Shown here piece after piece: positions 1 to 61,269 of a stretch of 61,269 bases of DNA (the first letter of the stretch is position 1; each line of letters opens with the position of its first letter). Origin of the DNA: Thermococcus sp. LS1 (GTDB taxonomy: Archaea; Methanobacteriota_B; Thermococci; Thermococcales; Thermococcaceae). Below the pieces are notes generated by a model that saw only the letters and a list, made by a program, of their open reading frames with translations, was not told where the DNA came from and did not search any database. The stretch lies in contig NZ_SNUJ01000006.1 in assembly GCF_012027395.1 (NCBI RefSeq), positions 1 to 61,269 of the forward strand, given 5' to 3'. The position numbers and the translations under genes are program-made.

Positions 1-391
1 TCTCAACACGTCGGGAAGCTTTGCTTCCCACGAAGCGTTGACGGAAAAATTGCGTGCGATTCTGACGTGCTTGATTCTCGAGTGGGTTTACTCTTCAATT
101 GCTGGTTTTACAGTGTTTCACTCTCCACAAGGCGTCCTTCGGACGCCAGAAGAAAGTGAAACCACTTAAAGGAACCATTCTTGGGGTTAAACACTCCTCC
201 TAATGGCAATTCTTGAGAATGCACGCTCTCATCTCAGCCTTTTTGAAGGGAAAGGGACTCTTTTGGTCAAGCTTTTTGAAAAAGCCTGCTTTAGGGGGTC
301 ATACAGTCCCGTTTTCTTTAAAACTCCGGGACTAACGCGCCCCACCCCCAAACTTAGCCTTCGCGACGTTTTAATCTTGGACTATCGGGAA
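1..391. other. gene-free left edge with two strong hairpins
   Basis: No convincing coding sequence is seen on either strand. Two perfect short hairpins stand out: GGGAAGC-TTT-GCTTCCC near 13-29 and GGCGTCC-TTC-GGACGCC near 132-148. An open frame at 203-430 on the plus strand has an unremarkable composition, runs into the 3' end of the next gene and is not credible. The region could be the end of a gene or mobile element lying outside the window, or 3' structures of a transcript; nothing here decides between them. Confidence 0.4.
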
Positions 392-1621
392 TTAGTTCTG
401 GGCAAACTTAATTTTGCTAATCTCGTTTAGGAAGATCAAAGAGAGCCAAACAAGAATACTGACACATCCCTTGATGATAGTTCCTATCCATGTTGGATAG
501 GACATATGAAGGACATTGCGACTCACCATTATTGTCTTGTGGTATGTTTTATTTTCATTTAGAACAACATATTTCTCAGCATACAATGGGATAATTCCAT
601 CGCTTTTTGCAACTAATGTATAAGCTCCACCTCCAAGTTCTATGGTGCATTTCCCATTGTAGTCTGTTTTGCATATTAGTCCAGTAAATCTACCATCTTT
701 AAAATAGTTATGAGAGAGTACGTAAACTTTAATATTTGGGAGAGGATTCTTGTTAGTATCAACAACATTGATATTTAATGTTGCGGTCTTAGTGTATCTG
801 GAGGTTATATCAACTTTTGAGCCATTGGGATATATTGCGTAGACATAAGAGAGGGCCTTGCCCCATTTATCTTCATAAATTGAGGGAGAAGCGTTAAATA
901 TGCCTGCAGATGGGTCTACCACTATCCATGTCCCATTTATTAGAACTTCATCCCATGAATGATCCTCTCCAAGATTGTGTACCATTCTCACGGTTAAATT
1001 GGCATATTCTGCCATTCTCATAAACAACATTGCATATTCTCTACATGCACCACATTTTTTGCTCCCAATGATATCAACAACACTGTAATTTTCAATCCTC
1101 ATACATATAAACCAACCATAATGTTTGCTGTGATACAACGCTACTGAGCCAATGAGGGGGATACTAATGTCGCTAAAATATGTATTTTTCATAGTGGCAT
1201 GGACATATTCAAAGATAACCTCTGCTTTTTCATAGTCCGTTAAGTTTGGCGGTACTAGGTTTAATGTTGTGTTGTATAACTCTTCACGACTTCTGTGCTC
1301 CATATCTGTAAGTAGATATCCAGATGCAAGAGGGGAAAATAATGGACTCACAAGGATCAAAAGAAGTACGAGATAAAGAGGCCTAAATAATTTGATTTCA
1401 AGATGAATTCTTGACTGTTCTAGGATTTGGTGGGAATTTTGTTTGAGTATGTCCAACGCCCGAATAGACAAGACCAACCACAGCATCGAAACTCCAATTA
1501 TGTATATTCCGCTTCGGACGTATGAGAAATGCACAAACAGTAGAAGGAATGCTATGAGCAATAGCACTATTGTAGTTTTCTTTGCTTGTTTAATAGTGAG
1601 AGTTATTACTCTGTCGTGCAT
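392..1621 (-). CDS. membrane-anchored transglutaminase-like protein
   Basis: A 409-residue membrane protein of unknown role. Hydrophobic segments lie near residues 16-32, 38-55 and 80-100, followed by an extracytoplasmic transglutaminase-like core with the expected triad: Cys193 in CGACREY, His221 in EDHSW and Asp236 in VVDPSAG. After it comes a carboxypeptidase-regulatory-like beta domain (about 280-355, with SDGIIPLYAEKYV) and a last membrane helix near 375-395. Archaeal transglutaminase-like proteins of this sort are presumed thiol proteases or cross-linkers at the cell surface; the substrate is unknown. No Shine-Dalgarno motif precedes the ATG, but an AT-rich TATA-like stretch lies about 25-30 bases upstream, so the mRNA may be leaderless. 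Base composition is AT-richer than its neighbours, which fits recent acquisition. Confidence 0.75.
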   Translation of the reverse strand: MHDRVITLTIKQAKKTTIVLLLIAFLLLFVHFSYVRSGIYIIGVSMLWLVLSIRALDILKQNSHQILEQSRIHLEIKLFRPLYLVLLLILVSPLFSPLASGYLLTDMEHRSREELYNTTLNLVPPNLTDYEKAEVIFEYVHATMKNTYFSDISIPLIGSVALYHSKHYGWFICMRIENYSVVDIIGSKKCGACREYAMLFMRMAEYANLTVRMVHNLGEDHSWDEVLINGTWIVVDPSAGIFNASPSIYEDKWGKALSYVYAIYPNGSKVDITSRYTKTATLNINVVDTNKNPLPNIKVYVLSHNYFKDGRFTGLICKTDYNGKCTIELGGGAYTLVAKSDGIIPLYAEKYVVLNENKTYHKTIMVSRNVLHMSYPTWIGTIIKGCVSILVWLSLIFLNEISKIKFAQN

Positions 1622-1683
1622 GATTTAATCTCGAGAGTTTTTAGGACTTAAAATTTTAGGCTAAAAATAAAAAGAAAAGCTCC

Positions 1684-2979
1684 TCACGGATACAACCTAC
1701 TGGGCGTCCTCGGGAAGAGCGTGGCCCAGCGGACGTGGTCAAGCTTCAGCACCCAGGCGACGAGCCTCTCCAGGCCGAGGCCGAAGCCGCTGTGTGGAAC
1801 GCTGCCGTACTTCCTCAGGTCGAGGTACCACTCGTAGTCCTTGGGATCCATGCCCTCGTCGAGAATCCTCTGCACGAGCTTGTCGTAGTCGTCCTCACGC
1901 TGGCTTCCACCGATGACCTCGCCGTACCCTTCTGGCGCGAGCATGTCTGCCGCGAGAACCTTCCTCGGGTCCTCCGGGTCTTCCTTCATGTAGAAGGCCT
2001 TGATGTGCTTCGGATAGCCGTAGACGAAGAACGGGCTCTCGAACTCCTGCGTTAAAATCCTCTCCTCGTCGGCGCCCATGTCCTCGCCCCACTCTATCTG
2101 AACGCCCTTGCTCTGGAGTATGTCTATCGCCTCGTCGTAGCTTATCCTCGGGAACGGTGGAACCGTGTTCTTGAGCGTCGTTAAGTCCTTCCTGAAGGTC
2201 TCGATGTCGCTCCTTCTCAGCTCAAGCGTCCTCTGCACCATGTAGCTGACGAGCTCCTCCTCAACCTTCATGATGTCCCAGAGGTCCATCCAGGCAGCCT
2301 CAAGCTCGAGGTGCCAGAACTCTGTGAGGTGCCTCCTCGTCCTGCTCTTTTCAGCCCTGAAGCTCGGCGTGAGCGACCAGACCTTCTCGAGGCCGAAGAT
2401 GGCCGCCTCGAGGTAGAGCTGGGCCGACTGGCTCAGGTAGGCGTAGCGGTCGAAGTACTTGAGCTTGAAGAGCGTTGCGCCGCCTTCAACAGCTCCAGTG
2501 ACGAGTATCGGCGGGAAGACCTCGTACCAGCCGTCCTGGAGGAGCCACTCGCGAGCGGCCTGCATCATGGTTGCCTTGACCTTCATTATGCTCGCAACCT
2601 TCGGCGAGTGAAGGTGCAGGTGTCTCACGTCGAGCAGGAACTCGTCGCTCGCGTCCTTCGTTATCGGGAAGAAGTCCACGTTCTGAATGACCTGAATCTT
2701 ATCGGCCTGGACTTCCACACCAGTCGGAGCCCTTGGATCGGCCTTAACAACGCCCTCAATGATAACGCTCGACTCAATTCCGACCTTCTTGGCCTCGGCG
2801 TAGGCCTCTTCGCTCAGCTCCTTCTTGAATATCGTCTGAACTATTCCGCTCGAGTCTCTAAGCACTATGAAGACCTTCTTTCCGACTTCCCTCTTTCTGT
2901 AAACCCATCCGGCGAGCTTGACGCGCTTACCTTCCATATCGGGTCTAACGTCCGCGCAATAAATCTTATCAATCATCAT
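1684..2979 (-). CDS. asnS: asparaginyl-tRNA synthetase
   Basis: Class IIb aminoacyl-tRNA synthetase charging tRNA-Asn, about 431 residues. An N-terminal OB-fold anticodon-binding domain (about 1-100, with VKLAGWVYRKR) is followed by the catalytic core: motif 2 around FRAEKSRTRRHLTEFWHLE and motif 3 in GFGLGLERLVAW near the C-terminus. The SQSAQLYLEAA stretch and the PHSGFGLGLERL ending fit AsnRS better than the archaeal non-discriminating AspRS. A GGAGGTGG motif lies just before ATGATG; the GTG six bases further upstream is part of that site, so the ATG at 2979 or 2976 is preferred. Its presence suggests direct charging of Asn rather than only transamidation. Confidence 0.9.
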   Translation of the reverse strand: MMIDKIYCADVRPDMEGKRVKLAGWVYRKREVGKKVFIVLRDSSGIVQTIFKKELSEEAYAEAKKVGIESSVIIEGVVKADPRAPTGVEVQADKIQVIQNVDFFPITKDASDEFLLDVRHLHLHSPKVASIMKVKATMMQAAREWLLQDGWYEVFPPILVTGAVEGGATLFKLKYFDRYAYLSQSAQLYLEAAIFGLEKVWSLTPSFRAEKSRTRRHLTEFWHLELEAAWMDLWDIMKVEEELVSYMVQRTLELRRSDIETFRKDLTTLKNTVPPFPRISYDEAIDILQSKGVQIEWGEDMGADEERILTQEFESPFFVYGYPKHIKAFYMKEDPEDPRKVLAADMLAPEGYGEVIGGSQREDDYDKLVQRILDEGMDPKDYEWYLDLRKYGSVPHSGFGLGLERLVAWVLKLDHVRWATLFPRTPSRLYP

Positions 2980-3216
2980 TACCACCTCCAGAGGCTTTGA
3001 AAGGGGCTTTATAACGGTAGCGATTCCAGACTACCCACGTTAACAGAAGAGCGTCAATTTATCCACGGCTCAAGGGCGGTTATTCCCTTCCTTATCATCA
3101 GTATCGGCGGCATGGCTCTACTTTCCCTTTTCGGCATTTAAATCCTTTGGGCGATTTTATGTCGTTGTGTCAAAATTTTTAAGTATCCAGATGGCAGATA
3201 TCCAAAGGGTGATGGG

Positions 3217-4479
3217 ATGTTTGCGCTCATTGGTACCCTGGTTGATGCTGAGAAGGTTCTGAAAAATCATGCAGTTTTGGTGGATGGAACCGAGGTAATC
3301 AACGTTATTCCCAGAGATAAGCTTGGGGAATACGAAGTTGATGAAATCTACGGCGGCGATGGTTACCTCGTTCTGCCGGGTCTAATCAACACTCACACCC
3401 ACGTGGCCATGGCCAAACTCCGCGGACTTGGCGAGGATCTGCCAATAGAGCGCTGGCTTAAGGAGGTAATCTGGCCCACTGAGCTCAACTGGACGTCCGA
3501 GGAAATCCGCCGCTGGGCGCTCCTTGGAATGGCAGAGGCTTTGGCCAACGGCTCCACAACGATAAATGACCACTACTTCTTTGCCGATGAGATAGCCAGG
3601 GCCGCTCGGGAGCTTGGAATCCGCGCCTTCATCGGGCAGACTGTGATGGACCTGGTGGATTTTCCCATCGCGGAGCCTGAAAAGGGCTTCAAATTCTTCA
3701 AGCACTGGGAAGGAAAAGACGAACTCGTCAAACCCACTTTAGCTCCCCACGCAACGAATACAGTCTCACTTGAGCTCATGCGCGAAATCGGTGCCTTTGC
3801 CCGCGAGAGAAATGCCCTACTTCACGTTCACCTCTCCCAGAGCAGGGAGGAAGTCAGGGCCGTTAAGGAGCGCTACGGACTCGCTCCCGTGGAATACCTT
3901 GCTGAGGCCGGCGTTCTCCATGAAAACCTCATCGGCGTGCACGGGATATACTTGAGCGAGGAGGAGGTTCAGCTCTACTCCAGGAGCGGAGCCACTCTCG
4001 TCCACTGCTCCCTCAGTATGGCGAAGCTTGAGGCAAGGATAGCTCCGATAATTGAGCTTTACGAGGCAGGGACGAACATAGCGCTGGGCAATGACTCGCC
4101 AAACCCCGTTGGCGTTATGGACATGTTCACTGAAATGCGCTTTGCGGCCGTGCTTAACAAGGTCTGGCGGAAAAGGACGGACGTGGCCAGCACGAGGGAA
4201 GTTTTCAGCTGGGCCACCGTTGGTGGAGCCAGGGCTCTGAAGCTTAAAGCCGGGCTGATAAAACCCGGCTATCTCGCCGACCTTGTGCTCATAAACGCGA
4301 GGAAGCCGCAGTTCCTGCCCGGGGAGAACGTTTACTCTCATCTCGTCTACTCCACAAGGGGAAGCGACGTCGAGCTTGTGATAGTGAACGGGGAAGTAGT
4401 CTACAGAAACGGCGTATTCACGAAGCTTGGAAAAACGCTGGAAGAATTATGGGAAGAGCTCAGACCTTCCGAACGATGA
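3217..4479 (+). CDS. mtaD: methylthioadenosine/S-adenosylhomocysteine deaminase-type amidohydrolase
   Basis: Metal-dependent amidohydrolase (420 residues) of the MTA/SAH deaminase family, which converts methylthioadenosine or S-adenosylhomocysteine to the inosyl forms. The metal ligands are visible: the HTH pair at residues 60-62, further histidines in HLSQSREEV and HGIYL, and Asp in NDSPNPVG. A beta-sandwich flanks the barrel at both ends, as is usual. A GGGTGATGGG site precedes the ATG and a TATA-like TTTTTAAGT lies about 35 bases upstream. The 3' end overlaps the convergent nfeD gene by 20 bases. Related families (guanine or chlorohydrolase-like deaminases) cannot be fully excluded. An MTA-pathway enzyme, mtnA, lies at 32.6 kb. 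Confidence 0.8.
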
Positions 4480-4873
4480 GCTTGACGCCATCAACGTTGA
4501 TGACCTCGACGATGTCCCCTATCTTCAGCCTATCCTCGCTGAGGGCTATCCACTTATCGCCCTCGAGCTCGACGAGGTAGTGCTCCTTTCCGACCTCGAC
4601 AACCTTTCCCCTTTTACCTTTGAGCTCGAAGGTGTACTTCGGCTTTCCGACGTCCTGGACGTCCCTCTTGATGTACCTCCCGATGACCATGTAGGAAATC
4701 ACTGCCGCCACGAGTGAAACGACGAAGGACTCTGTGAAGCTCCAGCCGAAGCCGAGGAGCAGCCCGAGGACGGCGAAGGCAACGCCTATTGGAGTGATGA
4801 AAGCAGTGACCATCATGTCGAGCACTATTATCAGCAGCCCCAAAATTAAGAGGGAGATGGGAAGGGCATCCAT
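4460..4873 (-). CDS. short NfeD-like membrane protein
   Basis: A 137-residue NfeD-family protein of the short type: two to three membrane helices in residues 5-75, then a C-terminal OB-fold domain (about 80-137, with [10 protein letters not shown] and [17 protein letters not shown]). The ClpP-like protease domain found in long NfeD proteins is absent. The gene follows the stomatin gene by 19 bases, and NfeD-stomatin pairs are a widespread conserved arrangement; NfeD is thought to work with the SPFH protein in membrane quality control or lipid microdomains. A GGTGAG site precedes the ATG. Its last 20 bases overlap the 3' end of the convergent deaminase gene. Confidence 0.85.
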
Positions 4874-4892
4874 AGCTTCTCACCGTTGGCCG

Positions 4893-5849
4893 TTAGCCCA
4901 TAATGTCCTTAAGCTTTTCGAGGTCGGGGTCACTTGAGCTTTCGGTTCCCTCGACGGGTTTCTTCTCGTTTTTTGGTGGCTCTGGCAGGGGGGTATCTTT
5001 AACCTTCTGGAGGATTCTCAGGAGGCCTATTAGCGCCTCGGTGTCGTACGGGACGATGAGGTTGCCGTACTTGGCCAGTTCGGGCATCTTCTCGATGTAC
5101 TGGAGGGTTAGGTACTTCTCATCCGCCATCTTCAGCGCCTCAAGGACCTTCCTTATGGCCTCGGCCTGACCCTCGGCGATGAGTATCTGCCTCTGCTTCT
5201 CACCCTCTGCCTTGAGTATCGCCGCCTGCTTCTGTCCTTCAGCCTCTTTGATGGCGCTCTCCTTCTTACCCTCTGCGAGGAGGATCATGGCCCTCTTCTC
5301 ACGCTCGGCAGTCATCTGCTTGGCCATTGCCTCCTGGATGTCCTTCGGCGGGTCAATCCTCTGTATCTCAACGCGCGTTATCTTGACGCCCCAGCGGTCT
5401 GTTATCTTGTCAAGTTCCTCACGGAGGCGGGCGTTGATAATGTCCCTGCCGCTGAGCGTCTCGTCGAGCTCCATCTCACCGATTATTGCACGCAGGTTTG
5501 TCTGGGCGAGCTTGACGATGGCCAGGAGGAAGTCGCTGACGTTGTAAACGACCTTAACAGGGTCGAGAATCTGGTAGTAGACGACGGCATCGACGGTGAC
5601 GACGACGTTATCCTTACAGATGACCTCCTGGGGTGGGACATCCACGACGTGTTCGCGCATGTCCACAACCTTTACTCGCTCCATGAAGGGAATTATGAAG
5701 TGTATCCCTGGCTCGAGGATTCTGTTGAACTTTCCGAGCCTCTCGACGAGGCCCTTCTGGTACGGCCGAATTACCTTGACGCTCAGCAGGAGCATTATCA
5801 AAAGAAAAACTCCCAGAATCAGCAGGGCGGCACTTGCGAAGGCCGGCAT
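4893..5849 (-). CDS. SPFH/stomatin-like protein
   Basis: Stomatin/prohibitin-family protein (318 residues). An N-terminal membrane helix (about 5-25) is followed by the SPFH domain (about 28-180, including RPYQKGLVERLGKF and GRDIINARLREEL) and a long Glu/Ala/Lys coiled coil (about 185-240, with repeated AEGEKQ/AEGQ). The tail is Pro/Glu/Lys rich. Stomatins form oligomeric membrane scaffolds, and in Pyrococcus a homologue is cleaved by an NfeD-type protease. The gene is first in an operon with the short nfeD. A GGAGGCGAT site precedes the ATG. The promoter is divergent from the PAPS-reductase-like gene at 5964. Confidence 0.9.
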   Translation of the reverse strand: MPAFASAALLILGVFLLIMLLLSVKVIRPYQKGLVERLGKFNRILEPGIHFIIPFMERVKVVDMREHVVDVPPQEVICKDNVVVTVDAVVYYQILDPVKVVYNVSDFLLAIVKLAQTNLRAIIGEMELDETLSGRDIINARLREELDKITDRWGVKITRVEIQRIDPPKDIQEAMAKQMTAEREKRAMILLAEGKKESAIKEAEGQKQAAILKAEGEKQRQILIAEGQAEAIRKVLEALKMADEKYLTLQYIEKMPELAKYGNLIVPYDTEALIGLLRILQKVKDTPLPEPPKNEKKPVEGTESSSDPDLEKLKDIMG

Positions 5850-5963
5850 TACTATCGCCTCCAGTTAGTTTTCAAACTAAAAAGAATAAAACTCTTTATA
5901 AGCATTTCTGTTGAAGGACGACTTTATAAACCCCTCCACCTTCTGGAGGTCAGGTGAGAGAAA

Positions 5964-7856
5964 ATGGGAAGGCCAGTCTTCCTCGGTAAGGCTTACATTC
6001 ACTGGTGTGGAGAATGCAACGTCCCGCTCATTGACGAGAGCTGCGCCGTTCACGGAAAGGAGAGCGTTTTCCGCCTCAACATCACACCTCCCGGCGACCT
6101 GCGCTTTGCTTTCGAGAGGGACATCGAGTTCATACGCTCGATCTTCAGGGAGCACTACGGGGTCGATGTCGGCGAACTCTTTGACAGAAAGGTGGTTCTC
6201 CTCAACAAGACGCCCGGAGAGGACGACGCCTACGAGATAATCGTCGACGGCTACGTTTTCGGCTGGATACGCTTCGACCCAATCGAGCTCCGCTGGAAGC
6301 CAGGCTTAAAGGCTGAGGGTGCAATCGCCCTGTGGAAGCGCTTCGGGAAGAGGATGAAGAAGTGGATAATCGTTGATGAGGGTGCGATAAAGCCCATCTT
6401 AAGCGGCTCCAACCTCCTCCCGGTTGGCATCCTGGAGGCCGAGGAGAGCATCAAGGTCGGCGACGACGTGGTTCTCATCTCACCTAGCGGTGAGGTCGTG
6501 GCGACGGGTATAGCAAAGAAGGATTACAGCTCGCTGATCGCCAGGGAGCGCGGAACAGGTGTCAAAGTCAGAAGACAAAAGAGCGTGAACTACCGTGAGG
6601 GAAGAAAGGCCATGATGGAAGATGTCCTCCGGGCGAACAGCATCGAGCTCGAGAAGAAGGTGGCGGAAGCGAAGCGCTTCATGAGAAAAACTGCCATGCG
6701 CTACTCTGACCTGCCGATAGCGGTGGCTTTCTCTGGCGGAAAGGACAGCCTCGCCGTTCTCGGCCTTGCTTTGGAGGAGTTCGGCGACGAGGGCTTCACA
6801 GTCTTCTTCAACAACACGGGCATAGAATTCCCCGAAACGCTTGAATACGTTGAGGAGCTCAGGAAAGAACTCGAGCCGAAGGGGATAAAGTTCGTCGTTG
6901 CAGATGCTGGAGACGCCTTCTGGAGGGCACTTCACGTCTTCTCGCCGCCTGGAAGGGACTACCGCTGGTGCTGTAAGGTCACTAAGCTCGGCCCGATAAC
7001 GATGGCGATAAAGGAGAACTACCCGAAGGGCGTCCTGATGTTCGTCGGCCAGAGGAAGTACGAGAGCATAAAGCGCTTCAAGCAGCCCAGGATATGGAAG
7101 AACCCCTGGGTGCCCAATGAGACTGGTGCCTCTCCGATATTCCACTGGCGCGCTTTGGAGGTATGGCTCTACATCTTCTCCAGGAAGCTGAAATACAACC
7201 CGCTCTACGAGGAGAGACTCGATAGGATAGGTTGCTTCCTCTGTCCGAGCTCGTCTCTGGCAGAGATCTACACGCTGAAGGAGGAGAAGCCCGAGCTCTG
7301 GGCCAAGTGGGAAAACGAGCTGGAGCGCTGGAGGAGGCGCTTTAACCTTCCTAAGGAGTGGATAACCTACGGTTTCTGGCGCTGGAAGAAGCTGAGCAGG
7401 GGCGAGAAGGCGATAGCAAGAGAGCTCGGCATTGAAATTTCGGAGGAGCGCTCCTGGGAGCCGGTCAAATACACCATCGAGGAGGAGGACAGTGTCTTCA
7501 CGGTGCGCTTTAACACGGTGGTCAACCTTAGGAGGATTAAGGAAGTCGCTCCTATCCTCGGCGATGTTGAGGAAGGCGAAAACTACATAAGGGCGGGGAA
7601 AGTTACATTTAGACCAGATGGCGCCTATACCGATGACTTCAACGAAGCCCTGCAGGCTTACTATCTCGTTAAGAGGGCCTACGAATGCGTTGGCTGTGGT
7701 GTCTGCGTGGGCAAGTGTCCTGAAGGAGCACTCAGCATAGATCCCGTGAGCAAAAAGATAATGGTGAATCCCGAGCTCTGCATCCACTGCAGGGAGTGTA
7801 TGGACGTATGCCCGCTCCTGAAAATCAAAAATCCCGAAGAAGGAAGCCAGCTCTGA
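5964..7856 (+). CDS. PAPS-reductase-like protein with zinc ribbon and ferredoxin domain
   Basis: A 630-residue multidomain protein. Residues 15-30 form a possible zinc ribbon (Cys15, Cys18, Cys27, His30). A PUA-like region follows (about 150-210). The adenine-nucleotide alpha-hydrolase core has the PP-loop SGGKDS at residues 257-262. A CC pair (WCCKVTK) and a later CxxC (IGCFLCP) match the 4Fe-4S ligand pattern of APS/PAPS reductases. The C-terminus carries an 8Fe ferredoxin unit with Cys at 575, 578, 581, 585 and 606, 609, 612, 616. The reaction is unknown: sulfur or thiolation chemistry on RNA or a nucleotide is as plausible as sulfate reduction. A GGTGAG site sets the start and a TTTATAAAC TATA box lies near 5931. 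Confidence 0.8.
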   Translation: MGRPVFLGKAYIHWCGECNVPLIDESCAVHGKESVFRLNITPPGDLRFAFERDIEFIRSIFREHYGVDVGELFDRKVVLLNKTPGEDDAYEIIVDGYVFGWIRFDPIELRWKPGLKAEGAIALWKRFGKRMKKWIIVDEGAIKPILSGSNLLPVGILEAEESIKVGDDVVLISPSGEVVATGIAKKDYSSLIARERGTGVKVRRQKSVNYREGRKAMMEDVLRANSIELEKKVAEAKRFMRKTAMRYSDLPIAVAFSGGKDSLAVLGLALEEFGDEGFTVFFNNTGIEFPETLEYVEELRKELEPKGIKFVVADAGDAFWRALHVFSPPGRDYRWCCKVTKLGPITMAIKENYPKGVLMFVGQRKYESIKRFKQPRIWKNPWVPNETGASPIFHWRALEVWLYIFSRKLKYNPLYEERLDRIGCFLCPSSSLAEIYTLKEEKPELWAKWENELERWRRRFNLPKEWITYGFWRWKKLSRGEKAIARELGIEISEERSWEPVKYTIEEEDSVFTVRFNTVVNLRRIKEVAPILGDVEEGENYIRAGKVTFRPDGAYTDDFNEALQAYYLVKRAYECVGCGVCVGKCPEGALSIDPVSKKIMVNPELCIHCRECMDVCPLLKIKNPEEGSQL

Positions 7857-8755
7857 TCGGGCTATTCCTGACTCTCTTCATTTTGGCAGCGTCCCTGGCG
7901 GGCGGGCAGACCTATGACTATGAAATAAACGCCTACGCAGTCTATTTTGAGGTCATCAATCCGGACGATATTAAGGAAACTATAGAGATAGACCTGACCT
8001 CGCATACAAACCTGAGCCAGTACGTTATCTACACGGACTACCCGGTTGATAACCCGAGCGCCATTGTGGAGTTGGGCAACAGCGTTGAGACAATAAACGT
8101 GACCGTCAGAGAGGTGCTCGATGGGACCAACGCGGTCTACCTCAACTTCCCGATGCTTAAACCTGGCCAGAGCGCCAGAATAAAGCTTACCTTCGAGACA
8201 AGAGGGATGATAAGTGAGGCCGATGGTAAGGAGCAGTTCACATACTACATCAAGTTCAGCCAGCCAGTTGGGGTTTTCCACATGCAGCTGCTCGTTCCTA
8301 AGGGCTACGCGATTCTCTCGCCGATAATCCCATCTCCGGACAAGGTCGAAAGCTCCACCAACAGGCTTCTCCTCGAGTGGACGAGGAATAACATTCGTGC
8401 GGGGGACGAGTTTTACTTCATCGTCGGCTTCTCTGGCGAGATAAAGATCGAGAAGCCTTCGCCGCTGACTTACCTTGTCCTCTTCCTCGCAGGCCTGCTC
8501 CTTGGCGCCAGTGGTGTTTACGGCTACTTCCTTTACAACGAGCGGAAGCGTGAGAAGGAGATGGAGTTCCTGAGGAGCGACGAGGAGAAGATACTGGCAA
8601 TCCTCCGTGAGGGTCCAGTTCTCCAGAGTGAGCTCGCTGAAAAGCTCGGCGTTTCCAAAGCGAAGGTCAGCATAATCCTCAGGGAGATGGAGGAGAAGGG
8701 CCTCATCACGCGCGTGAAAGAGGGCAGAACCTACCGCATCTATATCAAAGAGTAG
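7796..8755 (+). CDS. secreted-domain membrane protein with C-terminal winged helix
   Basis: About 319 residues from a GTG at 7796, or slightly fewer from the in-frame ATG at 7808. It overlaps the preceding gene by up to 61 bases and is probably translated from the same mRNA. An N-terminal signal or anchor helix (about 18-36) leads into an extracytoplasmic beta-rich domain (about 40-220); a second membrane helix lies near 225-245; and a cytoplasmic winged-helix DNA-binding domain of MarR-like type ends the protein (EKLGVSKAKVSIILREMEEKGLI). This layout resembles archaeal membrane-bound transcription regulators (DUF7345/DUF7343 type). It may carry an outside signal straight to DNA; ligand and targets are unknown. 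Confidence 0.7.
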   Translation: MYGRMPAPENQKSRRRKPALIGLFLTLFILAASLAGGQTYDYEINAYAVYFEVINPDDIKETIEIDLTSHTNLSQYVIYTDYPVDNPSAIVELGNSVETINVTVREVLDGTNAVYLNFPMLKPGQSARIKLTFETRGMISEADGKEQFTYYIKFSQPVGVFHMQLLVPKGYAILSPIIPSPDKVESSTNRLLLEWTRNNIRAGDEFYFIVGFSGEIKIEKPSPLTYLVLFLAGLLLGASGVYGYFLYNERKREKEMEFLRSDEEKILAILREGPVLQSELAEKLGVSKAKVSIILREMEEKGLITRVKEGRTYRIYIKE

Positions 8756-8796
8756 CTTTATAAACCGCTCCTCTCTTCTTCCCACTGGTGAGAGAC

Positions 8797-9405
8797 ATGG
8801 AGGAGTACTTCATCTGTCCTGAGTGCGGTAGCGATGACGTTGAAGTCATCAAAGAGAGAGGAAGGGAGCTTACCCTTCGCTGCAACGAGTGCGGCAACGT
8901 GTGGATCATAACGCTTCCCAAGATCGTAAAGGTTCCGCTCATAGTTAGCAAGCACGAGAGGAGCTTCAAGACCTTCGCGGAGCTCCCGGAAGGCGAGGAA
9001 ATCAAGGTCGGCGACATAGTTGAAACCGAGGATGACGAGGTTAGAATTACCGGCATAGAGCTCGAAGGCGATAAGCGGGTGAATAAGGCCAAGATAGGGG
9101 AGATTAAAACGCTGTGGGGCGAGAGTTTAACCTATCCGAAGGTCATCAAGGTCTCCATCTATCTGCCGAAGGGAGTAACGCAGGCCTTCAAGGTTAAGGT
9201 GCCGCGCGATGAGGAGTTCGTCATCGGCGAGGTTCTCGAGGTTGGCGGCTACACATTCAAAATAGAGAAGATAAAGACGGAAACCAAGATGCTCCACCAC
9301 GGCAAGGCCAGGGCTGACAAGATAGTCGCCCTGATGGGGCATCACATACCACGTGCCCACGCGAGGAGGAGCTTAGAAATCTACCGCGGCTATGATGAGA
9401 GCTGA
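8797..9405 (+). CDS. HVO_0476-family zinc-ribbon protein
   Basis: A 202-residue protein with an N-terminal zinc ribbon (CPECGS and CNECGN, about residues 6-31) and a C-terminal beta-rich region ending in a basic segment (HHIPRAHARRSLEIYRG). It resembles the archaeal HVO_0476 zinc-finger family, of unknown function but often near translation genes, as here. The GTG at 8788 is inside the GGTGAG ribosome site; the ATG at 8797 is the real start. TATA-like CTTTATAAAC lies about 30 bases upstream. The last codons (tat gat gag agc tga) contain a C-box-like ATGATGA, discussed under the guide RNA at 9390. Confidence 0.75.
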   Translation: MEEYFICPECGSDDVEVIKERGRELTLRCNECGNVWIITLPKIVKVPLIVSKHERSFKTFAELPEGEEIKVGDIVETEDDEVRITGIELEGDKRVNKAKIGEIKTLWGESLTYPKVIKVSIYLPKGVTQAFKVKVPRDEEFVIGEVLEVGGYTFKIEKIKTETKMLHHGKARADKIVALMGHHIPRAHARRSLEIYRGYDES

Positions 9406-9454
9406 GCTTTTCCTTTTCCTGACTCCCGGATGATGAGCTTGGCCGCTGCTGATG
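9390..9454 (+). ncRNA. candidate C/D box guide RNA
   Basis: Elements in order: C-like box ATGATGA (9392-9398, inside the end of the upstream coding sequence), D' box CTGA (9419-9422), six-base spacer, C' box GATGATGA (9429-9436), 12-base guide 9437-9448, D box CTGA (9449-9452). The C'/D half is textbook; the C/D' guide is about 20 bases, longer than the usual 10-13, which lowers confidence. Such RNAs direct ribose 2'-O-methylation by the L7Ae-Nop5-fibrillarin complex. The next gene downstream is rpl7ae. I could not match the guides to rRNA or tRNA. Confidence 0.5.
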
Positions 9455-9564
9455 GCGGCCGTTTCGTTCTGCCTTTCCCGCCGGCTATCGAAATCCTTTT
9501 AAACCATCGCCCAGAATTGAGCACGCAAAACTCGATGAACGATGAGGTATCGGAGGGATGAAGG

Positions 9565-9936
9565 ATGGCGAAGCCAAGCTACGTCAAGTTTGAGGTTCCA
9601 GCCGAGCTTGCTGAGAAGGCCCTTGAGGCTGTCGAGCTCGCTCGCGACACCGGAAGGATAAGGAAGGGTACCAACGAGACCACCAAGGCCGTTGAGAGGG
9701 GCCAGGCCAAACTCGTTATCATAGCTGAGGACGTTGACCCGGAGGAGATCGTTGCCCACCTCCCGCCGCTGTGTGAGGAGAAGGAGATCCCGTACATCTA
9801 CGTCCCGAGCAAGAAGGAGCTCGGCGCTGCCGCTGGTATTGAGGTTCCAGCTGCCAGCGTCGCCATCATCGAGCCCGGTAAGGGCAGGGAGCTCGTTGAG
9901 GAAATCGCTATGAAGGTTAAGGAGCTCATGAAGTGA
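9565..9936 (+). CDS. rpl7ae: ribosomal protein L7Ae, k-turn binding protein
   Basis: 123 residues, the standard archaeal length. It is a 50S protein and also the k-turn binding subunit of C/D and H/ACA guide RNPs and RNase P. The conserved RNA-contact segment [25 protein letters not shown] (quoted in parts: [19 protein letters not shown]) is present near residues 33-58. It heads the rpl7ae-rps28e-rpl24e-ndk cluster. TATA-like CCTTTTAAAC lies near 9496, giving a leader of roughly 40 bases with GATGA repeats before a GGAGGG site. In other archaea L7Ae represses its own mRNA by binding a k-turn in the leader; this leader could be tested for that. Confidence 0.97.
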
Positions 9937-10014
9937 GCTCCTTTTCCTCCTTTCACTCACGGAAAGGTTTAAGTTCATCTCTGCGAGTGGATTTTTAGAT
10001 AAGGGGTGTGAGAA

Positions 10015-10227
10015 ATGAGCGACGAAGGATACCCAGCTGAGGTTATTGAGATCGTCGGCAGGACCGGCGTTACCGGTGGCGTTACTCAGGTCAAGGTCAG
10101 GGTTCTTGAGGGCCGCGACAAGGGCCGTGTCATTAGGAGGAACATTAAGGGCCCTGTCCGCGTCGGAGACATAGTCATCCTTAGGGAGACTGAGAGGGAA
10201 GCTAGGGAGATCAGAGCCAGGAGGTAA
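10015..10227 (+). CDS. rps28e: ribosomal protein S28e
   Basis: 70-residue 30S protein with an OB fold typical of S28e: [16 protein letters not shown] near residues 15-30 and the closing [25 protein letters not shown] site lies just before the ATG, and TATA-like AGGTTTAAG about 40 bases upstream suggests it also has its own promoter in the gap after rpl7ae. It is followed six bases later by rpl24e, so the two are certainly co-transcribed. Confidence 0.97.
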
Positions 10228-10232
10228 TCGCG

Positions 10233-10436
10233 ATGGCCAGGTGGAACGTCTGCTCCTACTGCGGAAGGGAGTTCGAGCCGGGAACCGGCAAGATGTTCGT
10301 CAGGAACGACGGCAGAGTGCTCTTCTTCTGCTCCAGCAAGTGCGAGAAGTACTACTTCATGGGCAGGAACCCGAGGAAGCTCAAGTGGACCAAGGCCTTC
10401 CAGGAGGCCCGCCTTCAGAGGGCCAAGAAGAGGTGA
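10233..10436 (+). CDS. rpl24e: ribosomal protein L24e
   Basis: 67-residue zinc-binding 50S protein. Four cysteines in CSYCGREF and CSSKCEKYY form the zinc knuckle, and the [11 protein letters not shown] segment is diagnostic of L24e. The ribosome binding site GGAGGTAA overlaps the stop of rps28e. A T-rich stretch just after the stop (from about 10438) probably ends the ribosomal transcript before ndk, which has its own TATA-like sequence. Confidence 0.97.
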
Positions 10437-10452
10437 TTTCTTTTTCTTTCGT
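10437..10452 (+). terminator. oligo-T terminator after rpl24e
   Basis: The bases directly after the rpl24e stop read GATTTCTTTTTCTTTCG, a T-rich tract without a strong stem, the usual form of intrinsic terminator for archaeal RNA polymerase. TATA-like CTTTTAACC near 10490 then starts the ndk promoter. Confidence 0.4.
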
Positions 10453-10524
10453 TCCCTTATTCTGCCACACGTCCTTCTCCAAAAAGCCTTTTAACCGTGC
10501 CGTCAACTACTTCTGGTGTTGCCA

Positions 10525-11037
10525 ATGGCGGACAAGAAGATAGAGCGCACCCTGGTTATCCTGAAGCCCGACGCCGTCGTTAGAGGCTTGATGGGTGAAA
10601 TAATTTCCAGATTTGAGAAGAAGGGTCTGAAAATCGTCGGAATGAAGATGATATGGATTACCCGCGAGCTGGCAGAGAAGCACTACGAGGAGCACAAAGG
10701 CAAGCCCTTCTTCGAGCCGCTGATTGACTACGTAACCAAGGCTCCGAGCGTCGTCATGGTCGTCGAGGGCCGCTATGCCATAAGCGTCGTTAGGAAGATG
10801 GCAGGAGCAACCGACCCGAAGGATGCCGAGCCAGGAAGCATAAGGGGAGACTACGGCCTTGACGTTGGCGACGCCATATACAACGTTATCCACGCCAGCG
10901 ACAGCCCGGAGAGCGCAGAGAGGGAAATAAAGCTCTACTTCAGCGAGGACGAGATATTCGAGTACTGGAAGGCCGCCGACTGGTTCTACCACACCCACGC
11001 CAGGGCAAAGACGGAATACATGGACAAAATGGAGTGA
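10525..11037 (+). CDS. ndk: nucleoside diphosphate kinase
   Basis: 170 residues; transfers the gamma phosphate between nucleoside triphosphates and diphosphates through a phosphohistidine. Visible features are [15 protein letters not shown] at the N-terminus, the GSIRGDYG loop and the active-site histidine in [16 protein letters not shown]. The family's usual archaeal length is 155-170. The GTG at 10516 belongs to the CTGGTG ribosome site, so the ATG at 10525 (MADKK) is chosen. It sits in the conserved Thermococcales order L7Ae-S28e-L24e-Ndk-IF5B. Confidence 0.97.
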
Positions 11038-11039
11038 CT

Positions 11040-12002
11040 TCAGACCTTCTTCATTCTCTTTTCCACGTTTGACATCACCATGACTTCATCGCGCTTCTTG
11101 TCGGCCCTTGCCAATGCCACTGCCTTCTTGAGCGTTCTCTCAAGGACATCTTTTCCGAGCTCTTTCGCGACGAACCTGTCTGTCTCTGCCCTAACCTTGG
11201 TGATGTAAGCCATGTCTATGCCCCACGAAAGGAACCAGAGAAATACTGCTGCCCCAAGCTTCGTGAGATCCTCTTCAACCTGACTTACTATCATTGCCGA
11301 CGCCAGGAAGACCAGAAGGCCGAGGATGATGTGCCTCAGCGGAACACCCCGCTTCTCAATGTATGCGACTTCGAGTGTCATAGCTTTTATCTCGTCTGGC
11401 TCGAAATCGAGGAGCTTTTCACCTATGAAGAACCTTCTGCCAGTAAGCAGAGCGGTGAAGCAGTTCCTGACGAGGTAGGTTTCTTCGACCTCAACACCGT
11501 ACTTTCTCAGAAAGCCCCGGATCCAGCCGAGTTCGAATTTTTCAGCCCCAGTCATATTGAGAATCATCTCCCCCTGGTTCTTCAGCGTCCAAACTCCGAT
11601 GATGATGTAGAGAACTGCGTAGATTGCCGTGAGAGCAGGGTAGTACGCAACCGAGATGAGCGAGATGAGAAGTGTAATCTTTGAGGCGTTCATGAACCAC
11701 GAGGAGGCACGGTGGAGAGTCATGTTCCCTTTCCTGACGAGGATGTAGGCGATGAGGTAGGATATGTAAACCGAGAAGAACAGTGCCAGACCGATTTCTC
11801 TGCGGTAGGAGAGGTCGCCGGGGATGTAGGTGCCCCTGATTGGATTCAAGGTCCCAAAGAAGAACGCCCAGATCAGAGTCAGGGTCATAGAGAGCGAGAG
11901 CCCGAACAGAGATGCCCTGAACCTGTTTCTCCGCCAGATGATTAGAGCCAGACCAAACCCAACGAGCGCCCAAAGGGGTGCCGCCAGTAGTTCTGTCAGC
12001 AT
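11040..12002 (-). CDS. multi-pass membrane protein, apparently inactive M48-type peptidase
   Basis: About 320 residues with six to eight predicted membrane helices. The segment RRFFIGEKLLDFEPDEIKAM followed by LEVAYIEKRG lines up with the M48/HtpX active-site helix, but the zinc motif HExxH reads LEVAY: the glutamate remains and both histidines are replaced. It is therefore probably a non-catalytic relative, perhaps regulatory; peptidase descent itself is an inference from a short stretch. GGGTGG lies five bases before the ATG at 12002; the upstream GTG at 12029 is less likely. The gene interrupts the otherwise conserved ndk-infB neighbourhood on the opposite strand. Confidence 0.6.
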   Translation of the reverse strand: MLTELLAAPLWALVGFGLALIIWRRNRFRASLFGLSLSMTLTLIWAFFFGTLNPIRGTYIPGDLSYRREIGLALFFSVYISYLIAYILVRKGNMTLHRASSWFMNASKITLLISLISVAYYPALTAIYAVLYIIIGVWTLKNQGEMILNMTGAEKFELGWIRGFLRKYGVEVEETYLVRNCFTALLTGRRFFIGEKLLDFEPDEIKAMTLEVAYIEKRGVPLRHIILGLLVFLASAMIVSQVEEDLTKLGAAVFLWFLSWGIDMAYITKVRAETDRFVAKELGKDVLERTLKKAVALARADKKRDEVMVMSNVEKRMKKV

Positions 12003-12103
12003 TTTACCACCCTCTTCTGGAATTACCACTCGGACTTTTAATCCTTCCGCCCGAACGAACCCTTTAAAAACTCACGCCGGAGTATCTTCCAGAGGTGAGG
12101 GAA

Positions 12104-13897
12104 ATGAAGAGGATTAGACAGCCGATCATAGCGGTTCTCGGTCACGTTGACCATGGAAAAACCACTCTCCTTGACAGGATCAGGCGCACAAACGTCGCCG
12201 GCAAAGAGGCCGGCGGAATAACCCAGCACATAGGTGCAACCGAGGTACCGATTGAGACGGTCAAGCAGCTTGCCGGTCCGCTCATCAAACTCTGGAAGGG
12301 CGAGATAAAGCTCCCTGGTCTGCTCTTCATCGATACACCCGGTCACGAGGCATTCACGAGCCTGCGCGCGAGGGGTGGTAGCCTCGCTGACCTTGCCGTC
12401 CTCGTTGTCGATATAAACGAGGGCTTTCAGCCGCAGACTATAGAGAGTATCGAGATCCTCAGGAAGAACAGGACGCCATTCATCGTTGCAGCCAACAAGA
12501 TAGACAGGATCAAAGGGTGGAAGATTGAGGAGGACGAGCCTTTCCTCGTGAACATCAAGAAGCAGGATCAGAGGGCCCAGCAAGAGCTTGAGACCAAGCT
12601 CTGGGAGCTGATAGGCAAGTTCTACGAGATGGGCTTCCAGGCGAACCGCTTTGACCGCGTCCAGAACTTCACCCGCGAGCTGGCGATAGTACCAATCTCG
12701 GCCAAGTACGGCATAGGTGTCCCCGAGCTTCTCGTCCTTATCGCGGGTCTCAGCCAGAAGTACCTGGAGGAGAAGCTCAAGATTGAAGTTGAAGGCCCGG
12801 CACGCGGCACAATCCTCGAAGTCAGGGAAGAGATTGGTCTCGGAACTACAATAGACGTCATAATCTACGACGGAACGCTCCACAAAGATGATACAATCGT
12901 CGTGGGTGGCAAGGACAAGGCGATAGTGACGAAAATCCGTGCTCTTCTCAAGCCCAAGCCCCTCGACGAGATACGCGACCCGCGCTTCCGCTTTGACCAG
13001 GTTGACGAGGTTACAGCTGCTGCGGGTGTCAAGATAGCCGCTCCGGGCCTTGAGGAGGCTCTTGCAGGATCGCCGGTCATCGCCGCCCGCTCCGAGGAGG
13101 AGGTCGAGAAGGCCAAGCAGGAGATACTCAGCCAGATACAGAGCGTTGTCATAAGCACCGGCAAGGTCGGTGTGGTAGTCAAGGCCGATACCCTCGGAAG
13201 CCTCGAAGCCCTTAGCAAGGAGCTCCAGGAGAAGAACATCCCAATAAGGAAGGCCGACGTCGGGAACATCAGCAAGACCGACGTCATGGAAGCCCTGAGC
13301 GTCAAGGACGAGGATCCAAAGTACGGCGTCGTCCTCGGCTTCAACGTCAAGGTGAACGAGGACGCTGAAGAGGTTGCTAAGGCCAGGGGCGTGCCCATAT
13401 TCACAGGCAACATCATCTACAAGCTCATCGAGGACTACGAGGCCTGGGTCAAGGCAGAGGAGGAGAAGAAGAAGCGCGAGCTACTCAGCAAGGTCACCTT
13501 CCCGGGCGTCATCAGGCTCTATCCTGACGAGCGCTACGTCTTCAGGAGGAGCCATCCCGCGATAGTCGGTATCGAAGTCGTTGAGGGCAGGATAAGGCCC
13601 GGCGTCACGCTCATCAAGCAGAACGGCCAGAAAGTTGGAGTTATTAAGTCCATCAAGAACCGCAACGACTTCGTGCAGGAGGCCAAGAAGGGCGAGGCGG
13701 TGGCAATAGCCATCGAGGGCGCGATAGTCGGCAGGCACATCCACCCCGGCGAGACGCTCTACGTTGACTTAAGCAAGAACGATGTCATAATCCTCGCAAA
13801 GCAGCTCAAGAACGAGCTGGACGAGACCGACATAAAGGCCCTAAAGATGACGGCGAAGGTGAAGGCCCAGCAGGATCCGTTCTGGAAGGCGGTTTGA
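12104..13897 (+). CDS. infB: translation initiation factor aIF5B (IF2-like)
   Basis: 597 residues. GTPase that promotes subunit joining and initiator tRNA placement. G1 is GHVDHGKTT (about 14-22), G3 DTPG, G4 NKID, followed by two beta-barrel domains and the linker helix. Several Thermococcales carry an intein at the G1 loop of this protein; here the loop is uninterrupted and the length is that of the mature protein. The GTG at 12095 is in the GGTGAGG ribosome site; the ATG at 12104 is the start. A CTTTAAAAAC TATA box lies about 40 bases upstream. Confidence 0.96.
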
Positions 13898-13900
13898 CCT

Positions 13901-15160
13901 CTACTTCTTTTCTAACATTATTACCGCCTCAACGTGCGGCGTATGCGGGAACATATCGACCAGAACGGCCTCCTCGACATGGTAGGCCCTCTTTAAGTGG
14001 TTCTCGTAGTCGAGCCTGAAAGCCTTTGGGTTACAGGAGACGTAAACGACCCTCTCAACGCCGCTTTTAATCAAAAGTTCTCCAGCTTCCTTCAGCCCCC
14101 TCCTCGGCGGGTCAACTATTACAGTGTCGTAATCGCCGATTGGCGTTTCCTCAGCTCGGCCGATCTTGAAGACGGCATCAACCCCATTCAGCTCGGCGTT
14201 TTTTCTCGCCATCTCCACCGCGAAGGGATTCAGCTCGACGCCCTCAACGGTAAAGCTCCTCTTCGCCAGCCAGACGCCGAAAGTTCCGACGCCAGAATAG
14301 AGGTCAAGAACTCTCTCCCCATCGGCGAAGCCCTCGACGGCCTTCAGCAGGAGAGCTAAGGCGTAGCTGTTGGTCTGGAAGAAACTGTTTGGATGGATGA
14401 GATACACTACGTCCTTAATCCTCTCTCGGATGTAAGGTTGGCCAGCTATAAGCCCCGGCTCTCCCTTCGGATCGTCCCTCTCATCGGCTTTGAAGCTCCA
14501 GTAGAGGGAATCCGCGAAAGAGAAGTAGTCCCTAAAGGTCTGCAGAACCTCTCTGGTGGGTTGAACGTGGGTTATAAGGTTCACCATAACCTCTCCCGTG
14601 AACTTGCCCTCCTTAATCTGGAGATAGTGAACGTCGCCCCTCTTTTTCCGCAGGTCCCAGGGCCTTAGGCCGCTCTCCTTGAGGAAACCTCTGAGGGCAT
14701 TCAGATACTCGCGCGTCCTCTTCGAGAAGATTGGACACTCCACAGAATCCACGACGCCGAGCGGGTTTCCGTACTCTTTGAGGCCGATTCCAGCGGTTGT
14801 AACGATGAAGTTGCTCACGTTCCTGAAGCCCCAGATTTTGGGAGAGCCCCTTACATCTGCGCTTATCCCTGTTATCCGCTCGAAGAGTTCCGCTTTAAAC
14901 CTCAGCTGCTCCTTGTACTTCATTCCCTGCCAGAGGCAGCCGCCGCATCTCCCAAAGTGAGGGCATCTCGGAATTTGCCTCAGCGGCGAGGGTTCGAGAA
15001 GCTCAAAGTCTGTTGCGATTCTCCTTCCGAAGCGCCGTTTAGTTCGCTTCACCAAGATGTAATCGCCTGGGTAGGCGAAGGGGATGTGGATAATCCTGCC
15101 ATCTATCCGGAGGGTGCCCAGACCTTCCTCGGTGAAGTCTTCAACTGTCGCTTTAATCAT
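13901..15160 (-). CDS. class I RNA 5-methyluridine methyltransferase (TrmA/RumA-like)
   Basis: About 419 residues. An N-terminal TRAM domain (about 1-60, EDFTEEGLGTLRIDGR), a 4Fe-4S cluster motif (CPHFGRCGGC with a later Cys), and a Rossmann methyltransferase domain with VLDLYSGVGTFG as the SAM site. DPPRRG and the catalytic cysteine in VSCNPKAF match the TrmA/RlmCD family. Pyrococcus has two paralogues, one making m5U54 in tRNA and one acting on rRNA; I cannot tell which this is. The ATG at 15160 gives the canonical TRAM start; the open frame extends 16 codons further without support. TATA-like TTTCTTAAAG lies about 25 bases upstream, so the mRNA may be leaderless. Confidence 0.85.
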   Translation of the reverse strand: MIKATVEDFTEEGLGTLRIDGRIIHIPFAYPGDYILVKRTKRRFGRRIATDFELLEPSPLRQIPRCPHFGRCGGCLWQGMKYKEQLRFKAELFERITGISADVRGSPKIWGFRNVSNFIVTTAGIGLKEYGNPLGVVDSVECPIFSKRTREYLNALRGFLKESGLRPWDLRKKRGDVHYLQIKEGKFTGEVMVNLITHVQPTREVLQTFRDYFSFADSLYWSFKADERDDPKGEPGLIAGQPYIRERIKDVVYLIHPNSFFQTNSYALALLLKAVEGFADGERVLDLYSGVGTFGVWLAKRSFTVEGVELNPFAVEMARKNAELNGVDAVFKIGRAEETPIGDYDTVIVDPPRRGLKEAGELLIKSGVERVVYVSCNPKAFRLDYENHLKRAYHVEEAVLVDMFPHTPHVEAVIMLEKK

Positions 15161-15295
15161 GTAGTTCGTTAATTGGAGCAACTTTAAGAAAGTTTGCCCG
15201 ATGCTCACGTTCGGTTAGCAAGAAGTGAAGCTACGTGATGATGTTCCACAAGGGAAGGACGATATGGGACTTCGATTGAAAAAGAAAGTGGAGGG

Positions 15296-16510
15296 TCAGA
15301 ACTTCTCGCGGTAGAGCTCCGCAAGCCTCTTTATGCCTTCCTCTATCTCCTCTTTGCTCGGCCTTGAGAAGTTTAGCCTTATGGCGTTGCCGCCGCTCTC
15401 GTCCGTGTAGAAGGGCTTTCCTGGAACGACAACGACTCCTTTCTTTTCCATTAGCTCGCCCGCAAAGGCCATCCCATCGGCTCCCTCAGGCAGGAAGAGC
15501 ATTACGAACATCCCTGCTATTGGCCTCGTGAACTCAGCGTCGGGCAGGTTCTCTTCAAGGGCATTCAGCATCGCGTCCCTCTTTTCCTTGTAGCCTGGAA
15601 GGCCCTTCTTCAGGTGGTACTCCTCGAAGTAGCCCCTCTTCAGATATTCGAGCGCGATGTACTGGGAAATCGTCGGTGCGCAGAAGTCAACCGGGGACTT
15701 CTCCATAAGTACCTTCTTCCCTATTGCGCCTCCGGTTATGAGCCACCCGATCCTGAAGCCCGTTCCCATGACCTTGCTGAGCGTTCCGGCCACAATTACC
15801 CTGCCATCCCTGTCCATTGCCTTGAGGGGTGTCGCTTTACCTTCGTAGCGCATGAAGTTGTATGCTGCGTCCTCAACGATTAATAGGTCGTGCTCGCTTG
15901 CTATCTCGAGGAGGGCCTTTCTCCGCTCCTTGCTCATAGTCACGCCCATGGGGTTCTGGCCGGTGGGTATGGTGTAGATGAACTTGACCTTCTCCCCCCT
16001 GGCTTCGAGCTCCTTGAGCTTCTCCTCCAGGAGGTCAGTCCTCATGCCGTTTTCGTCCATAGGTATTCCCACGATCTTTGCACCCAGCTGCTCAAAGGCA
16101 AGGATGCTGTTGATATAGCTCGGATTCTCGGTTATGACGATGTCGCCCTGGTCTATGAGCACCCTTCCGAGGAGGTCAAGGGCGCCGGTGCCACCTACGG
16201 TTATGATAATCTCCCCAGGGGATACTTTGTAGCCCTCGTACTTCTCAAGGAACTTCGAAAGCTCTTCTCTGAGCTCCGGAATCCCGTTCGCTGGGGTGTA
16301 CATTACCGAGGCTGGAATGTTTTCGAGAACTTCCTTCGCAAGCTCGCCCAAAACGCTCCTCGGGATGAGGTTCGGGTCGGGGTCGCCTGCTGAGAGGGAA
16401 ATGAGTTCCCTTCCCTGCGCTCTAAGCTCGGCGGCTTTCTTCATAACGTCAGCAAGGGCAGAGCCCTTAATCCAGTTGGCCCGTCCAGCCAAAAACTTCA
16501 CGTCCTTCAT
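15296..16510 (-). CDS. PLP-dependent class I aminotransferase
   Basis: About 404 residues of the fold-type I family close to archaeal kynurenine/2-aminoadipate (LysN-like) aminotransferases. The N-terminus FLAGRANWIKGSALADVM is typical of the thermococcal group; PTGQNPMGVT contains the cofactor Asn, and the Schiff-base lysine lies in GTLSKVMGTGFRIGW. The substrate, aromatic, adipate or broad, cannot be fixed from sequence. GGTGAT precedes the ATG; two alternative starts lie six and nine bases upstream. It is divergent from gyaR, and both promoters share a 70-base gap. A transaminase beside a 2-oxoacid reductase suggests linked amino acid and oxoacid turnover. Confidence 0.85.
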   Translation of the reverse strand: MKDVKFLAGRANWIKGSALADVMKKAAELRAQGRELISLSAGDPDPNLIPRSVLGELAKEVLENIPASVMYTPANGIPELREELSKFLEKYEGYKVSPGEIIITVGGTGALDLLGRVLIDQGDIVITENPSYINSILAFEQLGAKIVGIPMDENGMRTDLLEEKLKELEARGEKVKFIYTIPTGQNPMGVTMSKERRKALLEIASEHDLLIVEDAAYNFMRYEGKATPLKAMDRDGRVIVAGTLSKVMGTGFRIGWLITGGAIGKKVLMEKSPVDFCAPTISQYIALEYLKRGYFEEYHLKKGLPGYKEKRDAMLNALEENLPDAEFTRPIAGMFVMLFLPEGADGMAFAGELMEKKGVVVVPGKPFYTDESGGNAIRLNFSRPSKEEIEEGIKRLAELYREKF

Positions 16511-16584
16511 AGCCATCACCCGATAATGATATTAGCATTGAGACTTATGTCTAAAGGCATATTTAACGTTTCCAGGTGGTGGAT

Positions 16585-17589
16585 ATGAAGCCAAAGATAC
16601 TAATCACAAGGAAAATCCCCAAGAACGGAATAAAGATGTTGAGGGAGCACTTTGAGGTCGAGGTCTGGGAGGACGAGCACGAGATTCCAAGGGAAGTCCT
16701 GCTCGAGAAGGTAAGGGACATCGATGCCTTCGTTTCTATGCTGAGCGAAAGGATTGACGCGGAGCTTTTCGACGCGGCACCAAGGCTCAGAATCGTCGCC
16801 AACTATGCAGTGGGCTACGACAACATCGACGTTGAGGAAGCCACCAAACGCGGCATCTATGTCACCAACACGCCCGACGTTCTTACCAATGCCACCGCAG
16901 ACATGGCCTGGGTTCTCCTCCTGGCAACGGCAAGGAGGCTCATTGAGGCAGACAAATTCGTCCGCTCCGGCGAGTGGAAGAAGCGCGGTGTTGCCTGGCA
17001 CCCACTGATGTTCCTCGGTTACGACGTCTACGGCAAGACCATAGGAATAGTTGGCTTCGGCAGAATCGGTCAGGCGATAGCGAGGCGCGCTAAGGGCTTC
17101 GGGATGAGGATACTCTACAACTCCCGCACGAGGAAGCCAGAAGTTGAGAAGGAGCTCGGCGCTGAGTTCAGGCCATTGGACGAGCTCTTAAAGGAGAGCG
17201 ATTTCGTTGTCCTGGCCGTTCCACTGACCAAGGAGACCTACCACATGATAAACGAGGAGCGGCTGAAGCTGATGAAGCCGACCGCGATACTCGTCAACAT
17301 AGCGAGGGGAAAGGTCGTCGATACGGAGGCGCTCGTCAAGGCCCTCAAGGAGGGCTGGATTGCTGGAGCTGGCTTGGATGTCTTCGAGGAGGAGCCCTAT
17401 TACAACGAGGAGCTCTTCAGCCTGGATAACGTCGTTTTGGCCCCGCACATCGGTAGCGCCACCTACGGCGCGAGGGAGGGAATGGCAGAGCTCGTGGCGA
17501 GGAATTTAATAGCCTTCAAGAACGGTGAAGTTCCGCCGACGCTGGTCAATAGAGAAGTTTTAAACGTCAGGAAGCCAGGATTTGAATAA
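16585..17589 (+). CDS. gyaR: glyoxylate/2-oxoacid reductase, D-isomer-specific
   Basis: 334 residues. NAD(P)H-dependent reductase of the D-2-hydroxyacid dehydrogenase family, very like the characterised Thermococcus litoralis glyoxylate reductase. Features: [10 protein letters not shown] in the catalytic domain, the nucleotide-binding GFGRIGQ, the active Arg in NIARGK, Glu in the DVFEEEP region, and His in [11 protein letters not shown]. Two GTG codons before the ATG at 16585 are the AGGTGGTG ribosome site. A guide RNA candidate starts about 20 bases after the stop. Confidence 0.93.
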
Positions 17590-17606
17590 AGTGGAGAGGG
17601 AATCCC

Positions 17607-17664
17607 CGGCGATGATGACCCCACCCTTGGCTGACCCATGATGAGCTGGACCCGTGCCTGAGCC
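17607..17664 (+). ncRNA. C/D box guide RNA
   Basis: All four boxes are canonical: C GATGATGA (17611-17618), 12-base guide, D' CTGA (17631-17634), short spacer, C' ATGATGA (17638-17644), 13-base guide, D CTGA (17658-17661). A short terminal stem GGC/GCC flanks the boxes. The RNA fills the gap between the gyaR stop and the stop codon of the convergent DUF72 gene, and no separate TATA box is clear, so it may be processed from the gyaR transcript. The expected role is directing 2'-O-methylation of rRNA or tRNA with L7Ae, Nop5 and fibrillarin. Targets were not identified. Confidence 0.85.
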
Positions 17665-18377
17665 TAGAGCATTGCCTTGAAGCGCTTCGCATCAGTGCAC
17701 ATGTTCGAGTTGTTGAAGTACACGAAGCTCTCCTCCCTGTTCCACCCGATAACCCTTTCCCTTATTTTTCCCAGCTCCTCATCCGTGTAGGTGTGGCTGT
17801 AGACTATCCTCCCTTTCTCGTAGCGCCCGTGGAGGCGGTAGTAGTTCACATCGCTGTGGTGGAGCGGAATCCTCACGAGAGGGTCTGTGACGTCTATAAC
17901 GTCGAACTCCCGGACAAACCGTTTAACTCCCTCCTCACTCCAGCCCCTGAGCTCAACGGCTATCTCAAATTCGCCCCTATCGATCATCGAGAAAAACCTC
18001 TCGGCGTTCTCAAAGCTCTCTTCGTTCTCCTTGAAGCTCCTCGGGAGCTGGATGAGTATGAAGCGCGCGCCGAGGATCTCTGCCTCCCGAAGGGTAAGCC
18101 TCCAGAAGTGAAGGACGTCGCTCGTCGGCCTCAGAAGGCCGACATCTTTGCTCGGCCTCACGTTGCTCCTCCTCCAGGTGGGGCTGTTCGGAGAATGGGT
18201 GACTCCCTGAAAGGCCTTCATCGAGAAGATGAACCCTTCCGGCGCTTCCTTCCGCCAGCGTTCTAGGGTCTTCTCTTGGAGAATACGGTAGAAGGTCTGC
18301 TGTATCTCAACCGTGTCAAAGTCCTGAAAGTACCTCGCCCTTGCCTCGCAGAAGCCGCAGGTCCCCACGTGGATCAT
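17664..18377 (-). CDS. DUF72 family protein
   Basis: About 237 residues of the DUF72 (YecE-like) TIM-barrel family, of unknown biochemical function. The start IHVGTCGFCEARARYF and the motifs VEIQQTFYR, FSMKAFQGVTH and the C-terminal YVYFNNSNMCTDAKRF-like ending (VYFNNSNMCTDA) are family hallmarks. The ATG at 18377 is preceded by GGTGAT; the longer open frame adds 11 unsupported residues. Its stop codon abuts the guide RNA on the other strand. Confidence 0.85.
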   Translation of the reverse strand: MIHVGTCGFCEARARYFQDFDTVEIQQTFYRILQEKTLERWRKEAPEGFIFSMKAFQGVTHSPNSPTWRRSNVRPSKDVGLLRPTSDVLHFWRLTLREAEILGARFILIQLPRSFKENEESFENAERFFSMIDRGEFEIAVELRGWSEEGVKRFVREFDVIDVTDPLVRIPLHHSDVNYYRLHGRYEKGRIVYSHTYTDEELGKIRERVIGWNREESFVYFNNSNMCTDAKRFKAML

Positions 18378-18476
18378 AACATCACCGGAGAGAATTTGTC
18401 CCGGGAGCATTTAGCCCTTTCGTGAAGGCAAAGTTTGTACGAAAGCTCTAAATAGCGGGAACGCCAATCTCCGACC

Positions 18477-20057
18477 ATGAGCCCTCCCGAGCGAATCCTC
18501 CTCGTCACCGGCAAGCTCGCCGAACCGCTTGTTCGAAAGTACGGTAAGGGCTGCGACGTTTTCGTTACGCCTGTGAGCGTAGCGGCTTTTCTGACTCCCG
18601 AGATGATAGTTCGCTATCTGAAGAAGGCTAAAATCAAAAGCGAGGAGTACGACCTTATTCTCATTCCTGGCCTCGTGAGGGGCTCGACCCAAGAAATCGA
18701 GGAAGAGCTTGGCATTCCCACATTCAAGGGACCGAGGAACGCGATGGACCTTCCTCAGGTGCTGAAGGCGGTAAGAGAAGGCTTCAAGCTGAGCAAAGAG
18801 GTTCCGGCGGATGACCTCTTCTCCTTCGATGCTCTAAAGCGCGTTGAGGACATAAGGAACCGGACGAGAAACAAGCGCTACATAGAAGAGACCCTCAAAA
18901 AGCCCTGGAACGTTCTCATTGGCAACCTTCCTGCTGGGAGGGACTTTCCCACCAGAATCCTCGGCGAGGTCGTCGATGCCCCGAGGCTGGGCGTCGAAGG
19001 AACCGTGCAAAAGGCCCGCTACTACCTCCGTGAGGGGGCGGATATAATTGATATCGGCATGATCGCGGGCGAGACGAACCTTGACTTCGTCGAGCTCATC
19101 CCCGAAATACGCGAGAGGCTGAGGGAGAATGGGTTCGACGTGCCCATAAGCTTCGACTCTCTAAACACCGCTGAAATCGAAAGGGCTCTCGATTACGCTG
19201 ATCTGTTCCTCAGCGTGGATGAGAGCAACCTGGAGAGCCTTGTTACCGATAAGCCCGTCGTTCTCATCCCTACCAACCAGGCGAAAGGGTATTTTCCAAC
19301 AAGACCCGCGGAGAGAGTCGAATTTCTTGAGGGGCTTAAGGCCAGGGCCCTTGATCTGGGTTACAAAACGATAATCTCGGACCTAATCCTGGAGCACGTG
19401 CCTCACCTAGCGCGCTCGATAACGGCCTTCCAGCTCTACCGTGAGAGGAACCCGGACGACGTTCTCCTTGCTGGCGTCGGAAACGTCGTCGAACTCTACG
19501 ACGCCGACAGCGTCGGGATGAACGCCCTTCTTGCTGGAATAGCCAAGGAGCTCTCTATAGGCCTTCTCCTAACGACGGAGACAAGCGCCAAGGCCAGGGG
19601 CTCAGTAAGGGAGCTGAGGAGAGCCCTGGACATGAACCTCTTTGAGATGCCAAAGGACCTCGGCTTTGACCTGCTGATACTCAAGGAGAAGAGGGGCAAT
19701 GACTGGCGCTTTGAGCCTGCCAAAGAAATCGTCAAGGCAGAGGAGAGGCCAGTTGAGCTCGAACCCGTTTACTTCCGCATCTGGCTTGAAGATGGGAAAA
19801 TATGGGTGAACGCTCACCACGGAACAGAGGCCCTCTTAACCATCGTCGGAGACGAGCCGAACGCGATAATCGACACAATTCTTGAGCGCTTTGAGATAAG
19901 TCAGAGGCACGCCTTTTACCTCGGCAGGGAGCTGGAGAAGGCTTACGCCGCGCTGAGACTGAGGAGAAGCTATGTCCAGGAGGTCGAGCTTTTTAAGGAC
20001 TTCTACTTACAGAACAAGGGAAGTGATGAGCGGAGCTCTCCTGAGGGCTCCCGATGA
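18477..20057 (+). CDS. dihydropteroate-synthase-like protein
   Basis: A 526-residue archaeal protein with an N-terminal domain (about 1-150) followed by a pterin-binding TIM-barrel segment like dihydropteroate synthase (about 170-400; ADIIDIGMIAGETN and SFDSLN resemble the pterin motifs). The usual phosphate-site Arg/Ser arrangement is not obvious, so synthase activity is uncertain; a role in methanopterin-like or folate-like cofactor handling is possible. No Shine-Dalgarno motif precedes the ATG, but TATA-like CTCTAAATAG lies about 30 bases upstream, so the mRNA is probably leaderless. The last 12 codons coincide with the C, D' and C' boxes of a guide RNA, which gives an atypical Ser/Gly/Arg tail. 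Confidence 0.75.
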   Translation: MSPPERILLVTGKLAEPLVRKYGKGCDVFVTPVSVAAFLTPEMIVRYLKKAKIKSEEYDLILIPGLVRGSTQEIEEELGIPTFKGPRNAMDLPQVLKAVREGFKLSKEVPADDLFSFDALKRVEDIRNRTRNKRYIEETLKKPWNVLIGNLPAGRDFPTRILGEVVDAPRLGVEGTVQKARYYLREGADIIDIGMIAGETNLDFVELIPEIRERLRENGFDVPISFDSLNTAEIERALDYADLFLSVDESNLESLVTDKPVVLIPTNQAKGYFPTRPAERVEFLEGLKARALDLGYKTIISDLILEHVPHLARSITAFQLYRERNPDDVLLAGVGNVVELYDADSVGMNALLAGIAKELSIGLLLTTETSAKARGSVRELRRALDMNLFEMPKDLGFDLLILKEKRGNDWRFEPAKEIVKAEERPVELEPVYFRIWLEDGKIWVNAHHGTEALLTIVGDEPNAIIDTILERFEISQRHAFYLGRELEKAYAALRLRRSYVQEVELFKDFYLQNKGSDERSSPEGSR

Positions 20058-20079
20058 TGACTACAGCCAGGGCTGATAA
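20020..20079 (+). ncRNA. C/D box guide RNA overlapping a stop codon
   Basis: C box GTGATGA (20023-20029), 11-base guide, D' CTGA (20041-20044), eight-base spacer, C' GATGATGA (20053-20060), 12-base guide, D CTGA (20073-20076). All boxes and spacings are canonical. The C, D' and part of the C' box lie inside the preceding coding sequence, whose TGA stop (20055-20057) is within the C' box. The RNA must therefore be cut from the mRNA or made from an internal promoter. Targets not identified. Confidence 0.82.
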
Positions 20080-20084
20080 AATCC

Positions 20085-20381
20085 TTAGCCCTCGAAAATC
20101 GGTGGCTTCGCCTTCCTGAACTGCTCGTCAAGCTCTGCTCTCCTTGCACTGACCCTTTCCAGGAGTTTCACAACCCTCTCATCGCCAGGATACTTGGCCC
20201 TTAGGCTCGTCAGTATGCCCTCGGCAAAGCCCAGTATGGAGACTTCTATGAACTCTTTCCCCTTCTTGCTCTCCAGCCCTTCATTAAGGGCCACGAATGA
20301 ATCTATCCTCGCTATCAGCCCCTTTTCACCGAGCTCTTCACAGAGCTTCTTGAGCTCCTCAATCTCCGGAACGTTCATCAT
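20085..20381 (-). CDS. small Thermococcales-specific protein (DUF3216-like)
   Basis: 98 residues, mostly helical and charged (EIEELKKLCEELGEKGLI, then SARRAELDEQFRKAKP). I recognise it only as similar to the small uncharacterised DUF3216 family that seems restricted to Thermococcales; function unknown. It lies one base downstream of the TatD gene, with GGAGGTGTGAG across the junction, so it is translated from the same mRNA. Confidence 0.6.
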   Translation of the reverse strand: MMNVPEIEELKKLCEELGEKGLIARIDSFVALNEGLESKKGKEFIEVSILGFAEGILTSLRAKYPGDERVVKLLERVSARRAELDEQFRKAKPPIFEG

Positions 20382-20382
20382 C

Positions 20383-21141
20383 TCACACCTCCAGCCTGAA
20401 AAACTCGACCGTATTCTTCTCTGTTATCCGTTCAACCTCATTAAATTCCAGCCCCTTAAGCTTTGCCACCTCTTCAATGGCCATTCTGACGTAGCAGGGC
20501 TTGTTCCTCTGTCCCCTGAAGGGGCTCATGTATGGTGAATCAGTTTCCACGAGGATATCCTCCAGCTCAAGAGCCTCTACTGTCTTCCTAATCTCCGGGA
20601 TAAAGACTATCCCGGTGCTTATCCCTATTGGATGATCGTTTTCAGCAATCTCCTTAGCAAGCTCGGGACTCCCCGTGAAGGAGTGGAAATAGGCATTAAC
20701 ACCGTATCTCTGAACCAGCTCAAAGGCTTCCCTTTCGGCATCCCTCGCATGGATAACCACGGGGAGCTTGAGCTCGACTGCCAGCTCGAGGAAATGCTGG
20801 AATATCGCCCTCTGGTTTTCCCTTTGGGCCTCGTTTTCGGCGTAGTGATAGTCGAGGCCTATCTCGCCCACCGCCACAATTTTGTTCCTGTGCTCCCAGA
20901 TGAAGTCCTCAACGCGCTTCACCTTTTCCCAGTTGCCCCTGCGTGCTTCGTTCGGATGGTAGCCGAGTGTCGGGAAGAGGAAGCCAAAGTACGGCTTGAG
21001 CAGCTCCCAGCTCTTCCAGACGTGGGTTTTTCTGTACTCGGTTATGGAATCAACCACGGCTTTGAGCTCCTTCCTGCACTCTTCTATTACCTGCGGTACT
21101 TCCTTCTTATAGAACTCGAAGTGAGCATGGGCGTCAATCAC
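20383..21141 (-). CDS. tatD: TatD-family metal-dependent hydrolase/DNase
   Basis: 252 residues, TIM-barrel amidohydrolase superfamily. Metal ligands are visible in order: DAHAHF (residues 3-8), GEIGLDYHY, VVIHARDA, FHSF and ETDSPY. Members are 3'-5' exonucleases or related phosphoesterases. The start is GTG; it overlaps the stop of the upstream DUF504 gene by eight bases, and GGGGAGAG supplies the ribosome site. It belongs to the operon MBL protein-DUF504-TatD-DUF3216-like. Confidence 0.88.
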   Translation of the reverse strand: MIDAHAHFEFYKKEVPQVIEECRKELKAVVDSITEYRKTHVWKSWELLKPYFGFLFPTLGYHPNEARRGNWEKVKRVEDFIWEHRNKIVAVGEIGLDYHYAENEAQRENQRAIFQHFLELAVELKLPVVIHARDAEREAFELVQRYGVNAYFHSFTGSPELAKEIAENDHPIGISTGIVFIPEIRKTVEALELEDILVETDSPYMSPFRGQRNKPCYVRMAIEEVAKLKGLEFNEVERITEKNTVEFFRLEV

Positions 21142-21397
21142 TCTCTCCCCTCCTGTCCTTTCTCGTCTCCCAGATTACCTTCCCATCCTTCCTCACGACC
21201 CTCAGAATACGGTGATATGGAATCTGGGCATCCCCGACGAAGAAGTAGCCGTGCCCAAGCTCTATCAGCTCGACGGGGATTTTCTTGACGTCGCCGTAGG
21301 CACCGCGGTGCTCGATGATGATGTAGTAATCCCGCTCGTCCTCGCGTGGGTCATACTTGAGCTTGGCGAGGACTTCCTTCACCGAACCCTTCCGCAT
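21134..21397 (-). CDS. DUF504 (UPF0248) protein
   Basis: 87-residue conserved archaeal protein: MRKGSVKEVLAKLKYDP at the start, then YYIIIEHRGAYGD and FVGDAQIPYHRILRV. Biochemical function unknown; a link to RNA metabolism has been proposed for the family. ATG at 21397 shares one base with the stop of the upstream MBL gene (TGATG), with GGTGG seven bases before it, which implies translational coupling. Confidence 0.88.
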   Translation of the reverse strand: MRKGSVKEVLAKLKYDPREDERDYYIIIEHRGAYGDVKKIPVELIELGHGYFFVGDAQIPYHRILRVVRKDGKVIWETRKDRRGESD

Positions 21398-22098
21398 CAG
21401 AGCCACCCCAGGATCTCAGTGATGTTTCCACGCCAGTCTTTTATCACCCAGCCGTGCCCGGGGAGGCCGAAGCTGACGTCGAACTCTAAAAGTTTCTCCA
21501 GTGACTCCTGGAGTTGCCAGCCGCTTCCGGTCGGGAGGTCGGTCCTCCCTACGGTGCCTTTGAAGACGGTGTCGCCCGTGAACATCAGCTTTTCCTCCGG
21601 CTCGTAGAGGCATGAGCTCCCGGCGGTGTGGCCGGGCGTGTGAATAAGCTCCAGCTTAAGCGAGCCGATTCTAAGTGTATCCCCGTCCTTCAGCTTTATA
21701 TCGACGGGATGCGCCTCAAAACGCCGTCCATACGAGTACGCTAGTATGATATAGTCGTCGCCCTTTTCAAGGGCTCTCGCAGTGACATCATGGGCCGCGA
21801 AGAGAACCTCCATCCCCTTGTTCTCAAAATAGTGTTTCATGATGAGATTGCCCCCGACGTGATCAAAGTGTTCGTGAGTGTTGAAGATTATAACTCGCTT
21901 GATCCCCTGGAGATAGCCTTCCTTTTCCCAGATTTCTGTGTAAACGTGCCAGTTCACGCCGGTTCCGGTGTCAACGACCAGAGCCTCCTCTCCGTCGCGG
22001 AGCAGGTAAACGTTGGAATCCCAGCTAATCCCGCGGAGCATGACTGTATGTGGTGGAATCTCTATGGGAATTATGTTTCTCGGAAATTCTTCCAGCAT
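21397..22098 (-). CDS. metallo-beta-lactamase-fold hydrolase
   Basis: 233 residues with the zinc motif HEHFDH, a later His in HTPGHTAGS and Asp in FTGDTVF. The overall form resembles glyoxalase II/lactonase-type hydrolases, but the substrate is unknown. GGAGGG lies six bases before the ATG. It is the first gene of the operon with DUF504, TatD and the DUF3216-like gene. Its promoter probably uses the palindromic TTTATAAA at 22209 or a nearer unseen element. Confidence 0.85.
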   Translation of the reverse strand: MLEEFPRNIIPIEIPPHTVMLRGISWDSNVYLLRDGEEALVVDTGTGVNWHVYTEIWEKEGYLQGIKRVIIFNTHEHFDHVGGNLIMKHYFENKGMEVLFAAHDVTARALEKGDDYIILAYSYGRRFEAHPVDIKLKDGDTLRIGSLKLELIHTPGHTAGSSCLYEPEEKLMFTGDTVFKGTVGRTDLPTGSGWQLQESLEKLLEFDVSFGLPGHGWVIKDWRGNITEILGWL

Positions 22099-22208
22099 GA
22101 CTTTCCCTCCAAAAGGGCTCGAGGGGGGACCGCGTCCTCATCCGAGGGAGCGAGTCTCGTCAGGAGGGATGAATCTCTTCATCGCCCCTTCAACCTACGC
22201 GGGGGAGG

Positions 22209-22216
22209 TTTATAAA
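22209..22216. promoter_or_regulatory. palindromic TATA box between divergent genes
   Basis: TTTATAAA is its own reverse complement. It lies 32 bases before the ATG of the M20 peptidase, a normal distance, and could also be read towards the MBL gene, which would then have a leader of about 85 bases. Confidence 0.5.
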
Positions 22217-22247
22217 CCCAACCACGGAGCTTTATTAGGTGACCCAA

Positions 22248-23300
22248 ATGAAAACTGAGAGAGCAAAGGAAATCCTTCTCAACCTCCTCAAAATTCCGTC
22301 CCCCTCGGGGAGCGAGGATCGGATAGCCCTTCACATCATGGAGTTTCTCCACAAGCTCGACTACGACGTCCACATCGAGAGTGACGGCGAGATAATCGAC
22401 CTCGTCGTCAATCCCGACGCTGAGCTCTTCTACGAGGTCCACATGGACACGATACCGATGAGGGCTGAGCCCTTTGTTAGGGGCAACATCGTTTACGGAA
22501 CCGGCGCGAGCGACATAAAGGGCGGCATAGCTGCGATTCTGCTTATGCTCGAAGAACTCAAGAAAGAGGGTAAGGATCTCAACGTCGGCATTGTCTTTGT
22601 CAGCGACGAAGAGCACGGTGGAAGAGGCTCAGCACTCTTTATGGAGCGGTACAGGCCCAAGATGGCCGTTGTGCTTGAGCCCACTGATCTAGAGGTTCAC
22701 ATAGCCCACGCAGGCAACATAGAGGCCTACTTTGAGGTCGACGGCAAAGAGGCCCACGGAGCCTGCCCTGAGAGTGGAATCAACGCCATAGATCAGACCT
22801 TCAGAATGCTTGAGGAGCTCAAGAAGCTCGAACCTTTCAACGCGAAGGGCAAGTATTTCGACGCCCACATCGGCCTTCAGGAGCTAGTCTGCGACAACCC
22901 ATACTACCTTATCCCTGCCCTCTGCCGTGGTCGTGTGGAGGCTCGCCTTCTGCCAGATCAGGAAGTCGAGGACATCCTTGACCTTATGGAGCCAATATTT
23001 GAGGAGTACACCCTCAAGTACGAGTACACGGAGATATGGGACGGTTACGAGCTTGAACCCGATGAGGAGATAGTCGTTCTCGCTAAAAAGGCTATGGAGG
23101 TCACGGAGATAGATGAGTTCGGCGGCATGAGGAGCTGGACGGATGCGATAAACTTCGTGTACAACGGAACGAGAACGATAGTCTTCGGCCCAGGCAACCT
23201 CGACATCTCACACACAAAGAACGAGCACATCGATGTGAGGGACGTGGTTACAGCAAGTGAGTTTTTGAAGGCCTTGAATGAGATTTTTGGAAAGAGCTGA
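22248..23300 (+). CDS. M20-family metallopeptidase/deacylase (ArgE/DapE/LysK-like)
   Basis: 350 residues. Zinc ligands and catalytic residues can be placed: EVHMDT (His, Asp), GASDIKGG (Asp), SDEEHGG (catalytic Glu pair), VLEPTD and the late SHTKNEHI (His). A dimerisation domain sits between about 165 and 270. The family includes acetylornithine deacetylase and the LysW-lysine/ornithine hydrolase LysK; without neighbouring lys/arg genes the substrate stays open. The GTG at 22239 is the ribosome site GGTGA; ATG at 22248 is the start. Confidence 0.85.
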   Translation: MKTERAKEILLNLLKIPSPSGSEDRIALHIMEFLHKLDYDVHIESDGEIIDLVVNPDAELFYEVHMDTIPMRAEPFVRGNIVYGTGASDIKGGIAAILLMLEELKKEGKDLNVGIVFVSDEEHGGRGSALFMERYRPKMAVVLEPTDLEVHIAHAGNIEAYFEVDGKEAHGACPESGINAIDQTFRMLEELKKLEPFNAKGKYFDAHIGLQELVCDNPYYLIPALCRGRVEARLLPDQEVEDILDLMEPIFEEYTLKYEYTEIWDGYELEPDEEIVVLAKKAMEVTEIDEFGGMRSWTDAINFVYNGTRTIVFGPGNLDISHTKNEHIDVRDVVTASEFLKALNEIFGKS

Positions 23301-23380
23301 GGTTCTCCCTTCTTTTTACTTTCCCTTCGTATTACGGCCTTTATATAACTGGTCCACCAACAGATAATTTGTGGAACTCA

Positions 23381-26158
23381 TTATTCCTCGGACTTCTTCT
23401 CTTCCTCCTTCTTTGAATCCACCCAGAAGCGCCTCGTCCTTATGAACTGCCGCTCCCGCTCCATGAGGGCAACGAGGAGGGCATCTCCCTTGTACTGCGC
23501 CAGAAGCCTCGCCGCCGTGTCTGGTCCGGCCCCGTAGCTGGCCAGAGCCAAGACCGCCTCGAACCCGTAGGAATCCACGAGGTCAGCGGCCTTCAGGAGC
23601 TTCCTGTAAGCCCTCTCCTCCTTCCGCTCGAGCCTCTCGCCGTGCCTGACCTTTTTGAGAACGGGCATGAACTCCTCCGCGTCAATTGGATGGGCAACTG
23701 CCAGCATCCTCGAGCCGCACTTCGGGCATTCCCAGTGCTTGATTCTTTCCCTCAGGCGTGAAACTCTTGTTTTTGAGCTCCATCCGCAGTTGGTGCAGAC
23801 CAAGACAACCTCATGGTCGAGGAGCCTTCTCTTGAACAGCTCAAGTATCTCGTCCCTCTCCAGCTCTCCTCCGATCAGAAACTCGCCTCCGACGCTCATG
23901 TTAAGCCTCGCCAGCCTTGACGGCTCTCTCCTCAGTTCAGTTTTCACGCGCAGGCTTCCAGCTTTGAGCATGCTCAGAACGAGTTCACCTCTCTTAACAT
24001 CAACCTTGTCGTGGTACAGCTCGTTCAGGGTTTCCTTCTCGATTACCGTCCCCTCGAAGAGCCGCTCGATTCTCCTTATCTTTGCGTCCCTCCTAAGTGC
24101 GCCAAAGCGTTTGGCGACGTTCATCATCCTCCAGCGGTAGGCGTGGGAGTCCCTCAGCGAGCGCGCAACGATGAACTCCAGTGCCTCCGGCTCCTGGTAG
24201 AGGTAGCGCTTGACCTCGCTCGGGTTCAGCTGGAAGGGCGTCTTGAATACTATAGCATGGGCCTGGCTTCTCACGGAGAAGACCTTGCCGTAGCGCAGGA
24301 TCAGGAAGGAATGAACCAGCCGGCCGAGGGCTTCGTTCGCCCTGTTGCCGAAGTCAGCGTGGATTACGAGCGCTTTCGGCGTGCTCTCTATCACAATATC
24401 CCTGTCGGTTGAGAAGGGTTCATCCTTTATCTCCTCAAAAGCCCGTCTGAGCTCCTCCTCGCTGAAGTTCACGCCTTCCAGAAGCTCTAAAGCCCGTTTG
24501 AAGTCAAAGGCCAGCTCTCGCTTCAACCTTCCCACGTCGAGGGCAATGCCGAAGGGAACGGGAATCATCTCACCCTCCCAGCTCGGTATTGCACTCTCTA
24601 GGCTCTTGCTCTCGCGCACCTTCAGCAATTTCGCCTCTTCGTCAATCTTGAGCACTATCCAGCTCCTCCCGTTCATCACGAACTCCATTCCTTCCTCCAG
24701 GTCCATAACGAAGCTCTCGTCGAGCCGTCCGATTATGTGTCCGCTCCCTGCGTCGAAGACGCGCCAGGAAACCTCGTCCGGGATCGTCGAGAGGTTCTCG
24801 TAGTAGTACTGGAAAGCCCCGCGCTTGAGGTAGAGCAGACCAGTTTTTTCGTCGTAGCCAATTATACGAGCGTCCTCGAGGATTCCCAAAACATCGAGAT
24901 AGTCCTCCCATTTAAGCTCCCTGTAAACGTAAGCTCGCCTCGCTATCTCGTAGGGCCTTTCCCTCGGCATGCGTTTGTACTCGATAAGAAGCCCAACGAG
25001 GAAGTGGGCCAAAACATCGAGGCCGCCAATCGGCTCTACGGCCTCAAACCTTCCCTCCAGCGCGCGCCTGGCTATGATTAGACTCTGAAGGTAGTCCTCA
25101 ACGTTGGAGGTTATGACGTATCCCTCGCTGACCTCGCCAATCCTGTGTTTCGCCCTTCCCACACGCTGAACCAGGCGGTTCACCTGTCTCGGGCTCATGT
25201 ACTGAATGACAACGTCCACGTCGCCTATGTCAATTCCCAGCTCCATCGAGGACGTGCAGATGAGAGCCTTGATTTTGCCCTCCTTCAAGGCCCTTTCCGC
25301 TTTTATACGGGCCTCTTTCGAGAGGCTTCCATGATGAACTTCAACTGGCTTGCCCCAGGCCTTCAAACGATGTGCCAGAATCTCGGCGAACTGCCTCGTG
25401 TTGGTGAATATCAGCGCCTTTCCGTGCTCTTCGACTATTTCCCAAAGCGTTCTGAGACGGGCGGCCACATCTGGGGTCAGGCTCAGCTCCTCCGCGAGCT
25501 TGAAGTCATTCTCCTCCGGCCTCGGATAGAGCACGTGGAAGCGGTACACTTTTCTCCAGCTGGGTTTGACTATCGTTTCCGCCCCGAGCCACTCCCTTAC
25601 CTCGTCCTCGTTGCCGACCGTCGCGGTCATTCCGACGCGTTTGAAGTCCGCTATCTCTGCCAGCCTCTCAAGGTTCAGCAGGAGCTGTGCCCCACGCTTG
25701 TTGTCGACCAGCTCGGCTATCTCGTCAACAATGACGAACTTGACGTTCTCCAGAGCTTTTCGGAGTGATTTTACCGTTAGAATAACACCAAGAGTCTCGG
25801 GGGTGATGATGAGCATCTGAGGCGGGTTCTTCGTCTGCTTGGCCTTTTTGTAGGCAGAAGTGTCCCCGTGCCTCACCTCGACGCTTATTCCAAGCCTCTC
25901 TCCCCACCACTCCAGGCGCTCGAGCAGATCCCTGTTGAGGGCCTTTAGGGGAGCTATGTAGAGGGCGGAGATTGGCTTGAGGCCTTCTTCAAGGATGGCG
26001 TTGAAGACGGGCAGAACGGCCGCCTCGGTCTTTCCCGAGCCTGTGGGGGCGATGATTAAAACGCTCTTCCCGGAGCTAACCTCACGAAAAGCTTTCATCT
26101 GAAGCTCGTTGAGCTTTCCAAAGCGCTCCCTGATGATCTTCTTGAGGAGAAGGTGCAT
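23381..26158 (-). CDS. lhr: Lhr-family large DEAD/DEAH helicase
   Basis: About 925 residues. 3'-5' DNA helicase of superfamily 2 used in repair. Walker A is APTGSGKTE (about 38-46), Walker B VDEI, motif III GMTATVGN, motif VI QRVGRAKH. The Lhr-specific winged-helix and C-terminal regions follow, and a four-Cys zinc ribbon appears near 780-805 (CTNCGW, CPKCGS). The ATG at 26158 has no Shine-Dalgarno motif but a TATA box CTTATAAAC about 26 bases upstream, indicating a leaderless mRNA; the longer frame to 26230 would run through the promoter and is rejected. Confidence 0.9.
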   Translation of the reverse strand: MHLLLKKIIRERFGKLNELQMKAFREVSSGKSVLIIAPTGSGKTEAAVLPVFNAILEEGLKPISALYIAPLKALNRDLLERLEWWGERLGISVEVRHGDTSAYKKAKQTKNPPQMLIITPETLGVILTVKSLRKALENVKFVIVDEIAELVDNKRGAQLLLNLERLAEIADFKRVGMTATVGNEDEVREWLGAETIVKPSWRKVYRFHVLYPRPEENDFKLAEELSLTPDVAARLRTLWEIVEEHGKALIFTNTRQFAEILAHRLKAWGKPVEVHHGSLSKEARIKAERALKEGKIKALICTSSMELGIDIGDVDVVIQYMSPRQVNRLVQRVGRAKHRIGEVSEGYVITSNVEDYLQSLIIARRALEGRFEAVEPIGGLDVLAHFLVGLLIEYKRMPRERPYEIARRAYVYRELKWEDYLDVLGILEDARIIGYDEKTGLLYLKRGAFQYYYENLSTIPDEVSWRVFDAGSGHIIGRLDESFVMDLEEGMEFVMNGRSWIVLKIDEEAKLLKVRESKSLESAIPSWEGEMIPVPFGIALDVGRLKRELAFDFKRALELLEGVNFSEEELRRAFEEIKDEPFSTDRDIVIESTPKALVIHADFGNRANEALGRLVHSFLILRYGKVFSVRSQAHAIVFKTPFQLNPSEVKRYLYQEPEALEFIVARSLRDSHAYRWRMMNVAKRFGALRRDAKIRRIERLFEGTVIEKETLNELYHDKVDVKRGELVLSMLKAGSLRVKTELRREPSRLARLNMSVGGEFLIGGELERDEILELFKRRLLDHEVVLVCTNCGWSSKTRVSRLRERIKHWECPKCGSRMLAVAHPIDAEEFMPVLKKVRHGERLERKEERAYRKLLKAADLVDSYGFEAVLALASYGAGPDTAARLLAQYKGDALLVALMERERQFIRTRRFWVDSKKEEEKKSEE

Positions 26159-26203
26159 GGTGGAAACTGGGTCAAGATAGTTTATAAGTGCAACCTCAGT
26201 TAA

Positions 26204-26224
26204 ATTTATAAACGATATATCGTT
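26204..26224 (+). promoter_or_regulatory. efflux-pump promoter with 14-bp palindromic operator
   Basis: TATA-like TTTATAAAC (26204-26212) is followed by the perfect palindrome AACGATATATCGTT (26211-26224), and a related CGACATATCG occurs a few bases on. The palindrome lies between TATA and the ribosome site GGTGAT of the MFS gene, where a bound repressor would block transcription. A regulator of MarR/TetR type is a guess; none is encoded next to it. Confidence 0.6.
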
Positions 26225-26243
26225 CGACATATCGGTGATAGAG

Positions 26244-27726
26244 ATGGAAGTCGCGAGGAACGGCGGAACCTACGATATGGCTTACGCCAAAAAGGCGATG
26301 CTGGTGGTGGTCATCCTTCCCCTGCTCGTCATGTACACCGAGGCAATGCTCACACCAGCCCTTCCGACCATACAGAAGGAGTTCGGCATAAACCCCAACA
26401 ACGTCAGCTAGGTGCTCACCATATATCTCCTCGTCGGGACGGTGAGCGCCGCAATAATGGGGCAAGCTTGGCGATATGTACGGGAAAAAGAAGATGTTCC
26501 TTGTTGCTTTGGGCTTCTACACGCTCGGTGTAATCCTCAACGGCTTCGCACCGAGCTGCCAGTGGCTCCTCGTCTCGCGTGGGATTCAGGGCCTTGGAAT
26601 GGCGATATTTCCTCTGGCGTTCAGCCTAGTCCGTGAGGAGTTCCCACCGGAGATGGTGCCGCAGTTCAGGGAATGATAAGCGCGATGTTTGGAGTTGGAA
26701 TGGTTATAGCCCTTCCGCTCGGAGCCTACGTAACCCAGAACTTCAGCTGGCGCTGGACGTACCACTCGGCCGCCCCTCTTGCGGCGCTCATGTTCATACT
26801 CGCGGCAAAATCCTCCGTGAGAGCCGCTACATAAACTGCGGAAGGCTTGACTGGCCCGGAACCCTGCTGCTCGTTATGGCTGTCGTCCCTGCCCTGGTGG
26901 CGGTAACGAGAGCACCAAACGTAGGCTGGAGGCAGAGCAAACGCTCATCCTTTTTGGAATAGCAATCGTTGGTGTGACCCTGCTCGTCCTGTGGGAGAGA
27001 AAAGCTGAGAATTCACTCATCCCGCTCGACATAATCTCTGCCAGAAACCCCGCGATAGTCAACATCGGTATAATGTTCGCGGCCTTTGGAATCTCCATGA
27101 TGAGCCAGGCCAACACTTACATATTCCAGATGAAGCCTCCCTACGGCTTCGGCAAGACGATACTTGAAAGTGGTCTTCTCATGACGCCAATGGCGGGCGT
27201 GATGCTCGTGATAGCACCTTTAGCCGGAAAGCTGATGCCCAAGACCGGCGCAAAGCCGATAGCGATGGTCGGTGCATTGACGGCAAGCGCAGGCTTGGCC
27301 TTCATGGCAAAGTACGTCACCAGCCTGAGCCTTTGGCAATTCGTCGCCATGATAACAATCATCGGGACGGGGATAACCCTCATGAACATCTCCCTGATCA
27401 ACGTGCTCGTCTTTTCAGTCCCGCCGAGGGTCATGGGAATAGCTACCGGTGCCAACAGCCTGTTCCGTAACTTCGGCTCGACATGGGGGCCGGCAATAGC
27501 CGGAACGGTGATGAGCACCTACTACATCCTCTTTCACCCACCCGGTGCTCCCCAGTGGGTGCAGATAAAAATACCAACCTCCAAGGCCTATGGGGTGCTC
27601 TTCGGCACCGCCGCGGGATTGTATCTCTTCCTCGCCCTACTAATCCATGCAATAGTTGAGGTCATGAAGGAAGGGAAGATACGGGAGATTGAGGATAATG
27701 GAGAAAAGGAAGTCGTCGTGGAGTGA
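26244..27726 (+). pseudogene. 14-TM MFS drug exporter (DHA2/EmrB type), broken
   Basis: The reading frame of a DHA2-family exporter can be followed end to end but is interrupted: an in-frame TAG at 26409-26411 where WVLTIYLL is expected (Trp TGG to TAG), an extra G near 26460, and one missing base each near 26665, 26815 and 26930. Correcting these gives 1485 bases, a whole number of codons and a normal 494-residue protein, which supports the reconstruction. The last 250 codons (26974-27726) are intact. Either this is a recent pseudogene or sequence quality is poor here, since most indels are next to short base runs. GGTGAT precedes the ATG at 26244. Confidence 0.85.
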
Positions 27727-28331
27727 TTCCTTTTGTTTTGTCATGTTTTCCACCCTATTCCTAGTACTGTGGAGGTAACTGTGGGACATCTATTGTAATT
27801 TACTAAACGAAAAGTGGATCCTAATAAGTAAAACAGGAAGAATACAAACAGGAAAACAAACCCGTGAATCCTCCAGTTCTCAGCTCTGGAATTATTCTAC
27901 CAGAAGCGCTTGTCTCCTCATCAATAGTCTCACTGCTGATTTTTATTACAGTCTAGTCAACTGCGATGAATTTCCTCTGTCCCTCTGAGTGCAAAGGGCT
28001 TTGGCTGATAAACTGCTTCTGCAAGCAGTATCGGGACGAAATCTTGAGTTGGATTTTTAAACTAGAACAGAGAGGTATAACTCATGCCAAAGACGAGAAA
28101 ACAGAAAATGAACTCGTTCAAGTTATTAAAATGCGGAAAAGTTAATGCTCCAATGCTTCTGCAAGCTAAGTGTTTTAAGGTTGAAATCACGTAATAGCTA
28201 ATTGGTTTCAGCCAGCATTTCTCTACGACATAACACCACTCACTACTTATACTGACAGTGTCTTTTCTTTGCAAAGTATATGTGACCTCTAGGTAGTCTA
28301 ATTAGAGTATGTTTTGGGTACTCTTTTGAGT
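27727..28331. other. 605-base AT-rich gap, mostly empty
   Basis: No recognisable gene. One 59-residue frame (27966-28145) is listed separately. The hairpin CTGCTT-CTGC-AAGCAG lies at 28013-28028, and its core GCTTCTGCAAGC recurs at 28155-28166. No tRNA, CRISPR or insertion sequence ends were seen. The region looks like decayed accessory DNA. Confidence 0.4.
27966..28145 (+). CDS. possible small Cys-containing protein
   Basis: A 59-codon frame from ATG to TAA: it begins MNFLCPSECKGLWL, has a second CxC (CFC), and continues with a helical, charged stretch (YRDEILSWIFKLEQRG). Composition is protein-like and the CxxxC/CxC pattern could bind metal. No Shine-Dalgarno motif; TATA-like TTTTTATTAC lies about 25 bases before the ATG. 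I do not recognise it, and it may be a gene fragment. Confidence 0.3.
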   Translation: MNFLCPSECKGLWLINCFCKQYRDEILSWIFKLEQRGITHAKDEKTENELVQVIKMRKS

Positions 28332-30068
28332 TTAGCGTTTGCCTCTTCTACGGAGAGTGGGATAGTGAGTGCTTTTATTGAGAGATGATCTACGATTTTG
28401 TGAACTTTGAAAAACTCTTGGAAGGACTTGACGGGAGGTTCTGATGTTTTGTCTCCTGTTCATCCATGAGCGGCGCACACTTTGCATTTTTGCCCCATCC
28501 GGCATAATGCTCTCTATTGTCTTTTCCAGTGCTGTTCCTTTGAATGCGTTCCTAAGGTGTCCCCAATTGAGTATGTAAGCTATTGATACCACAAATACAA
28601 CGATCATGAATGGGGTTATCTGGACAGCGTAGTAACTGTACTGACTCTTACCGCCTAAGAAATACATCAGGACATACATCACTATAATACTACTTCCCCC
28701 AAGGTACTCCAAGGCAAATTCAGTCCTATACTTTTTATGAACTAGGTAAATTCCTAGAAATCCTATAATAACAGCTAGATTCCACATAAACCAGTTAGTT
28801 TGAATCAGTATTCTGGGGTCGGAATATATCATAAACGGATTCTTATTAAAGAACCAGTTCCAAACTGGAGATGTAAAAGGGTGATCTCCTTTATAACTTA
28901 GGTGCCAACTAAAACTTGCCAATAGACCATCTTTCCACTCTTGGGGGCTTATGAATAAAAACACCGGAATGTTACCAATTGCAAATCCTACTGCTCCTAA
29001 CAGGAGGTATTTACTGATGTTCTTGATAAATGTTTTTATGGCCTCTGTTGTTGTTTTACTGGTTCTCCATGCTTTACTTAAGGCGAACAGTCCTATCCCA
29101 AGTCCAACAAATGCTCCGTTGAGTTTTACGGCTGTTGCGAATCCAGTGAAGAGGCTAGCATGTGTAAGATTGCGCTTGCTGAAGTAGTAAGCTACAAGGG
29201 CCATGAAAAAGGCCACGTATATATCGAGCATTGCAGTTGCCCCGAGCATTCTGAGGCCGGGATCAATGGCCGCGAGGGTGGCCGCAACACCTCCCCAGAA
29301 ATAACTCCCGGTGAGGTTTTTAACTGTGAATGCCAACAACACTATTATTGATAAGAATGATAAAAGGCTAGGGATTCTCCACGCGACAGGGCGATCCCCA
29401 AATACTAACATTGATAGCATTATGAAAGACTTCCCCAGAAATGGGTGCTCAAGGTTGTAGTATTTATCTATGCCAAACTTGTCTCCATATCTAAATCCCG
29501 GGCGTACATTAAAAATTTTTTCACCTTTCTTAAATACTGTTATAGTTGTGGTGCAAGTCTGATTATTATCCATTTTGTATTCTATAGTTTCCACTATGTC
29601 CTCAGGGGCAGTGATATTCCTGATGGCATCAACAAAAACGTTAAATTCATCTTCCGGAACATAATAATAGCGTCCATAGTTTATTTCTTGCCAGTCAAAG
29701 GCATATATATTTGAAAGTTTGTATTTTGAAATGACAGAATACACGTACTTATCATATTTTTCCCAATCGTACCAGTTGGGATCCACTGGTGTGTTTTCAG
29801 AGGTCGACTCAGGCATTCTTACAAAGACATTAACTCCATAGAAAGTCGCTATGTGGCTGGAATTTGGGGTATATGGAAGCTCAGTAACATGGAGAACTGT
29901 CAAGTTATTTTTATACAAATAATTTCTCGCTGCGTCTACGTACCAGACCTCATCACCTTTATAATCCTGAACTTTTTCTCCAGCTATATAGTTTGGCCAC
30001 AGACTTATGACGCTCGCAATGAGAAGAGAGACCAAGAAAATCGCAAATATTAGTCCTTCATCATCCAT
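28332..30068 (-). CDS. GT39/PMT-like integral membrane glycosyltransferase
   Basis: About 578 residues with roughly ten membrane helices. The first extracytoplasmic loop holds the acidic motif YKGDEVWYVDAAR, typical of GT-C enzymes that use dolichyl-phosphate sugars; a role in protein or lipid glycosylation is inferred. GGAGGAG precedes the ATG. The last 60 residues are unusually basic (RRSWMNRRQNIRTSR). Reading one frame over from the A5 run at 28487-28491 gives a more natural tail (KCAPLMDEQETKHQN) ending at a TAG at 28390, so a one-base frameshift, real or an error, is likely. AT-rich composition suggests transfer. Confidence 0.75.
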   Translation of the reverse strand: MDDEGLIFAIFLVSLLIASVISLWPNYIAGEKVQDYKGDEVWYVDAARNYLYKNNLTVLHVTELPYTPNSSHIATFYGVNVFVRMPESTSENTPVDPNWYDWEKYDKYVYSVISKYKLSNIYAFDWQEINYGRYYYVPEDEFNVFVDAIRNITAPEDIVETIEYKMDNNQTCTTTITVFKKGEKIFNVRPGFRYGDKFGIDKYYNLEHPFLGKSFIMLSMLVFGDRPVAWRIPSLLSFLSIIVLLAFTVKNLTGSYFWGGVAATLAAIDPGLRMLGATAMLDIYVAFFMALVAYYFSKRNLTHASLFTGFATAVKLNGAFVGLGIGLFALSKAWRTSKTTTEAIKTFIKNISKYLLLGAVGFAIGNIPVFLFISPQEWKDGLLASFSWHLSYKGDHPFTSPVWNWFFNKNPFMIYSDPRILIQTNWFMWNLAVIIGFLGIYLVHKKYRTEFALEYLGGSSIIVMYVLMYFLGGKSQYSYYAVQITPFMIVVFVVSIAYILNWGHLRNAFKGTALEKTIESIMPDGAKMQSVRRSWMNRRQNIRTSRQVLPRVFQSSQNRRSSLNKSTHYPTLRRRGKR

Positions 30069-30225
30069 TTAAACTCCTCCACATTTTTGATAGGGCCCAG
30101 TTGCACTAGTCACTCCTGTTTTTGTACCTTTAAATCCAATTTTCTATGTCTCAGTATCTTGTGCTTCTACAATGAAATTTAAAAAGTTTTTGATAAAAAA
30201 ATAAAATAATTACAACGCAATAACG

Positions 30226-30789
30226 TCACTCGATTATTGTTCCGTAAATTGTCGTGAAGTGGTCAGAGGATCCCCTTGATAACATGAATTTCCAAGTTCC
30301 ACTTCCAAGGTAAACTAGGGTTAACCTACCGACACCGGCGTCAAGAATCATGGTGTTTCCGGTCGTTGTTATGATCTCCTCATCATGAAAGATCCAAGTA
30401 CTTTCGACGAATGAGCGTGGGCCAGTACTTAGTATACTTTCTATTGTTTCTCCGTTTTTGACGACCACCAGTCGTCTTGTTCCGTCATCATATGTCTCGT
30501 CGTACCTAAAGTGCCACGTGCTTTGTGGGTTGAGCTCGGTTTCCCACACACTGTGGCTCATCCAGTTTTTGTCCACATATACTGTGTAGTGTTCAAGATG
30601 TTTGCCTGTAGTGTAACCACTCGAGTATGTAATGCTTATATGTTGAATGTAGGTCTTGTAGGTATATGGCACCGTGTCTGGGAGTTGCTCATGTAAACCT
30701 ATTCCACCTATGCATCCCGACGTTGCGACGACGAGCATCGCAACGAGTATAGGCAGGATCAATATAGGCAGTATGATACCGCGCCTCAT
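30226..30789 (-). CDS. predicted lipoprotein of unknown function
   Basis: 187 residues. The start MRRGIILPILILPILVAML is a signal sequence ending in a lipobox-like ATSGC (Cys near residue 27), so the protein is probably lipid-anchored outside the cell. The rest is beta-rich with many aromatic and Thr residues; no family recognised. No Shine-Dalgarno motif; TTTTTTAAATTT about 27 bases upstream indicates a leaderless mRNA. It lies downstream of nothing co-directional at close range. Confidence 0.65.
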   Translation of the reverse strand: MRRGIILPILILPILVAMLVVATSGCIGGIGLHEQLPDTVPYTYKTYIQHISITYSSGYTTGKHLEHYTVYVDKNWMSHSVWETELNPQSTWHFRYDETYDDGTRRLVVVKNGETIESILSTGPRSFVESTWIFHDEEIITTTGNTMILDAGVGRLTLVYLGSGTWKFMLSRGSSDHFTTIYGTIIE

Positions 30790-30926
30790 GATTATATCTT
30801 ATGACAAAGAAATTTAAAAAATTTTTGGTAAAATGTCTAGGAGGTGTAGAGGAAATTAAAACCAATATCTTAAGCTTAAAATAAAAGCGAGAATAGGAGT
30901 AGAAACAGTGCCATAATTTATTGAGA

Positions 30927-30939
30927 GATACTACCTTTA
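30927..30939 (+). repeat. 13-base match to the island repeat
   Basis: GATACTACCTTTA here is identical to 37773-37785, the left edge of the 19-base direct repeat near the nuclease island. It lies in the 299-base gene-free gap 30790-31088, which otherwise shows nothing recognisable. Confidence 0.4.
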
Positions 30940-31088
30940 GAAAAATGAAAAAAACTCGATACTCTTGGATTGAGATTGGAAATTGCATGCATCAATTTTC
31001 GCAATGTTGAGCATGAGGATTATAAAACGCTATGAACTCTGAAGAGAATGGCAATAAAGAAAAGTTTATCGAAAGTGTTTTCTTATCC

Positions 31089-32222
31089 TCACTCCCCGTA
31101 GAATGCCTCCAAATAGAGCTCCCTTATCTCATCCGGCTTCGGCTCAACCGGGTTGAACGCCACCAGCCCGTCGCGGTAGGCCTTCTCCGCCATCTCCTCG
31201 ACCCTGCTCACGAAAGTTTCTTCGTCAACCAGCTCGCTCAGCTTCGGAACGCCGAGCATCTCGTTGAGCTCCTTAACGACTTCCACTAAATCTTTGGCGC
31301 TTGAGAAGCCCAGCTCCCTTGCTATCTCTGCGTAGCGCTTCCTCGCGTAGTCGTTCCTCATGTTGAACTCCATGACGTACGGCAGGAATATCGCATTGAG
31401 CAGGCCGTGCGGGCCTATCCAAGCAGCTTTGTGACTCATGGCATGGCAGAGGCCGAGACGAGCGTTGAGGAACGCTATGCCGGCCATAGTGGCCGCGTAA
31501 TGAACTTTTGCCCTCGCGTCCTCGTCGCCCTTGACCGACAGGGGCAGCCACTTGTAGACAGTCTTTATCGCCTTTATCGCCATCGCGTCGCTGAAGGGGT
31601 TTGCGACCTTCGTTGTGTAGGCCTCTATCCCGTGAACGAGTACGTCTAAACCGGAGTTCCTCGCAACCTCAGCCGGCATTGTTCTTGGCAGTCTCGGGTC
31701 GAGAATAGCTATATCCGGCGCTATTTCGGGAGTGACGATGTTGTACTTCACGTCACCCTTCTTGAGGACGCTCGCAGCAGATACCTCGCTTCCGGCGCCG
31801 CTTGTTGAAGGTATCGCTATCAGTGGAGTTTTAAGCTTAGGAACCGGCTTCGGTTTGGAGAAGCGGTCGATGAAGGCTATCTTCTCGAACTCGACTTCTG
31901 GAGCATCATAGAAGACCTTCAGCGCCTTGGTAGTGTCTATGACGCTTCCGCCGCCCAACGCCACCAGAAGATCGGGGTTAAACTCCCTGACCTTTGGCAG
32001 GAACTCCTCTATGACTTCCACACTTGGCTCTGCCGGAAGGCCTGCTATCGAGAAGACCTCGGCTCCGGCTTCCTTCACGTAGTCCTCGGCCTCCTTCAGG
32101 AAGCCGTGCCTCTTCATTGAGCGGGATGAGAGAATCAGAACGCGTTCGTAACCCTTCACTGCTTTGGAGAGGTGGCTTAGGCTTCCCTCCCCTTCGACTA
32201 TCCTTGTCTTCAGCCAGAACAT
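31089..32222 (-). CDS. adh: iron-containing (type III) alcohol dehydrogenase
   Basis: 377 residues. NAD(P)-dependent group III dehydrogenase: nucleotide-binding GGGSVIDTTKA, the GAGSEVS loop, and metal ligands in LDVLVHGIEAY (Asp, His), LCHAMSHK and GPHGLLNA. Thermococcal relatives interconvert alcohols and aldehydes during fermentation, with Fe2+ in the active site. ATGGTGGTG before the chosen ATG at 32222 is the ribosome site. TATA-like ACGTTAAAAGC lies about 35 bases upstream. Confidence 0.92.
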   Translation of the reverse strand: MFWLKTRIVEGEGSLSHLSKAVKGYERVLILSSRSMKRHGFLKEAEDYVKEAGAEVFSIAGLPAEPSVEVIEEFLPKVREFNPDLLVALGGGSVIDTTKALKVFYDAPEVEFEKIAFIDRFSKPKPVPKLKTPLIAIPSTSGAGSEVSAASVLKKGDVKYNIVTPEIAPDIAILDPRLPRTMPAEVARNSGLDVLVHGIEAYTTKVANPFSDAMAIKAIKTVYKWLPLSVKGDEDARAKVHYAATMAGIAFLNARLGLCHAMSHKAAWIGPHGLLNAIFLPYVMEFNMRNDYARKRYAEIARELGFSSAKDLVEVVKELNEMLGVPKLSELVDEETFVSRVEEMAEKAYRDGLVAFNPVEPKPDEIRELYLEAFYGE

Positions 32223-32378
32223 GGGCACCACCATGATTCCCTATGCTCAAGTGCTTTTAACGTTCTCGCTTCTTAAACATGGATTGAATTAGTTGCGGGC
32301 ATTTTATTTCCTGAACTTCCGGTTTTTAACCTTTGGGGTTGGGAAACGCTTTAATCTTCGCGCTCTTTTTCTTCATCG

Positions 32379-32660
32379 ATGCTCGTGAGAGGTAAGATCG
32401 TCGGAAAGAACTGCAGCGCTCCCTTCGTAGTGCGCAAAGACAAGGGCGGTGTTAGTGTCAGGGTAGAACTTGGGGATAAGGACTTTACTTATTCAATTGA
32501 CTGCCCCTGTCTCGAGCCGCTGGAGCTTCTCGGCCTTCTGCTGCCGTCCCTTGAAGAAGAGCTCGGGGAGATTCAAGGAGTCTTCGTGGAGGAGGTAAAA
32601 GAGGAGAAGAGTCACTCCCGCTTGAAGAGCCTCTTGAGGTTTCTCTCGAAGGGCGGGTAA
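32379..32660 (+). CDS. small protein of unknown function
   Basis: 93 residues, beta-rich N-terminal half with two separated cysteine sites (KNCSAP and DCPC), then a leucine-rich helix and basic tail (SRLKSLLRFL). Family not recognised. No Shine-Dalgarno motif; TATA-like GCTTTAATC about 27 bases before the ATG suggests a leaderless mRNA. Its last 49 bases overlap the 3' end of the convergent mtnA gene. Confidence 0.55.
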   Translation: MLVRGKIVGKNCSAPFVVRKDKGGVSVRVELGDKDFTYSIDCPCLEPLELLGLLLPSLEEELGEIQGVFVEEVKEEKSHSRLKSLLRFLSKGG

Positions 32661-33682
32661 ACGACTCCTTTGTCTGTGATTATGCCCGTCAGATACTTGT
32701 GCGGCGTCACGTCGAAAGCTGGATTATAGACGTCGACATCTGGAGCAATCCTGCAGCCACCGCAGGTGAGAACCTCCTCCTTGCTGCGCTCCTCTATTGG
32801 TATCTCCTTTCCACTCTTGAGGCTCATGTCTATGGTCGAAAGGGGCGCGACGGTGAAGAACGGTATCCCGTGCTCCTTGGCCAGAACCGCGAGGGTGTAG
32901 GTTCCTATCTTGTTAGCGAAGTCGCCGTTTGCCACTATCCTGTCCGCACCGACTATAATCGCGTCAACCTTTCCCTGCTGCATCACGAAGCCGGCCATGT
33001 TGTCGCTTATAAGCTTGAGTGGAATTCCGTCGTAGTGGTACTCCCAGGCGCTAAGCCTTGCACCCTGAAGGACGGGCCTCGTCTCGTCCACCCAGAGGAG
33101 CTTTAGAGTACCCTCCTTGTTCATGACCCTGAGAACTGCCCCAACTGTTCCGAGGTGGACGGTTGCCAAGCTGCCAGCGTTGCAGTGGGTCAATACGTTT
33201 CCTTCCGGCAAAGCCTCGGCACCGTAGTGACCCATCCGGAGGTTTGCTTCCACGTCTTCGTCCGCTATCTTTTGGGTCTCTTCAACTATAAGGCGCTTTA
33301 TCTCATCAAGTGAATCCTCTCTGTGCTCCTCAACCAGCTTTTTAACCCTGTTGAGGGCCCAGAAGAGGTTTACGGCTGTTGGCCTTGTGTTCTTGAGCTT
33401 ATCGTAGGCGGCGTAAAAGCTGTCCATGAACTCATCTTTGGTCTTTGCCTTCGTCGTCTCAGCGTAGAGGGCCAGGCCAAAGGCTGCCGCGGCTCCTATC
33501 GCCGGCGCCCCGCGCACCTGCATCGTAACTATCGCCCTCGCAACCTCATCAACCGTCGTCAGCTCGATGACCTTAAACTCCTTTGGCAGAAGGCGCTGGT
33601 CTATGAGCTTGACCTTTCCGCTCTCGTAGATAACGCTCCTCGGGAGCCTCGTGAGCTCTTCCGGTTTATACTTCAGCTCCAT
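32612..33682 (-). CDS. mtnA: methylthioribose-1-phosphate isomerase (aIF2B-related)
   Basis: 356 residues. Isomerises methylthioribose-1-phosphate to the ribulose form in methionine salvage; the family also includes ribose-1,5-bisphosphate isomerases. The two catalytic residues are visible: Cys167 in THCNAGSLAT and Asp247 in GADRIVANGDFANKIGT. The MQVRGAPAIG loop is characteristic. GGGTGGTCGTG immediately precedes the ATG at 33682; the 23-codon upstream extension is rejected. Promoter divergent from the THEP1 gene. Confidence 0.9.
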   Translation of the reverse strand: MELKYKPEELTRLPRSVIYESGKVKLIDQRLLPKEFKVIELTTVDEVARAIVTMQVRGAPAIGAAAAFGLALYAETTKAKTKDEFMDSFYAAYDKLKNTRPTAVNLFWALNRVKKLVEEHREDSLDEIKRLIVEETQKIADEDVEANLRMGHYGAEALPEGNVLTHCNAGSLATVHLGTVGAVLRVMNKEGTLKLLWVDETRPVLQGARLSAWEYHYDGIPLKLISDNMAGFVMQQGKVDAIIVGADRIVANGDFANKIGTYTLAVLAKEHGIPFFTVAPLSTIDMSLKSGKEIPIEERSKEEVLTCGGCRIAPDVDVYNPAFDVTPHKYLTGIITDKGVVYPPFERNLKRLFKRE

Positions 33683-33737
33683 CACGACCACCCTAAAGGG
33701 TTTAAGGGAGAAGCTTAAAACTCGTTCGGTGGTGACT

Positions 33738-34256
33738 ATGAGGATATTCATAACCGGCCCGGCAGGAGTTGGGAAGACAACGCTTGTGAGCAGAGTTGCC
33801 AGGGAAGTCGACCGCTGGGGCTACATCGTCGGCGGCATGATAACTCAAGAAGTAAGGGAGCGCGGTAGGAGAATGGGGTTCAAGATAACAGCCCTCGACA
33901 CGGGTGAGGAGGGAACCCTCGCATGGGTCGGAAACGGCCGGCCAAGGATAGGAAAATACGTAGTCTATGTTGACGAGCTCAACCGCGTTGGCGTTTCCGC
34001 GATAAGGAGAGCCTTAATCGAGGCCGACCTAATCGTCATAGATGAAATCGGCCCGATGGAGTATATGAGCGATGAGTTTGTACGGATTGTGGGAGAAGTC
34101 CTGAAGTCAGAAAAGCCGCTTCTGGCAGTGGTTCACAGACGCTTTGCGGACAAGTTCAGACCACTTGGAAAACTCTACACACTGAGCGTCGAGAACAGAA
34201 ACAGAGTCTTCACTGGGATAATGGATGAAGTTATGAAAGAGCTAAGGGAAGGTTAA
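33738..34256 (+). CDS. THEP1-type nucleoside triphosphatase
   Basis: 172 residues. Walker A GPAGVGKTT (7-15), Walker B VIDEIGPME, as in the archaeal/bacterial THEP1 NTPase family (homologous to human NTPCR), which hydrolyses all NTPs slowly; physiological role unknown. GGTGGTGACT supplies the ribosome site for the ATG at 33738; the 29-codon upstream extension would overlap mtnA and is rejected. Its TAA stop shares the TTAA at 34253-34256 with the convergent CBS gene. Confidence 0.9.
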   Translation: MRIFITGPAGVGKTTLVSRVAREVDRWGYIVGGMITQEVRERGRRMGFKITALDTGEEGTLAWVGNGRPRIGKYVVYVDELNRVGVSAIRRALIEADLIVIDEIGPMEYMSDEFVRIVGEVLKSEKPLLAVVHRRFADKFRPLGKLYTLSVENRNRVFTGIMDEVMKELREG

Positions 34257-34798
34257 AGGTTCACGGAGTCCTTGCAGTTCTCGCATACCCACTTTTCGTC
34301 GCCTTCGATGTAGACCCTGTAGAGCGAACCGTACTGGCCGCAGAGCTCGCAGATTCCATAGACGTCTGTCTCTGGCTCGGGCTCCTCCTCAGCCGCCTCC
34401 TCAGCTTCGCTGGCATAGGTATTGAGCGCCGCGAGAAGGTCCGCAGCAGTTACGAACCCTATCGGCTTTCCAAAGCGGGTAACGAGGAGCCTCCTTATGC
34501 CCTTGTCCATCATCTTGTCGATGGCATCCTGTACCTCGTAGTCATCCTCGATTGTTACGGGGTTCTTGGTCATTACTTCCTCGACTTTAACGTCCTTGGG
34601 ATCCCTACCTTTTGCCACGACCTTGTCGAGTATGTCCCTGTCGGTTATTATTCCAACGATTTCGTCGTCCTTGACGACGACAGCGCTTCCGACCTTGTTT
34701 CTTGAGAGGATTCTGGCGATTCTGTGGACTGTGTCGTCTGGTTTGACTATGACTGCCTTCCTTTTAACCACTTGTCCCACGGCGATTCTCGGTGCCAT
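34253..34798 (-). CDS. CBS-pair protein with C-terminal zinc ribbon
   Basis: 181 residues. Two CBS domains (about 10-65 and 75-130; GIITDRDILDKV and GFVTAADLLAAL are typical) bind adenine nucleotides, followed by an acidic linker and a zinc ribbon CELCGQ...CENC (about 153-177). Probably a sensor or regulator of energy charge; partner unknown. Stop overlaps the THEP1 stop within TTAA. Confidence 0.85.
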   Translation of the reverse strand: MAPRIAVGQVVKRKAVIVKPDDTVHRIARILSRNKVGSAVVVKDDEIVGIITDRDILDKVVAKGRDPKDVKVEEVMTKNPVTIEDDYEVQDAIDKMMDKGIRRLLVTRFGKPIGFVTAADLLAALNTYASEAEEAAEEEPEPETDVYGICELCGQYGSLYRVYIEGDEKWVCENCKDSVNL

Positions 34799-34847
34799 TT
34801 TACCACCTCGCTAACGGGGGTTAGAGAGGAAACTTAAAAACCTTTCC

Positions 34848-35486
34848 TCAGCGCCTGCGCTCCAAAAGATACGAGACGAGGAGAAACGTTAAGATGAACG
34901 CCGCAAGGGAGAGCACTACTGGAAGGACCGAAGCAGAAGTCTGTATTAATGGTGTGGTAGTTGTTCCCTGCGTGGTGTTGGCTGTGAGCACGGTTATTTC
35001 CCTGCCCGCTTCCATCACGGCAAAGTTCCCCGATTGAGTCGTATTGCTATAGGTTGGTATGTCCTTTGGACTCAGCAAGTCCGTTGAGGCCTTGTAGACG
35101 CCGGCCGCCATCATTCCCGCAATGGCCAAACTTATCACGTGGAGCCTCTCAAAGCCGGGCACGGCCTTCTTCTTAACTTTGGCCACGCTCTTCCTGGGAA
35201 CAAGCAGAATGGGTCTGTCTGAAGCACTGTACAGCTTTACCTCCTGCAAACGCTTGCCGTACTTCTTGCCAGCGACCTCAACAAGCCCCACCTTGAGCAT
35301 CTTGTCGATATGGTACGAGACTGTTGAGATGGGAAGGTTCAGCTCCCTCGCTATCTCGCTCATCGAAAGGGCCCTATCTTCCAGCAGGTGAAGGATGGCT
35401 ATAGCTTTATCGTTCATTAGAATCTGAGCAAGCTCTTTTGCTCTCTCATCGTGTATGTCTATGGTCTCATAGTCCAAGGGAGCCAC
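34848..35486 (-). CDS. membrane-anchored ArsR-type winged-helix protein
   Basis: 212 residues. An N-terminal winged helix (about 18-85: LSMSEIARELNLPISTVSYHIDKML is the recognition helix region, quoted here as SEIARELNLP and STVSYHIDKML) is followed by a basic linker, a membrane helix near 115-135, a Thr-rich extracytoplasmic loop and a second helix near 188-208. The arrangement suggests a membrane-tethered transcription regulator. Signal and targets unknown. Confidence 0.75.
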   Translation of the reverse strand: MAPLDYETIDIHDERAKELAQILMNDKAIAILHLLEDRALSMSEIARELNLPISTVSYHIDKMLKVGLVEVAGKKYGKRLQEVKLYSASDRPILLVPRKSVAKVKKKAVPGFERLHVISLAIAGMMAAGVYKASTDLLSPKDIPTYSNTTQSGNFAVMEAGREITVLTANTTQGTTTTPLIQTSASVLPVVLSLAAFILTFLLVSYLLERRR

Positions 35487-35588
35487 CTACGGAGAATACG
35501 GTGGGCGAATATTAAAGCTTTTCACAGCTTCAAACTGAGTTGAAGTCAATCCAGAAAAGCGCGATAGTAAAAGGAAAGGAAGTCAAAT

Positions 35589-35864
35589 TCACGGCTTCTC
35601 GAGGATGATCTCGATGGTCGAGGTGTTGGCAGTCCTGCCGTCGGCAGTCGGAAGCTCCTCGGTACCGATCTTGATCTCCTTGACCCTGACCTCTGGGAGG
35701 AACCTGTTCCTGACGATCTCGGCGACGTCGACGGCCCTGCTGATGGCCCTACCGCGAGCCTTGACGCTGACCTCCTTAGCGCCCTCGTTGAACTGGGTTA
35801 TCACGGCGAGGACGTAGTTCATAACCGGCTTCTTTCCAATGTAGACAACATGCTCCTCTGCCAT
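35589..35864 (-). CDS. albA: Alba chromatin/RNA-binding protein
   Basis: 91 residues, the standard Alba length. The lysine pair in [12 protein letters not shown] (residues 11-12) is the nucleic acid contact site; [17 protein letters not shown] forms the long helix. Alba coats DNA and RNA in archaea. GGAGGTG precedes the ATG at 35864; the upstream ATG at 35897 is rejected. Confidence 0.97.
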
Positions 35865-36056
35865 CTTTGGCACCTCCAGGAATTTTGTCGTTAGCATCTC
35901 GAGGGATTTCGGTTAAATACTTTTCGGTCTTTCCTGACGTTATTGGACAGTCCTATGGCTTTAATGAATTTATCGAATGTCCATCTCTGCTCCTGCATGT
36001 TTCTGTTAAAGCAAAATGTTTTAAGCCGTAAGAATTGCCATAGACCTGGTGATAGG

Positions 36057-37412
36057 ATGGCCGTTCATCCGATTGATTATCGCTACGGTAGCGAGGAGAT
36101 GCGGAGAATTTGGGACGAGGAAAACAAGCTCCAGAAGCTCCTCGACGTTGAGGCTGCCTTGGCTAGGGCTCACGCCAAGCTTGGCAACATCCCCGAAGAG
36201 AGCGCCCGCGTTATTTCCGAGAGGGCTAACACTGAGCGGGTCAAGCTTGAGCGCGTCAAGGAGATAGAGAACGAGATACACCATGACATAATGGCCGTCG
36301 TTAAAGCCCTAAGTGAGGTCTGCGGCGAGCACGGCAAGTACGTTCATCTAGGTGCGACCTCAAACGATATCATCGACACCGCTAACGCTCTTCTCATCAA
36401 GGAGTCCATTGCGATAATCGAGAAGGATCTTAGGGAGCTCCGCTCAATCCTCAAGAAGCTCGCGGAGGAGCACAAGTACACGGTCTGCATCGGGAGAACC
36501 CACGGACAACATGCTGTTCCTACTACATACGGCATGAAGTTTGCCCTCTGGCTCGATGAGATACAGAGACACATAGACAGGATAGAGGAGCTGAAGGAAA
36601 GGGTTTTAGTTGGTCAGATAAGCGGTGCAGTTGGAACGATGGCGTCTTTCGGCGATAAGGGTCTCGAAATTCAGCGTCTCGTCATGGAGGATCTCGGTCT
36701 CAGGCCTGCCAGAATAAGCAGCCAGATAATCCAGCGCGACGTTTACGCGGAACTAATGATGGTTCTCGCGCTTATAGCTTCCACCCTCGACAAGATAGCC
36801 CTTGAAATCAGAAACCTTCAGAGAACTGAAATCCTCGAGGTGAGCGAGCCCTTCGGAAAGAAGCAGGTGGGCTCCTCGACAATGCCCCACAAGAGGAACC
36901 CCATACGGAGCGAGAAGGTGAGTGGCTTGGCGAGGGTTCTCTACTCCAACGTCATTCCTGCACTGCTCAACAACCCCCTATGGCACGAGAGGGATCTGAC
37001 GAACTCCTCTGTCGAGCGCGTTATCCTTCCTGAGAGCTTTGTTCTACTTGACGAGATGCTCAAGAGCATGAAGAAGGTTCTCTCGGGGCTGGAGTTCTTC
37101 CCGGAGAACATTAAGAGGAACCTCTACATGACTCACAACCTCATAATGGCCGAGCCGCTTATGCTCAAGCTTACTGAGAGGGGCATGGGAAGGCAGGAGG
37201 CGCATGAATTGGTGAGAGGACTGGCAATGAGGGCGTTCTACGAGAAGAGGGACCTCATGGAGATCGCAAAGGAGAGTGAAGAGGTCAGAAAGTTCCTCAG
37301 TGAGGAAGACTTTGAGAGCCTAACGCCGGAGAACTACATTGGTCTCGCGCCGCAGATAGTTGATAACGTAATTGCCTATATAGAGGAGAAAGAGCGAAAA
37401 GAAGGGCTGTGA
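36057..37412 (+). CDS. purB: adenylosuccinate lyase
   Basis: 451 residues. Cleaves SAICAR and adenylosuccinate in purine synthesis. Fumarase-superfamily signatures: GATSNDI, RTHGQHA and GSSTMPHKRNP (with the catalytic Ser loop). CTGGTGATAGG directly precedes the ATG at 36057; 38 upstream codons in the open frame have no support. Partner enzyme PurA is at 55.1 kb. Confidence 0.96.
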   Translation: MAVHPIDYRYGSEEMRRIWDEENKLQKLLDVEAALARAHAKLGNIPEESARVISERANTERVKLERVKEIENEIHHDIMAVVKALSEVCGEHGKYVHLGATSNDIIDTANALLIKESIAIIEKDLRELRSILKKLAEEHKYTVCIGRTHGQHAVPTTYGMKFALWLDEIQRHIDRIEELKERVLVGQISGAVGTMASFGDKGLEIQRLVMEDLGLRPARISSQIIQRDVYAELMMVLALIASTLDKIALEIRNLQRTEILEVSEPFGKKQVGSSTMPHKRNPIRSEKVSGLARVLYSNVIPALLNNPLWHERDLTNSSVERVILPESFVLLDEMLKSMKKVLSGLEFFPENIKRNLYMTHNLIMAEPLMLKLTERGMGRQEAHELVRGLAMRAFYEKRDLMEIAKESEEVRKFLSEEDFESLTPENYIGLAPQIVDNVIAYIEEKERKEGL

Positions 37413-37775
37413 GGCTTTAATTTCTTGCCTCTTATCCTCTACATCGTTTTTGTTGTTTTGTCCACTTCGTCGGATTCATCTCTCAAATTTTTGGGCGAAT
37501 TGTTACTTTTAATTATGGTAATTTTTATGCTTTTTATTCAAGTTCTATTTATGCCGAAATCTCATTATGAATTTGATTCTTGTTTATATGGCTCAAAAAT
37601 CACTCTTTAAAATATTAAAAAATCCAGATTTTTAACTTTTTATTAGCGTAATTTTCGCAACGATTTCTGGTGTGGTAAGATGTGTGGCTGACGTATGCCG
37701 ATGAAGGAAGTTTGTTCCCTACCAATGCCGTCCTTGAGTCTAGTTCACCCGTAGTCTCCACCGACTGGAATTGAT

Positions 37776-37794
37776 ACTACCTTTAATTGTAACC
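37776..37794 (+). repeat. 19-base direct repeat, left copy
   Basis: ACTACCTTTAATTGTAACC, identical to 39443-39461. The two copies lie 1667 bases apart and enclose the remnant and the two-gene nuclease operon. Flanking bases differ on both sides. Possible target-site or attachment-site duplication. Confidence 0.6.
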
Positions 37795-37962
37795 AACTTT
37801 TGGTCTGTAGAAGCCCGATCTTATCGATAAAAATCCCTGATTCAGAAAGAAGGGTGTCCATGGTTACACCATCATGCCCGATTGGGAGGGATAGTCTGGC
37901 TATATAGATATTTAGTTGTGTTATCTATTATCTTTCCTAAGTACATCATGATCATTTTATTT

Positions 37963-38134
37963 TTAGCTCATGGCAGCTGTAACTTTGTTTCGGAGCTGGG
38001 ATGCAAATTGGAGAGTTTTTGACTCCTCCAACACCTTATACTCCACGGCAGATGATTATCACTTCAACCTGTCTTGGCATTTGTGTATTCAGTCCCATCC
38101 ATATCCCCAGAATAACTGCCGTTTCAGATAGCAC
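37963..38134 (-). pseudogene. short decayed coding remnant
   Basis: Starting from a GTG at 38134, a protein-like frame (ETAVILGIWMGLNTQMPRQV, then EVIIICRGV) reaches a TAA near 38043; one frame over, it continues as EYKVLEESKTLQFASQL and ends at TAA 37965-37963. Joining the two across a single-base shift gives about 58 residues. I do not recognise the family. The call rests on amino acid composition alone. Confidence 0.3.
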
Positions 38135-38285
38135 GGGCGGCCCTTAACTAAAACAAAGCTTTAAGCATGTAGGCGAGCCTCCCTATACAGTGCACTCATC
38201 GGCCGATCTATTTCTGCCTCATGTTAATGCTCAGGAATGTCCACGAATTTTAGATATAAGGTACATTATATGACAATTATGTATA

Positions 38286-39071
38286 GTGGTAAAATTAACA
38301 AAGTTTAAAAAGACAGGAACATTATTGGTCATGGGGAGAGATATGTGTGGAGCATATAATTTGACCAAACATGAAAGTCTCTATCTGAACCTTACCCCTT
38401 GGGCAGGAGATGATATATTGAAGCCCTTTCGATGGTACTACTCGAAACAGCTCAGAATTGGGGGATTAAATCCAAGAACCGCTGCCATTTTATTAACACG
38501 AGCAGAGACAGGAGCTGATACATATACCACAGCAATATACTTGAGTCATACTCTGAAAGCAAAGCTAACAAGTCTTCAGTCCATAGCATCATGGAAACGC
38601 CAAATAACCGCAGAGTACATAGTTAAAACTGTAAGAAAAACACCCAAATCACTAACGCAGGAGGGTATTTTGGATGTGATAAAATCCGGAGTGAAGAATG
38701 CAGTCAATAGACTCAGTGAGATTTCGATTGATAACGTAAAGTCAAAGGTGCCTCACTGGTTAATAAAAACACACATTTCTAAGGCACTTTCTGAGCATAC
38801 TATAAGCTTGATAGAATGGACATCCGGCAACAGTCGGCATGATATTTATCTGCCGCTAGAGAATTTAACGATTGAGGTAAAATATGTTTGGGGGTACACC
38901 ATAAATTACCGTGAGTATGCTGAGAGAAAAGGGGCCATCTATGTTATCGTGGGTGAAAATGTCTCATGGGAAAAACTCAAAAGAATAAGCGAAGCTAAAG
39001 GTATAAACTATATTTTGTATCGTGCAGATTACGGTAGATTCTTTTCAAATCTTAAGGATATGGGTGAGTGA
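38286..39071 (+). CDS. putative PD-(D/E)XK nuclease
   Basis: 261 residues, AT-rich, family not recognised. The C-terminal third has the pattern of a restriction-endonuclease fold: Asp186 in RHDIY, then a strand with Glu197-Val-Lys199 in LTIEVKYVWGY, then a helix and two strands (GAIYVIVGEN, INYILYRAD). The N-terminal two thirds are helical and could bind DNA or a partner. Start GTG at 38286 has no Shine-Dalgarno motif, but ATATAAG sits about 26 bases upstream, so the mRNA may be leaderless; an internal ATG (MGRDMCG) is an alternative. It is followed after one base by a second gene. No methyltransferase is present in the window. Confidence 0.55.
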   Translation: MVKLTKFKKTGTLLVMGRDMCGAYNLTKHESLYLNLTPWAGDDILKPFRWYYSKQLRIGGLNPRTAAILLTRAETGADTYTTAIYLSHTLKAKLTSLQSIASWKRQITAEYIVKTVRKTPKSLTQEGILDVIKSGVKNAVNRLSEISIDNVKSKVPHWLIKTHISKALSEHTISLIEWTSGNSRHDIYLPLENLTIEVKYVWGYTINYREYAERKGAIYVIVGENVSWEKLKRISEAKGINYILYRADYGRFFSNLKDMGE

Positions 39072-39072
39072 C

Positions 39073-39453
39073 ATGGTGGGGGGTGGTACTGTAAGGTATG
39101 CTCACCTCGGGCCTCTTGCGAGGGAAATACTCATGACAAAACTCCAACAGGCCGTTCTCCATCGGAATATGGTTCAGCCATTTTTCAGAGAAAACCAGAA
39201 AAATGGATACCTAGAACTGGTGATCCCTACTAACTGTCTCTCTCCACTGGAGAAATACGTTTTAGAAGAGGCTGGTTATCCGAAAAAGCCTGTGAGGCTT
39301 GGGGATAGCATTATCAGGGCGTTTGTAATAAATGTCCACCGCGTCAAACAGAATGATCCGGAGCTGTCAAAGGAGATAATTGATATCTACAACAAACGTC
39401 TAGAAGAGAGTTGTGTCGGTCCGTGCTACAAATATGCGGATGACTACCTTTAA
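39073..39453 (+). CDS. unknown partner of the putative nuclease
   Basis: 126 residues, no family recognised. A Gly-rich start (MVGGGTVRYAHLG), mixed alpha/beta middle and a C-terminal segment with CVGPC. GGGTGAG overlaps the upstream stop and the ATG is one base after it, so the two proteins are made together. Candidates include immunity/antitoxin, specificity subunit or a second nuclease subunit. Its stop codon lies inside the right copy of the 19-base repeat. Confidence 0.6.
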   Translation: MVGGGTVRYAHLGPLAREILMTKLQQAVLHRNMVQPFFRENQKNGYLELVIPTNCLSPLEKYVLEEAGYPKKPVRLGDSIIRAFVINVHRVKQNDPELSKEIIDIYNKRLEESCVGPCYKYADDYL

Positions 39454-39461
39454 TTGTAACC
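39443..39461 (+). repeat. 19-base direct repeat, right copy
   Basis: Identical to 37776-37794. It spans the last codons and TAA stop of the gene at 39073-39453. Confidence 0.6.
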
Positions 39462-39883
39462 TAATATTCGGTTCGAGATAGCTGACCTATCCGGCACTGA
39501 TTGTGGATTTTGCGAGATATTGAGGTTGCTGTGTACCGTCCTTCTGCCAATGTTCTGAATGGGTTCTTTTTGCCCAATAATTTCTTTCTGAAGGGGTAAA
39601 TTTTTTGAAATTTTTACTATTTTAAAAAGTTGTATTTTTCTTGCAAAATTATTGTAATTAAAATGTATCAAAAATCGAATAAAAAATTTAATCTTTAAGA
39701 TAGTTTAAATAACACTTTATAAATTTGTTTGATTTTATCTATTTCAAAAAGTAAAAATCTGCTGAAAAATTTGAGAGATCACTCGACACAAAAATTAGGC
39801 TTTCCTAAAAGAGGAAACAGGCATAAAACGCCCCCAATAATATGATACTCTAATAAAAGAAGGTTTTTCATCGAACAAACAGC
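39454..39883. other. 430-base very AT-rich gap
   Basis: No credible gene on either strand. The stretch 39590-39760 is very AT-rich with many A and T runs. A short minus-strand frame at 39450-39671 is low-complexity and rejected. Together with the gap at 37.4-38.3 kb it brackets the nuclease operon. Confidence 0.4.
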
Positions 39884-40240
39884 TTATGGACCTTCTTCAG
39901 CAATGTCCTTTGGGATCTCGTTGCCCTGAGGGAGGATTATCAGCTCTCTGCCCTCAACCAGCATCTGAGCAACTTTCTTTCTGGCCGAGCTCAGGGCTCT
40001 CCAGACTGTTCCTCTTGAAACACCCATTCGCTTTCCGGCCTCCTCCTGGGTCAACCCCTCAAAATCAACCAGCCTCAGGGCTTCAAACTCCTCATAAGTC
40101 ATGAAAATCGGTGGCTTGGGCTGTCCAAGGGGCGGCAGTGCAGGATAGAAATGTCTAACCTGAGGGATGAAGCCTATCATCCTCATCTTTCTTCTTCTGC
40201 CCCTTCCTCTTCCCCAACCGCGTCCCATTCCCATCGGCAT
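39884..40240 (-). CDS. DUF134 (UPF0251) helix-turn-helix regulator with Gly/Arg N-terminus
   Basis: 118 residues. The core (about 45-100: TYEEFEALRLVDFEGLTQEEA-type segment, then MGVSRGTVWRALSSARKKV) is a sigma-70-region-4-like HTH of the DUF134 family, often found beside NifX-family genes. The N-terminus MPMGMGRGWGRGRGRRRK is a Gly/Arg/Met module like the tails of the IssA-like proteins 2-4 kb away. An iron-box-like ATAGG-N4-CCTAT overlaps its TATA box, so it may be iron regulated or self-regulated. Near-leaderless start at 40240. Confidence 0.8.
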   Translation of the reverse strand: MPMGMGRGWGRGRGRRRKMRMIGFIPQVRHFYPALPPLGQPKPPIFMTYEEFEALRLVDFEGLTQEEAGKRMGVSRGTVWRALSSARKKVAQMLVEGRELIILPQGNEIPKDIAEEGP

Positions 40241-40267
40241 GATTATCAGTAGCCTTAAGGTAGCTTG

Positions 40268-40285
40268 GTTTATAGGTTTTCCTAT
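40268..40285 (-). promoter_or_regulatory. DUF134 promoter with iron-box-like palindrome
   Basis: Read on the minus strand, ATAGG-AAAA-CCTAT (40272-40285) runs into the TATA box CTATAAAC (40268-40275), about 30 bases before the ATG. The TAGG-N4-CCTA core and spacing equal those of the feo operator at 48450. Confidence 0.55.
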
Positions 40286-40346
40286 CCCCCAAAGCCGCTC
40301 AGTAATTGTTATAACTAATTTGCTCTACTCAGAAGTGGTGAGAAAA

Positions 40347-40805
40347 ATGGGATTTCGTTTAACTGAGAGAAAGATTGGCTGGCACAAGGACTTCGATAGC
40401 TCGCACTTTCTCGCTCTTCCCTATGGAAGCAAGTGCCTCAGAATTCACGGCCACACCTACAACGTTGACGTGGAGATATGGGGCGACGTCAACGAAAGCG
40501 GCATGATATTCGACTTCAACCACCTCAGCAATCTCATTAAGCTCCTGGACCACAGGATTCTTGTGAGTGAGGAGTGGGTTGTAGAAAGAAAAGACGGTCT
40601 GATAGTTATCGAAAAGAACGGCAAGCGTCTGGAGCTTCCCGAGAACGAAGCAGTCGTCCTTGATAAGCCCAACGTTACCGCGGAGTACATAGCCGAGTGG
40701 TTCGCGGAGAGGATAACTGAAAAAGCCGGGGACAACGTGAGAAAGATAAGAGTGAAAATCTGGGAAGATCCGAGGAGCTACGCAGAAGTAACACTGGAGC
40801 GTTAA
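40347..40805 (+). CDS. queD: 6-pyruvoyl-tetrahydropterin synthase/QueD family enzyme
   Basis: 152 residues. Zinc ligands His20 (DSSH), His34 and His36 in the CLRIHGH motif; Cys30 sits in the Cx3HGH arrangement of QueD (6-carboxy-tetrahydropterin synthase), which makes the precursor of archaeosine in tRNA. Other PTPS types acting in folate synthesis share the fold, so the exact product is open. GGTGAG precedes the ATG at 40347; the 60-codon upstream extension would cross the promoter of the divergent DUF134 gene and is rejected. Its TAA shares TTAA with the next, convergent gene. Confidence 0.85.
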   Translation: MGFRLTERKIGWHKDFDSSHFLALPYGSKCLRIHGHTYNVDVEIWGDVNESGMIFDFNHLSNLIKLLDHRILVSEEWVVERKDGLIVIEKNGKRLELPENEAVVLDKPNVTAEYIAEWFAERITEKAGDNVRKIRVKIWEDPRSYAEVTLER

Positions 40806-41377
40806 CAGGGATTCTTTCTTTTCTTCTCCGGCACGGGTGTCTCGATACCGCATTTTTCCCTCAGGTCTCTGAGGTGTTTTGCCGCCGTTGCTGCCAGCTC
40901 CTGGAAATACTCCTCCGGAAACGTTTCCTTTGCTTCGAGCGTTAGGCTGTGAATCAGCGTGAGGTACGCGTTGGCCATGTCACAGTCTTCGGATTCTGCT
41001 ATGTGTGGCATCATGTCCACCAAGTAACCTAGGAAGTTGTGAAAGATGTTGAGCCAGTCTCTCTCATAACCGTTCTCAATCAGCCAGCCCTTTAGGGTTA
41101 TGAAGATTTTCACCGACGGAATGATTACCTCCCGTTCACCGTACCTGCGGTACCTTATGAGCAGATACTGGAGGAGCGATATAATGAATCTTCCAACTAT
41201 TGCTCTCTCGCCACCGTTTTCTTCAACGAACCTCTGGAACTCCAGTAGGCCCTTGCCATCGCTTTTTTCAAACTTGGTGAGAAGTGGAGTGTAGGGAGTG
41301 GCGTACTGGGAGAAATCAACATCCTTTAACTCAGGAATCTCAGGGAATATCTTTACGACAGCTTCTTTAATGTTCAT
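40802..41377 (-). CDS. conserved protein of unknown function
   Basis: 191 residues, largely helical (GRFIISLLQYLLIRYRR, DWLNIFHNFLGYLVDMM), with a C-terminal Cys and basic tail. No membrane segments of full length and no family recognised. GGGTGAG precedes the ATG at 41377. The gene is convergent with queD (4-base stop overlap) and divergent from the PPC protein gene. Confidence 0.65.
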   Translation of the reverse strand: MNIKEAVVKIFPEIPELKDVDFSQYATPYTPLLTKFEKSDGKGLLEFQRFVEENGGERAIVGRFIISLLQYLLIRYRRYGEREVIIPSVKIFITLKGWLIENGYERDWLNIFHNFLGYLVDMMPHIAESEDCDMANAYLTLIHSLTLEAKETFPEEYFQELAATAAKHLRDLREKCGIETPVPEKKRKNPC

Positions 41378-41433
41378 TCTCTCACCCAAACTATTAAATC
41401 CTGCTTGTCTTATTAGTTTTGGGGGTGATAGTT

Positions 41434-41853
41434 ATGAGATTCTCAAGGGGGAGGAATTTTCTGTTCAGGGTTCCTGAGGGCAAGGAACTGCTGAGCTTCA
41501 TCAACGAATTTGCGAGAAAAAATAACGTTTTAATTGGGACGGTGAGTGCCATTGGAAGTCTCAGGAATCCCAAAATTGGCTACTTTGTGGAAACGGAAGG
41601 GCGGTACAAAGTTATTGAGCTGAAAGGCATCTACGAGCTCGTTTCACTCTCTGGGAACATAAGCCTTAAGGATGATGAACCCTTCGTCCACATCCACGTC
41701 GCACTCGGCGATTCGGAGGGGAGGCTCTGGGGCGGTCATCTCGTTGAAGGGGAAGTCTTTGTCGCGGAGGTTCACATCCAAGAGCTCCTAGGCGAGCCGC
41801 TTGAGAGGAAGCCCCAGGAGAGTGGGCTGGCACTGTGGGACGAAGAGTCTTAA
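41434..41853 (+). CDS. PPC/DUF296 domain protein
   Basis: 139 residues. A single plant-and-prokaryote-conserved domain: LIGTVSAIGSLRNPKIGY, then PFVHIHVALGD and WGGHLVEGEVF carrying the conserved His/Gly positions. Archaeal stand-alone members are trimers that may bind metal or DNA. GGGGGTGATAG precedes the ATG at 41434. The stop shares TTAA (41850-41853) with the convergent DUF998 gene. Confidence 0.85.
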   Translation: MRFSRGRNFLFRVPEGKELLSFINEFARKNNVLIGTVSAIGSLRNPKIGYFVETEGRYKVIELKGIYELVSLSGNISLKDDEPFVHIHVALGDSEGRLWGGHLVEGEVFVAEVHIQELLGEPLERKPQESGLALWDEES

Positions 41854-42431
41854 TTTTTCCTCTGCTTTTCTGTTTTGTAGAATTTTGCCCATAGCACTGT
41901 GTAGTGCCAGATTATAATCCCAAAAATTCCAATGAACTCTGCGATGGCCACACCTTCGAAATTCCTGAAGGCCCATCTCGCCAGAATCCACGCGACCACA
42001 AAGACGGTAACTGTAAAAATTCCGATATCCCCTCTTCCCTCAAGCCAGAGGCCGAGGCCGGCTATCAGAAGTCCTATGCTACCTGTTATGAAGAAACCCC
42101 AGCTGACGTAGTAGTGCGGATCTGTTCCCTCGGGAAAGAGGCCGATTCCAATCAGAAATAGGAGAGCGACAATGAATACTCCGGCTCCTACCTTCTCTAC
42201 TACGTTTCCGAGCTCGCTGAAGAGGCCGATCGTGTAGTATGTGCCCAAAATCGCAGTTGCAATGAGCGCAAGGTTCATCACCCAGTTGTAAGGTAACCCA
42301 ACTTTTTCCAAGGTTGCTTATGGCGTTCTCGGTAATCCGCCACAAGAGCGGTTGATGTATGCGGCAGCCCCTATACCTGCGAAGGCCACCACAGGGGCAA
42401 GGAGCCCGGAAACCAGTTCGAAACGGTTCAA
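41850..42431 (-). pseudogene. DUF998-like membrane protein with two compensating frameshifts
   Basis: The intact part from 42311 shows five to six membrane helices of a DUF998-like protein. Its natural N-terminus lies upstream in another frame: a TTG at 42431 behind GGGTGGG starts NRFELVSGLLAPVV and a first helix, one base is missing in a TTGG/TGG run near 42347 (NRSWWRITENAISNLG expected), and one extra A in GGAAAAAG near 42315 restores the frame. The 582-base total is a whole number of codons (194). This could be a true double mutation or two homopolymer errors; an error is more likely. Confidence 0.7.
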
Positions 42432-42473
42432 AGTCCCACCCAATAAAAAATAGGCAAAAGTGATTTTAAACTT

Positions 42474-42974
42474 TCACCAGCCGCCCCTGCCACGACCGTA
42501 GCCGCCTCCACCGCGGCCTCTTCCCATTTCACCGCCGGCTCCTCTTCCGCGGCCCATTCCTCTGCCCATGCCGCCACCGCGGCCGTAACCGGCTCCGTAG
42601 CCGCCTCCCATTCCACCGCCTTCGGGGCCCATGGTGGCGCCCGAAAGCTCGCCGCGGAGGAAGGCCTCAACGGCCTCGCGGACGGTCATGTTTGCCGGTG
42701 CCGAAACCATCCTTATCCCTGCTGCCTGAAGGACGCCGTAGGAATTCGGCCCGAACTGGCCGGCTATGACGACCTCTGCCCCCTGGTCAATGGCGAACTG
42801 TGCCGCCGTGACCCCGGCCCCCCTTGGCTGGGAGTAACCTGGGTTTGGAAGAACCTGAACGCCGGTTATCGCGCCGTTCTCGACGTCTACTATCGTGAAG
42901 GTCGGAGTCCTTCCAAAAGCGGGGTTCACCCCGTCATCAAGGCCCCCGTTAACCGTTGACACGATTATCCTCAT
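42474..42974 (-). CDS. issA: IssA-like NifX/NifB-fold protein with Gly/Arg-rich tail
   Basis: 166 residues. The NifX/dinitrogenase cofactor domain (about 1-110: MRIIVSTVNGGLDDGVNPAF, then VVIAGQFGPNSYGVLQAAGI) is followed by about 50 residues that are nearly all Gly, Arg, Met and Tyr (GRGGGMGRGMGRGRG). This matches in size and layout IssA of Pyrococcus furiosus, which stores iron and sulfide as thioferrate bound to its cationic tail. GGAGGTGGTAG sets the ATG at 42974. An iron-box variant TTAGG-N4-CCGAA sits just after the TATA box. The symbol is by analogy; either of two paralogues here could be the true counterpart. Confidence 0.75.
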   Translation of the reverse strand: MRIIVSTVNGGLDDGVNPAFGRTPTFTIVDVENGAITGVQVLPNPGYSQPRGAGVTAAQFAIDQGAEVVIAGQFGPNSYGVLQAAGIRMVSAPANMTVREAVEAFLRGELSGATMGPEGGGMGGGYGAGYGRGGGMGRGMGRGRGAGGEMGRGRGGGGYGRGRGGW

Positions 42975-42994
42975 CACTACCACCTCCGCTGAAA

Positions 42995-43020
42995 TTAGGA
43001 AAACCGAACTTAAAAAAGTT
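42995..43020 (-). promoter_or_regulatory. issA promoter with iron-box variant
   Basis: On the minus strand: TATA-like ACTTTTTTAAG (43009-43020), then TTCGG-TTTT-CCTAA (43008-42995), which differs by one base from the perfect TTAGG-N4-CCTAA repeat at feoA and has the same 4-base spacer and the same place directly after TATA. Confidence 0.6.
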
Positions 43021-43029
43021 TGCATAAGC

Positions 43030-43248
43030 TCAGAATGGCCTGAACCAGGTTCTCGGGCGCGGCCTGATAAACTCCCTGATTATGAGGAGCACCAGCAGGC
43101 CGAGGGCGTACGGGAGAGCCACCAGGAAAAGCTTGATCAGGAAGTAGAGTATACCTATTAGTATCAGCAGCTCAATGATTCCGTAGGCCCCTCCGAGCGA
43201 ATAGAACCCGCGTCCCCTTCCATAACCTCTTCCCATCCCTCGTGGCAT
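43030..43248 (-). CDS. small membrane protein with Gly/Arg N-terminus
   Basis: 72 residues: MPRGMGRGYGRGRGFYSLGG, then two adjoining membrane helices (about 24-58), then a basic tail IRPRPRTWF. No family recognised. The Gly/Arg/Met/Tyr start resembles the tail of the IssA-like neighbours on both sides and the head of the DUF134 protein. AGGAGG precedes the ATG. It lies between the two IssA-like genes on the same strand; it could tether or dock the storage particle at the membrane (inference). Confidence 0.65.
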   Translation of the reverse strand: MPRGMGRGYGRGRGFYSLGGAYGIIELLILIGILYFLIKLFLVALPYALGLLVLLIIREFIRPRPRTWFRPF

Positions 43249-43309
43249 ATGCTTTACCTCCTTTATAATTCATGATTCAAAATAAAAGGGCAAGAAGCCA
43301 GAAGGGGCG

Positions 43310-43939
43310 TCACCACCAGCCGAAGAACCTGGCGAGCCACGTCCTCCTGCTTGGCTGGCCGGTCCATGGGCAGTAGCCGAGCCTCGCTCCCCAGCCTCTG
43401 CCTCCTCTGCCCCATCCACGGCCCCAACTGCGTCCTCTTCCCCAGCCGCCACCGCGGCCCCAGCCCCTGCCCCATCCGGGGCCGTAGCCGTAGGCCGGGT
43501 ACAGCGGGTAAGCCGGTGTAGTCGGGTACGGGCCGTATGCTGGGGCGGGAGTCGTTGGGGTCCCCGGGGCCACCGGTGCAGCCGGTACTGGTGCTGTGAA
43601 CTGCCCGACGCTTCCGCTGGTGACTGCTTTTATGGCCTCCTCAACCGGAGTTCCAGGGGCGACCTGGTAGAGCCTTATGCCCGCCGCCTGTATTGCCCCG
43701 AGGGCGTTCGGACCGACCTGCGGTGCTACTATTGCCTCAACTCCCTCGTTGATGAGTGTCTGAACTGCCATTGGGCCGGCTCCGCCGCCAGCCATGGCCG
43801 CTCCGTTCTGGATGACCTTCTCGCTGGTTACGTTTCCCTTCTCGTCAACGTCCGCTATGTAGAACGCAGGGGCGCGCGCGAACACCGGGGCGACGGTATC
43901 GTTGAGCCCCCCTCCGTTGGTTGGGATTGCGATCCTCAT
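43310..43939 (-). CDS. second IssA-like NifX/NifB-fold protein with Pro/Tyr/Trp and Gly/Arg tail
   Basis: 209 residues. NifX domain about 1-110 (MRIAIPTNGGGLNDTVAPVF, VGPNALGAIQAAGIRLYQV), then a Pro/Ala/Thr linker, a Pro/Tyr stretch (YGPYPTTPAYPLYPAYG), a Gly/Arg/Trp region (GWGRGWGRGGGWGRGRSWGR) and a hydrophobic basic end (RRTWLARFFGWW). Paralogue of the 42474 gene with a longer, more aromatic tail. GGAGGTGG sets the ATG at 43939. The palindrome TTGTGCATATGCACAA lies between its TATA box and the start. Confidence 0.75.
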   Translation of the reverse strand: MRIAIPTNGGGLNDTVAPVFARAPAFYIADVDEKGNVTSEKVIQNGAAMAGGGAGPMAVQTLINEGVEAIVAPQVGPNALGAIQAAGIRLYQVAPGTPVEEAIKAVTSGSVGQFTAPVPAAPVAPGTPTTPAPAYGPYPTTPAYPLYPAYGYGPGWGRGWGRGGGWGRGRSWGRGWGRGGRGWGARLGYCPWTGQPSRRTWLARFFGWW

Positions 43940-43970
43940 ACCAACCACCTCCATTTTCTCCTTCATTATT

Positions 43971-43996
43971 TTGTGCATATGCACAAGATTTAAAGT
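43971..43996 (-). promoter_or_regulatory. promoter with GTGCATATGCAC palindrome
   Basis: On the minus strand the TATA box CTTTAAAT (43988-43995) is followed at once by the perfect 16-base palindrome TTGTGCATATGCACAA (43986-43971), about 30 bases before the ATG. The same core recurs at 48688 and 50076. Confidence 0.65.
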
Positions 43997-43997
43997 T

Positions 43998-44029
43998 TTC
44001 GGTTCACCTAACTATCGATGAGCATTTAA
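43998..44029 (+). promoter_or_regulatory. DUF364 promoter with imperfect iron box
   Basis: TTCGG-TTCA-CCTAA (43998-44011), one mismatch from the inverted repeat TTAGG-N4-CCTAA, lies just upstream of TATA-like GCATTTAAG (44022-44030) serving the gene at 44062, and upstream of the TATA box of the divergent IssA-like gene. Confidence 0.4.
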
Positions 44030-44061
44030 GGATGAGCGCCTAACACCGAGGGGTGTGAGGA

Positions 44062-44799
44062 ATGCTGCTCGGAGAGATCAAGAGGAAGACACTGCCGCTT
44101 ACGGATGGCCTTGAACTGGTTGACTTCGGCTTCGCACTGCCATACACGTGGGTCCTTGTCGAAGGGCCGGAAGGTAGAGCACTGGGGGTCGCGATGACCC
44201 TTCCAGAAGAGGTACAGCGCTACACGAACTCCGTGACGGAGCCTTCTATTGAGGCGTTCATCGAGAGGGCCGACAGCCTGAACGTCATAGAGAGAACCCT
44301 AGGTTTGGCTGCCATCAACGCGGTCTCGCAGTACCACATCGACCTGAGCAACGCGGAGTGGGCCGACGTCCTTGAGTTATTGCCCGAAGATGTGGGTAAA
44401 ATCGCCATGATAGGCAACATGCCGCCGCTGGCGAGGACACTCCGGGAGAGGGACTTCAACGTATTCGTCTTCGAGAGGAACGCCAAGCTCTGGGATAAGG
44501 ACACCTACAGCGACGCCCTGGAGTACCATCTTTTACCGGAGATGGACGCGGTCATAGCGAGCGCCACGTGCCTGGTTAACGGCACGATAGACATGCTTAT
44601 CGACAGGGCGAAGAAGGCGAGGCTCTTCGTATTGACAGGGCCAACAGGTCAGCTTCTCCCGGAGTTCCTGAGCGGGACGCGCGTCACGCACCTCGCCGCG
44701 ATGAAGGTGGTTGACATCGAGAGGGCCCTCCTTGGCCTCAAGCTCGGCTCCTTCAGGGGCTTTGAGGAGGGGAATAAGAAGTACGTGGTGGAGGTGTGA
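44062..44799 (+). CDS. DUF364 putative heavy-metal-chelation protein
   Basis: 245 residues with the DUF4213/DUF364 arrangement: an N-terminal domain (about 1-85, ALGVAMTLPEE) and a Rossmann-like C-terminal domain (about 100-230; IAMIGNMPPLARTL, ASATCLVNGTIDML, VLTGPTGQLLPEFL). The family is annotated as a putative metal chelatase or chelation module and is often next to metal transport genes. GGGGTGTGAGG precedes the ATG. It overlaps the next gene by four bases (GTGA). Position opposite the IssA-like gene supports a metal role. Confidence 0.8.
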   Translation: MLLGEIKRKTLPLTDGLELVDFGFALPYTWVLVEGPEGRALGVAMTLPEEVQRYTNSVTEPSIEAFIERADSLNVIERTLGLAAINAVSQYHIDLSNAEWADVLELLPEDVGKIAMIGNMPPLARTLRERDFNVFVFERNAKLWDKDTYSDALEYHLLPEMDAVIASATCLVNGTIDMLIDRAKKARLFVLTGPTGQLLPEFLSGTRVTHLAAMKVVDIERALLGLKLGSFRGFEEGNKKYVVEV

Positions 44800-45464
44800 G
44801 CACGAGGCTCATAATCCTGAACGACAACGCCCCCTCGAAGGGCCTCCTCAACGACTGGGGCTGGAGCCTCCTGGTTGAAGGGAATTACCGCTTCCTCTTT
44901 GACGCCGGTATGAACCCGCTCGTTCTGGCCCACAACTCAAAAGCCCTGGGAGCTTCCCTGAAGGGATTGGACTTCGTGGTTCTGAGCCACTGGCACGGCG
45001 ACCACTGCGGCGGCTTTCCCTACATAGCGGAGCTTAACCCCGGGATTCCACTCTATGCACCCCCGGGAAACAAAGCCCTCGCGATGCGCTGGGGCTTTGA
45101 TGCCATGGAGGTGCTGAAGGCCGGGGAGATCGTCCCCGGAATCTGGACTTCCGGCCCGCTGGACGGCTTTGAGCAGGCGGCTGGCGTGGAGACCCCTTCC
45201 GGATTGGTTGTCATCGTCGGCTGTTCCCATCCGGGCGTGGACAGGCTCACAGGGGCCGTTCTTGAGGTTTCCGGCTACAAAAAAGCCCACCTCGTCATGG
45301 GCAGCTTCCACTATCCCTCTCCGGGAACGCTGGACAAACTCGCTGCCATGGCCGAGTTCATAGCCCCTGCCCACTGCTCTGGAAACTTGGCCAAGGCGTA
45401 TGTGAGGAAGAGGTACCCGGGGAAGTTCGTGGAAGTAAAGACGGGGAGCGTTCTGGAGGTCTAG
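44796..45464 (+). CDS. metallo-beta-lactamase-fold protein
   Basis: 222 residues. Zinc motif SHWHGDHCGG near residue 60, GCSHPG near 145 and AHCSG near 190, a pattern of the archaeal MBL group related to the methanopterin-linked/AIM-1-like hydrolases (COG1237 type); substrate unknown. The GTG start overlaps the DUF364 stop as GTGA with GGAGGT before it, so the GTG is genuine and the two are co-translated. Confidence 0.82.
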   Translation: MSTRLIILNDNAPSKGLLNDWGWSLLVEGNYRFLFDAGMNPLVLAHNSKALGASLKGLDFVVLSHWHGDHCGGFPYIAELNPGIPLYAPPGNKALAMRWGFDAMEVLKAGEIVPGIWTSGPLDGFEQAAGVETPSGLVVIVGCSHPGVDRLTGAVLEVSGYKKAHLVMGSFHYPSPGTLDKLAAMAEFIAPAHCSGNLAKAYVRKRYPGKFVEVKTGSVLEV

Positions 45465-45514
45465 CTCATTCAACAAAAAATAAAAAGGCGGTGATGTCCC
45501 CGTGGCGTGGAAGC

Positions 45515-45961
45515 TCAGGCCTTCACTTTCAGGGGTTCCTTTGAGACGTCCTTGACGGGGGAATAAGCCACGAGTGAGAGCAGGCCCAGCACGAAGTACG
45601 TGGTTACGTCGTCCATTGGGCTCCAGCCGACGAAGTCTTCACTGTGGAGCAGGTATGCCTCGATGGCATCCGCCCCCATGACGAGCACTGCCAGGACGGC
45701 GAAGCCGATGCCCAGGAGCGCACCCACGTAGAGGTAGGAGACGCTTCTGGGGTCGTTTTCAATGGCCCTCTTGAGCCCCGTGAGGTAAACCGCACTTATC
45801 GTGAACAGGGCGAAGGCCACGAAGAGATCTCCCGTTGGAACCCCGATAGCTTTTATTTCCTTTCCAAAGTAGGCGAGCGCCTCGATTACCCCTCCGATGA
45901 GGTAGAGGACGCCGAAGATTCCCGTCAGCCATTTGACCTGCTCCAGACTTATCTCGCCCAT
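45515..45961 (-). CDS. four-helix membrane protein downstream of feoB
   Basis: 148 residues with four hydrophobic helices (about 10-30, 42-62, 72-95, 115-132); no family recognised. Its ATG at 45961 shares one base with the feoB stop (TGATG), so it is the last gene of the feo operon and probably assists iron uptake. The longer frame upstream lies inside feoB and is rejected. Confidence 0.7.
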   Translation of the reverse strand: MGEISLEQVKWLTGIFGVLYLIGGVIEALAYFGKEIKAIGVPTGDLFVAFALFTISAVYLTGLKRAIENDPRSVSYLYVGALLGIGFAVLAVLVMGADAIEAYLLHSEDFVGWSPMDDVTTYFVLGLLSLVAYSPVKDVSKEPLKVKA

Positions 45962-47979
45962 CAGAGCACACCCCCTATCCCGACTATGGCCAGGGCGACG
46001 ATGTACGCGAGAATTATCTCGTAGACCACCGCGAAGAGCGCCCACTTCCAACCCGCTTCCTGCTTTATGACGGCTATTGTGGCAACACAGGGCACGTATA
46101 TCAGCGAGAACGCCATGAAGGCGTAGGCGGTCACTGGATTAAATGTCCCGCTTGCCGCTATTGCATTGGAAACGGCGTGCACATCGTCCCCAACGCCGTA
46201 GAGCACTCCAAGTGTTCCAACAACAACCTCCTTTGCTATGAAGCCGAAGAACAGCGCTACTGCCCCCCTCCAGTCCCAGCCCATCGGGCTGAAGAGCGGC
46301 TGGAGGGCGTGTCCAAGCGCTGCCACCCATGACTTCGCAAGCACTGCCCCGTTCTCAAGGGCCTCAGAGCCAAGGTATCCGCTTGGTCCGGTGACGGAGA
46401 GTAACCAGACCACAACAACGCCGGCAAAGATGACAGTTCCGGCCTTCTTGAGGAATTTCTCTGTCCTCGTCCAGGTCGTCCCGAGGATGACTCTCCAGTT
46501 GGGCCTGTTGTAGGGCGGAAGCTCCATGATGAAGTAGGATGGCTCACCCTTGAAGAGGAGCTTTCTGAAGAGCCATGCTATTACAAGGGCAAGCGCTATG
46601 CCAAGGAGGTACATACTCGTTATCACAGTCCCCTCCCTTCCGGCGAAGAACGCCCCCGCGAAAACGGCATATATCGGCAGCCTCGCGGGGCAGGACATCA
46701 GTGGGTTCACGAGTATCGTCAGTAGCCTGTCCTTCTCGTCTTCCAGAGTTCTCGTCGCCATTATAGCCGGGACGTTGCAGCCGAAGCCCATTATCATCGG
46801 TATCACGGACTTGCCGTGAAGGCCGAAGCGGTGCATGACCCTGTCCATAACGAAGGCCGCCCTGGCCATGTAGCCGCTGTCCTCAAGCCACGAGAACGCG
46901 AGGAACAGGAACGCTATCGGCGGAAGGAACACTAGGACGCTGCCGAGACCTGCTATGATGCCGTCCCTCAGGAGAGAAGCTAATGCATCGTTCGCAACGT
47001 GGGTACCAACGGCATCCCCAAGCCAGCCGAAGAACCAGTCTATTATGTCGCTGAATGGTGCCGAAACGTCGAAGGTGAACTTGAAGACGACCCACATCAG
47101 GCTGATGAAAATGGGGATTCCAAGGTACTTGTGGGTGAAGACCTCGTCCAGCATGTCGCTGAAAGTCATCCTCTCCTCCTTCTTCACGATGGCTTTCTTG
47201 ACTATTTCCCCTATCACCCCGTAGCGCTCGTCTGCCAGCGCAAGCTCAACGTCCCCGTACTTCTTATGAAGCTCCTCGGAGACCTCTATAAGCTCCCGCA
47301 GGATATCGTCCCTCGTTCTGCTTTCTTCGACTATCCCCTTTGCCTCATCATCGCCCTCGAGGAGCTTTATGGCGAGCCACCTCGGGTTGTACCTCCTCGA
47401 CAGTTCCTCGTCCCTCTCAATAACCCTCGTGAGGCGCTCGGTGTAGGCCTCGAAGTTCGGGTACTCAACCGGGCGCGGCTTTCTCTCCAGGGCCTCGACG
47501 ATCTTTGCTTTGAGCTCCTCGATGCCCTTTCCCTCGGCCGCCACCATCGGGACGACCGGAACGCCGAGGGCATCTTCGAGCTTCTTTGGGTCTATCTTGT
47601 AGCCCTTCTCCTTGGCGAGGTCCATCTTGTTCAGCGCAACGACGACGTTCGCCCCAATCTCGAGGAGCTGGAGGGTGAGATAGAGGTTGCGCTGAAGGTT
47701 TGAGGCGTCAACTATGTCCACCACGAGGTCCGGTTTCTCCCTGACTATGAAGTCCCTCGCTATCTTCTCGTCGATGGAATATGCCGTCAGAGCGTAAACA
47801 CCCGGCAGATCCACCACATGAAACTTCTTTCCGCCGTGCTCGAACTCCCCTTCCTTCTTTTCCACAGTGACACCCGGCCAGTTGCCAACGTGCTGCTTCA
47901 GGCCAGTTAAGGCGTTAAAAATCGTGGTCTTTCCAACGTTGGGGTTTCCTATTAGTGCTATTAAGGTGCCCTCCATCAT
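45961..47979 (-). CDS. feoB: ferrous iron transporter FeoB
   Basis: 672 residues. Cytosolic G domain with G1 GNPNVGKTT (11-19), G3 DLPGVY, G4 NKMD, followed by a helical GDI region and a membrane domain of about eight to ten helices with two Gate motifs (GFGCNVPAIMATR, NPLMSCPARLPIY). It imports Fe2+ across the cytoplasmic membrane. Its ATG overlaps the feoA stop (ATGA). Operon order is feoA-feoA-feoB-45515 gene, under a promoter with iron boxes at 48450-48505. Confidence 0.96.
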   Translation of the reverse strand: MMEGTLIALIGNPNVGKTTIFNALTGLKQHVGNWPGVTVEKKEGEFEHGGKKFHVVDLPGVYALTAYSIDEKIARDFIVREKPDLVVDIVDASNLQRNLYLTLQLLEIGANVVVALNKMDLAKEKGYKIDPKKLEDALGVPVVPMVAAEGKGIEELKAKIVEALERKPRPVEYPNFEAYTERLTRVIERDEELSRRYNPRWLAIKLLEGDDEAKGIVEESRTRDDILRELIEVSEELHKKYGDVELALADERYGVIGEIVKKAIVKKEERMTFSDMLDEVFTHKYLGIPIFISLMWVVFKFTFDVSAPFSDIIDWFFGWLGDAVGTHVANDALASLLRDGIIAGLGSVLVFLPPIAFLFLAFSWLEDSGYMARAAFVMDRVMHRFGLHGKSVIPMIMGFGCNVPAIMATRTLEDEKDRLLTILVNPLMSCPARLPIYAVFAGAFFAGREGTVITSMYLLGIALALVIAWLFRKLLFKGEPSYFIMELPPYNRPNWRVILGTTWTRTEKFLKKAGTVIFAGVVVVWLLSVTGPSGYLGSEALENGAVLAKSWVAALGHALQPLFSPMGWDWRGAVALFFGFIAKEVVVGTLGVLYGVGDDVHAVSNAIAASGTFNPVTAYAFMAFSLIYVPCVATIAVIKQEAGWKWALFAVVYEIILAYIVALAIVGIGGVL

Positions 47980-48200
47980 TCCACCTCCACGAGGATTTTC
48001 ATTGCCATACCCCTTCCTATCGCCACCTGTGTGTCTCCGCTCGCCACGACAAGGGGGCCGGCCATCTGGTTCCTAACGACCTTAACCTCCCTTCCAGGGC
48101 CAAAACCCATCGCTGTAAGCCTCACGAGAACTCCATGGCCGCCAGTTATCCTGACGATCCTCCCCCTTGCCCCCTCGTCAAGAAATGCGAGCGGGACCAT
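47976..48200 (-). CDS. feoA: FeoA protein
   Basis: 74-residue SH3-like accessory protein of the ferrous iron transporter (GHGVLVRLTAMGFGPGREV, VAIGRGMAMKI). It overlaps feoB by four bases and its start abuts the stop of the second FeoA gene, with the ribosome site inside that gene's end (TAGAGGTGGAGTG). Confidence 0.9.
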   Translation of the reverse strand: MVPLAFLDEGARGRIVRITGGHGVLVRLTAMGFGPGREVKVVRNQMAGPLVVASGDTQVAIGRGMAMKILVEVE

Positions 48201-48413
48201 TCACTCCACCTCTATGAACTTTGCTTCTTCAAGCCTCAGGGAAAGCTTATAGCCGCGTACTTCAACCTCTATTGGGTCTCCGAGGGGAGCCCTCTTCAGA
48301 ACTTTCAGCTCGGTACCTCTGCTGAGGCCCATCGCTGCGAAGCGGGCCTTTGGCCCCCCGGTTATCTCCTTAACTCGAACCTTCTTTCCCGGTTCCGCTT
48401 CACTCAGCCGCAT
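48201..48413 (-). CDS. feoA: second FeoA-like protein
   Basis: 70 residues with the same SH3-like pattern (MRLSEAEPGKKVRVKEITGG, ARFAAMGLSRGTEL, LSLRLEEAKFIEV). First gene of the feo operon. GGGGGTGAGGGGG precedes the ATG at 48413. Tandem feoA genes before feoB are common; the two may form a hetero-complex on FeoB. Confidence 0.88.
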   Translation of the reverse strand: MRLSEAEPGKKVRVKEITGGPKARFAAMGLSRGTELKVLKRAPLGDPIEVEVRGYKLSLRLEEAKFIEVE

Positions 48414-48449
48414 CCCCCTCACCCCCATGTATGTATTTGTACGTTTTGA

Positions 48450-48505
48450 TTAGGTTTCCCTAACAACTTCAGAGTAGGCTAACCTAACATCCCCTTAAAT
48501 AATTT
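48450..48505 (-). promoter_or_regulatory. feo operon promoter with two iron boxes
   Basis: TATA-like ATTATTTAAG (about 48494-48503 on the minus strand) is followed by two DtxR-like sites: GTAGG-CTAA-CCTAA (48474-48487, at the expected transcription start) and the perfect repeat TTAGG-TTTC-CCTAA (48450-48463). A metal-loaded DtxR-family repressor bound here would shut off iron import when iron is plentiful. Confidence 0.7.
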
Positions 48506-48552
48506 TCTGTTTGTAAAAGAATACCTGAATGTTTGAAAAGTGTAAAATTCGA

Positions 48553-48566
48553 TTAGACTAACCTAA
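48553..48566. promoter_or_regulatory. third iron-box-like site upstream of feo
   Basis: TTAG-ACTAAC-CTAA, an inverted repeat of the same 14-base size, about 50 bases upstream of the feo TATA box. It could be an auxiliary operator. Confidence 0.5.
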
Positions 48567-48673
48567 CCGAAACGCTCCGAAATGTACAACATGGGGCAAC
48601 TAAAATTAATAATGCATGGATCCAAAACAGAACCAAAGGATCTCGAAATCGGAAATGGAGTCACAAATCTGTC

Positions 48674-48718
48674 CCGTTTTAAATTTCCGTGCATATGCAC
48701 GAATTAGAGTTTAAAAAC
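48674..48718. promoter_or_regulatory. orphan GTGCATATGCAC operator between two TATA-like elements
   Basis: The palindrome CGTGCATATGCACG (48688-48701) has GTTTTAAATTT on its left (plus-strand TATA) and TTTTTAAACTC on its right when read on the minus strand. The minus-strand order TATA-palindrome equals that at 43971 and 50076, but the next gene, feoA, starts about 270 bases on. Confidence 0.5.
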
Positions 48719-48747
48719 TTTGTGGATTGCACTCCAAAAATACCCAA

Positions 48748-49272
48748 TCAAATTCCCAGAAACTCCACCAGCAGTTTGAAAAACTTCGTCTTCCTCCCGC
48801 TGGGGGTGATAAAACCGTGCAGGAGGAGTTCTTCTCTTACTTCTTTTTTTCTCATCTCCTTTGGCAAGGTCTCGAAGCTTCTCGTGTCTTTGAGGGCCCG
48901 AACAACCTTCCAGCCATCGGGGAGGAGCAAGTTGAAGTACTCTTTAAGCCACTTTTCATCAATCGAGCGGACGAAGAGTTCCCCCTTCCGCGAGAGACGG
49001 TAGTAGGTGTGGTGCTTGTGAACCTCGAAGGCCTTCTTGAAGCGCGCCCTGCTCCTTTTTATCGCGCTTCCGGAATCGCGCTCGATCAGACCCGCTTCCA
49101 TAAGATCCTTTATCGCGGTTTCTACCGTCTGAAGTGGTAGCTCGCTCATCCTCGCCATCATCTTGGCGTAATCCACCCCTGCCCTCTTCAGGTGGGCCAA
49201 GACGTAGAGGTGAACCGGGAGCAAATCGTGGTAAAAACCTCCGCGTTCTCCCCGCGTACTCCTGCCACTCAT
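48748..49272 (-). CDS. DUF2250 winged-helix protein
   Basis: About 174 residues from the ATG at 49272, or fewer if translation starts at the TTG near 49224. LPVHLYVLAHLKRAGVDYAK, then ETAIKDLMEAGLIERDSGSA and YYRLSRKGELFVRSI, is the DUF2250 winged-helix pattern; a transcription regulator is likely. It is the last gene of the operon NifX-ICMT-DUF2250 and is a candidate binder of the GTGCATATGCAC palindrome in front of that operon (inference). Its 5' half overlaps the run-on of the ICMT frame. Confidence 0.7.
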   Translation of the reverse strand: MSGRSTRGERGGFYHDLLPVHLYVLAHLKRAGVDYAKMMARMSELPLQTVETAIKDLMEAGLIERDSGSAIKRSRARFKKAFEVHKHHTYYRLSRKGELFVRSIDEKWLKEYFNLLLPDGWKVVRALKDTRSFETLPKEMRKKEVREELLLHGFITPSGRKTKFFKLLVEFLGI

Positions 49273-49651
49273 AGCCGACCCCCTCCTCAAGGGCTTTTAC
49301 CTCCTCACCTATAAACCTCACTACCGCGAGCCAGTAGACGAAAGGCAGACCTAGCATGAAGCCACCGATAACGAGCGAGAAGCCGGGAAGGATGAGGAAT
49401 CCCCAGATTGAGTATATCGGGTGCCGGACCTTGGAATAAGGGCCGGTCGTGAGGAGCTTCCCCTTGGAGTAAGCCCTTGAAACCTGAAGGTAGCAGAGGA
49501 GCCAGAGAACTACTCCAACGCTCAAAAGGGCAACCCCTATACTGGGGAGCTGGAGAAAAGATTGGGAGAGCTTTGAGTTTAGATAAAATGCGAGGAGCGC
49601 GTAGGGGACCGCGAAAAACGAGACCTTCAGCTCAATCCCCCAAAAGCGCAT
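48959..49651 (-). CDS. ICMT/NnrU-like membrane methyltransferase with run-on C-terminus
   Basis: The first 141 codons encode a small isoprenylcysteine-carboxyl-methyltransferase-like membrane protein: three to four helices, the SAM-site motif VRHPIYSIW and the closing EWQEYAGRTRRFLPR. Family members normally end there. Here the frame runs 90 further codons through the DUF2250 gene with a Gly/Arg/Asp-rich, unlikely sequence. Codon 142 is CGA (49228-49226); a single C-to-T change would make TGA at the expected end, so stop loss or a sequence error is probable. The ATG lies three bases after the stop of the NifX gene. Confidence 0.65.
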   Translation of the reverse strand: MRFWGIELKVSFFAVPYALLAFYLNSKLSQSFLQLPSIGVALLSVGVVLWLLCYLQVSRAYSKGKLLTTGPYSKVRHPIYSIWGFLILPGFSLVIGGFMLGLPFVYWLAVVRFIGEEVKALEEGVGYEWQEYAGRTRRFLPRFAPGSPLRLGPPEEGRGGLRQDDGEDERATTSDGRNRDKGSYGSGSDRARFRKRDKKEQGALQEGLRGSQAPHLLPSLAEGGTLRPLD

Positions 49652-49654
49652 CGC

Positions 49655-50062
49655 TTACTCCTCTATCGGGGGCTTCTCGGCCTTCTTTTCCTGCACCTGC
49701 TCCCAGAGGTCATCGAAGTTCTCGGCAACCCTCTGGAGGGCGAGCTTTAGGTCCCTCGTTCTCGTGAAGAAGGCCACCTTGTCGCTCTGGTCTCTTATCC
49801 TTAGAAAGTTCGGCCCCATTCTAAAGGCAGCCAGAACGTCAACGTCCATGAGCTGACCAACTATCGCCCTGAACTTCCTCGGGTCGCCGTGTCCTTCGTC
49901 GTGCTCCTCCATATCCTTGGCTTTGTTGTCCCTTTTCTCAAGGAGCTTAATGCTCCCATTCTCACAAACCTCGTATATTGCAAAGAACTCAGAATCGCCG
50001 TAGTGGGCATCTATGAGCGTCTCATCATTCTCCATCCCAAAGGCAACCTTCAGGCACTTCAT
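49655..50062 (-). CDS. NifX/NifB-fold protein without Gly/Arg tail
   Basis: 135 residues. NifX-like domain with a His/Asp/Glu-rich loop (MEEHDEGHGDPRKF, near residues 51-64) that could bind metal, and a Glu/Lys-rich end (VQEKKAEKPPIEE). Third member of the fold in this neighbourhood. First gene of the NifX-ICMT-DUF2250 operon, divergent from the two MinD-type ATPases, a gene pair often found together in anaerobes. Promoter carries GAGCATATGCAC after TATA. Confidence 0.8.
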   Translation of the reverse strand: MKCLKVAFGMENDETLIDAHYGDSEFFAIYEVCENGSIKLLEKRDNKAKDMEEHDEGHGDPRKFRAIVGQLMDVDVLAAFRMGPNFLRIRDQSDKVAFFTRTRDLKLALQRVAENFDDLWEQVQEKKAEKPPIEE

Positions 50063-50075
50063 CTACACCACCGTG

Positions 50076-50117
50076 TGAGCATATGCACAAAGCTTAAAAA
50101 CTTTTAGATTAGCCTAA
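50076..50117. promoter_or_regulatory. bidirectional promoter with both operator types
   Basis: AGCTTAAAAAC (50091-50101) serves as TATA both ways. On its left, read towards the NifX gene, lies TTGTGCATATGCTCA (50090-50076), one base off the palindrome at 43971. On its right, read towards the MinD genes, lies TTAG-ATTAGC-CTAA (50104-50117), an iron-box form. Confidence 0.6.
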
Positions 50118-50133
50118 TTCTGGAGGTGAGGTA

Positions 50134-51003
50134 ATGCAGATCGCAGTGAGCGGAGGAAAAGGTGGAACCGGAAAATCCACCATTGCGATAAATCTCGCGA
50201 TAGCCCTTAGAGAGCACTTTGATCTTGTTCTGGCCGATTTGGATGTTGAGGCACCAAACGACCATCTGCTCCTTGGAGTTGAGCTCCAGAACGAGGAGCC
50301 CGTTGAGCTCTTCATGCCGCGCTTTGACTACTCCAAGTGCACCCGCTGCAGGAAGTGCGCGGAAGTTTGTGAGGAGCACGCGATAATAACCATGCGTGAC
50401 GGAACTCCCTTCCTGATGCCCAACCTCTGCTCTGGCTGCGCCGCCTGTGAGATAGTCTGCCCAGTTCCCGGGGCGATACTTCCGGGGAAGAAGCTCATGG
50501 GCCACACATATCTAACGGAGACACCCTACGGCTTCCCGCTCGTTACGGGCAGGCTTTTGGAGGGCGAGGAGAGGGCCATGCCCATCGTTTCAAGAGCGAA
50601 GAAGAGGGCCCAAAGCTTAAATAAGGAGCTCCTGCTCGTTGACACTGCCGCCGGAACGAGCAATACCGTTTCGAAGGCACTTGAAGATTCTAAGCTCATC
50701 ATAGCCGTTACCGAACCGACACCGCTCGGGCTTCATGACAGCGAACTTATCCTCCGGCTGGCTCAGCTCATGGACATTCCGGCTATGATAATCGTTAACC
50801 GCTCCGATCTGAGCGACGTTGGAAAGGTCAGGGAAATTGCCGAGCGCTACAGCGCCGAGATAATAGCCGAGATCCCCTACAGCGAGAACGTCATACGAAG
50901 CTACGTGGAAGGAAGGCCGATAGTTCTGAGCGACTATCCTGAGGCCCAAATTTTCAGGAAGATTGCCGAGAGGGTTGTCGAGTTCATCGGAGGTGGTGAG
51001 TGA
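50134..51003 (+). CDS. MinD-superfamily ATPase with ferredoxin insert (1)
   Basis: 289 residues. Deviant Walker A GGKGGTGKST (7-16), then a 4Fe-4S double insert (CTRCRKCAEVC and CSGCAACEIVCPVPG, about 69-112), then the rest of the MinD/Mrp fold (DTAAGTSN, EPTPLGLHD). These ATPases, usually in pairs next to NifX-fold proteins, are thought to act in Fe-S or metal cofactor assembly or transfer; no activity has been settled. GGAGGTGAGG precedes the ATG. Overlaps the next gene by TGATG. Confidence 0.88.
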   Translation: MQIAVSGGKGGTGKSTIAINLAIALREHFDLVLADLDVEAPNDHLLLGVELQNEEPVELFMPRFDYSKCTRCRKCAEVCEEHAIITMRDGTPFLMPNLCSGCAACEIVCPVPGAILPGKKLMGHTYLTETPYGFPLVTGRLLEGEERAMPIVSRAKKRAQSLNKELLLVDTAAGTSNTVSKALEDSKLIIAVTEPTPLGLHDSELILRLAQLMDIPAMIIVNRSDLSDVGKVREIAERYSAEIIAEIPYSENVIRSYVEGRPIVLSDYPEAQIFRKIAERVVEFIGGGE

Positions 51004-51890
51004 TGCAGCTCGTCATAGCGAGCGGTAAGGGCGGCGTCGGAAAGAGCACCGTAACTGCTTCGCTCCTCTACCTTCTAAAGGATGAATACGACTTCGTGGC
51101 GGTGGATGCGGACGCAGATGCGCCGAACCTCGACCTCCTTCTCGGCGTCGAGCGCTGGGAAGATGAGAGGGGGCTGGTTGGCGCCAAGGTTGCTCGTATA
51201 AATACGGGGAGCTGCATCCGCTGCGGCATCTGTCAGGAACGCTGCCCCTACGACTGTATCAAGGTCATTGACGGCGACTACGTCGTGAGTGAGCTCACCT
51301 GTGAAGGCTGCAACGTCTGCGGTCTGGTCTGTCCGGTTCCAGGAACCATAACCCTCGAGGAAGTCCGCTCTGGGGTAATAAGGAAGACCACCACGAAGTA
51401 CGGCTTCCCGCTAATCTCCGCCCAGCTCGACGTCGGCAGGCCCAACAGCGGCAAGCTCGTAACCGAGGAGAAGGAGTGGGCGAAGAGCCTGATGAAGGAG
51501 CTTGGCCTTAAGCACATGATAGTGGACAGCGCAGCTGGAATAGGCTGTCAGGTTATAGCGAGCATCGGCGGTGCAGATTTGACAATACTCATTGCCGAGC
51601 CGACGCCAGCCTCCCTCAGCGATGTTCAGAGGGCTTATAGGGTCGTTCAGCACTTCAGGCAGCCGGCTTACCTCATAATCAACAAGGCCGACTTCAACCC
51701 GGGATTTAAAGCCCTCCACGAGTGGGCAGAGAGCGAGGGAATCCCGATACTCGGCGAGGTTCCCTACGACAGGGCGGTACCGAAGAGCATGGGGATGCTC
51801 AAGCCTGTTGTGGAGGCCTTTCCAGACTCAAAGGCATCCCAGGCGATAAAAGAAATTGCCGAGAGGGTTAAGGTTGAAATACTGAAATGA
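51003..51890 (+). CDS. MinD-superfamily ATPase with ferredoxin insert (2)
   Basis: 295 residues. Walker A GKGGVGKST near residues 8-16, ferredoxin insert CIRCGICQERCPYDC and CEGCNVCGLVCPVPG, then DSAAGIGCQ and EPTPASLSD. Paralogue of the upstream gene and translationally coupled to it (ATG shares a base with its stop, GGAGGTGGTGAG before). The pair likely works as a heterodimer. Confidence 0.88.
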   Translation: MQLVIASGKGGVGKSTVTASLLYLLKDEYDFVAVDADADAPNLDLLLGVERWEDERGLVGAKVARINTGSCIRCGICQERCPYDCIKVIDGDYVVSELTCEGCNVCGLVCPVPGTITLEEVRSGVIRKTTTKYGFPLISAQLDVGRPNSGKLVTEEKEWAKSLMKELGLKHMIVDSAAGIGCQVIASIGGADLTILIAEPTPASLSDVQRAYRVVQHFRQPAYLIINKADFNPGFKALHEWAESEGIPILGEVPYDRAVPKSMGMLKPVVEAFPDSKASQAIKEIAERVKVEILK

Positions 51891-52034
51891 ATCCACAGTT
51901 TCGGAATTCCCTCTTCCCATTTCTTATCCTTGTTAGAGCTCGTGCGTGGTCTGGTTCTGTAACCTTTCGTGGTTTGTGGCAAAGGCAACCCAAACCTTAA
52001 AAGCCTCCCATCCAAATCCAATCGGTGGTGCAAA

Positions 52035-52478
52035 ATGGCGGAGAGAAACGAGCAGCTTGAAAGGCTCGCTTACGAGTATCAGCTCCTGCAGGCTCAGGCT
52101 CAGCTTTTAGCCCAGAACCTTGAGCTCCTAACCCTCGGAAGGAACGAGTTCCAGGCCGTTAAGGAGACCCTCGAGGAGCTCAAAAAGGTCGAGGAGGAGA
52201 AGCCAGAAATTCTGGTGCCCATCGGCGCGGGCTCCTTCCTGAAAGGCATGATAGTGGACAAGAACAGCGCGATAGTCAGCGTCGGTTCTGGCTATGCTAT
52301 CGAGAAGAGCCTCGACGACGCTATAGGCTACCTAGATGCCAGAATAAAAGAGTATGACGAGGCAATAAGGAAGACGCAGGAGGCTCTGGCAAAGCTTGAG
52401 GGTCAGCTCCAGGAGCTTGCCCAGAAGGCACAGAAGCTCCAGCAGGAAGCTGCGATGGACTTCAGCGTGAAGAAGTGA
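52035..52478 (+). CDS. pfdA: prefoldin subunit alpha
   Basis: 147 residues. Two long coiled-coil helices (about 4-50 and 95-140) around a central beta hairpin ([29 protein letters not shown]). Captures unfolded proteins and passes them to the group II chaperonin. GGTGGTG precedes the ATG at 52035; the upstream frame extension is rejected. Confidence 0.95.
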
Positions 52479-52560
52479 TATTTTCGAGCTTCTTCTCCCC
52501 CACTTTTGCGGGTTTGAAAAGCAAAATTGGGAGATAATATTTTAAACTTTTCCTGTCACA

Positions 52561-54039
52561 ATGCATTTTAAGATGCAGAAGTTGAGATTGACATCAGCCG
52601 TGCTTACACTCATGCTTCTTCTGACGACGCTTGGGTTAGCTGTGCCTAGCATTAACGTTTCCGTACAGGAGATTGGTGTTGGTGCTCAGAAAGTAGTATC
52701 TCCTGTACTTCAGGGATCTATATGGTTCAATACGGGATTGACCAGTGGTGAGCTTGTATTCTCTAACGATCTGCCCGGGGGCACTAAGATTTATGTCATG
52801 TTATATGATTCCGGCGGGAATCTTCTGGCATATAACTACACCATCCAGCTAACGACTATCCTTTCGGCTGGCAGTGTTCTTAGGTATAGTTTGAATAATC
52901 CTGCCGGAGCTACGCGATCCCAGGTGAGTTATGCCCACGTTGTTGTGTTGTCTCCGGAATATGAGACAACTATTGTCTCAGGAAATATCCATGTCAACAC
53001 ACAGAAGTTGGGCCTTGGAGTTTCGGATACAACAAAATTCTGCACTCCAATAACGATAACGGAAAACAGCGGAAATACACTCTATAACTACAGCGTCGAG
53101 ATTGTAATTGATGACTCTGCGACTACCAACCCCGAACTATGGAAACTTGACTGGAATATCGTGAATGGAAGCAACCTCTATTTCACAGATGACAACGACA
53201 GGCCTTTGTACTTCTGGATTCAGCAGCTTGATACAAACAACAGGATTGCGGTTTTTTGGGTTAATATCCCATATCTGCCGGCTAATGGAAAAGTTGTGGT
53301 GTGTCTAAACTACGGTGTGTGGCCTAACCCTTACAATAAATATCAGGACTTATACAAGGTATTTCTGTTCGTTGATGACTTTAACACGTTTAATCCAGAT
53401 GCCTGGGATAGTAACAGCCAGGTTACAGTGAACAACGGAATATTGACTCTTAATGGGGGTCAGTGGGTATGGACAAAGCAGAATTTTGGAGAACATTATG
53501 CTGTCCATATGTTGGCATATCTCGGTTACGAGAATGGCACACAATTTAAAAATGCTCCAAACACAGCGAAAAGATATTACTCCCTTGGACCATTCATTAT
53601 GGGGTATATCTCCCCTTCTGATGTTGCATACTCCGAAGGAATAGGTGGGAGATATGGTGGGATTTTCGTACAAGACGCAAAAGGAGAACTAACTTTCACT
53701 CTTCCCGATGATCCTGACTCGAATGGTTACTGGGACGCTTCCATATCAAGTCCCCAGTATACTTGGAACCAGTGGACATATCTAACGGTTACCCTTTACA
53801 ACGGCAACTTGGTGTTTTACCAGAAAACCTCAGGCTGGAACTGGGGTAACATTAGTACTTATATTCAGATGTCAAGCTATACTGTTACCATATCTGGGGA
53901 TGGAAGAATAGGTATAGGGCAGTGGAGCGGAGGTCCTAGTTATTACGGGTGGATAGTTGTTCGCAACTACGTTGACCCAGAACCCTCTGTCTCTGTCGGG
54001 TACTGGTACTATCAGCTCACGTTCTATCCTCGGACTTGA
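52561..54039 (+). CDS. secreted DUF2341-type surface protein
   Basis: 492 residues. An N-terminal signal sequence (about 10-30, LTSAVLTLMLLLTTLGLAVP) is followed by a beta-sandwich region, then a DUF2341-like domain (about 165-265; YNYSVEIVIDDS, VWPNPYN) and a lectin/LamG-like beta domain to the end, rich in Tyr, Trp and Asn. Probably a cell-surface or S-layer-associated protein that may bind sugars. AT-rich relative to neighbours. No Shine-Dalgarno motif; TATTTTAAAC about 22 bases upstream indicates a leaderless mRNA. The 3' end overlaps the convergent epimerase gene by 23 bases. Confidence 0.75.
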   Translation: MHFKMQKLRLTSAVLTLMLLLTTLGLAVPSINVSVQEIGVGAQKVVSPVLQGSIWFNTGLTSGELVFSNDLPGGTKIYVMLYDSGGNLLAYNYTIQLTTILSAGSVLRYSLNNPAGATRSQVSYAHVVVLSPEYETTIVSGNIHVNTQKLGLGVSDTTKFCTPITITENSGNTLYNYSVEIVIDDSATTNPELWKLDWNIVNGSNLYFTDDNDRPLYFWIQQLDTNNRIAVFWVNIPYLPANGKVVVCLNYGVWPNPYNKYQDLYKVFLFVDDFNTFNPDAWDSNSQVTVNNGILTLNGGQWVWTKQNFGEHYAVHMLAYLGYENGTQFKNAPNTAKRYYSLGPFIMGYISPSDVAYSEGIGGRYGGIFVQDAKGELTFTLPDDPDSNGYWDASISSPQYTWNQWTYLTVTLYNGNLVFYQKTSGWNWGNISTYIQMSSYTVTISGDGRIGIGQWSGGPSYYGWIVVRNYVDPEPSVSVGYWYYQLTFYPRT

Positions 54040-54973
54040 CTGTTAGGTCACGCGCTTTGTTGTTCTTATACCACTCCACAGTCTTCTTCAGTCCATCCTC
54101 CAGTGTCCATTCCGGCTCAAAACCGAGTTTCCTAATCTCGCTTATGTCTGCCTGACTGTGTCTTATATCTCCCGGCCTTGGCTTGTCGAAGAGTATCGAG
54201 CTGGTGGCGTTGGTTATTTCAATTATTTTCATCGCCAGCTCAAGAATAGTTGTCTGCCTCCCAGTTGCGACGTTGAAGACCCTTCCATTGGCTTTTCTGC
54301 TCTCTGCAACCAGGATGTTGGCCCTGACAACGTCCTTGACATAGATGAAGTCTCTCGTCTGCTTTCCGTCGCCGAAGATTACGAGCGGCTCGTTCTTCAG
54401 CGCACGGTTGATGAAGATGCTTATAACCCCCGCGTACTGGTTGGCACTCTGCCTCGGGCCGAAGACGTTGAAGTAGCGCAGGGAAACTGCTGGTATCCCA
54501 TAGAGCTCGTTGAAAACTCTAAGGTACTGCTCTGCCGTTAGCTTCGTGACGCCATAAGGAGAGAGTGGTTTCGGCGTTTCCATCTCTTTGAGCGGCAGAT
54601 TCGGATTGTCGCCATAAACAGCGGCGGAAGATGCGAAAATCAGCTTTCCATGACCTTCCATCAGGGCTCTCAAAATGTTGAGCGTGCCTATAACGTTGAC
54701 CTCTTCCGTGAAAATCGGGTCCCTAACGCTCTCGACGACGCTGACTTGGGCAGCCTCGTGAAAAACGTAATCGGCGTGGCTTATCAGCTCGGCTATCGAT
54801 TCGTAGTCCCTGATGTCGGCCTGAACGAACTTCGCCGCCGGCGGAACGTTTTCCCTCTTTCCAGTGTGGAGGTTGTCGATGACGATTACCTCGTTATCTT
54901 TGCTTAGTTCCCAGGCAATATGGGAGCCGATGAAGCCTGCCCCTCCAGTAACCACGACCAGCTTGTTTCTCAT
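54017..54973 (-). CDS. NAD-dependent nucleotide-sugar epimerase (GalE-like)
   Basis: 318 residues, extended short-chain dehydrogenase. GGAGFIGS (10-17) binds NAD, catalytic Tyr140 and Lys144 in SPYGVTK, Ser in FASSAAVYG. Likely UDP-glucose 4-epimerase or a related C4 epimerase feeding glycan synthesis; substrate not determinable. The last residues (DLTVKSEDRT) may be affected by the overlap with the DUF2341 gene. Confidence 0.85.
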   Translation of the reverse strand: MRNKLVVVTGGAGFIGSHIAWELSKDNEVIVIDNLHTGKRENVPPAAKFVQADIRDYESIAELISHADYVFHEAAQVSVVESVRDPIFTEEVNVIGTLNILRALMEGHGKLIFASSAAVYGDNPNLPLKEMETPKPLSPYGVTKLTAEQYLRVFNELYGIPAVSLRYFNVFGPRQSANQYAGVISIFINRALKNEPLVIFGDGKQTRDFIYVKDVVRANILVAESRKANGRVFNVATGRQTTILELAMKIIEITNATSSILFDKPRPGDIRHSQADISEIRKLGFEPEWTLEDGLKKTVEWYKNNKARDLTVKSEDRT

Positions 54974-55107
54974 CTCTCTACCCCCGTAAGTAGTGTTTGC
55001 CGTGGGTTTTAACCTTTTGCCGTCTCTTTCCGCGGGATTTTAACAGATTTTTGTCTAATTCGAAACTGTTATAAGGCCCCTATTGACTTAAACTTGGGTA
55101 AGGAGCC

Positions 55108-56127
55108 ATGCCGAGCTACATAGTTGTTGGTGGTCAATGGGGAGATGAGGGCAAGGGCTCTCTTATAGCCTACCTGGCCCTAAAGGATGAGCCTCAAATC
55201 ATAGCACGCGGCGGCGTTGGGACGAACGCGGGCCACAGCGTCTTCATCAACGGCAGGAAATACGCAGTCAGACAGCTCCCAACAGGCTTTATGCAGACTA
55301 AAGCTAGGCTTCTCGTCGGGGCTGGAGTTCTTGTTGACCCTGAGGTCTTTTTCCATGAGCTCGAACACCTGAAGGAGTTCAACGTTGCCGAAAGGGTTGG
55401 CATTGATTACCGTTGCGCCATTATAGAGCCAAGACACAAGGAGCGCGATAGAACGAGCAGCTATCTGCACGACAAAATCGGAACCACGGGTTCCGGCTGT
55501 GGACCGGCAAACGCTGATAGGGTCATGCGTATGGCAAAACAGGCGAAGGACATCAAGGAGCTGGAACCATATCTCACGGACGTTGCCCAAGAAATTAACG
55601 ACGCGCTCGATGAAGGCAAGCTGGTTCTCATCGAGGGCACACAGGGCTTTGGACTGAGCCTCTACTATGGTACTTACCCCTACGTGACCTCGAAGGATAC
55701 AACCGCTTCAGCCATAGCCAGCGACGTCGGAATCGGGCCTACGAAGGTCGACGATGTCATAGTCGTCTTCAAGAGCTTTCCGACGCGCGTTGGGGAAGGC
55801 CCGATTCCGACAGAGATGAGTGCTGAGGAAGCTGAGAGACTCGGTCTCGTCGAGTACGGCACTGTCACAGGAAGGCGCAGGCGCGTCGGCTGGTTCGACT
55901 TCGAGTTCGCGCGCTATTCGGCGAGGCTCAACGGGGCGACGATGCTGGCTATAACAATGCTCGACAAGTACGACAAAGAAGCCTTCGGCGTTACCGACTA
56001 CGACAAGCTGCCAAGGAAGGCGAGGGAGTTCATAGAAGAAATAGAGGAAAGGGTCGGCGTTCCGGTTGGCATAATCAAGACTGGTCCTGAGCTTGAGCAC
56101 GTGATTGATAGGAGAGATACTCTCTGA
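55108..56127 (+). CDS. purA: adenylosuccinate synthetase, short archaeal form
   Basis: 339 residues, the compact thermococcal form (bacterial PurA is about 430). [10 protein letters not shown] (8-17) is the IMP/GTP loop; [17 protein letters not shown] and [10 protein letters not shown] follow. Converts IMP to adenylosuccinate, the substrate of PurB at 36.1 kb. TATA-like TTATAAGG about 35 bases upstream. The 3' end overlaps the convergent hydrolase gene by 53 bases. Confidence 0.95.
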
Positions 56128-56917
56128 TTCCCTTTTCTTCCTCTGCGTGTGCTACGAACCACTCAACTATCGTTCTGTGGAACTCATCCCCCCACTCTGG
56201 ATCCTCGAATATCTCGTGGTAGGTCCCTTCAAACTCCTTCAAGGCCTTGTCCTTGGCCTTAAGCTTCTCGAAAAGCCTTCTCGCTCCTTCTGGTGGGGTT
56301 ATGATGTCTCCCGTACCGACAATGAGCAGAATCGGCACCGCTATTTTTTCAGCCTCTTTGTGCGCCAGCTCCATGTTCTCGAAGATGCTCCTCCCGAGCT
56401 TTGCCGAAATCTTGTCATGGACGAGTTCATCTTTGATGTACCTCTCGACTGCATCGGGGTTTCTGGAGAGGAGCTTGGGATCGAGGCCGTTGCTCAGCGT
56501 TACCCCCGGCGCGATTTTTCCGAGGAACTTCGCGAGGGTGACCATGAATTCCGGCGTCTTTGGGCTCTTAGCGAGTGCTGGTGAGGAAGCGACGACTCCC
56601 CTTATCCTATCCGGCCTCGTTTCGGCGTAGCGGATTACGGTTAGACCGCCCATGCTATGGCCGAAGAGGAACGGTTTTTCTCCAATTTCCTCAATGATGC
56701 TGTCGATGATCTTCATAGCTTCCTCAACGCTCGTGTGTCCCCTTTTGCCGCCGCTCTTCCCGTGTCCTGGCCAGTCGAAGGTGTAGACGGCAAAGCCTGC
56801 CTCATTGAGCATCCCTATCAGCTGCTCGTATCTCCCGCTGTGCTCCCCTAATCCATGAACCAGAACAACCCATCCGATTCTTGGCTCACCGAACTTGGCT
56901 TTGTAAACATCAATCAT
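56075..56917 (-). CDS. alpha/beta hydrolase (lysophospholipase/monoacylglycerol lipase-like)
   Basis: 280 residues. Oxyanion-hole [10 protein letters not shown] (21-30), nucleophile elbow GHSMGG with Ser88, Asp in [10 protein letters not shown] and His in GTYHEIFED. The lysophospholipase/monoglyceride lipase group is closest; natural substrate unknown. GGCGGTGG precedes the ATG at 56917. The C-terminal 15-20 residues run into purA on the other strand and look non-conserved (SRAQAQDQS), perhaps a drifted stop. Confidence 0.85.
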
Positions 56918-56991
56918 AGCCACCGCCAGTTATAAAATTGGGAAAAGAAGAATTTAACATTTTCCAATGCCAGGATTCCGAAAACAAAGGG

Positions 56992-57648
56992 TTAAGAAGA
57001 AAATGGTCCTTCCTTCAGTTTTTCCTTGGCGAATTCTATGATCTTCTTGATGTCATCCTCTATCGTATCCGGTTCGGGCTTCATCAGCACATAGAACACG
57101 TTGGTCTTCGGCGTGAGCGAGATGTGCTTGATGTTTGTTGGCTTGGAGAGGTTCTCGACGAGATATTTAAGCAGTTCAACGTCGCGTCTCTTTTCGTAAA
57201 GTGCCTCGTACTTCTTGCCCGCTATCTCCACAATTTCCTTCTGAAGGAGTTCTTCGTCTTCAATCTTGGGCTTTATGCGGTAGTAGCCCTTCTGTATGAG
57301 GTGGGCCTCACGCTTTATTCTGGATTCCGGCTTTATTACAATGTAGAGCTTGTCGTGCCTGCTTGTGAGGAGAGCTATGGGGAAGTAGAGGATGCTCTGC
57401 CTCGGCAAAAGCGTCAGCGTGTACTCAAACTTCCTGATGTTGTCGCGGTTCACCTTGTAGTAAGCCCTGAAGCCGATGTAGCCGCCGAGCCAGACGTAGT
57501 CCTTGTCCTCGGGCTTAACAACATCCTCAATGCTTCTCAGGTAGTGCTGCATTATCTGGAGGTTCAGCTTTCTGCCTTTGAAGAACTGTATAGATGAAAC
57601 GGCCGCAAGGACCATAATCGCCAGTATAAACCCGGACGTTATCTCCAT
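56992..57648 (-). CDS. single-helix membrane protein of unknown function
   Basis: 218 residues: one N-terminal membrane helix (about 7-22), then a cytosolic alpha/beta part (GGYIGFRAYYKVNRDN, DKLYIVIKPESRIKRE, TKPTNIKHISLTPK-like end). No family recognised. GAGGAGG precedes the ATG, two bases after the stop of the 57651 gene, so it closes the ArsA operon. Confidence 0.65.
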   Translation of the reverse strand: MEITSGFILAIMVLAAVSSIQFFKGRKLNLQIMQHYLRSIEDVVKPEDKDYVWLGGYIGFRAYYKVNRDNIRKFEYTLTLLPRQSILYFPIALLTSRHDKLYIVIKPESRIKREAHLIQKGYYRIKPKIEDEELLQKEIVEIAGKKYEALYEKRRDVELLKYLVENLSKPTNIKHISLTPKTNVFYVLMKPEPDTIEDDIKKIIEFAKEKLKEGPFSS

Positions 57649-57650
57649 GA

Positions 57651-57959
57651 TTAGACCTCCTCGATCGGGTAATACCGCTGCAAAGTCATATCATCCACTA
57701 TCTCAAAGTATCCCAACTTATCCTCTAAAACCTTTACCATGTCCTTAACAATTCTCGCCTGAAGCGGCCAGGTGATGGCCATGGCAAAAGGTTTGGGGGG
57801 AGTGTTCCTTGCGAAGGCCACGTAGATAGTGGTTTTGTCTTCTTCCGCGACTATTTTCGTGACGAGGCCTTCACTGACTATGTCCTGTTCCGTAAAGGGA
57901 TTTTTAACTGTCCTCAGCAGTTCCAGTATCTCCTCAGGTCTCAAGCACCATACCTCCAA
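57651..57959 (-). CDS. small alpha/beta protein of the MIP18/PaaD type or unknown
   Basis: About 97-102 residues. PEEILELLRTVKNPFTEQDIVSEGLV-like opening (quoted as EEILELLRTVKNPF and EQDIVSEGLV) resembles MIP18/PaaD (DUF59) proteins, which work with P-loop ATPases in Fe-S assembly, but the usual Cys is not seen, so the call is tentative. It overlaps the ArsA-like gene's end. The start is either the ATG at 57959 or the TTG at 57944, which has GGAGGT seven bases before it. Confidence 0.6.
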   Translation of the reverse strand: MEVWCLRPEEILELLRTVKNPFTEQDIVSEGLVTKIVAEEDKTTIYVAFARNTPPKPFAMAITWPLQARIVKDMVKVLEDKLGYFEIVDDMTLQRYYPIEEV

Positions 57960-58926
57960 GCCTTTCGAGCCACTCCATCCCTCTGGGCTCTTCCGCGAAC
58001 ATGGGTATCTTCACGACGTCGATGCCCTTGAATTTCCTCTCGATCTCCTTTAAAACTCTCTCCTGAGCTTCAAGTTTGACCTTCAGCTCTGGTATGTCCT
58101 TCTCCAGCGTTATGACTTTGTTTATGACTATCATGTTGAAGGGCACCCCGAACTTCTTCAGGCTCTCGTAGGCTCTCTCCGTTTCGTAGAGCGGGAGCAT
58201 CTCGGGGTTTATGACTGCGACGACACTCGTTCTGTTGGGGTCTGTTATGACCTTTTCGACGAAGGCAACCTCCTCACGGTAGGCCTTGAGCTCCTGCATG
58301 ACTGCATCTTCTTCCTCTTCCTTGGGCAGGGTGAACTCCTCGCCATCAATCACGAACTTCTGCTCTCCCTGTATCTTGGCTATCGCGCGCCTTCTCTCGA
58401 GGATCTTTCTCCTTATCTCTATCAGCTTGTTCGCCCAGATGAGGGAGATTTTCGGTAAAGCGAGAACCCTCAAGGTTAGGCCAGTTGGCGGTGTATCAAA
58501 CACTATCACGTCCCACTCCTTTCCTTCGACCAGTATCTCTCTCACGGCCTCCAGCGTTGCATACTCCTCTATGCCCGGCGAGTAGCTGAGAACCTCGAAG
58601 TACTTCTCCAGATTTATGACAGTCAGGTAGCGGTACATGTGCTTGAGGTTCTTCTCTAGGTGCTTAAGGTAGACCTTAATCAGTTTCTCCATGTCAAGCT
58701 CGCTGGCGTAGAGGTTTTCCATCAGCTTCTTGGGTTTGTCGTTCAGCTTTACCATGAACACATCGCCGAGGTTGTGGGCGGGGTCAAGCGATACGATGAG
58801 CGTTTTATATCCTTTCTTAGCCAGGGCAACGGCTAAAGAGGCGCTCGTCGTTGTTTTGCCAACGCCACCCTTTCCGATGACGAATATCGTCCTGAAATCC
58901 TCTTTTGGAAGCAGGTACTCCCTCAT
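57934..58926 (-). CDS. ArsA/Get3-family ATPase
   Basis: 330 residues. Walker A GKGGVGKTT (18-26), switch I SLDPAHNLGD, Walker B VFDTPPTGLTLRVL, A-loop VINPEML. Single-domain ArsA relatives include Get3, which inserts tail-anchored proteins; thermococcal ones are uncharacterised. No CxxC dimer motif was noticed. The gene is within an operon of a TTG-started small protein, this ATPase, a DUF59-like protein and a membrane protein, which suggests a membrane-targeting or cofactor-loading unit. Confidence 0.85.
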   Translation of the reverse strand: MREYLLPKEDFRTIFVIGKGGVGKTTTSASLAVALAKKGYKTLIVSLDPAHNLGDVFMVKLNDKPKKLMENLYASELDMEKLIKVYLKHLEKNLKHMYRYLTVINLEKYFEVLSYSPGIEEYATLEAVREILVEGKEWDVIVFDTPPTGLTLRVLALPKISLIWANKLIEIRRKILERRRAIAKIQGEQKFVIDGEEFTLPKEEEEDAVMQELKAYREEVAFVEKVITDPNRTSVVAVINPEMLPLYETERAYESLKKFGVPFNMIVINKVITLEKDIPELKVKLEAQERVLKEIERKFKGIDVVKIPMFAEEPRGMEWLERLGGMVLET

Positions 58927-58935
58927 GCTCTCACC

Positions 58936-59202
58936 TCAGTCTATGTCGAACATTCCAGCAACTTCCGCGAAGATGTCATCCAGGTCAACGGCTCTCTGCT
59001 GCATGACGTGCATCTCTCTCACCATGTGAGGCATCAGCCTTATGACGAGCGTCGTCGGTGGTGATGGGATTCCCACGAAGGCCCCCATTAGTACCAGTGC
59101 GAAGACATTCTCAAGCTCCCTCAGCTCGAACTCTATATACTCCGTTGACTGCTGTCTGAACGACTCCATAAAACCCCTGAGAAACTGCTTTATCGGCTCC
59201 AA
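58936..59202 (-). CDS. small protein of unknown function, TTG start
   Basis: 88 residues, helical, with amphipathic segments (FRQQSTEYIEFELRELENVF, MVREMHVMQQRAVDLDD) and a hydrophobic middle with Pro (GIPSPPTTLVIRLMP). No family recognised. The start is TTG with GGAGGTG seven bases before it; no better ATG exists near the site. It precedes the ArsA-like gene by nine bases. Confidence 0.7.
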   Translation of the reverse strand: MEPIKQFLRGFMESFRQQSTEYIEFELRELENVFALVLMGAFVGIPSPPTTLVIRLMPHMVREMHVMQQRAVDLDDIFAEVAGMFDID

Positions 59203-59242
59203 TGGTTTTCACCTCCAAAAACAAAATAAAAAAGGAAAGGGT

Positions 59243-60943
59243 TCAAGCGGCGGTGTACTCCTCGGCCGGCTTCTTCCAGGCGGCGTACCAGTCGACGACG
59301 AGGAGCAGGTTGAGGAGCAGGCCGACGATGGTGATAAGGGACACCCAGAATCCAGGCTTGATGACGACAAGGAACCAGACAAGTGCTGCCGTCACTGTAA
59401 TCCACAGGAAGAGCGCGGGGATGACTACTGCCCACTTCCATGCTCCCTCTGGCCTCTGAACCTTTGCAACCCACAGGGAAGCTGTCATCATCGCAATACT
59501 TGCCAGCATCTGGTTCATACCGCTGAAAGCCGGCCAGATGATAAGCCAGCTTCCACCCCAGGCCATGTAGATACCGAAAATGGCAAGGATTACTGATGCG
59601 ACCCACTTGTTCTTGAGGATTTCGGGTCCGTGGACCATCTCCATGATCTCTTGCCAGGCGAACCTGCCAAGCCTGGTGGCAGTGTCGAGGGTCGTGAGAG
59701 CGAAAGCCGAGACCCAGAGGCTGGCGAAGACTGCGCCGGTCTTGAATGGGATTCCAAATGCATCTTCAAGACCGTAGGCGTAGCTCTTGGCGAAGATTCC
59801 GACCTTTATTCCGTTCTTGACGACCTGGATGGCATACTGCTGCCCCCAGTTGTTGACGTCAACAGGGATGTTCATGGTCTGGAAGACCTGGAGTCCGTAT
59901 ATGGCGATGGAAGCTATGACGATGGTTGAGAGGAAGCCCTCGGTGAACATACCGCCGTAGCCGACCATAAGGCCGTGAAGCTCATTGTCAAGCTGCTTGG
60001 ATGTGGTACCAGAACCGACAATGGAGTGGAATCCACTAAGCGCACCGCACGCGATGACGAGCGGTATTGTTGGCCAGAACGGCGATGGCTTGCCACCGAC
60101 GACGTTGGCAGACCAGGTGGTGAAGGCTGGGGCTGTAAAGGTTCCAACACCCTTAAGGCCGACAACTATGAACGCCAGACCACCAAGGATAAGGCCAAAC
60201 CACAGGATATAGGCGTTCAGGTAGTCTCTCGGCTGGAGCAGAATCCAGACCGGCAGTGAGGAGGCCACGATGATGTAAAGTCCAAGAACGATGTACCAGG
60301 TCTGCTTGCTGGCGACTATCGGGAACTGGAAGCCAATCCATATTGCTATGATGAGAAGTACTATTCCGATGATTGTACCGACTTTAAAGTCTATCTGCAC
60401 TTTGTAGAGGAGGTATCCGAGGATCACAGCAACTACCAGGAAGAGCAGCGAGGCTGTCGCAGCTTCTGGAGTTCCAACGAAAATTCCGGATATAACTGCT
60501 GCGAATGCTGCTATTACAAGTACCAGAGCGAACCAAACGTAAAGCTCAAAGGCCATGCTGGTTCTCTTGCTCATGAGCTTTCCGGCAATCCACTGGATGG
60601 ACTTACCATCGTAGCGTACCGATGACATTAATGCCAGATAGTCATGGACAGCACCGATGAAGACGTTTCCGAACCAGACCCACAGGAGTCCTGGCAACCA
60701 TCCCCAGGCCATTGCCACGGCTGGACCGACGATAGGTCCTGCACCTGCTATTGAAGCGAAGTGGTGGCCGTAGAGAACCATTGGGTGTGCCGGGACGTAG
60801 TCAACGCCGTCGTAAAGCCTGTGTGCCGGGGTGGGTCTGTTGGGATCGGCCTTGACGACCTTACTCTGTAGCTTTCTTCCATAGGCCATGTACATCACAA
60901 CGTATATGGCAGCCGCTATCAATATTATTACAGCGGAGTTCAT
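59243..60943 (-). CDS. cstA: CstA-family transporter
   Basis: 566 residues with about 14-16 membrane helices. The N-terminal YDGVDYVPAHPMVLYGHHFASIAGAGPIVGPA-type segment (seen here as YVPAHPMVLYGHHF and IAGAGPIVGPA) is the CstA hallmark. CstA proteins import peptides or pyruvate during starvation. GGAGGTG sets the ATG at 60943; the longer frame upstream contains the TATA box (CATATAAATG at 60989-60998) and is rejected. Confidence 0.93.
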   Translation of the reverse strand: MNSAVIILIAAAIYVVMYMAYGRKLQSKVVKADPNRPTPAHRLYDGVDYVPAHPMVLYGHHFASIAGAGPIVGPAVAMAWGWLPGLLWVWFGNVFIGAVHDYLALMSSVRYDGKSIQWIAGKLMSKRTSMAFELYVWFALVLVIAAFAAVISGIFVGTPEAATASLLFLVVAVILGYLLYKVQIDFKVGTIIGIVLLIIAIWIGFQFPIVASKQTWYIVLGLYIIVASSLPVWILLQPRDYLNAYILWFGLILGGLAFIVVGLKGVGTFTAPAFTTWSANVVGGKPSPFWPTIPLVIACGALSGFHSIVGSGTTSKQLDNELHGLMVGYGGMFTEGFLSTIVIASIAIYGLQVFQTMNIPVDVNNWGQQYAIQVVKNGIKVGIFAKSYAYGLEDAFGIPFKTGAVFASLWVSAFALTTLDTATRLGRFAWQEIMEMVHGPEILKNKWVASVILAIFGIYMAWGGSWLIIWPAFSGMNQMLASIAMMTASLWVAKVQRPEGAWKWAVVIPALFLWITVTAALVWFLVVIKPGFWVSLITIVGLLLNLLLVVDWYAAWKKPAEEYTAA

Positions 60944-60988
60944 GGTTGCACCTCCGAGGAAGTTTTCGCAGTAGTGTAAAATTGTGTT

Positions 60989-60998
60989 CATATAAATG
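60989..60998 (-). promoter_or_regulatory. cstA TATA box
   Basis: CATTTATATG on the minus strand, about 50 bases before the ATG, leaves room for a short leader with the GGAGGTG site. Confidence 0.55.
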
Positions 60999-61126
60999 CT
61001 TTTCGGCAATGGGCTGAAAATTTTTCGCTTTTCAACTAAAAGTTAGAAACACTGCCCCTGTTTCTGAGAAAAAAACCTTTAGGCGGAATGACTATGAAAA
61101 ATGGGGGAAGGAGAAGTCTTTTTCAC

Positions 61127-61269
61127 TCACTGAAGTTCGATTAGTGGTTGTCCGGTGTCGACGGTTTGGCCTTCTTTGATGAGGATTTTCTTTACTACTC
61201 CGTCTTTTGGTGCTGGGATTTCGTTTTCCATTTTCATTGCCTCGAGGATGAGTAGTCCTTGGCCGGTTT
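61127..61269 (-). CDS. biotin carboxyl carrier protein, C-terminal part
   Basis: The last 47 codons of a gene that continues beyond the window. LILEAMKMENEIPAP holds the biotinylation lysine in the EAMKM motif, and the sequence ends VDTGQPLIELQ. It is probably the biotin subunit of a methylmalonyl-CoA/propionyl-CoA or oxaloacetate decarboxylase-type complex, which are known in Thermococcales. Confidence 0.9.
   Translation of the reverse strand, partial: TGQGLLILEAMKMENEIPAPKDGVVKKILIKEGQTVDTGQPLIELQ

Follow-up and report, generated by a model that had tools for sequence, protein, structure and literature searches.

A nuclease-like gene and its partner beside the XerA/dif site of Thermococcus and related genera

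In archaea, chromosome dimers are resolved by XerA acting at dif, and FtsK is absent. A XerA site of Pyrococcus abyssi has been tested in vitro, where XerA recombined dif without partners, and the same report assigns conserved flanks of ~23 bp to the dif sites of Thermococcales (PMC2958812). With regard to mobile nuclease genes, PD-(D/E)xK proteins make up one known class of homing endonucleases (PMC6083498), and for free-standing homing endonucleases double-strand break repair is known to start from a cut site at some distance (PMC2988022). Here, we describe a locus in Thermococcus sp. LS1 at which two genes, designated P1 and P2, directly adjoin dif, and we compare it with the corresponding loci of other Thermococcaceae. 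The whole stretch analysed, referred to as the window, comprises 61,269 nucleotides (contig NZ_SNUJ01000006.1). Genomes are labelled G, loci L and groups g where they have to be told apart, and loci with and without the cassette are called filled and empty.

The dif site and the elements around it

The features of the locus are as follows (window coordinates).

37478-37510, plus strand: left arm of an outer inverted repeat, ATCTCTCAAATTTTTGGGCGAATTGTTACTTTT, ~65 bp past the purB stop codon (inverted-pair search)
37776-37794, plus strand: R element, left copy, ACTACCTTTAATTGTAACC; similarity to relatives reaches ~37821
38224-38248, no strand: left dif-flanking sequence of host type, TTAATGCTCAGGAATGTCCACGAAT (alignment of filled and empty genomes)
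38249-38276, plus strand: XerA/dif site, with left arm 38249-38259 TTTAGATATAA, 6-bp spacer 38260-38265 GGTACA and right arm 38266-38276 TTATATGACAA
38277-38312, plus strand: cassette leader, TTATGTATAGTGGTAAAATTAACAAAGTTTAAAAAG, common to filled genomes of three genera
38343-39071, plus strand: P1, 242 aa, PD-(D/E)xK-like, with D167/E178/K180 (open reading frame list and homologues)
39073-39453, plus strand: P2, 126 aa, of no known family, with its final codons and stop reaching into the right R
39443-39461, plus strand: R element, right copy, ACTACCTTTAATTGTAACC, the right border of the cassette
39747-39779, minus strand: right arm of the outer inverted repeat (inverted-pair search)

The dif site, which lies between the first 19-base repeat and P1 and had been overlooked in the preliminary description of this DNA, resembles the tested P. 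abyssi site (PMC2958812) and is the only above-threshold site in the 61-kb window (PWM score 36.4). It has the archaeal layout of 28 bp, with a 6-bp spacer between imperfect inverted repeats of 11 bp. Archaeal dif sites are expected once per chromosome, in the region of replication termination; a strict dif pattern matched once in this genome, whose assembly consists of 25 contigs, and a simple pattern was found in one place in most related genomes and in two in G003. The identification is further supported by two relatives: the dif of G104 has exactly the sequence tested for P. abyssi, and that of G036 coincides with the published terminus coordinate of T. nautili (772,784). The genome has one tyrosine recombinase gene by Pfam search, located on another contig and presumably xerA.

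The preliminary description had pictured an AT-rich island of otherwise decayed DNA. The composition profile agrees with the first part (34-44% GC in the island and ~50% in the genes on either side), but not with the second: between the end of purB and dif the island can be aligned over 0.6-1 kb, at 71-78%, with the purB-DUF134 interval found at the syntenic position in other Thermococcus genomes. The island is the chromosome-dimer-resolution locus of a Thermococcus. A search of the conserved non-coding DNA for structured RNAs gave no Rfam match at E ≤ 1. A further low-GC stretch was seen at window positions 28000-31000 (37-46% GC, compared with 50-57% immediately downstream).

Nested repeats surround dif, namely the ~23 bp flanks, the 19-base R element and the outer inverted repeat. 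The outer pair, also missed previously, has two matches genome-wide, both at the dif locus, and was found in cassette-less relatives as well. We considered a free mobile element with these repeats as its ends, and rejected it because the repeats occur in empty loci and the matches in relatives represent the same syntenic locus. The two R copies are identical throughout their 19 bases, as had been reported, and are the only matches in the 2.0-Mb genome at ≤3 mismatches; Markov resamples of the island gave 0 such matches. In many empty loci, from several genera, R-like sequences occur within ~140-730 bp of dif, most of them with ≤3 mismatches and some with 4-5, the range in which chance matches begin. 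R is therefore a host feature that flanks dif in cassette-less genomes too, and the proposal that both 19-base repeats border a composite element holds for the right copy but not for the left, the true left border being dif. Every right copy with ≤4 mismatches is oriented outward. The left copies have this orientation in most lineages and are reversed in the clade of the window; reversed left copies were seen in the window, G001, G004, G013, G025, G032 and G035, and also in G015, G024 and G054. No report of the R element was found in the passages considered from papers on Thermococcales dif sites.

Several variants of the region were observed. A clade that has P2 and lacks P1 (L018, L019, L020, L023 and L026) carries a degenerate dif right arm, TTATAGGAAAA. 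The right arm of the window, TTATATGACAA, is the type that accompanies the cassette; four loci without an intact cassette (L081, L083, L084 and L027, in G011, G021, G009 and G010) have this arm followed by the canonical right flank, and these arms are possibly scars of a lost cassette. Directly left of dif, at about -450 to -3, a gene for a probable membrane protein of ~110 aa was observed in g29 and g30 (L063-L070 and L073); it was not seen in the window.

Distribution, borders and transfer

The preliminary description had suggested looking for the gene pair in other Thermococcales. P2 was identified in 23 of 94 Thermococcaceae genomes (absent from 71) and appears intact in 19 and broken or partial in four by our reading of the loci. 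P1 or its remains occur in 10 of the 94, five intact and five broken or relics, and no intact P1 was found without an intact P2. Among 115 genomes of the phylum, only Thermococcaceae were positive for P1; a GTDB search gave one match, in a contig of a T. paralvinellae MAG, and no match was found in viral contigs. A single-sequence search with P2 in 101 relatives gave matches in its own genus alone.

In all 22 loci that could be judged, from three genera, P2 lies beside dif (G125, cut by a contig end, was left out), and P1, where present, lies between dif and P2. In g29 neither purB nor DUF134 was found near dif, and the cassette is still at dif. The borders became apparent from pairs of filled and empty genomes. 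G127 and its empty congener G129 are alike up to dif +22 (left arm, spacer and TTATAT) and then again from R onward, and the same pattern was observed for G126/G130, G120/G114 and G117/G114, where homology on the right resumes at or within ~15 bp of R. On the left, the junction falls inside the right arm of dif or directly behind it; on the right, it is R, immediately after P2. The cassette therefore replaced host DNA, a non-coding interval of ~240-390 bp, and was not simply added. However, the right half of dif is canonical in G034 and G036, two alleles that contain P2 (in G034 with a damaged start) together with P1 remnants, which means that not every such allele has the replaced right arm. 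At the right junction of the window, the C-terminus of P2 (ADDYL) runs into R (39443-39453), and the homologues of g30 end in EK just before R; this comparison indicates that the junction altered the C-terminus of the window protein.

Sequence comparison also revealed movement of the cassette between genera. The window and G127, which belong to different genera, share 85% DNA identity over 38238-39461, ending at the right R, and only one weak 50-bp match elsewhere in the compared stretch. Between the window and G128, synonymous differences per site were 0.30 for P1, 0.35 for P2 and 0.90 (saturated) for purB. With purB saturated at synonymous sites and the cassette 85% identical across genera, the cassette must have moved horizontally. 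In the P2 tree the window sequence grouped with g30 (90/84) and that of G030 with g29 (98/99), and a single clade for all genus-1 P2 sequences was rejected (p 2e-6); when G030 was left out, the window P2 was not excluded from its own genus (tree test, p 0.15). In the tree of the right-flanking PTPS gene, the window clustered with most of its own genus (97/97). Transfer thus took place with replacement of the recipient allele, as is characteristic of homing endonucleases.

Besides the loci with intact and with broken or relic P1, the genomes include loci with P2 only, with P2 relics and without either gene, so that the full, decayed, partner-only and empty stages are all visible among sequenced genomes. 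The locus looks like a natural invasion of a chromosome-maintenance site by a nuclease cassette across genera. Its patchy presence, horizontal transfer and repeated decay of P1 agree with the earlier idea of a selfish module. Nothing was found that points to anti-virus defence, the other role then considered; neither PADLOC (up to E 10) nor PHROGs gave a match.

The two predicted proteins

P1 and P2 are coupled genes on the same strand, as had been described, with a gap of 1 nt between them. P1 might begin at GTG 38286 (261 aa) or at ATG 38343; the latter is most likely the start, because G030 has stop codons upstream and GGGGAG precedes the ATG. The leader contains a TATA-like sequence, TTTAAAAA, at 38304-38311, a putative promoter.

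P1 had been noted for a D-(10)-ExK pattern, which is present with this spacing (Asp186/Glu197/Lys199 counted from GTG 38286). When these residues, corresponding to D167/E178/K180 from ATG 38343, were checked for conservation, they proved invariant in all five intact homologues. The protein has no Pfam or NCBIfam match above cut-off, with weak DpnII-MboI matches in Pfam below it, and none whatever in PADLOC or PHROGs. In the AlphaFold2 model built from five sequences (pLDDT 73.8, pTM 0.77), the N-terminal half is helical and the C-terminal elements follow the order helix-strand-strand-strand-helix-strand-helix-strand; the second strand carries D167 and the third E178/K180. This order fits PD-(D/E)xK proteins, model confidence being low in that part. 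The fold search gave no PDB or viral match at E ≤ 0.001. The suggestion of a nuclease is thus supported by the order of elements and the invariant residues, but not by a fold match. Neither of the two findings named beforehand as refuting it, loss of these residues or a predicted structure that lacks a nuclease fold, was observed, although the structural check is weak.

P2 likewise remains a protein of no known family, with no Pfam or NCBIfam match above cut-off and none in PADLOC or PHROGs. No methyltransferase was recognisable by eye among the open reading frames of 34000-43000, in line with the preliminary description; given the lack of a cognate methyltransferase there and of a family match for P2, we agree that a classic restriction pair is unlikely. 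The AlphaFold2 model of P2 (19 sequences, pLDDT 85.3) has the order helix-strand-strand-helix-strand-strand-helix-helix, and LAGLIDADG proteins make up 18 of its best 50 PDB matches (counted by eye, all matches at E 0.29-0.61). The LAGLIDADG motif is absent, and none of the 19 members has a LAGLIDADG Pfam match. We therefore rejected P2 as a LAGLIDADG enzyme, the fold matches being weak and the motif missing; at most, these matches hint that P2 may bind DNA.

Between genomes without a working P1, the dN/dS of P2 is 0.14-0.29. P2 is under purifying selection in the absence of P1. G118/G123 and G126/G132 have lost P1, and in them the shared leader is followed directly by P2.

Possible explanations and comparison with known systems

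Tentatively, we favour the explanation that P1 and P2 form a small selfish cassette, homing-like and targeted to dif, that consists of a nuclease and a DNA-binding or immunity partner. We infer that P1 would be a PD-(D/E)xK endonuclease that cuts cassette-less chromosomes between dif and R or in the right half of dif. The break would be repaired by copying the cassette, with two short shared sequences as anchors, dif at the left end and R at the right. The copied allele would bring the other right arm and the leader, so that the target is lost while dif still works for XerA. P2, expressed from the same promoter as P1, would bind DNA as a partner of P1, repressing P1 and/or protecting dif. As targets run out, P1 would decay and P2 would be kept, either as a guard against re-invasion or because it had become useful at dif. 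Break repair anchored on dif and R, as proposed here, would account for where the borders lie, why host DNA was replaced, how the cassette was transferred and why P1 was lost. On the other hand, in transfers between genera dif and part of R would be the only shared anchors, which is very little sequence and counts against homing, as does the tree test in which the window P2 by itself was not excluded from its own genus. Purifying selection on P2 without P1 is not expected for a purely selfish element; left unexplained by a homing-like cassette, it is the strongest point for the rival proposal that P2 helps XerA.

According to this proposal, which we consider unlikely, P2 (together with P1 where present) is an accessory module of dif whose alleles, being useful, spread through ordinary recombination. 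P2 would bind the dif flank, the leader or R and direct dimer resolution in the manner of bacterial FtsK, and P1 would trim or resolve terminus DNA. In addition to the selection on P2, its strict linkage to dif and the fact that in G118/G123 and G126/G132 it comes right after the shared leader argue for such a role. However, the absence of P2 from 71 of the 94 family genomes implies that it is not generally needed, XerA of P. abyssi works without partners in vitro (PMC2958812), and repeated P1 decay and transfer between genera look selfish. A bolder version, which appears distinctly unlikely, would make P2 the archaeal stand-in for FtsK at dif, binding the dif flank or R and governing XerA: a nuclease homing into dif would have brought it in and spread it, and a selfish element would have been domesticated into chromosome segregation. 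Being restricted to dif, under selection and situated between conserved flanks, the P2 family is a concrete candidate for controlling XerA/dif.

We regard it as improbable that, in the manner of IMEX, the host XerA inserted a circular P1-P2 element into dif through a crossover at the spacer edge and that this element later lost its second site. Bacterial elements that exploit Xer recombination are known (PMC5357621), the left junction coincides with the region of Xer crossover (spacer/right arm), and the left arm and spacer are of host type and the right arm of cassette type. However, an insertion of this kind fails because the second Xer site is missing: even at a low threshold, the window and each of the loci of ten genus-1 relatives contained one dif-like site, and R, the right border, does not score as dif. 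Nor does simple insertion explain the loss of the host DNA that lay between dif and R.

Toxin-antitoxin pairs usually occur at many sites and on plasmids. A pair made up of a general toxin nuclease (P1) and its antidote (P2), kept at dif by chance or linkage, is likewise improbable: the genes are 1 nt apart, all five intact P1 genes are accompanied by an intact P2 and P2 often stands alone, but the pair is confined to dif in three genera with fixed borders, an address that an ordinary toxin-antitoxin pair leaves unexplained, and five intact P1 genes are few, such pairing arising by chance at ~0.3 by our estimate (intact P2 in 17 of 21 loci).

Compared with the archaeal Xer/dif system, the window site shares the 11-6-11 layout, the sequence and the conserved flanks of Thermococcales dif, whereas cassette sequence has taken the place of its right arm and right flank; the passages considered on that system (PMC2958812) mention no genes at dif, and here the cassette genes adjoin it. 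XerS/difSL of streptococci (PMC2958812, PMC5357621) likewise has a gene beside dif in the terminus region; P1 and P2, however, match no tyrosine recombinase family, and the tyrosine recombinase gene of this genome is on another contig. Like IMEX, the cassette is located at dif with its left junction at the Xer crossover region, but it has one dif and not two, is 1.2 kb in size, replaces host DNA and has R as its right border. P2 has the same order of helices and strands as LAGLIDADG endonucleases, without their motif and without a match to them in Pfam. In contrast to the T4 seg genes, examples of free-standing homing endonucleases and intronless homing (PMC2988022), the site occupied is an archaeal chromosome-resolution site, the partner outlives the nuclease and the activity of P1 is putative; with them the cassette shares a nuclease-like gene, transfer and decay, and it likewise replaces flanking DNA of the recipient.
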